Origin: a virus
Reading direction: 5' to 3' (one strand)
Virus record (IMG/VR): IMGVR_UViG_3300044695_001987
Location: 1-20,758 of that record
DNA: 20,758 bases
The notes beneath the pieces were generated by a model. The model had not been told where the DNA came from. It saw only the letters and a list, made by a program, of their open reading frames with translations, and ran no database searches. Position numbers and translations under genes: made by a program. Every line of letters starts with the position of its first letter. Position 1 is the first letter of the stretch. Positions 1 through 20,758 of the stretch are shown piece after piece.

Positions 1-460
1 ATTGGTCCTTCTCCACTTGCTGCGCGATGGCAACGGCCAGAGTCTGCACAGCACGACGACCGCCGACCGAAGTCGTGGTAAATCGCGCTTCCAGACCAGC
101 GTCGCCGCCGCTGATGCACTTCAGAGACAAGCCTGTCTGCGGCTCCCAACCCTTCTTCGCGCCAGGAGGCGCGGCTTCGAGTTCAGGCAGCGGCTCGGTG
201 ACAGGCCCGAGCTTTTCGGCCAGCACTTCGCCGTCGCCCCAGGCAATGAAGCCGTGAACGAAAGAGAAGGGGTTGACCGCCCAGCGGGCGTCGTCCTCGG
301 CCTCGGTCTGATCAGCGCCGAAGACCCAATGCCCCGTGCGGTCCATCTTGATGATGGCCGACGACGAGACGCTGACATCGTTGGCGATGGTGCGAAGCGC
401 GGTGGAGAGGGAAGAAACAGCCGGCAGGTTAGCACCGGAGAACTTGACGATATTGGACAT
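1..460 (-). CDS. Conserved phage early protein, possible ssDNA-binding role (3' end cut off)
   Basis: The gene starts with ATG at 460 and stays open for 153 codons to the window edge, so the C-terminus is missing. The protein begins MSNIVKFSGANLPAVSSL and contains the segments GHWVFGADQ, WAVNPFSFVHGFIAWGDGE and EARFTTTSVGG. I recognise this pattern from a conserved family in the replication blocks of many proteobacterial podoviruses. No enzyme motif is visible. It is soluble and slightly acidic, with no membrane segment. It lies 9 nt downstream of the DUF2800 nuclease on the same strand, so the two are probably co-transcribed. By analogy with exonuclease/single-strand-binding pairs in phages it could bind single-stranded DNA, but that is inference. 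The gene call itself is firm; the role is not. Confidence 0.8.
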   Translation of the reverse strand, partial: MSNIVKFSGANLPAVSSLSTALRTIANDVSVSSSAIIKMDRTGHWVFGADQTEAEDDARWAVNPFSFVHGFIAWGDGEVLAEKLGPVTEPLPELEAAPPGAKKGWEPQTGLSLKCISGGDAGLEARFTTTSVGGRRAVQTLAVAIAQQVEKDQ

Positions 461-469
461 AATTTTCCT

Positions 470-1573
470 TCACAGTTTACTAAGGGCTTTTGACAGCCCG
501 ACGAACGACTGCACCGCTGGCCGGTCGTCTTCGACCGGGGCGAGAGTCGTACCTGACGACTCGGACTTGATCAAGCCTTCGGGCAGTTCGCTAAAGCGCT
601 TTTTGAGCGCCTTCTCGGCCTGCGCCGGAGACATGATCGAAGTCTCGACGACGACAGATTCTTTCAGACCCATTTCCATGAGAACCCTACGGGCCTCTTG
701 TTCATCGGTCCACTTGCGACGCGCTTGCTTTTGCACCAGCTTGTAGCCAGGCACAGCGACATTCTTCTCCAGAAGGCCAAAGGCCAGCGCGCGCAAATCC
801 TTGATCCACTCTTCCAAGAGATCAGCATTCTTCAGATATTGGCCCAGCGTGTCAACATCCAGATTCACAATCTGTTGCTGAAGCGCGCGGTCCACAGCGC
901 CGGTCATCTGCGGGCAGATCGGCTTGGCGGCGCACCAGCGGCAATGATCTCCCTGCGACAACCCGGCGTCGTCTTGCATTGCCGCCTTGACGGCTTGCAC
1001 CAGCTCCAACTCGAACTGCTTGACGCGCTCGACAGTCGTTGTCCAGCGCTTAGTGAAGGGCGGCTGCACAATGACGCATTCAATCTCGGTCACGCCCTCA
1101 AAGGCCCACTTGAGCGATTCAGTCCGCATCGCGGCGGCTGCGTAGAACAGCAACTGCTCATTCTCCTCGGCAGGCACCGGCACGCCAGAGCCGAACTTCC
1201 AATCCAGCACGACAGCCTTATTGCCGATACGACCCACAAGGTCAGTCGAGCCAAACACGCCTGGCAACAGATCGCCAAACCCGACGCGCGTCTCTGTCGC
1301 GTATTCGATATCGCCTAGCTCGTCAAGGGCCGCGAGCGCCGGAGCGATCTTCTCGTCGTAGAGTTCGTTCGTCAGAATTTGATCCTTGTACTTCATACCC
1401 AGCACATCGGCTCGGCTAGAGAGGATCGCATCCATAGCGTTGTGCAGTAGCGTACCTTGGTCGGCGTACTTGCTGCTGGGCTGAGGGGGCATCTTCTGCA
1501 CCAGCTTCACCGAGCCAGGGCAGTTGATGACGCGCTTGGCGGTCGAACCGCCGACGATGTTTGAGTGTTGCAT
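470..1573 (-). CDS. DUF2800 family PD-(D/E)XK nuclease, Cas4/RecB-like
   Basis: This 367-aa protein has the layout of Cas4/RecB-type exonucleases. GTLLH (40-44) supplies the early helix, GSTD with D111 and LDWK with D124/K126 form the PD-(D/E)XK active site, and Q140 starts the QLLFYA helix motif. One cysteine near the N-terminus (C18, in NCPGS) and three later ones (C211, C214, C220; C-x2-C-x5-C) match the four ligands of the Cas4/AddB iron-sulfur cluster. The family is called DUF2800 in phages and is thought to process DNA ends for recombination and replication. The start HSNIVGGSTAKRV fits the family, but no good ribosome site lies before it, so initiation may be weak or leaderless. The neighbour on the same strand (1-460) may be a DNA-binding partner. 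Nuclease identity is likely; the exact substrate is not visible. Confidence 0.88.
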   Translation of the reverse strand: MQHSNIVGGSTAKRVINCPGSVKLVQKMPPQPSSKYADQGTLLHNAMDAILSSRADVLGMKYKDQILTNELYDEKIAPALAALDELGDIEYATETRVGFGDLLPGVFGSTDLVGRIGNKAVVLDWKFGSGVPVPAEENEQLLFYAAAAMRTESLKWAFEGVTEIECVIVQPPFTKRWTTTVERVKQFELELVQAVKAAMQDDAGLSQGDHCRWCAAKPICPQMTGAVDRALQQQIVNLDVDTLGQYLKNADLLEEWIKDLRALAFGLLEKNVAVPGYKLVQKQARRKWTDEQEARRVLMEMGLKESVVVETSIMSPAQAEKALKKRFSELPEGLIKSESSGTTLAPVEDDRPAVQSFVGLSKALSKL

Positions 1574-1600
1574 GGGCTGGATGATACATGAAAAAAAGAC

Positions 1601-1630
1601 TTGTGCAAAAGTTTTTTACTGTGTTACAGT
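1601..1630 (+). promoter_or_regulatory. Candidate sigma70-type early promoter
   Basis: TTGTGC at 1601-1606 and TACAGT at 1625-1630 are separated by 18 bases, a fair match to -35 and -10 boxes. They lie in the only real gap of the early region, between divergent genes starting at 1573 and 1657. An RNA from here would start near 1637 and leave a leader of about 20 nt carrying the GGAG ribosome site at 1646-1649. Minus-strand firing for the DUF2800 gene is less clear: TATCAT (complement of 1581-1586) would leave almost no leader. The assignment rests on consensus matching only. Confidence 0.45.
1618..1630. promoter_or_regulatory. Inverted repeat over the -10 region, possible operator
   Basis: ACTGT-GTT-ACAGT is a perfect 5-bp inverted repeat with a 3-base centre that covers the candidate -10 box. 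Small dimeric repressors use sites of this shape. Its spacing differs from the E. coli LexA box (CTG-N10-CAG). A 5-bp repeat can arise by chance, so position is the main support. Confidence 0.35.
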
Positions 1631-1656
1631 CGAGTCCCAATCAACTGGAGTCCACT

Positions 1657-1836
1657 ATGGGAATCATCTGCGTCCACGCGCTCGGCTACGACAACATCTT
1701 GCTCAGTAAAGATGACCGCGATCTTCAACTGGCCATTCACAGCATGAATGCCACCGTACGCACCACGCTCTCGTCGGCACAAGTACAAACCCTGATTGAC
1801 GCGCTGCAAAAGGTGTTGGATGAAACCGCCGCTTAA
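1657..1836 (+). CDS. Small early protein, first gene of the early operon
   Basis: This codes for 59 aa beginning MGIICVHALGYDNILLSKDD. I chose ATG 1657 because GGAG sits 7 bases upstream. The in-frame ATG at 1588 lies upstream of the candidate promoter and would add a poor Lys/Phe-rich leader. The protein is soluble, with a predicted helical second half (SSAQVQTLIDALQKVLDE) and one Cys. I do not recognise a family. As the first gene behind the early promoter it is in the usual place for host-takeover or anti-defence proteins, but nothing in its sequence proves such a role. The next gene starts 18 nt downstream. Confidence 0.65.
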   Translation: MGIICVHALGYDNILLSKDDRDLQLAIHSMNATVRTTLSSAQVQTLIDALQKVLDETAA

Positions 1837-1843
1837 ACTTTTA

Positions 1844-1865
1844 GAGACACGCAAATGAGTTTTGC
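1844..1865 (+). repeat. Near-direct repeat, upstream copy
   Basis: This 22-base segment spans the ribosome-site region and first codons of the DUF4338 gene. It matches 2425-2446 at 19 of 22 positions. The shared core is GAG-R-CACGCA-R-ATGAGTTT-Y-GC, and all three differences are transitions. The two copies bracket the AT-rich DUF4338 gene. Confidence 0.7.
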
Positions 1866-2439
1866 TTTACGAATTGCCGAATCTGAAGCAGACAAAAAAA
1901 TTGCAGATCAGATTGTGATTCAGCACCACAGCTATGTGGCCAGCGCCAGAACTGTTGGAAGGTGCCTGAAGTACATCATCAATTTTGAAAATCGAGACAT
2001 TGGAACATTTTGGATTGGCAGCGGATTTAAACCAACTCCAAAATCTATCCTGATGCACTTTGGCAAAAGTCAAAAAGAATTTGACGCCATGTTTAACAAT
2101 GTCGCAGACAACAAGCGATTTTGCATGGCCGAGAGAATCCCAAATATTGGATCACGCATTCTCAAACAAGTGCGTCAAAGAGCGAGACAAGATTGGAAAA
2201 ATCGCTATGGCGACGATCTGGTGGCTATCGTCACCACAATTGGCAACGGAAAAACAGGTGCTGTTTATCTTGCAGACAACTGGAAAAAAATTGGAGAGAC
2301 TGCGGGTTTACCTGCCGATCGTAAATCGGTGTCAATGAAATGGGATGATGCAGAAAGCATCAATCAAAAATTTGTAAAACCAACTGGCGAGAACAAAAAA
2401 ATCATTTTGATTACAACGCGATTGGAGGCACGCAGATGA
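1855..2439 (+). CDS. DUF4338 (DruA-like) protein
   Basis: This 194-aa protein follows the DUF4338 pattern, the family that includes DruA of Druantia defence systems and many transposon-linked proteins. Visible blocks are HHSY (24-27) followed by VGRCLKYII, a central NNVADNKRF (81-89), RIPNIGSRIL (94-103), then DWKNRYGDDLVAIV and GAVYLADNWKKIGET (135-149). These align by eye with the family's N-RF, P-NLASR-L, DW-YG and GT-YRAANW-G-T blocks. The family's usual ETFVD segment reads VTTIGNG here. Phage Mu Mom-type DNA modification proteins share a similar ending and are an alternative. The gene is clearly AT-richer than its neighbours (runs of A, AAA and CAA codons) and is bracketed by a near-direct repeat, so it looks acquired. 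It is coupled by ATGA to the next gene. Family assignment is likely; function is unknown. Confidence 0.75.
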   Translation: MSFALRIAESEADKKIADQIVIQHHSYVASARTVGRCLKYIINFENRDIGTFWIGSGFKPTPKSILMHFGKSQKEFDAMFNNVADNKRFCMAERIPNIGSRILKQVRQRARQDWKNRYGDDLVAIVTTIGNGKTGAVYLADNWKKIGETAGLPADRKSVSMKWDDAESINQKFVKPTGENKKIILITTRLEARR

Positions 2440-2446
2440 GTTTCGC
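2425..2446 (+). repeat. Near-direct repeat, downstream copy
   Basis: This partner of 1844-1865 spans the end of the DUF4338 gene, the GGAGG ribosome site and the first codons of the 63-aa membrane protein gene. Both downstream reading frames begin Met-Ser-Phe-Ala as a result. The shorter string GAGGCACG recurs at 5396-5403 before the ATG at 5405, so part of the similarity may reflect a shared initiation signal. Confidence 0.7.
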
Positions 2447-2627
2447 CGTTGGCTTAATTGTTGGCGTTGTCGTTGGCGGTACGATCATGCATTTCGTACA
2501 CGAATACATTGATTCCATGATTGAAGACGACGACGACAGCCGTTGGCTAGGCCGCACCTGCCCGCCGTGCGACGGTCAATGTCAACAGGGCCGGCATTGC
2601 CCGGCAGGAGAGAAAGATGCAACCTGA
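2436..2627 (+). CDS. Small membrane protein with Cys-rich tail
   Basis: This codes for 63 aa. Residues 3-22 (FAVGLIVGVVVGGTIMHFVH) form one hydrophobic helix. An acidic stretch EDDDDS follows, then a tail with the motif C-PP-C-DGQ-C-QQGRH-C-P. Small phage proteins with a C-G-C-QGR-CP motif of this type are widespread and of unknown role. The four cysteines could bind a metal. The topology is probably a single inner-membrane helix with the Cys tail in the cytoplasm, but this is not certain. ATG 2436 overlaps the stop of the DUF4338 gene and follows GGAGG at 2424-2428, so translation is coupled. Confidence 0.75.
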   Translation: MSFAVGLIVGVVVGGTIMHFVHEYIDSMIEDDDDSRWLGRTCPPCDGQCQQGRHCPAGEKDAT

Positions 2628-2790
2628 CTACGCCTACCCCACGATGATGGCTGAGAAAGCCCTCAAAGACCTCCACGAAGCGATGCTGGAGAACCGCTAC
2701 GACGACGCGCTTTTGGCGGGCCTGAACGCCATCGTCGATGTGCGCCTGGCGCTGGTTGCGATCAAAGACGCGAAGGAACGCAAACAATGA
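2617..2790 (+). CDS. Small helical early protein, unknown
   Basis: This codes for 57 aa starting MQPDYAYPTMMAEKAL. The start is set by AGGAG at 2607-2611, just before the ATG. It overlaps the previous gene by 11 nt and the next by four (ATGA). The sequence is rich in Ala, Leu, Lys and Glu and should be mostly helical (KALKDLHEAMLENRYDDALLAGLNAIVDVRLALVAI, given here as a region rather than a motif: residues 14-49). No catalytic motif or membrane segment is seen. Function is unknown. Confidence 0.65.
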   Translation: MQPDYAYPTMMAEKALKDLHEAMLENRYDDALLAGLNAIVDVRLALVAIKDAKERKQ

Positions 2791-3059
2791 CCCGCGACGA
2801 CATCATCCGCATGGCGCGACAAGTCGGGTTTGTTTTGGATGAGGCTGATTTCATCTATCCAAACCCGCGCCGGTCGGGGATTCAATTGGAATTGGAACGC
2901 TTCGCCACCCTTGTCGCCCAGCATGAGCGCGAGGCGTGTGCGAAGTTGTGTGATTCGCTTGAAGAGCAGTGCGAGAAACTTGGCCTGCCTGATGAGAAGT
3001 GGCCTACCCCAGCTGACTGCGCCGCCGTCATCCGCGCAAGGGGGAACGATGCCAACTGA
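2787..3059 (+). CDS. Conserved small phage protein (MTRDDIIRMAR type)
   Basis: This 90-aa protein begins MTRDDIIRMARQVGF and has a central segment ERFATLVAQHEREACAKLC, followed near the C-terminus by AAVIRARG. This three-block pattern is very common among small phage early proteins, usually annotated as hypothetical. It is soluble, helical and acidic to neutral. The three cysteines are not arranged as a zinc site. ATG 2787 overlaps the preceding stop. No function can be given. Confidence 0.8.
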   Translation: MTRDDIIRMARQVGFVLDEADFIYPNPRRSGIQLELERFATLVAQHEREACAKLCDSLEEQCEKLGLPDEKWPTPADCAAVIRARGNDAN

Positions 3060-3279
3060 GAAAGAACTCTTAGCGATCTGCCTGCGGTGGATCGAAGACA
3101 CTCCCGCAGACGCATTCGACCGAGCCATGCTCGTTGACGCGATTAAGGCCAAGCTCCAGCCCGAACTTGAGGTACAGCGCCTGCGCTCGTTCCTGACGCG
3201 CCTGATCGACCCGGAAGACTTGGGTCACGCCGTGACGGCTGAAGTCCGGCAAAAAGTGAGCGCGTTGTTACGTGCGTGA
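3049..3279 (+). CDS. Small helical early protein, unknown
   Basis: This codes for 76 aa starting MPTEKELLAICLRWIEDTP. ATG 3049 follows GGGG at 3041-3044 and overlaps the previous gene by 11 nt. A longer in-frame opening begins at 2830, but that part is only the shadow of the preceding gene. The protein looks helical and amphipathic (LVDAIKAKLQPELEVQRL), with no known motif. It overlaps the nuclease gene after it by 8 nt. Function is unknown. Confidence 0.7.
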   Translation: MPTEKELLAICLRWIEDTPADAFDRAMLVDAIKAKLQPELEVQRLRSFLTRLIDPEDLGHAVTAEVRQKVSALLRA

Positions 3280-3559
3280 GTCAACTATCGAGAAGCACTT
3301 TGTCGCTCAGGTCAAGAAGCTGGGCGGCATGGCCTACAAGTTCACCAGCCCCGCGCATCGCGGCGTGGCCGACCGCGTGGTATGCCTGCCAGACGGTACT
3401 ACTTGGTTTGTTGAACTCAAAGCGCCAGGCGGTCGGCTATCCGAGCTACAGAAGGTCTTTCAATCCGACATGGCCCGGATGCGCCAGAACTACGCCTGCT
3501 TATGGAGCAAGGACCACGTCGATGCTTTTATTGCGTCCGTATCAAAACCAGGCGGCTGA
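3272..3559 (+). CDS. VRR-NUC domain nuclease
   Basis: This 95-aa protein is a minimal VRR-NUC, a PD-(D/E)XK fold nuclease typical of phage and repair systems. The active-site blocks are E3/E7 in the first helix, GVADR (31-35, D34), VELK (47-50, E48 and K50) and S57-x2-Q60. The length is normal for stand-alone phage members. Start is GTG 3272, overlapping the previous gene by 8 nt; MRESTIEKHF fits the family N-terminus. Related enzymes cut branched DNA such as Holliday junctions. The helicase gene starts within its last 38 nt, so the pair is probably co-translated and may act together on replication or recombination intermediates. Confidence 0.9.
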   Translation: MRESTIEKHFVAQVKKLGGMAYKFTSPAHRGVADRVVCLPDGTTWFVELKAPGGRLSELQKVFQSDMARMRQNYACLWSKDHVDAFIASVSKPGG

Positions 3560-4802
3560 CTTCCTGTACGAACACGACCGGGCGATGATCCTCGCGCCGG
3601 TCGGTGCAGGCAAGACCGCCATCACGCTGACGGCTATGCAAGATATGCTGTGCGACGGCCATGTCAAGCGCTTCCTAGTGCTGGCACCGCTGCGCGTCGC
3701 CACCAGCGTCTGGCCGGTCGAGCAACCCAAGTGGGCACCCGGCATCACGATGGCCGTGGCGGTTGGCACGCCAGCGCAGCGCCTAGCCGCGCTCAACAGC
3801 GCAGCCCAAGTCGTCGTGACCAACTACGACAACCTGCAATGGCTCGCCGCGCAGAAGCTCAACTTCGACGGCGTGGTGTTCGACGAACTGACGCGCCTGA
3901 AGAACCCCTCTGGCGCGCGCTTCAAAGCGCTCGCCAAGGTGCTGGACTGCAAGGTGCGTTGGGGGCTGACCGGCTCGTTCACCAGCAACGGATTGGAGGA
4001 TGTCTTCGGCCAATGCAAGATCATCGACCAGCAGTTGCTGGGCCGGTCCAAGGGCGCGTTTCAGCAGCAGTACTTCTACCTCGTCAACCGCGAGTACGGC
4101 GATTGGCAACCGCGCCCTGGCTCGCTGGAGTTGGTCATGCGCCGCATCAAGCCAGCGACCTTCGTGCTGGAGCCTGGCGAGTACAAGGACAAGCTGCCGC
4201 CCATGCACACGGTCGAGGTGCGGATGGACTTGCCTGACCGCGCGCCCTACGAAGCAATGAAGAAAGACTTTGTGACGCGCTTCCCGGACGCAACCGCCGT
4301 GGCTGTCAACGCGGCTGTGGTGACGCAAAAACTACAGCAGATGGCTGCGGGATTCGTTTACACTCCCGAGCCGGTTTGGTTCAGTACGCACAAGTTTGAC
4401 CGGCTCGAAGAACTGCTGGCCGAGAACCAGCAGGCCAACACCATCGTTTTCTACAACTACGTAGAGGAGCTAAGTGAACTCAAGCGACGTTTTCCACACG
4501 CCCGAACAGTTGACAGCATTGATGATTGGAACGCCGGACGAGTACGTTTGCTATGTCTACACCCCAAGTCCGCTGGACACGGACTCAACCTCCAGCACGG
4601 CGGGCACCACATCGTCTGGCTCAGTCTGCCATGGTCCCTCGAACTCTTCGAGCAAGCCAACGGACGCCTGCACCGCAGCGGCCAGCAGCGAGAAGTCTGG
4701 TGCTATGTGATGCTGGCTAACAAGACGGTGGACGAGAAAATCTGGGCGGCGCTGCACGACAAGCGCAGCGTCAGCGACATTGCAATGGAGAGTCTTAAAT
4801 GA
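3522..4802 (+). CDS. SNF2-type (superfamily 2) DNA helicase/translocase
   Basis: This 426-aa protein has the SF2/SNF2 motifs in order: RPYQ (5-8), Walker A APVGAGKT (25-32), LAPLRV (54-59), motif II DELT (121-124, a DEAH variant), GLTGSF (148-153), SAGHGLNL (350-357) and QANGRLHRSGQ (378-388). It uses ATP to move along or remodel DNA. I chose ATG 3522: AAGGA lies about 9 nt upstream, and the protein then begins MLLLRPYQNQAADFLYE, as in related phage helicases. The frame is open further left, but only as the shadow of the VRR-NUC gene. It is short for SNF2 proteins, as usual in phages. It ends in an ATGA overlap with the next gene. Confidence 0.93.
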   Translation: MLLLRPYQNQAADFLYEHDRAMILAPVGAGKTAITLTAMQDMLCDGHVKRFLVLAPLRVATSVWPVEQPKWAPGITMAVAVGTPAQRLAALNSAAQVVVTNYDNLQWLAAQKLNFDGVVFDELTRLKNPSGARFKALAKVLDCKVRWGLTGSFTSNGLEDVFGQCKIIDQQLLGRSKGAFQQQYFYLVNREYGDWQPRPGSLELVMRRIKPATFVLEPGEYKDKLPPMHTVEVRMDLPDRAPYEAMKKDFVTRFPDATAVAVNAAVVTQKLQQMAAGFVYTPEPVWFSTHKFDRLEELLAENQQANTIVFYNYVEELSELKRRFPHARTVDSIDDWNAGRVRLLCLHPKSAGHGLNLQHGGHHIVWLSLPWSLELFEQANGRLHRSGQQREVWCYVMLANKTVDEKIWAALHDKRSVSDIAMESLK

Positions 4803-4960
4803 CCGATATCAGGGAGCGAATTCGCTCGACCAAGGCCCAGCTTCGTATTGCCACCAAGCAGTACAACCAAGCAGGGCGACTACTGGCGCGGCTCACGAAG
4901 TCGCTTGAGCAACTGGAGAAGAAATATGCTGACGCAAAAGCTCGTAAAAGAACGGTTTGA
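4799..4960 (+). CDS. Small basic coiled-coil protein
   Basis: This codes for 53 aa starting MTDIRERIRSTKAQLRIA and ending KKYADAKARKRTV. ATG 4799 overlaps the helicase stop. The protein is rich in Lys, Arg, Gln and Leu with heptad-like spacing (LLARLTKSLEQLEKKY), so a short coiled coil is likely. The basic C-terminus could touch nucleic acid. Its last 35 nt overlap the HNH gene, which may have landed on this gene's 3' end and changed its original C-terminus. No family recognised. Confidence 0.6.
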   Translation: MTDIRERIRSTKAQLRIATKQYNQAGRLLARLTKSLEQLEKKYADAKARKRTV

Positions 4961-5408
4961 TTACAGAGACGGGAAGCTGTACTGGAAAGTCCGCGCAGCG
5001 AACAATGTCTTTGCCGGTGATGAGGCAGGATTTATGCAGGGGAATGGGTATAGAGGCGTTGTTATCCATCGAAAAATCTACCCGTTGCACCGCGTAATCT
5101 TTCTTTACCACTATGGATTTCTGCCAAAGATCGTAGACCATATAGATTGCAACATAGCGAACAACAGCATTGAGAATTTGCGGTCAGCTACTCTAGCCGC
5201 AAATGGGCACAACAAGCGTGTTGGAGTAAACAACACATCAGGCGTTAAAAATGTAAGTTGGTGTAAGGCCGCACGCAAATGGACGGTGATGGTCCAGAAA
5301 AACGGCAAGCAGCACTATTTCGGCAGATATGAAGATTTAGACGACGCTGCTTTGGTTGCGCGTCAAGCTAGAACAAACCTACACCAGACTTTTGCGAGGC
5401 ACGTATGA
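4926..5408 (+). CDS. HNH endonuclease with AP2-like DNA-binding domain
   Basis: This 160-aa protein has the layout of free-standing phage homing endonucleases. The HNH motif is PLHRVI (53-58, H55), then D71-H72-I-D74, N79-N80, N84 and N93 in the VDHID...NSIENLR...N pattern. A C-terminal AP2-like domain follows (SGVKNVSWCKAARKWTV near 105-121, then YFGRYEDLDDAALV). The N-terminal part resembles the small DNA-contact region of these enzymes. I chose ATG 4926, after GGAGAAG; the frame is open further left only over the preceding gene. Codons are AT-richer than in the surrounding genes, which suits a mobile gene. It overlaps the 53-aa gene by 35 nt and is coupled to the next by ATGA. Confidence 0.9.
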   Translation: MLTQKLVKERFDYRDGKLYWKVRAANNVFAGDEAGFMQGNGYRGVVIHRKIYPLHRVIFLYHYGFLPKIVDHIDCNIANNSIENLRSATLAANGHNKRVGVNNTSGVKNVSWCKAARKWTVMVQKNGKQHYFGRYEDLDDAALVARQARTNLHQTFARHV

Positions 5409-5593
5409 CACTTAACTGGAGGCAACTCAATCAAAAACTTAATCTGATGACGGAGGACCAAGTCCTACAAATGCTCAACGACGAGCGTATCGGCGCGCGG
5501 CGCGTGACGATCTTGGAGCGCCTTCACCAGCGCTACACGATGCTGCGCTCGGCCCGAGAACGAGTAGAAATCCTAAAGGAAGCAGTCAAATGA
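5405..5593 (+). CDS. Small helical early protein, unknown
   Basis: This codes for 62 aa starting MTLNWRQLNQKLNLMTEDQV and ending EILKEAVK. ATG 5405 overlaps the HNH stop, with GAGG at 5396-5399 as the ribosome site. The sequence is helical, with an Arg-rich middle (DERIGARRVTILERLHQRY). Small proteins of this type (tasks such as LTEEQVLQLL followed by RR-x-LERLHQRY) occur in many phage early operons without known role. It overlaps the next gene by four nt. Function is unknown. Confidence 0.75.
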   Translation: MTLNWRQLNQKLNLMTEDQVLQMLNDERIGARRVTILERLHQRYTMLRSARERVEILKEAVK

Positions 5594-5775
5594 AGCCAAG
5601 CATCTTAGACCCGAAATTCAAGTACGTGCCAGCCGCGTACACCAACATCCAAGACAAATGGCGACAGCACGGATGGAAACCAAAAAATGAAATGCCCGTT
5701 TTGCAACGCATGGACGACGGTCACATTGACCAGGCAGACCGAAGAGTTCGTGCGAAGATCGCGCGTGTGCGGTAA
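5590..5775 (+). CDS. Small early protein (MKPSILDPKFKY type)
   Basis: This codes for 61 aa and is ATGA-coupled to the previous gene. The first part, MKPSILDPKFKYVPAAYT followed by NIQDKWRQHGWKPK, resembles the conserved start of small phage early proteins. The second half overlaps the NrdR-like gene in another frame for 89 nt and shows no pattern of its own, so it may be an unconstrained tail. Function is unknown. The start is good; the real length of the functional part is uncertain. Confidence 0.6.
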   Translation: MKPSILDPKFKYVPAAYTNIQDKWRQHGWKPKNEMPVLQRMDDGHIDQADRRVRAKIARVR

Positions 5776-5911
5776 CGAGCATCGGTTCACGACCGAGGAG
5801 CGTGCCGTGCCTGACTCTAGGCAGCGTCTGAAAGAAAAAGAGCTTTCTCAGCCTCGCGGCGCTTCACCAGGCCAGGCAAAACTCGACCGCCGCCCTTGGT
5901 CCAATCCATGA
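5687..5911 (+). CDS. NrdR-like zinc ribbon protein, no ATP-cone
   Basis: This 74-aa protein begins MKCPFCNAWTTVTLTR and continues to RFTTEERAVP. It matches the N-terminal zinc ribbon of NrdR, the repressor of ribonucleotide reductase genes: C3-x2-C6, an Arg-rich middle, then C28-x3-H32 and RFTT-ER. The fourth ligand is His instead of Cys, and the ATP-cone domain of full NrdR is missing. Small proteins of this kind are common in phages and may bind DNA or RNA. It overlaps the previous gene by 89 nt. Its last 95 nt lie opposite the endolysin 3' end. The ribosome site (GGAAA about 10 nt upstream) is weak. Zinc-ribbon identity is likely; role unknown. Confidence 0.75.
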   Translation: MKCPFCNAWTTVTLTRQTEEFVRRSRVCGNEHRFTTEERAVPDSRQRLKEKELSQPRGASPGQAKLDRRPWSNP

Positions 5912-6305
5912 GCGACTCAGCCGCGCCTTCCCATTCACCTCGGTTGGCGCGGATTCTGATCTGGCTGCGCTGCAAGTTCCCTAGCCCAGCATTAAAGGCA
6001 AAAGATACCAAAGCGTCGAAAGCTCCTTGACGGCCAGATACGCCGGGCACAAGACGTAGAACACCGCGTTCAAAACTGCTGACATCAGTTGCGAATAGCG
6101 CATTGATTTCCTCCTTACTCCATACGCGGTTGTCGCTGTCAGCCAGCGGAAACTCTTTTCGGTTTGCTATTGGCAAACGAATCTGCTGCTGGTACAGCAC
6201 GTGGCCGTACCCAATCGTCCAGATATGCGCCGGGCACAGGTAGGGCTTGTTTCTGCACCCTTCGTAGCGGTGCATCAACTCAGCGCCCGCATGACTCAGT
6301 TTCAC
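5817..6305 (-). CDS. Endolysin, glycoside hydrolase family 24 (T4-type lysozyme)
   Basis: This 162-aa muramidase cuts the peptidoglycan glycan chain at lysis. The catalytic triad follows the known E-x8-(D/C)-x5-T pattern: E15, C24 and T30 in YEGCRNKPYLC...WTIGYGH. A Cys takes the usual Asp position, as in other phage members. The mid region FDALVSFAFNAG (YN-like motif of the family) and the RR-AE-LF ending are also present. I chose GTG 6305, which overlaps the holin stop (GTGA) with GGGG just upstream; a TTG further up would run 28 nt into the holin gene. There is no signal peptide or SAR helix, so it should depend on the adjacent holin for release. It is the last gene of the late operon. Confidence 0.93.
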   Translation of the reverse strand: MKLSHAGAELMHRYEGCRNKPYLCPAHIWTIGYGHVLYQQQIRLPIANRKEFPLADSDNRVWSKEEINALFATDVSSFERGVLRLVPGVSGRQGAFDALVSFAFNAGLGNLQRSQIRIRANRGEWEGAAESLMDWTKGGGRVLPGLVKRREAEKALFLSDAA

Positions 6306-6802
6306 TTCTTGAAGCCCCGCGATCCGAACCAAAAGCCGATGATGCCGCCCAGCATGGACATCTCATCGCTGGAGAAGATCAGCTCGCTGTACTTGATCAC
6401 ATCGTCAATGCTCTTGATCAGCTCAGGGTGCGACCAGAGGTAATAGGCCAGGAAGCCATTGATCGCCAACAGCTCCAGCACAAAGAGGTAGGTCACAGTC
6501 GGGCGCACGGTCCCGATGTAGTTGGCGACCCACTTGCTTGCGCTCTTGAGAACTTGCTTGTCATGCTCCTGAGCGCCTTGCGTCATTGCCGCTTCGGTCT
6601 GCATGGCGATCTGGTCGGACCTGATCTCCTCGACCTTGGCCTGGGCTGCAAAGCCCTGCGCCGCCAGCGCCAACTCGCGCTCAGATTGCGCCCGAGCCAG
6701 GGCAAGCTCGTGCTTTTGATCTTGCTTGGATTGGAAGTAGTCCAGCAGTTTCGGCAGACCGCCGAGCAGGATGCCACCAAGCGTTGAGAGAAGAGAGAGC
6801 AT
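6302..6802 (-). CDS. Holin, 3TM gene-transfer-agent type
   Basis: This 166-aa protein resembles the three-helix holin family first described for gene-transfer release. An N-terminal hydrophobic segment (4-23, LLSTLGGILLGGLPKLLDYF) is followed by a long Ala/Glu/Gln-rich helical region (30-85). Then come RPTVTYLFVLELL (TM near 103-123) and a C-terminal GGIIGFWFGSRG (150-163), the family's typical ending. Holins form the membrane lesion that frees the endolysin at the set time. ATG 6802 follows AGGAG; the stop overlaps the endolysin GTG, so both lysis genes are translationally coupled. Confidence 0.85.
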   Translation of the reverse strand: MLSLLSTLGGILLGGLPKLLDYFQSKQDQKHELALARAQSERELALAAQGFAAQAKVEEIRSDQIAMQTEAAMTQGAQEHDKQVLKSASKWVANYIGTVRPTVTYLFVLELLAINGFLAYYLWSHPELIKSIDDVIKYSELIFSSDEMSMLGGIIGFWFGSRGFKK

Positions 6803-6805
6803 CAG

Positions 6806-9487
6806 TTACTCCTGAGATTGTTGCACCGCACCACGCGCAGCGCCGGAGGTGATATTGGACGCCGATTCTTTTACCCAATCGATACCGTACTTGCGCCCGA
6901 TGTCGGCCATTTTGAGAAGATCGTCGGGCGATATTCCCTTCTTGCTCCTTTCCAGCGTACGCATAAGCTGAACCGCGTCGGTGGGGTTGCTCAAAAGATT
7001 GATCAACTTTGTTTCCGTCTCTCTTGCTGCTTGCCGCGCCCAGAACTTGCTGAACGTCGAGGTGACTGCGTACAAGTTGCCGGATACTGGGTTCAGGGCG
7101 CGTGATACGATCTGCTCGGGCGAGGAGCCGGTAACCTCTTCCACAACGGTCTTGGGAACCATATCGGTTCTAAACGCCACGCGAGTGGGGTCAACCGACA
7201 GACGCTGGGTCGTGGTGGCAAAATCCTGAACCTTCTGGGCGTAGGTCGGGCCAAACACGCGGTTAAATATCGCCGCCCGATTGCGGTCAGACAGCATCGC
7301 TACAGGATCGCCCGCACGGACGATGTCGTCCAGCATGAACGCTCGCACGGCGTTAACCGAGTCCTTATCGGCACCGTACTGCCTCATGAACTTGTTGGTG
7401 AAGTTCACATCGCCGTACATCTTGGTGACCAGTTCCTGCGGGCTGCGGACGCCTTGGGTGCTGAGAATCTGCTCGCCAGCAACGCGCTGGAAGTCGGCAT
7501 TAAGCCTGGCGCGAGCGTCCAGAAGACCCTGCACATTGCGCGTGGCCCCGTCTAGCTCATCGCGCAGTCCCGGAATCAGCGACACGCCACCCTCGTTCTT
7601 CTTGAGCCACTTAGCCGCAGCCTTGGGGTCAAGAACGCCGTTCTTCAGCGCGGCGGTCGAGAAGGCGTCAACGAAGGCAGAACGAGCTAGGTTGACGCCT
7701 TGTTCGCCCGTCGCGGTAATGAAGTCGGACACATTCGACTTGTTGCCAATGATGGCAGGCGCGATCTGCTCGACGAACTTCTTGCGATCCACAGCCGCAA
7801 GCGTGGCCGAGTCAAACGGCAGACCGACGCGCTGGAAGTAGGCGTTGTCGGCGTTGCGATAGGCAGCGACGAAATCCGGGTCCAGGCTGTCAATATGACC
7901 CGCGACGCGGCGCTTAAGATCAGACAGCAAACGAATATCAACCGAATCGTTGGTTTTTCTTAGCTGGCTATTGATCTCTCGTTTGAGCGAGTCGAGGTCT
8001 TGAATCGTGGCTGCGCTAAACGCCTTGCCGCCGGGGGTCATAGACACGCCTTGCGCCGTCAAAATTGGGCTAGGCTCAGTAGTTCTTGGCTTAAATAGCC
8101 GCTCGACTTTTGAATAGATAGTGTCAAAAGTCTTGAATCTATCCGCAGCTTGACTGCCCACCACAAAGTTGAAGATGTCGTCTACCGACGCCGCTGGCAG
8201 TTCAAGATTCTTGGCCTTGGCAATATCGAACGCCTCTTGGTACAGCGGCTTGGTAGACGCGCGCGCTGCTGATTCCTTTTGCTCGATCAACTTGGCGACA
8301 CGCTGACCAAAAGCATTGGGATCGACCGACTGACCTTGGTAGGCGTCGGCGATCTGCTCATCCAGAGTCTTGATGCGCCGCGCTTGCAGATTAGCAAGGT
8401 CAGGCGCTGCGGCCGTGACGACGGCTTTGCTCGGATCACCGAACAAGCGCAGTTGGTTCTGCGTCAGCGCAGCTTTAGCCGCCTCGTACTGCGCGCCGTA
8501 CTGCGCGCGGAACAAAGAGTTCTCAGCAGACAGTTTGCGAATCTGCTCGTCAATAACAGGGTTGTTAGCAAGAATAGCCGACAGCGGCAACTGCACGGCA
8601 GGCGCGCCAGGCGCTTTCAGAGACACGCTTTGTTGCGCGCTGATAGCTTCTTCGATGGTCTTGCGGATATTGGGGTCGGCGTCAATCGCGGCGTTGAAGA
8701 TGTTGCTGATGCGCCGGTCAACCTCCTTGAACACCTCGTTTTCAGGAACGGTGCCGGTGACCTTGTTCCATTGACCTTTAATGACATCGAAGCCTTTACG
8801 CACAACTGGACCGGCGCGCGTTGCATCCCCCAATGCATATGCAGTACCGCCGCCACCGACCACGCCGCCAAGAATGCGCCCAGCAGTCTCAGACCCAACT
8901 TTTGCTCCGGCGTACGCGCCTGCTTCGCCGCCAGCCTCGGCACCAGAACCGACAATGGCTTGCTCTGCGGGCCGCGCGGCGGCTTGACCAAACAGTCCCA
9001 AGCGACGCACCGCAGCGATAGGCGGGAACAAGTACGACTCGGGCGAAGTAGCGGCTTGCAGACCGCCAGCAACTATCTTCTGACCAACCGTCTGCGGTTC
9101 GGCGCCGGTACTACCCAGCAGGCTCATGGTGCCTTGGTAGACAGGCTCGCGGCCCCGCGTGAAGGCTTCGCCGTATGTTTGCTGCACGCGCGGCGGCGCT
9201 GGCGGCGGTGCGGTCAGTCCAAGAGCGCGGCGGGTGGCTTCGCCCGCGCGCATACCAAGCTCCATCGGGTTGATGCCCATGCGACTTGCGGCTTCGCTTG
9301 CCACATTAGCCAGACCCGTCACTAAGCCAAGCGATGATGCCGGCCCCTTACGAAGCGCCTCAGCCCGGTAATCGCCTTGCGGTTCCCCAGAGAGCATCCG
9401 CAGGGTTTCATCTGACAGAGATGCCAGATTCCCCGAAGAGATAGCCTCTAGTTCAGCGTCGCTCAGTTTGGACAGATCAACAGACAT
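6806..9487 (-). CDS. Large internal virion (DNA ejection) protein
   Basis: This 893-aa protein is the largest in the window. It begins with two imperfect repeats (KLSDAELEAISSGNLASL, then SDETLRMLSG), as in many podoviral virion proteins. A Pro-rich stretch follows near 93-102, then a Gly/Ala-rich hydrophobic part near 180-222 that could insert in membranes. The remainder is a long helical region rich in Ala, Asp, Arg and Gln. No lysozyme or transglycosylase motif is visible, unlike T7 gp16. Size, composition and place between other internal proteins and the holin suggest an ejection protein that forms part of the channel across the cell envelope. The start has AAGGAG 8 nt upstream and overlaps the previous stop (TAATG). 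Virion role is likely; details are inferred. Confidence 0.7.
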   Translation of the reverse strand: MSVDLSKLSDAELEAISSGNLASLSDETLRMLSGEPQGDYRAEALRKGPASSLGLVTGLANVASEAASRMGINPMELGMRAGEATRRALGLTAPPPAPPRVQQTYGEAFTRGREPVYQGTMSLLGSTGAEPQTVGQKIVAGGLQAATSPESYLFPPIAAVRRLGLFGQAAARPAEQAIVGSGAEAGGEAGAYAGAKVGSETAGRILGGVVGGGGTAYALGDATRAGPVVRKGFDVIKGQWNKVTGTVPENEVFKEVDRRISNIFNAAIDADPNIRKTIEEAISAQQSVSLKAPGAPAVQLPLSAILANNPVIDEQIRKLSAENSLFRAQYGAQYEAAKAALTQNQLRLFGDPSKAVVTAAAPDLANLQARRIKTLDEQIADAYQGQSVDPNAFGQRVAKLIEQKESAARASTKPLYQEAFDIAKAKNLELPAASVDDIFNFVVGSQAADRFKTFDTIYSKVERLFKPRTTEPSPILTAQGVSMTPGGKAFSAATIQDLDSLKREINSQLRKTNDSVDIRLLSDLKRRVAGHIDSLDPDFVAAYRNADNAYFQRVGLPFDSATLAAVDRKKFVEQIAPAIIGNKSNVSDFITATGEQGVNLARSAFVDAFSTAALKNGVLDPKAAAKWLKKNEGGVSLIPGLRDELDGATRNVQGLLDARARLNADFQRVAGEQILSTQGVRSPQELVTKMYGDVNFTNKFMRQYGADKDSVNAVRAFMLDDIVRAGDPVAMLSDRNRAAIFNRVFGPTYAQKVQDFATTTQRLSVDPTRVAFRTDMVPKTVVEEVTGSSPEQIVSRALNPVSGNLYAVTSTFSKFWARQAARETETKLINLLSNPTDAVQLMRTLERSKKGISPDDLLKMADIGRKYGIDWVKESASNITSGAARGAVQQSQE

Positions 9488-11187
9488 TACTTTTTCTCCT
9501 TACGACGCGCCAATTCTGCCGCCGCTCGTTCGGCCAGACTACCGCCGCCCGCCGCGCTGGGGGCCGCGCGCAGTTCAGGGAAGTCAAGTGCTCTCCTAAC
9601 TTTTGCCTCATCGTACCCAGGCGAGCCAAGTGCGATATCAAGTTGTGCGTTCACTTCGGCCTGCGCTTTTCTGGCCGCAACAGTACGGATAGCAGTCAAA
9701 GTATCGCGGATCTTCCTTTGCGTGTCGGCTGTTGGTGTGCCAGAAAACAGTCTAGATGTCGCGTCGAAAAGACCGCCAAGAATAGACGGGTCGCCGCCCG
9801 CTTGCTCGACATCGCGGCGGCTCAATTGGCTGTCGCCTAGCGACTTAGCAAGCTGAACTCGCGCGGCGTTGAAAGACACAAAGTTGCCGGTAGCCAGCGA
9901 GTCATTGATCGCTTGCAATGCTTGATCAGCAGAGTTAATCGCCTTGAGTTGCGGATCGATAGTAGCCTGCACATCCCGGCGAAACTTCGGGATGTCTCCA
10001 AGCTGCTTATCGCCTGGCAACGAAACCTGCGTAGCGCCCGACTTGGCTTTTGTGTTTTGCCTTGCCTCTACAAGAGCATTCGTAGCCACCACTTCTGCTT
10101 GGGTCAGTTCAGAGAACGGCTTAAAGAACAGCTCTCTAGCCGCCGCCTCGCGGTCCACACCAAAGCGCTCTGCCGCGCCGCTAACGAGTTTGTCAATCTT
10201 GGATAGACGGTTCTTGATGCGGGGGTCGGTATCAGCCACGCCGTCAGCGCGGAACTGATCAATCTCGCGCTCCAGATTGGCAATCTCAGTTGGCTTGAGC
10301 TGCGAACGCAGGTCTTTGATCTGCTCACCCAGCACGTCTGCTCGGGCCTTAGCCGCAGGAACTTTCGTCAGCGCAAGCAGTTTGCCTCGTTCGGATTCAA
10401 GATTAGCGATTTGCTGTGCCAGCGTAGCGCGGGTCTGTGCCGGGGCCGCAGGGGCCGCAGGGGCCGCCGCCGCAGGGACCGCCGCCGCAGGGGCCGCAGC
10501 AGGGGCCGGAGCAGGCATAGGAGCCTCACCAACAGGAGGCAACGGAACGCCCGTCAAATCGGATTGCGGGACAATCGTACCAACTCCCACACGGTTAACG
10601 ATTGGTATACCTGCTCGCGTACCTGCGGAAACATCTTCAAATCTCATACCGGGCGCTACCGCCTCCGGAGCAGCAGCCTCCGGAGCAACAGTAGCAGCCG
10701 CAGGCGCGGCTGCTGGCGCCGCTGCCGCAGTCGGGTACAAACGCTCAAACGCGGCCCTCTGCGCCGCAATATCTGCAAGTTCAGCCTGATCCTTAGCCGC
10801 TTGCGCTTCACTAGCCTTGGCCGCTGCTAGGCGCTGATTGCGCTGGGCCATCTCGCTTTCCATCTTGCGAGCCACATCAGCCAATTGCATTGCCCCGACC
10901 GTATCACCCGCCTGGGTCAGCATCTGCACACCCTGCATGATGGAATTCGGGTCGTTGTAGTTGATCTGACGAGCAATCGAGTTGCGCGTGCTAATCATCT
11001 GGAGCTGCGGGTCAGTACCGCCTAGCGCGCCAGCCAACTGGTACGCACCACGACCGATGGCGAAACTGGCTTTTTGGAACGGGTCAAGTTGCGCGAACTG
11101 CAACGCTTGCTCGCTGGCGCGTTGCGCCTGCGCCTGCTGATACAGCTCAGGCGTGATGCCGAAAAGAGATGGAACGATGTCAGCCAT
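9487..11187 (-). CDS. Internal virion protein with Ala/Pro linkers
   Basis: This 566-aa protein begins MADIVPSLFGITPELYQQAQ and continues with LDPFQKASFAIGRGAYQL and DPQLQMISTRNSIARQI. I know this N-terminal pattern from podovirus (including marine podovirus) virion proteins annotated as internal or ejection proteins. Two low-complexity Ala/Pro linkers, near residues 150-183 and 222-253, separate an N-terminal domain, a Gln/Glu/Ala-rich coiled region and a C-terminal helical domain (from about residue 255). The protein ends RAAAELARRKEKK. ATG 11187 follows AAGGG. It sits between two other probable internal proteins in the late operon, so a joint role in DNA ejection is likely. Confidence 0.7.
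   Translation of the reverse strand: MADIVPSLFGITPELYQQAQAQRASEQALQFAQLDPFQKASFAIGRGAYQLAGALGGTDPQLQMISTRNSIARQINYNDPNSIMQGVQMLTQAGDTVGAMQLADVARKMESEMAQRNQRLAAAKASEAQAAKDQAELADIAAQRAAFERLYPTAAAAPAAAPAAATVAPEAAAPEAVAPGMRFEDVSAGTRAGIPIVNRVGVGTIVPQSDLTGVPLPPVGEAPMPAPAPAAAPAAAVPAAAAPAAPAAPAQTRATLAQQIANLESERGKLLALTKVPAAKARADVLGEQIKDLRSQLKPTEIANLEREIDQFRADGVADTDPRIKNRLSKIDKLVSGAAERFGVDREAAARELFFKPFSELTQAEVVATNALVEARQNTKAKSGATQVSLPGDKQLGDIPKFRRDVQATIDPQLKAINSADQALQAINDSLATGNFVSFNAARVQLAKSLGDSQLSRRDVEQAGGDPSILGGLFDATSRLFSGTPTADTQRKIRDTLTAIRTVAARKAQAEVNAQLDIALGSPGYDEAKVRRALDFPELRAAPSAAGGGSLAERAAAELARRKEKK
10436..10513. repeat. Tandem GC-rich repeat inside a virion protein gene
   Basis: Imperfect tandem copies of the 9-base unit GGGGCCGCA, mixed with GCCGCCGCA, encode the second Ala/Pro linker of the 566-aa protein. 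A related pair of CCTCCGGAGCA units lies at about 10662-10687 in the first linker. The 9-base period keeps the frame, so copy number could vary between strains without breaking the protein. Confidence 0.75.
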
Positions 11188-11197
11188 GATCTACCCT

Positions 11198-12250
11198 TTA
11201 GAGTGCGTAAGCGTACTCGTCAAAACCACCCATGGGTACGGCTTCGCCCCGGCCACCCATGTAGTAGCTAGTCGGCGTAGGCGCCATACCGCCACCGCCA
11301 AACATCCTTTGAATCCCGCGCTCAATCGCCGGGTTACTAGATGCGCTAATCAGAGTTTCGGCAAATGGATTGTAAGCGTCTGCCCTAAAGCCTGATTGCG
11401 CCGCAGCCAAGCCGCCTTGATACAGCGCATTAGCGCCCGTCGGGTTGGCAATGCGACCGCCCAGCGCGGAGCCAAGCTCAAGAGCCTGCTGGCCTTGCGC
11501 CTCCAACGAACCAACGCCGCCGAGATAAGCCTGGTACGGAGCCAGAGCGCCGACCTGACCCTGATAACCTTGCGTCAGGAGGTTGCCTGCGGTGCCAAGC
11601 AGTCCAGCACCGAATGATGTCTGCTGCTGACCAGCCTGCATGGCTTGCGCGGCCAGAGCCGCATCTTGCTGCGCCAGGGCGTTGTAGTACGCCTCCATCT
11701 CAGGCGTCGTTGCACCCAGACCAGCCGCACCGCTAGGCCGAGCGCCGGTAGCGCCAACAGACAGACCACCTCGTCCCTGCTGGAATAGCGTGTTCTGAAG
11801 TTGCGCCATCTGACGCTCGCGTGTCGGGGCCAGCAACTCTTGCTGCCTAGCCATGTACTGCTGCGCGGCCTCTTGCGGCGACTGCGCCAGATATTGCTGC
11901 CCCAGGCCAAACAGCCCCTGAGCGCCGGTCTGCAAGGGGGCGAACTGCTGCTGCGCCTGCTCTGCTTGCGTCAGACCCTGACCAGATAGCGCCATCAGGC
12001 GGTTTTGATACGCCTGCATCTCCGGCGAGATGGTGTACCCAGCGCCTGTAACTTGACCGCCAGGCCCGTACTGGAACTGCGACTGACCGAAGCGCGTGGT
12101 GATGCCTACCGGGCGAAAGCGCGCCTCGTTGGCGGAAAGCTGTGCGGCCTCCCTCTGCGCGTTGGCCTGAGTTTCTGCGGCGTCTTTGGCGGCTTCACCT
12201 TGCAGGTAGCCGCCAAGCAAACCTGCGCCAGCAACAAGTAACGGAACCAT
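11198..12250 (-). CDS. Probable internal virion protein, Gly/Gln/Ala-rich
   Basis: This 350-aa protein begins MVPLLVAGAGLLGGYLQGEA, a hydrophobic Gly-rich start that could be a membrane segment. A helical part with many Gln and Ala residues follows (AYQNRLMALSGQGLTQAEQAQQQFAPL). The C-terminus is Gly/Tyr-rich (MFGGGGMAPTPTSYYMGGRG) and ends EYAYAL. There is no enzyme motif. Such proteins are common in podoviruses just before the large ejection proteins. Together with the next two genes they could form a three-part injection set, as gp14, gp15 and gp16 do in T7. This is by gene order and composition, not sequence identity. AGGAG lies upstream of ATG 12250. Confidence 0.65.
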   Translation of the reverse strand: MVPLLVAGAGLLGGYLQGEAAKDAAETQANAQREAAQLSANEARFRPVGITTRFGQSQFQYGPGGQVTGAGYTISPEMQAYQNRLMALSGQGLTQAEQAQQQFAPLQTGAQGLFGLGQQYLAQSPQEAAQQYMARQQELLAPTRERQMAQLQNTLFQQGRGGLSVGATGARPSGAAGLGATTPEMEAYYNALAQQDAALAAQAMQAGQQQTSFGAGLLGTAGNLLTQGYQGQVGALAPYQAYLGGVGSLEAQGQQALELGSALGGRIANPTGANALYQGGLAAAQSGFRADAYNPFAETLISASSNPAIERGIQRMFGGGGMAPTPTSYYMGGRGEAVPMGGFDEYAYAL

Positions 12251-12251
12251 A

Positions 12252-12455
12252 TCAACTCTCCTGTAACGTGACGCAGACTTGACGATTCATCTGCTCAAAC
12301 TTTTCTTTCGACATGACGCGAGCGAAATACACCTGATAGGTCTTCTCGACATTGCACACCACGGGTCGCTGCTCGTAGATGGCGCAAAGGTTGTCGGGCG
12401 TGAGGTGCATACAGTTGATCTTTTTACAGCACATCCCGCACTTTTCGCATTTCAC
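12252..12455 (-). CDS. YkgJ-like Cys-cluster protein
   Basis: This 67-aa protein starts MKCEKCGMCCKKINCMHLT and contains C24AIYEQRPVVC34. Cysteines C3, C6, C9, C10, C15, C24 and C34, with the RP-x2-C segment, fit the YkgJ family of putative zinc or iron-binding proteins (C-x2-C-x2-CC core). The start is GTG 12455, overlapping the stop of the tail-fibre gene (GTGA); the frame is open further upstream only across that gene. A metal-binding Cys protein inside the tail module is unusual, although the same small gene occurs in other phages. It may bind a metal for virion assembly or modify a protein; the role is unknown. Confidence 0.8.
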   Translation of the reverse strand: MKCEKCGMCCKKINCMHLTPDNLCAIYEQRPVVCNVEKTYQVYFARVMSKEKFEQMNRQVCVTLQES

Positions 12456-13132
12456 GCTGTGCGCTTCCACATATACACGGTGATGTAGGGCTGATAGTTG
12501 GCATTGGTGCCAGACGAGCCGGTCGTACTGTTGGTGACGGAAATGCCGGTGGTAGCCGTACTGGTGTTTTGCGTTGAGTTTGTTGTTAAACACGAAGTAT
12601 TGGAACCGGATTGAACCTGCGGACTTCCTGCTTGCTGAAAAGTATGATTGTGTCCGGGATCGGTAACCGTTGCCGTGTGGGTGTGCGACACAACAATCGC
12701 GTCAGCGCTACCACCAGTCTCTTCAGCCGTGTCAAACAGTGCATTACCGGCATCAAAACCCACCGGCACTCGGCCCGCACCAAACGCTGCCCAAGTGCCA
12801 AAACCCAGAAGCGTTCCAGGGTTGGTGCTGCTGGTAGCGTTCATGTAGATCGAACCGACCGGGTGCAGCACTTGCAAAGCAGCCTGCACAAAAGCCGTCG
12901 TTGCCAGAGCAGTCGTGTTGTTACCAGAACTCTGCGTGACGCCCGTCGTGCCTGTTGGCAACGAGGGCGTGCCCGTGAACGTAGGCGACGCCGTATCAGC
13001 CTTTGTCGCTACCGCAATAGCGATGTTGACAAACTCGGTGTTGATTTCCGTGCCCTTGACGATCTTGAGAGGATCGCCAGGCGACAGAGAATCCTTCGTA
13101 GCGAAGTTGGTGCTTTGAACGTAGTTACTCAT
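12452..13132 (-). CDS. Tail fibre / receptor-binding protein with HxH motifs
   Basis: This 226-aa protein has a fibre-like N-terminal half with the segment ASPTFTGTPSLPTGTT (near 48-63), seen in trimeric tail fibres. Then comes HPVGSIYMNAT (90-100) and GTLLGFGTWAAFGAGRVPVG, the collar/Gp10-type C-terminal domain. Two HxH motifs, H150-T-H152 and H161-N-H163, are the usual metal-binding sites of such fibre tips. The ending YQPYITVYMWKRTA is typical of the family. It should bind the host surface. The length is short for a fibre, so a separate longer adhesin outside the window is possible. ATGA coupling links it to the tail gene before it. Confidence 0.85.
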   Translation of the reverse strand: MSNYVQSTNFATKDSLSPGDPLKIVKGTEINTEFVNIAIAVATKADTASPTFTGTPSLPTGTTGVTQSSGNNTTALATTAFVQAALQVLHPVGSIYMNATSSTNPGTLLGFGTWAAFGAGRVPVGFDAGNALFDTAEETGGSADAIVVSHTHTATVTDPGHNHTFQQAGSPQVQSGSNTSCLTTNSTQNTSTATTGISVTNSTTGSSGTNANYQPYITVYMWKRTA

Positions 13133-14688
13133 GACATCTTCCCATCTTTCGATTGGATTTCGATCTTCTGGATCGACAGCGCCGTTCCATCAATGTTGGT
13201 TTCGTACCCGGTTTGCACTACCTTACCGCTGCCAGAAGCAGAAGCAACGAGCGTCTGCAAGGCGACGCCGTTAGAGTAGTTGGCTACGGGCGATCCGTTA
13301 GCGCCATATTGAGCAATGCCGTACTCAGAAATGCCCTGCGGAGGGATCAGCACGTTGCTCGACAGGTAGTTGGTGTTGAAGTCAAAACCCCACTTGACCG
13401 TGACGTATTGATTCGAACCACCAATGACAACCGCCTTGATCTTCTTGAGAATCGAAGTGATGTTCTGGTTCCCGAGATCGGCGTGGTTCGTGAAGTACTC
13501 AAACCGATAGTTAGCGCCGTCATCCTCATAGCCGGTGTATTGGCCGATGTAGCCGGTCTTGCCGATCAACACATTGCCGTTACGCCGCGCCAGAAGCGCG
13601 GTTGGATCAATTGAGTCCCAAGTCGTCGCCCGGAATGAACCGTCCTGCAACTGAACCCGAGTGTCAAAACAAAATACTCGATTGGTTGAAGGCGTGGTCA
13701 GAAGATAGAACGCCTCGTATTCAGAATAGACCGACTTCACATTCGCCAGCGTCTCACTAGCCAGCGCGGTCACCAAGTCGTTACGGACGTTCTTGGACAA
13801 ATCGCCCAGCGGCGCTGACTTCTCGACAATCGTCCTGGCAAACGAACGAATGCCCGAATTGGACAGGAACAGGACATCCTTGCCCGTCGTCTGGATAGAG
13901 TCGCGGGCAATGCAACCGATGCCGCCCACCGTATCACTCAGGCTCATGGTGGAGGGCGTGGTGGCGTTCTGATACACCAGAATCTGGCGCTTGCCAAAGA
14001 TGATCAGGAAGCCGTTATGCGCGGCCAAACCTTCGATCTCATCTGGGCCGTTAGGCCAAACCCGGTCCACATTGAGTGAGCCAGCCGTGCCGGTACTCCA
14101 TACATGGCCTGCCAAAAGATCAGAGAAGTAGACCGTACTCTTGTTCGTAGTGGTGTTGGCAACCCACAGGCGACCAAAGGCCGAAAGAACGATGTTGGAG
14201 TTCGTCACCGTCCCGGTGTAGCCGGTCTTCTCGCTCACCCGGCGATAGGTCGTAGTGCTGACCGCCGGGTCATAGATCAGCGGATCGTGCCCGGATTGGA
14301 AGAAGTAGGTGATGCCGTTGAGAGACGCGCAAGACCAGTTGCTGGCCGTGATCGTGGGAGCCGTACCCCCTCCCCCGTAGGTCAACTCCACCACGGCGTT
14401 CGAGCTATCGAGCTTGAAGAGCTTGTTATTGCCTGCGAACAGAATCGTCAGCGTGCCGTCTGTTTGCACTAGCTCATGGATCACACCAACATCGTTAGCG
14501 CCCAGGTTGCCAGACGAAGAGTTCACCTTCGTCCAGCCCTTGCGCGAGCCAATGCGACCATACTGGTCAATGATGCAGTTGGTCGCAACCAGCGCGAAGC
14601 CCGCCTGCAAGTCCAGAGGCGAGTCCTGCGTATTCAGCCCGAAGAAGCCGGGGGCCGAAATGCTGACTGATTGCAGCGCCTGGCTCAT
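13129..14688 (-). CDS. Tail hub protein, beta-rich (P22 gp10 / T7 gp12 role)
   Basis: This 519-aa protein is rich in beta-strand, Gly, Thr, Ser and Asn. It starts MSQALQSVSISAPGFFGLNTQDSP and includes CIIDQYGRIGSRKGWTKV, FGRLWVANTTTNKSTVYFSDL and GFLIIFGKRQILVYQN. These blocks are typical of podoviral tail proteins with a beta-propeller, comparable in role to P22 gp10 or T7 gp12. It should form the nozzle or hub that closes the capsid after DNA packaging and carries the fibres. It lies directly after the adaptor gene and before the fibre, with ATGA overlaps on both sides. The role is well supported by order and fold pattern; exact family name is uncertain. Confidence 0.8.
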   Translation of the reverse strand: MSQALQSVSISAPGFFGLNTQDSPLDLQAGFALVATNCIIDQYGRIGSRKGWTKVNSSSGNLGANDVGVIHELVQTDGTLTILFAGNNKLFKLDSSNAVVELTYGGGGTAPTITASNWSCASLNGITYFFQSGHDPLIYDPAVSTTTYRRVSEKTGYTGTVTNSNIVLSAFGRLWVANTTTNKSTVYFSDLLAGHVWSTGTAGSLNVDRVWPNGPDEIEGLAAHNGFLIIFGKRQILVYQNATTPSTMSLSDTVGGIGCIARDSIQTTGKDVLFLSNSGIRSFARTIVEKSAPLGDLSKNVRNDLVTALASETLANVKSVYSEYEAFYLLTTPSTNRVFCFDTRVQLQDGSFRATTWDSIDPTALLARRNGNVLIGKTGYIGQYTGYEDDGANYRFEYFTNHADLGNQNITSILKKIKAVVIGGSNQYVTVKWGFDFNTNYLSSNVLIPPQGISEYGIAQYGANGSPVANYSNGVALQTLVASASGSGKVVQTGYETNIDGTALSIQKIEIQSKDGKMS

Positions 14689-15332
14689 ATTGCGACGAAC
14701 TCCTGATTCTCAGGGTAGCGGGTGCTTTCGAGCGCGATGTAGTCCGACAGCATCGAGCGATAGAGCTGGTACGCCTCAGACGATGCCAGACCGCCATCCT
14801 CGCCGCGCTCGACCAGCGCCCGAGCAAATGCGTTTTGCGCGACCAGCACATCAGGCACCAGCACAGAGGTGCTGTCCGATGAGAGCGTGGCCTGCGGGAT
14901 AGTCAGAGAGAAGGTGATCGTGTAGACATTGTCTGGGCGCGGGTACAGAACCACCTTAGTGTCGCCGTTGCCGTCCACGCCATCAAATGAATACGCTTGA
15001 GGAATGCCGGTAACTGGCGTGGTGAAGTTCTGAAAGCGATTCATCTCGACAAACGAGATATTGGTCAGCCCGACATTGGAGGTCGGATTGATCGCGTCCA
15101 TCACCTGGAACTTCTGGCCTGCGCCGGTCATCGAGTAGATATAGGTGCCCGCCACCGTGGGGAAGGTGACAGTCTGGCCCAGCACGTTCCAGGCGTAAGC
15201 ATCTTCAATCTGGCGCTTGGCGTCGTTGACGAACTTGCCAATGAGGGTCGAATAGCTGGTTTCGTTGGCCGTAGACACCTGCGTCTCGCGCAGACGAATC
15301 AGCACATCGTTGATCAGTTGCAGGTAGGTCAT
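14685..15332 (-). CDS. Head-tail adaptor protein (T7 gp11 / P22 gp4-like role)
   Basis: This 215-aa protein begins MTYLQLINDVLIRLRETQV and includes FVNDAKRQIEDAYAWNVLG. This helical start, followed by a beta-rich middle (YIYSMTGAGQKFQVMDAI, VVLYPRPDNVYTITF) and a helical end, is the pattern of phage adaptor proteins that bind below the portal. In podoviruses it corresponds in role to tail tubular protein A. Position before the tail hub gene agrees. ATG 15332 overlaps the previous stop, and the stop overlaps the next start. Identity is likely from the pattern and context. Confidence 0.8.
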   Translation of the reverse strand: MTYLQLINDVLIRLRETQVSTANETSYSTLIGKFVNDAKRQIEDAYAWNVLGQTVTFPTVAGTYIYSMTGAGQKFQVMDAINPTSNVGLTNISFVEMNRFQNFTTPVTGIPQAYSFDGVDGNGDTKVVLYPRPDNVYTITFSLTIPQATLSSDSTSVLVPDVLVAQNAFARALVERGEDGGLASSEAYQLYRSMLSDYIALESTRYPENQEFVAI

Positions 15333-15667
15333 TGCCGTGTCAGCCCTGTTTCTTCAAAGGTTGCGATCACAGAAATAGTTGAGCCAGATTCTGAAATCGT
15401 CGTGATGTAGTCACCTTCTTCTAGCACGATGTACTGGTTGACATCAATCTCGGCAAGCGTCGATTTAGCGGTAAGTGTGTACTCAGTTGTGATCGGTATG
15501 GTTGAGGCTGTACTTGCGTCATACCAACTAAAACTGATGTGCTTGTTTGCGCCGCCATTGTTTGATGCGTGAAGAAGCACGCATTTAGCGTAATAGCCGG
15601 TCGGCACCGTGTACAACGTGGTAGTTGTAGCAGCAGTTAAACTTCTACCGACCGAGATTGGCCTCAC
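15329..15667 (-). CDS. Small beta-rich virion-type protein
   Basis: This 112-aa protein starts with GTG 15667, overlapping the previous stop (GTGA). It reads MRPISVGRSLTAATTTTLYTV, then PTGYYAKCVLLHASNNGGANKHISFSW (a Thr/Tyr/Asn-rich beta region), and ends with EEGDYITTISESGSTISVIATFEE. Related small beta-sandwich proteins are common in phage structural operons and are usually annotated as structural or hypothetical. A head or neck decoration role is possible from its place beside the adaptor. There is no signal, membrane or catalytic motif. Confidence 0.7.
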   Translation of the reverse strand: MRPISVGRSLTAATTTTLYTVPTGYYAKCVLLHASNNGGANKHISFSWYDASTASTIPITTEYTLTAKSTLAEIDVNQYIVLEEGDYITTISESGSTISVIATFEETGLTRQ

Positions 15668-15957
15668 TTCTTGTTCCTCGCTGAGATTGCCTTGGCTTTC
15701 GCTTTTGCATCCGCTTTGGACGATGCGCCCCAGGCTTGGAGGGACAACAGGAGGCGAGTCGGTTCGCCGTCCTTGTACTCAGGCCCAGGCATATTGCCCA
15801 TTCGCGCTAGGAAGGAGGCCCGTCGCGGGTTGTCGCCTGATTTGACCGGGGCTTTTAGAGAGCCACCGGTCGCAGCATTATAAGACGCCCTGCCCTTGGC
15901 GTTCAAGCCGCCTTTTTTGTTCTGTCCCTCTTTTCGCTGCCAGGCGGGGGTTTTCAT
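15664..15957 (-). CDS. Basic phage protein, DUF6321-like
   Basis: This 97-aa protein begins MKTPAWQRKEGQNKKGGLNAKG, a pattern I recognise as the DUF6321 family of phage proteins, and ends KADAKAKAKAISARNKK. By my count it carries roughly 15 more positive than negative side chains, so binding to DNA or to an acidic virion partner is plausible. It is the last of four consecutive very basic small genes on this strand. ATG 15957 overlaps the previous stop. Function is unknown. Confidence 0.8.
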   Translation of the reverse strand: MKTPAWQRKEGQNKKGGLNAKGRASYNAATGGSLKAPVKSGDNPRRASFLARMGNMPGPEYKDGEPTRLLLSLQAWGASSKADAKAKAKAISARNKK

Positions 15958-16100
15958 TTCTTCTTAGCGGTTTTTGCCGCCTGTTTGAAGGCTTTGGCCG
16001 TAGGAGCGCCCTTCGTGCCAGGCTTACGCATCTTCTCGCCAGAACCGGCTTTGATGCGCTCGCGCTTGGCTGCAATGTTGGCGTAGAGTCCCTGCTTCAT
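15954..16100 (-). CDS. Very basic 48-aa protein
   Basis: This codes for 48 aa: MKQGLYANIAAKRERIKAGS up to AFKQAAKTAKKK. It has 12 Lys and 3 Arg against 2 Glu. ATG 16100 overlaps the previous stop, and its own stop overlaps the next start. The pattern GLYANI-AKRERI-GSGEKMRKPG is shared with the DUF6321-type genes beside it and is seen in other phage structural operons. It is too short for long-ORF screens. It probably binds DNA or a virion protein; no function is known. Confidence 0.75.
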   Translation of the reverse strand: MKQGLYANIAAKRERIKAGSGEKMRKPGTKGAPTAKAFKQAAKTAKKK

Positions 16101-16252
16101 TTCTTTTTGGCCTTTCCAGCTTGCGACAGGGCAATAGCCACCGCCTGTTTCTGGGACTTGACGACCGGGCCTCCCTTGCCCGAGTGCAAGGTTCCGGCCT
16201 TGTACTCGCGCATGACCTTGCTGATTTTCTTCTCAGCCTTGGTCTTTTTCAT
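16097..16252 (-). CDS. Very basic small protein, DUF6496-like
   Basis: This codes for 51 aa. The central block KVMREYKAGTLHSGKGGPVV (12-31), followed by KSQKQAVAIALSQAGK, matches the DUF6496 pattern (VM-E-K-GTLHSG...V-S-KQAIAIALS-A). It carries 14 Lys and 1 Arg against 2 Glu. Members are frequent in bacteria and in phage structural operons and have no proven role. ATG 16252 overlaps the stop of the gene before it, and the stop overlaps the next start. Confidence 0.8.
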   Translation of the reverse strand: MKKTKAEKKISKVMREYKAGTLHSGKGGPVVKSQKQAVAIALSQAGKAKKK

Positions 16253-16392
16253 TTGCTACGGCCCATCTTCTTCATGGGGGCAGACTTCATAGGCGGCGCT
16301 TTCATGGACTTGCCCATTTTGGCGGCGTACTCTTTAGCCTGCTTCTTGCCTTTTTGAGTGTAGGCGAACTTCTTTTCTCCGACCATCGGCAT
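16249..16392 (-). CDS. Very basic, Met-rich 47-aa protein
   Basis: This codes for 47 aa from ATG 16392, with AAGGAG six bases upstream: MPMVGEKKFAYTQKGKKQAK, then repeated K-APPMK-SAPMKKMG. It has 13 Lys, 7 Met and only 2 Glu. A second in-frame ATG at 16386 is less well placed for the ribosome site. Unlike the three genes after it, it has its own strong ribosome site, so it is probably the entry point for translating the basic set. Function is unknown. Confidence 0.72.
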   Translation of the reverse strand: MPMVGEKKFAYTQKGKKQAKEYAAKMGKSMKAPPMKSAPMKKMGRSK

Positions 16393-16402
16393 ATCAATCT
16401 CC

Positions 16403-16612
16403 TTAGATAGTGGCTACTTTACGAGGGCGTCCACGGGGCCGAGCCGGAGCCGTGAACGGCGTGTCATCACGCTGCTTGTTAGGGTCGAACTCTGGCTCTT
16501 GTTCCTCTTCGTCTACTCGGACATAGCCAGCGTGACCGCGCATCGAATCAATGTCGTGCTGAAGAGTGAACGTCACCGTATTACCACTCTGAAGACAGCG
16601 AAAGGTTGCCAT
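16403..16612 (-). CDS. Small conserved phage protein (MATFRC type)
   Basis: This 69-aa protein begins MATFRCLQSGNTVTFTLQHD, has GHAGYVRVDEEEQEPEFD in the middle, and ends with the AT-hook-like PARPRGRPRKVATI. PRGRPRK near the C-terminus is a good match to an AT-hook core (RGRP), which binds the minor groove of AT-rich DNA. Similar small proteins with a MATFRC-SGNTV start occur in phage structural operons. Its ribosome site GGAG lies next to the terminator hairpin upstream, and its TAA stop is part of the AAGGAG site of the next gene. Confidence 0.72.
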   Translation of the reverse strand: MATFRCLQSGNTVTFTLQHDIDSMRGHAGYVRVDEEEQEPEFDPNKQRDDTPFTAPARPRGRPRKVATI

Positions 16613-16621
16613 TTGAACTCC

Positions 16622-16648
16622 AAAAACAAGGGGGCAAAAGCCCCCTTG
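16622..16648 (-). terminator. Intrinsic terminator after the probable decoration gene
   Basis: On the minus strand the arms CAAGGGGGC and GCCCCCTTG (9 perfect pairs) enclose a TTTT loop and are followed by TTTTTGG. The hairpin starts 3 nt after the stop of the 107-aa gene. The T-run leads straight into the GGAG ribosome site of the gene starting at 16612. Confidence 0.88.
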
Positions 16649-16650
16649 CT

Positions 16651-16974
16651 TTACACAGCGCGTGCGACGATCAAACTTAGCGTGGTAGACGCCAAGTTAA
16701 CAGAACCGGCAGTCGGGTTGTAGGTCACGATAGTCACCGTGTTAGCAGCCGAGACATAAGCCCGTTTGACCAGGCCAGCCTCGCTAACACCATGCGAAAA
16801 ACCGATAACCATATCGCCCAGCGCGACGCCGGGGACGGTAACCGTATCCGTATCCGTGGCACCAGCGCTAACAGCGCCAGCGTCAAGAGTGCATTGCACT
16901 TCCCAAGTGTCCGAGAACAAGCCCCGGAATTGATCGTTGCCCCTGCGGGAAACGACAGCGGTAGCAGCAGCCAT
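16651..16974 (-). CDS. Probable capsid decoration or minor head protein
   Basis: This 107-aa protein reads MAAATAVVSRRGNDQFRGLF, then SDTWEVQCTLDAGAVSAGATDTDTVTVPGVALGDMVIGF and a C-terminal NTVTIVTYNPTAGSVNLAS. It is rich in Thr, Val and Ala, beta-strand-like and has the VPGVALGD...TV-YN-T-G pattern of phage head decoration proteins. It lies directly after the major capsid gene and is enclosed between two terminators, which suggests an own expression level. AAGGAG precedes ATG 16974. There is no cysteine-rich or catalytic motif (one Cys). Decoration is the best guess, not proven. Confidence 0.65.
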   Translation of the reverse strand: MAAATAVVSRRGNDQFRGLFSDTWEVQCTLDAGAVSAGATDTDTVTVPGVALGDMVIGFSHGVSEAGLVKRAYVSAANTVTIVTYNPTAGSVNLASTTLSLIVARAV

Positions 16975-16983
16975 ATCAATCTC

Positions 16984-17019
16984 CTTAAAAAGACGCCCCC
17001 CGGCTTGTGGCCGAGGGGC
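16984..17019 (-). terminator. Intrinsic terminator after the major capsid gene
   Basis: On the minus strand GCCCCTCGGC and GCCGGGGGGC form a 10-pair stem (one G-T pair) with loop CACAA, followed by GTCTTTTTAAGG. It begins 6 nt after the capsid stop (TAATGA, tandem stops). The T-run touches the AAGGAG ribosome site of the next gene. Stopping part of the transcripts here would raise capsid mRNA over downstream genes. Confidence 0.88.
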
Positions 17020-17025
17020 TAGTCA

Positions 17026-18000
17026 TTAGGCCGGGACGGCCAGAGCGAAGGCTGCGGAAGCGTTGGCAGCGGTAGAGGTGGCAGAGGTACGCAGAGCCTT
17101 CACGCCGTAGATGGTGTCGGCGGTGAAGAGGGTGCCCAGGTATTCCTGCTTGTACTGCGTCTGCGAACGCACGCCGAGCTGCTCAACCAGTACCATCGCG
17201 TCGCGGTGGCCCATCAGGCAGATACGGTCGGTGCCGCTGCTACCAGCGCCGGTGTCGGCGTTGGACGAAGCGAACACAGCCATACCGTAGAGCTGACCGA
17301 TTTCACCGTTGCGGATAGCGTCGCCGTTGCCGATGAACGCTTGCTCGGTGTAGCGGGCCAGACCCATCAGGGTGTTGCGGCTCGACGGGGGGATCAGGAA
17401 GAAACGGCCATCCATGGGAACGTCGTTGTCGTCCAGACGCTGAATGGTGCGGCGGATAGCGGCATCAGTCAGGGCGGCAGCGTTGGAGCTGGTGGAGTTG
17501 TACGCGGTCGTACCGTCAGAGCCGATATAGGCTTTGGTGGTGGTGTTGCTGGTCGCGTAGTCGTCGGTGCCCACGGTAGCGCCGTTGAAAGCGCGGCCCA
17601 GTTGCACCAGGTCGGTATCGATGCGGCGAGCCAGAGCGTAGCCAGCGTCTTCCGTGTAGAAGGCGCGCAGGCTGGTCAGGGCTTGCACTTCAACGATGTC
17701 CTCGATCAGGCGGCTGTACTCATAGTGCTTGTTGATCAGCACTTGAATGTTGGTGTCGCTCTCAGCAATCAGAGTAACGGCATCGGTAGCAGCCTTGGCA
17801 GAGGCAGCGCCGCGAACGGGCGCGGGGATGTTGACGGTATCACCCTTCTTGCCACGGAAGGACATCTTCTTGACCACGTTGGCCAAGACGAGGTTCTTCT
17901 TGTACGCAGCGATGATTTCATCAGACCAAATTTCAGGAATGAAATTGGCTGCGGAAGTGGTGGTGACGCTATTTGTCGGGGAAAAGGCGGTATTAGCCAT
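17026..18000 (-). CDS. Major capsid protein
   Basis: This 324-aa protein starts MANTAFSPTNSVTTTSAANF and includes IPEIWSDEIIAAYKKNLVLANVVKKMSFRG, KGDTVNIPAP, EYSRLIEDIVEVQ and DTDLVQLG. Later come RRTIQRLDDNDVP, DGRFFLIPPS and RNGEIGQLYGMAVFAS. These are the usual blocks of HK97-fold phage coat proteins of podoviruses and related tailed phages. It builds the icosahedral shell around the scaffold. The start has GGAG 7 nt upstream. Scaffold upstream, a strong terminator directly downstream and codon-even, GC-rich sequence agree with a highly expressed gene. Very confident. Confidence 0.95.
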   Translation of the reverse strand: MANTAFSPTNSVTTTSAANFIPEIWSDEIIAAYKKNLVLANVVKKMSFRGKKGDTVNIPAPVRGAASAKAATDAVTLIAESDTNIQVLINKHYEYSRLIEDIVEVQALTSLRAFYTEDAGYALARRIDTDLVQLGRAFNGATVGTDDYATSNTTTKAYIGSDGTTAYNSTSSNAAALTDAAIRRTIQRLDDNDVPMDGRFFLIPPSSRNTLMGLARYTEQAFIGNGDAIRNGEIGQLYGMAVFASSNADTGAGSSGTDRICLMGHRDAMVLVEQLGVRSQTQYKQEYLGTLFTADTIYGVKALRTSATSTAANASAAFALAVPA

Positions 18001-18024
18001 GTTAAATCTCCAGATTTAGGTGGG

Positions 18025-18756
18025 TTACTTGACCCGGCCCTCTTGGTAAGCCTGCATGATCTCATCAGACAAGGCTTCGTAGCGAGCCGGATCGGTCATT
18101 TTCAGCCGAATGAGGTCGGCGCGGCGGTAGACTCGTTTCGAACTCTCCCCAGACCCACCAACATCCACTTGCGCGGCTTTCATGCTCTTGGCCCGGCTGG
18201 CATCGCTTGCCTGCTCGGACTGTTTAGCTTTCACGCCGCGCAACTGTTTGAAGGTAGACAGCAGTTCGTTGGCAGAGTCATAGTCAAATTCAGCGTCTGC
18301 TTTTGCGTACAGCGCCAGGCGAACGGACGAACCCTTCACCCAATTCTGAAAATCAGCGTCGCCGACCACCTGCGTGTAATCGGGATGCTCTTGCGCCAGC
18401 TTTTGCTGAATCTGCATCCGTTTGAACTCTTGGCTCGCTTGGCGCGCCGCAAGAACATCCGGGTGCTTATCTATGGTTGCCTGAACAGCCTTCTTTGGAT
18501 CTTCAAAGAAGTCTACTTCCGGTTCTTCCTCTTTTACTTGCTGTTGCTTCGACCCGAGGTTTTGCTTGATAAGCTCATCGGCCAGCTTTCGGACTTCGCC
18601 CACTTCCTGGGCCTGCTTACCAATGAGCTTCTCAGCCTCTTGGTGCATCCGAATGATGTCGTCCAGACTCTTGTCCCGATACTTGTCGGGGAGCGCGGGC
18701 TTCGACTCTACTGCCTCAATTTCACTTTGCGACTCGGGTTCTTGGTCAATCAGCAT
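18025..18756 (-). CDS. Capsid scaffolding protein
   Basis: This 243-aa protein is highly charged, Glu/Gln/Lys-rich and predicted to be mainly helical, with DKSLDDIIRMHQEAEKLIGK, then EVGEVRKLADELIKQNLGSK and a basic C-terminus (KRVYRRADLIRLKM). It lies right before the major capsid gene, the standard place for scaffolds, which guide shell assembly and then leave. I chose ATG 18756 because AGGAAA lies upstream at good distance; an ATG at 18801 would give 258 aa but has no ribosome site. It ends MQAYQEGRVK, a helical tail typical of capsid-binding scaffolds. Confidence 0.85.
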   Translation of the reverse strand: MLIDQEPESQSEIEAVESKPALPDKYRDKSLDDIIRMHQEAEKLIGKQAQEVGEVRKLADELIKQNLGSKQQQVKEEEPEVDFFEDPKKAVQATIDKHPDVLAARQASQEFKRMQIQQKLAQEHPDYTQVVGDADFQNWVKGSSVRLALYAKADAEFDYDSANELLSTFKQLRGVKAKQSEQASDASRAKSMKAAQVDVGGSGESSKRVYRRADLIRLKMTDPARYEALSDEIMQAYQEGRVK

Positions 18757-18805
18757 AGATGTTTCCTGCCAAAATGGTTGTAGGAGATTCAACTCGGCCA
18801 TGGGC

Positions 18806-19033
18806 TTATGAGTTGGCTTTGCGCTCCGCGTTCAGCTTTTCGATGTGCTTGCGCTCAAACCGCCCGTATTCGGACGGAAAAGCGCCAGACCAACCTTCGA
18901 GCTTGAACGCGGGTGCGCTCATGATGCGGCTGGCTGTACCGCCGCATCCACACCGGACACTCTTCGTCTCATAACCGACGAGCGTTTCGATGCGCTGCCC
19001 GCATTCGCAGGCAAATTCATACATTCTTCGCAT
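18806..19033 (-). CDS. FmdB-like zinc ribbon protein
   Basis: This 75-aa protein begins MRRMYEFACECGQRIETLVG and has VRCGCGGTASRIMSAPAF. The cysteines C9-x-C11 and C28-x-C30 form the zinc ribbon of the FmdB family, which here uses C-x-C in place of the common C-x2-C. The C-terminal part is helical and basic (FERKHIEKLNAERKANS). Similar proteins sit before the scaffold gene in many phages. ATG 19033 follows AGGA; a second ATG at 19024 gives MYEFACECG and is an option. The role could be regulatory or structural. Confidence 0.8.
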   Translation of the reverse strand: MRRMYEFACECGQRIETLVGYETKSVRCGCGGTASRIMSAPAFKLEGWSGAFPSEYGRFERKHIEKLNAERKANS

Positions 19034-19259
19034 TGTTCAAATCCTCGTACGCATCCTCGCTGACCTTTTTCAAGGTTTTTAGCCACGTCAGGATAGAAAT
19101 CTCACCTTTGCGAAATTGTAGACTTTTCTCATCCGCAATGGTAGACACATTGTTTAATGCGTCAAGCATATTGTCAATATCTTCGATAAGGTCGATCCAG
19201 CCTTGATGGGCGAACAGATCAAATCTGTCCTCATAGTACTTTTGTAGCTTGGGTTCCAT
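19017..19259 (-). CDS. Small acidic phage protein, unknown
   Basis: This codes for 80 aa beginning MEPKLQKYYEDRFDLFAHQG, then WIDLIEDIDNMLDALNNV and TIADEKSLQFRKGEISIL. Small proteins of this pattern are found next to scaffold and capsid genes in marine and freshwater podoviruses. It is acidic, helical and soluble, without cysteines. The start ATG overlaps the stop of the DUF4337 gene by one base (TAATG), and its end overlaps the FmdB-like gene by 17 nt. The function is not known. Confidence 0.8.
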   Translation of the reverse strand: MEPKLQKYYEDRFDLFAHQGWIDLIEDIDNMLDALNNVSTIADEKSLQFRKGEISILTWLKTLKKVSEDAYEDLNNAKNV

Positions 19260-19732
19260 TACATTGCCAGAGCGTTGAGAAGCAAAATTGCACCGCCAGC
19301 ACCAACGACGACGCTGGCGTAGAGCATGGGCATCATCACGGCCAGAATCGCCGCGCTGGATAGGACGATAGCAAGTTGCAGGGCCATGCCTGCGTAGCTA
19401 AACCACGGACTGCGGGCCTTGGCGGCATCCCGGTCAGCCTCTGCGGCCTTGGCCTTGGCGCTGATTTCTTCCATATCGGCCTTCTGCTTGGCGGCTTTAT
19501 CGGCCTTGCCAGCCTCTTCGTAGATCACCGAGCGAATGTTCTTGGCCTGATACCAGGCCCAAAGGTTGTTCGCCTCGATGGTCTTGCCCAGCACCCGGCT
19601 GGAGTTGCTGCCGCCGTAGTAGCCGTTAACCGCCAGCAGCAGGGCAAAGATGCTGATGGTGATGGCAGCCCAGGCTTTGACATAGGCTTCGCGCTCAGAC
19701 CGGCTGGCGCTCGGAGGTGGTTTCTTGATCAT
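19259..19732 (-). CDS. DUF4337-like membrane protein
   Basis: This 157-aa protein has a first membrane helix at about 20-39 (AWAAITISIFALLLAVNGYY). The segment SNSSRVLGKTIEANNLWAWY (42-61) follows, then QAKNIRSVIYE. This NSS-R-L-TIEANNLWA-YQAK-IR block is the hallmark of DUF4337. A Lys/Ala/Glu-rich helix (70-105) precedes two further hydrophobic stretches (112-135, 137-156). It is expected in the inner membrane, with the helical part in the cytoplasm or periplasm. DUF4337 has no known reaction. ATG 19732 overlaps the stop of the small gene before it. Confidence 0.82.
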   Translation of the reverse strand: MIKKPPPSASRSEREAYVKAWAAITISIFALLLAVNGYYGGSNSSRVLGKTIEANNLWAWYQAKNIRSVIYEEAGKADKAAKQKADMEEISAKAKAAEADRDAAKARSPWFSYAGMALQLAIVLSSAAILAVMMPMLYASVVVGAGGAILLLNALAM

Positions 19733-19902
19733 AGACCTAGTTTCTGGAAGATCATGGCAAAGATACGGTTGGCGATGTCAGGCGGCAGCGTGATGATGAA
19801 GTCAAAGGAATAGTTGATGAAGATGAGGTAGCAGATGACCTTGATCCACTTCTCCATCGCATCAATGAGGATGAGATGGATATCGACGGGTTTGCGGGGC
19901 AT
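19729..19902 (-). CDS. Small membrane protein (57 aa)
   Basis: This codes for 57 aa: MPRKPVDIHLILIDAMEKWI, then KVICYLIFINYSFDFIITL, ending IANRIFAMIFQKLGL. A hydrophobic helix lies near 20-39, after a basic N-terminus. It is easily missed because of its size, but it fits tightly: ATG 19902 is one base after the previous stop (TGAGATG), and its stop overlaps the DUF4337 start. No other gene would fill this 170-nt stretch. A holin-like or anchor role is conceivable, with no direct proof. Confidence 0.62.
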   Translation of the reverse strand: MPRKPVDIHLILIDAMEKWIKVICYLIFINYSFDFIITLPPDIANRIFAMIFQKLGL

Positions 19903-19903
19903 C

Positions 19904-20374
19904 TCATGCGATTATCTGTACGAGTAGCCAACCCACACCACCCAGCAGCACCGCAGCAATGGCAACTGCGATGCCGATGTCCCGAAACTCTTTCATCTCG
20001 CGCTGGCGCTGAATCTCCGCGAGCTTCTCCTGCTCGGCCTCTTGCTTGTCAGAAGCATTCATCTCAGCTTCGCGCTTCTTGATCTGGTGCCAGATGTCCA
20101 TGTTGTTGGACGAGAAGAACAGCCCTTGCACCTCGCGCTCGAAATCGGCCTGAGCCTTGAGCGCCATCTCGATTTGCATCGCCGCGCCGAGATTGCTGCC
20201 GCCCTTCTTCTTAGCCTGGCGCGCCGCTTTGGTGGCGGTCGCTTTGGCGTCGAAGTAGTTGCCCAGCAACGGCCCGAGCTGCGAGACATCGCTCGCAGTC
20301 TTGGAGGCCATTTTCACCATCTTGACGGCCTTGTTGACGGCCTCCAAGGCGGCGATGGGGTCTATCATGATCAT
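19904..20374 (-). CDS. Conserved phage protein with C-terminal membrane helix
   Basis: This 156-aa protein begins MIMIDPIAALEAVNKAVKMV, continues with LGPLLGNYFDAKATATKAAR and MALKAQADFEREVQGLFFSS, and then MDIWHQIKKREAEM. This series is conserved in many marine and freshwater podoviruses. A charged helix rich in Glu, Gln and Arg is followed by a membrane segment at the end (DIGIAVAIAAVLLGGVGWLLVQII). I chose ATG 20374, two nt after the previous stop; the longer frame needs a TTG. The role is unknown; tail-anchored virion or lysis factor are possible. Confidence 0.75.
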   Translation of the reverse strand: MIMIDPIAALEAVNKAVKMVKMASKTASDVSQLGPLLGNYFDAKATATKAARQAKKKGGSNLGAAMQIEMALKAQADFEREVQGLFFSSNNMDIWHQIKKREAEMNASDKQEAEQEKLAEIQRQREMKEFRDIGIAVAIAAVLLGGVGWLLVQIIA

Positions 20375-20376
20375 GG

Positions 20377-20586
20377 TCAGCCACCCTTGAAGTGCCCTGC
20401 CACCCAAGTGATCCCGCCGCCAACCATTGAGGCGATGGTCATGCCCATCCAGAACCCGCCCTTGCCCTTGTTCGCCAGGGCAATAAGTTCTTCAAGCTGG
20501 CGCTCCATCTTGTCGATCTTCTTGTCCATCGTCTGGACGCGCTCCCAGAGAACGCCATACTTGATCGGGTCGATTTCAGTTTCCAT
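20377..20586 (-). CDS. Coiled-coil plus TM protein, XhlA/holin-like
   Basis: This 69-aa protein begins METEIDPIKYGVLWERVQTM, followed by a short coiled coil (DKKIDKMERQLEELIAL) and a C-terminal membrane segment GFWMGMTIASMVGGGITWVAGHF. The layout is that of hemolysin XhlA-like and holin-like phage proteins. I chose ATG 20586, which has GGAG 8 nt upstream; an upstream start would add only MCWSLK. It lies far from the endolysin, so it may be a second holin, an antiholin or an accessory membrane factor. Its start overlaps the partial gene before it by 11 nt. Confidence 0.72.
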   Translation of the reverse strand: METEIDPIKYGVLWERVQTMDKKIDKMERQLEELIALANKGKGGFWMGMTIASMVGGGITWVAGHFKGG

Positions 20587-20758
20587 CTTCAGGCTCCAGC
20601 ACATACACGCCTGTGCTTGAGGCGATTACGGTTTGATCTACCACCGGCTCCTGCCACGACCAGCCAGCCTCAGCCAAGATTTCATCGGTGACCGCTTCCA
20701 TCGTCCGGGTCGTGCTATCGGGCAGGCGCACCCGCGTAGGCCGAGTTTCGCTCGTGTC
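20576..20758 (-). CDS. Partial phage protein, C-terminal end only
   Basis: The reading frame enters from the window edge and stops at 20576, giving 60 residues. They contain TRVRLPDSTTRTMEAVTDE, then ILAEAGWSWQEPVVDQTVIA, and end VYVLEPEDGN. The pattern of a target sequence followed by EAVTDEILAEAG resembles small proteins downstream of tail or terminase genes that end in a conserved helical and Trp-containing domain. The true start lies outside the window, unless the internal ATG near 20701 is used. Function is unknown. Confidence 0.6.
   Translation of the reverse strand, partial: DTSETRPTRVRLPDSTTRTMEAVTDEILAEAGWSWQEPVVDQTVIASSTGVYVLEPEDGN

Follow-up and report, generated by a model that had tools for sequence, protein, structure and literature searches.

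The gene of interest (P0001) lies at positions 1855 to 2439 on the plus strand of the window, a 20.8-kb fragment from an uncultivated virus. A first-pass annotation had placed an open reading frame (ORF) at exactly these coordinates, and it is present there, with an ATG start and 194 codons for amino acids. We predict that its product is an acyltransferase of the GNAT superfamily related to Mom and DruA. The first ORF of the operon (1588 to 1836, plus strand) encodes 82 aa as called, or 59 aa if read from an ATG at 1657 that has GGAG upstream. A small ORF on the other side (2436 to 2627, plus strand) shares 4 bases (ATGA) with the 3' end of the GNAT gene. Farther along are genes for a VRR-NUC-like endonuclease/resolvase (3272 to 3559, plus strand) and an SNF2-type DNA helicase (3522 to 4802, plus strand), which shares 33% identity with its counterpart in Salmonella phage VSiA. 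A divergent gene encodes a DUF2800 PD-(D/E)XK exonuclease (470 to 1573, minus strand). The DUF2800 and SNF2 genes are the left and right borders of a variable slot. Gene order fits reasonably with the earlier view that the GNAT gene is the second one of an early operon, but a promoter scan gave a number of sites no higher than chance. The impression that the gene is AT rich was correct. It is the most AT rich among the 22 window genes measured, with a GC content of 0.421 (42%) and a GC3 of 0.400, compared with a GC content of 0.468 to 0.630 for the other measured genes and about 57% for the window overall.

Two further observations concern the window itself. The DUF2800 exonuclease (470 to 1573, minus strand) matches the PADLOC DruK nuclease models (E 2.5e-9), which is likely to mislead automated annotation of Druantia in phages. 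Between genes of the tail region, a 113-aa ORF (12252 to 12593, minus strand) has a cysteine cluster, CEKCGMCC...C...C, and looks by eye like a YkgJ-like metal-cluster protein.

All the motif blocks named in the first-pass annotation were found in the protein: HHSY (aa 24 to 27), NKRF (aa 86 to 89), RIPNIGSRIL (aa 94 to 103), DWKNRYG (aa 113 to 119), and GAVYLADNWKKIGET (aa 135 to 149). They are conserved across 57 diverse relatives and are not due to chance. The window protein on its own gave a match to the Pfam DruA family PF14236 with an E value of 0.0092 and 15.6 bits (cut-off, 27 bits), and a match in PHROGs to "Mom-like DNA modification protein" with an E value of 0.0094. As sequence evidence, either match alone would not stand. 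We found no match to the Pfam Mom family PF25680 at E ≤ 1 or to the PADLOC and NCBIfam models, only chance matches in a PDB sequence search, and no homologue by tblastn in 50,697 phage records.

The family emerged from IMG/VR, where a first scan found 50 loci and a scan around a distant member found 82. It has at least 267 loci there (267 stretches were confirmed by a profile scan, and 80 of these were retained). The fetched members fell into 57 clusters at 85% identity, which formed the basis of a 57-sequence alignment. In a set of genomes from 84,980 species there was a single family locus (L052), on a contig of a Bacilli metagenome-assembled genome (MAG), and a search for DruA in 295 genomes from the phylum of that MAG found nothing, an outcome that says little. 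The family is so far known almost only from uncultivated viruses, and apparently it has not been described before. Apparent double matches on one contig proved to be one gene detected twice. At L078 (4001 to 4609) and L080, the family member is divided into two ORFs and so is a broken or frameshifted copy.

Residues Y27, R36, N86, N97, G99, R107, Y118, T127, G135, Y138, D141, N142, W143, and G147 are invariant across the 57 members, and position 100 is Ser or Thr in all 57. When 20 members were tested, 16 matched DruA (best E value, 8.5e-11) and all 20 matched phrog_1384, "Mom-like DNA modification" (best E value, 6.3e-6). The relatives L012, L013, and L038 scored 36.3, 37.7, and 41.1 bits against PF14236, above the 27-bit cut-off. 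The first-pass assignment to DUF4338 (DruA) was right for the family, but the window protein alone falls below the threshold. One relative, L058, scored 18 bits against PF25680, for which the cut-off is 27.1 bits.

An AlphaFold model built from 20 sequences was poor in its C-terminal third (pLDDT of 68), and we used a model built from the 57 sequences instead. One of the top viral predicted-structure matches of the poorer model was the Mom protein of Salmonella phage FSL SP-031. The 57-sequence model is confident (pLDDT of 92.0, pTM of 0.86), and the model together with Foldseek revealed the GNAT fold, β1-α1-β2-β3-β4-α3-β5-α4-β6. Foldseek against the PDB returned GNATs throughout, and the S124A mutant of Mu Mom (8bv8_B) was third (E 3.3e-5, probability 1.00, 16% identity). 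GNATs that act on proteins and on small molecules were placed beside Mom. From this model, the window protein is confidently predicted to belong to the GNAT superfamily, and DUF4338 has already been called a GNAT domain (PMC10853773). By profile comparison, the family also matched both DUF4338 (DruA) and Mom.

The profile matches came from hhalign, whose values here are pairwise and carry no database background. The family aligned with DruA over residues 20 to 191 (97.5%, E 6e-12) and with Mom over residues 12 to 153 (95.6%, E 1.1e-8). Mom and DruA compared directly gave no significant match (0.7%, E 0.08). The generic GNAT control, E. coli RimI, gave E values of 0.71 against the family and 0.96 against Mom, although a single sequence is a weak control. 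In single-sequence comparisons with the family, Mu Mom gave an E value of 0.0047 and DruA gave 1e-4. Because the family matches both Mom and DruA and these two do not match each other, it links two groups that are mutually unrecognized with the alignments used. Judged by these profiles, the family occupies an intermediate position, with phage Mom on one side and DruA (DUF4338) on the other. The first-pass annotation overlooked the shared GNAT membership of Mom and DruA and their connection through this family. We found no stated link between Mom and DruA, and no description of DruA biochemistry, in searches of the open-access literature.

We then aligned the family with 14 Mom proteins; because this alignment is a joint one, it somewhat favors agreement between residues. 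Mom residues H48, Y49, G71, G76, R101, N111, G146, Y149, A151, N153, and G158 fall on conserved family columns, and H48, Y49, G71, R101, N111, G146, Y149, A151, N153, and G158 are kept in nearly all of the 57 members. Mom S136 falls on an invariant Thr of the family. The invariant E98, D139, H173, and Y207 of Mom are not conserved in the family. In the window protein, the HHSYV motif (aa 24 to 28; 1924 to 1938, plus strand) contains H25, which aligns with H48 of Mu Mom. Residues 85 to 103, DNKRFCMAERIPNIGSRIL (2107 to 2163, plus strand), include R88 and N97, which align with Mom R101 and N111, and S100, which in the profile alignment meets the Ser replaced in the inactive S124A mutant of Mom (8bv8). 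Residues 135 to 147, GAVYLADNWKKIG (2257 to 2295, plus strand), align with GVVYQASNFDFIG of Mu Mom and hold the Tyr and Asn counterparts of Mom Y149 and N153. The roles given to Mom residues here derive from conservation and from the S124A label that 8bv8 carries. The strand-5 block of the family, YGDDLVAIVTT, resembles that of DruA (YGDTLVGVTTT in L054) rather than that of Mom.

The genes around the relatives include others for DNA modification. In 11 of the 57 clusters, a true Mom gene (PF25680) is found no more than 3 kb away; it is immediately adjacent in 7 and overlaps in several, and one of these neighbors that was tested matched PF25680 with an E value of 1e-51. An MT-A70 adenine methyltransferase gene is nearby in 4 clusters, and a gene for a DruA-like protein of 370 to 405 aa lies within 3 kb in 2. 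The clusters are not independent events, and therefore these counts are indicative. Many relatives sit in T4-type replication modules with genes for DNA polymerase B, gp59, and RegA-like proteins. At L147 (3319 to 6559), five GNAT genes form an array, with two family members first and then three true Mom genes.

DruA-like proteins of 370 to 420 aa are also encoded by phages at L054 (1162 to 2427), L055 (1252 to 2373), L016 (4674 to 5933), and L117 (3985 to 5202). The L055 protein belongs to phrog_19197, a PHROG labeled as having no known function that could take the name DruA-like. On a plasmid of Candidatus Thiodictyon syntrophicum (L381, 2405 to 3739), an "ISAs1 family transposase" matches residues 18 to 192 of the window protein (24% identity, E 6e-6); in that record a DruA-like domain is either joined to a transposase or mistaken for one.

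The DUF2800 and SNF2 helicase genes bound a variable slot in related phages as well, and they are divergent in all 100 loci listed. Our survey covered 126 loci with 78 distinct slot contents, from two scans that partly overlap in contigs. Among the 126 loci, only the window has the GNAT gene in this slot. One locus (L373) instead holds a Mom gene at 30.5 bits, above the cut-off, and two (L345 and L371) hold a gene related to phage DNA methylases. Six slots hold a queuine-transferase relative and a Vut/YhhQ-type transporter, which we take to be the type of pair used for deazaguanine modification. Most other slots have only small ORFs of unknown function. Judged by the window (1574 to 3522) and by L373, L345, L371, L365, L367, L369, L375, L376, and L250, the slot seems to be an exchange site for differing DNA-modification genes, such that sister phages carry chemically different modification genes at one position.

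The nearest sister, L298, has a helicase 98% identical to that of the window, and the GNAT gene is absent from its 44.9-kb record. Between its VRR-NUC and helicase genes is a Mom-like ORF that scores 24.8 bits, below the cut-off; phage ZF40 has a relative of this ORF that carries the annotation "Mom-like DNA modification protein." In L001 and L002, conversely, the GNAT gene is present at 99% identity, but the helicase of its module is a different one. Therefore, the gene has moved horizontally among phages, in keeping with its AT richness. Salmonella phage VSiA, whose DUF2800, helicase, and HNH proteins have homologues in the window, carries a Mom-like gene in a comparable DUF2800-helicase module, between DUF2815 and DNA polymerase.

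Among the three uses that the first-pass annotation had proposed, modification of DNA in the manner of Mu Mom is the best supported, by the Mom profile match (E 1.1e-8), the shared residues, and the company of Mom genes. We infer that the protein is probably, by a modest balance of the evidence, a Mom-like GNAT that protects the phage's own DNA from restriction by acylating one of its bases. The fold is supported by the model, and the DNA substrate is suggested by relatedness and gene company. In this scenario, an accessory gene would have been acquired into the variable slot of the phage replication module. The enzyme would bind an acyl- or acetyl-CoA-type donor and use a putative His/Ser-or-Thr/Tyr/Asn set in common with Mom. 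It would transfer a small group to a base of freshly replicated phage DNA, perhaps to adenine at its amino group, and the modified DNA would then escape cutting by host restriction enzymes. Several points argue against this reading. GNATs of the superfamily use many substrates, and genomic company is no proof of a substrate. By profile comparison, the family is slightly more similar to DruA than to Mom. Mom D139, E98, H173, and Y207 have no conserved counterparts in the alignment, and the window protein has no Pfam Mom match at E ≤ 1 and scores below the Pfam threshold for DruA.

In a second reading, the enzyme would serve host takeover by acylating a small molecule or a host protein (RNA polymerase, for example, or a protein of the ribosome). 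This mode of action is known for phage GNATs such as phiKMV Rac (PMC7824862), and RimI, SpeG, and similar enzymes share the fold and score as high as Mom in Foldseek. However, the family resembles Mom and DruA in profile and not the generic GNAT tested, and its relatives adjoin genes for Mom, adenine methyltransferase, and the replisome. We therefore consider this reading rather unlikely. A further proposal is that the gene is a phage-borne, DruA-like defense module against competing phages. Relatives do exceed the Pfam DruA cut-off, the DruA profile match has an E value of 6e-12, 2 clusters have a 370- to 405-aa DruA-like gene at most 3 kb away, and structure-based recognition of DruA-like proteins in phages has been reported (PMC12774648). 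The protein has the core domain only, though, and it sits in a replication module with partners for modification rather than restriction. As the first-pass annotation had noted, it has no other Druantia gene beside it: no match to DruB to DruE was found among the window proteins tested, and partner genes may be missing because the window is a 20.8-kb fragment. Nothing here points to use against competing phages, and we judge such a role improbable.

A base-modifying GNAT with an RNA or tRNA substrate is slightly less plausible still. GNATs act on varied amines, and the slot neighbors in related phages include a relative of the queuine transferases, which were first known from tRNA. DNA is the substrate of Mom, the closest relative whose function is known, and the family clusters with genes for DNA polymerase, helicase, and DNA methylase, which argues for DNA. 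The last proposal, an inactive decoy or inhibitor that mimics DruA to block host Druantia, has the shared DruA core domain in its favor, but we consider it very improbable because the putative active site is invariant in 57 diverse members; moreover, the rest of the approximately 400-aa DruA is absent, the similarity to Mom is significant too, the gene company is one of DNA modification and replication, and no enrichment with anti-defense genes was seen. Nothing in the analysis favors a decoy or a Druantia role.

If the Mom-like reading is true, the family adds a branch to the phage DNA-modification repertoire. A broader proposal is possible but doubtful: the family would be an evolutionary link between Mom and DruA, DruA of type I Druantia would be a nucleic-acid base acyltransferase, Druantia would mark DNA chemically, and phages would possess another, hitherto undescribed branch of enzymes that acylate bases, with an active site unlike that of Mom. 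The main interest lies in the suggestion that DruA of Druantia may be a base acyltransferase. Mom is a rare GNAT that acts on DNA, and a family matching both makes the function of DruA testable as an acylated base.

Compared with Mom of phage Mu and its relatives (PF25680, phrog_1384; PDB 8bv8), the family has the same GNAT fold and equivalents of H48/Y49, R101, N111, S124 (Ser/Thr), Y149, N153, and G158. Mom-like genes are likewise found in phage replication modules and are neighbors of the family in many phages. Unlike Mom, the family does not conserve D139, E98, H173, and Y207; PF25680 is unmatched by the window protein and matched below the cut-off by one relative; and Mu Mom is made late, whereas the window gene is in an operon of replication genes. 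With DruA (DUF4338, PF14236) of type I Druantia, the family shares a homologous core domain, including the YGD-L--TT block and a G-x start of the next helix. However, the window protein has 194 aa compared with 370 to 430 for DruA and no Druantia partner genes, and the family keeps a Mom-like Y-x-A-D-N-W motif that is absent from the DruA set. Proteins of Synechococcus phages recognized as DruA-like by structure in the Phold paper (PMC12774648) are also phage borne; the passages describing them mention neither Mom nor a DNA-modification setting. DUF4338 GNAT domains fused to DndF (PMC10853773) and the ISAs1 transposase record of Thiodictyon belong to the same domain class. Unlike that fusion to a defense ATPase and that "transposase," the window protein is a free-standing GNAT domain.
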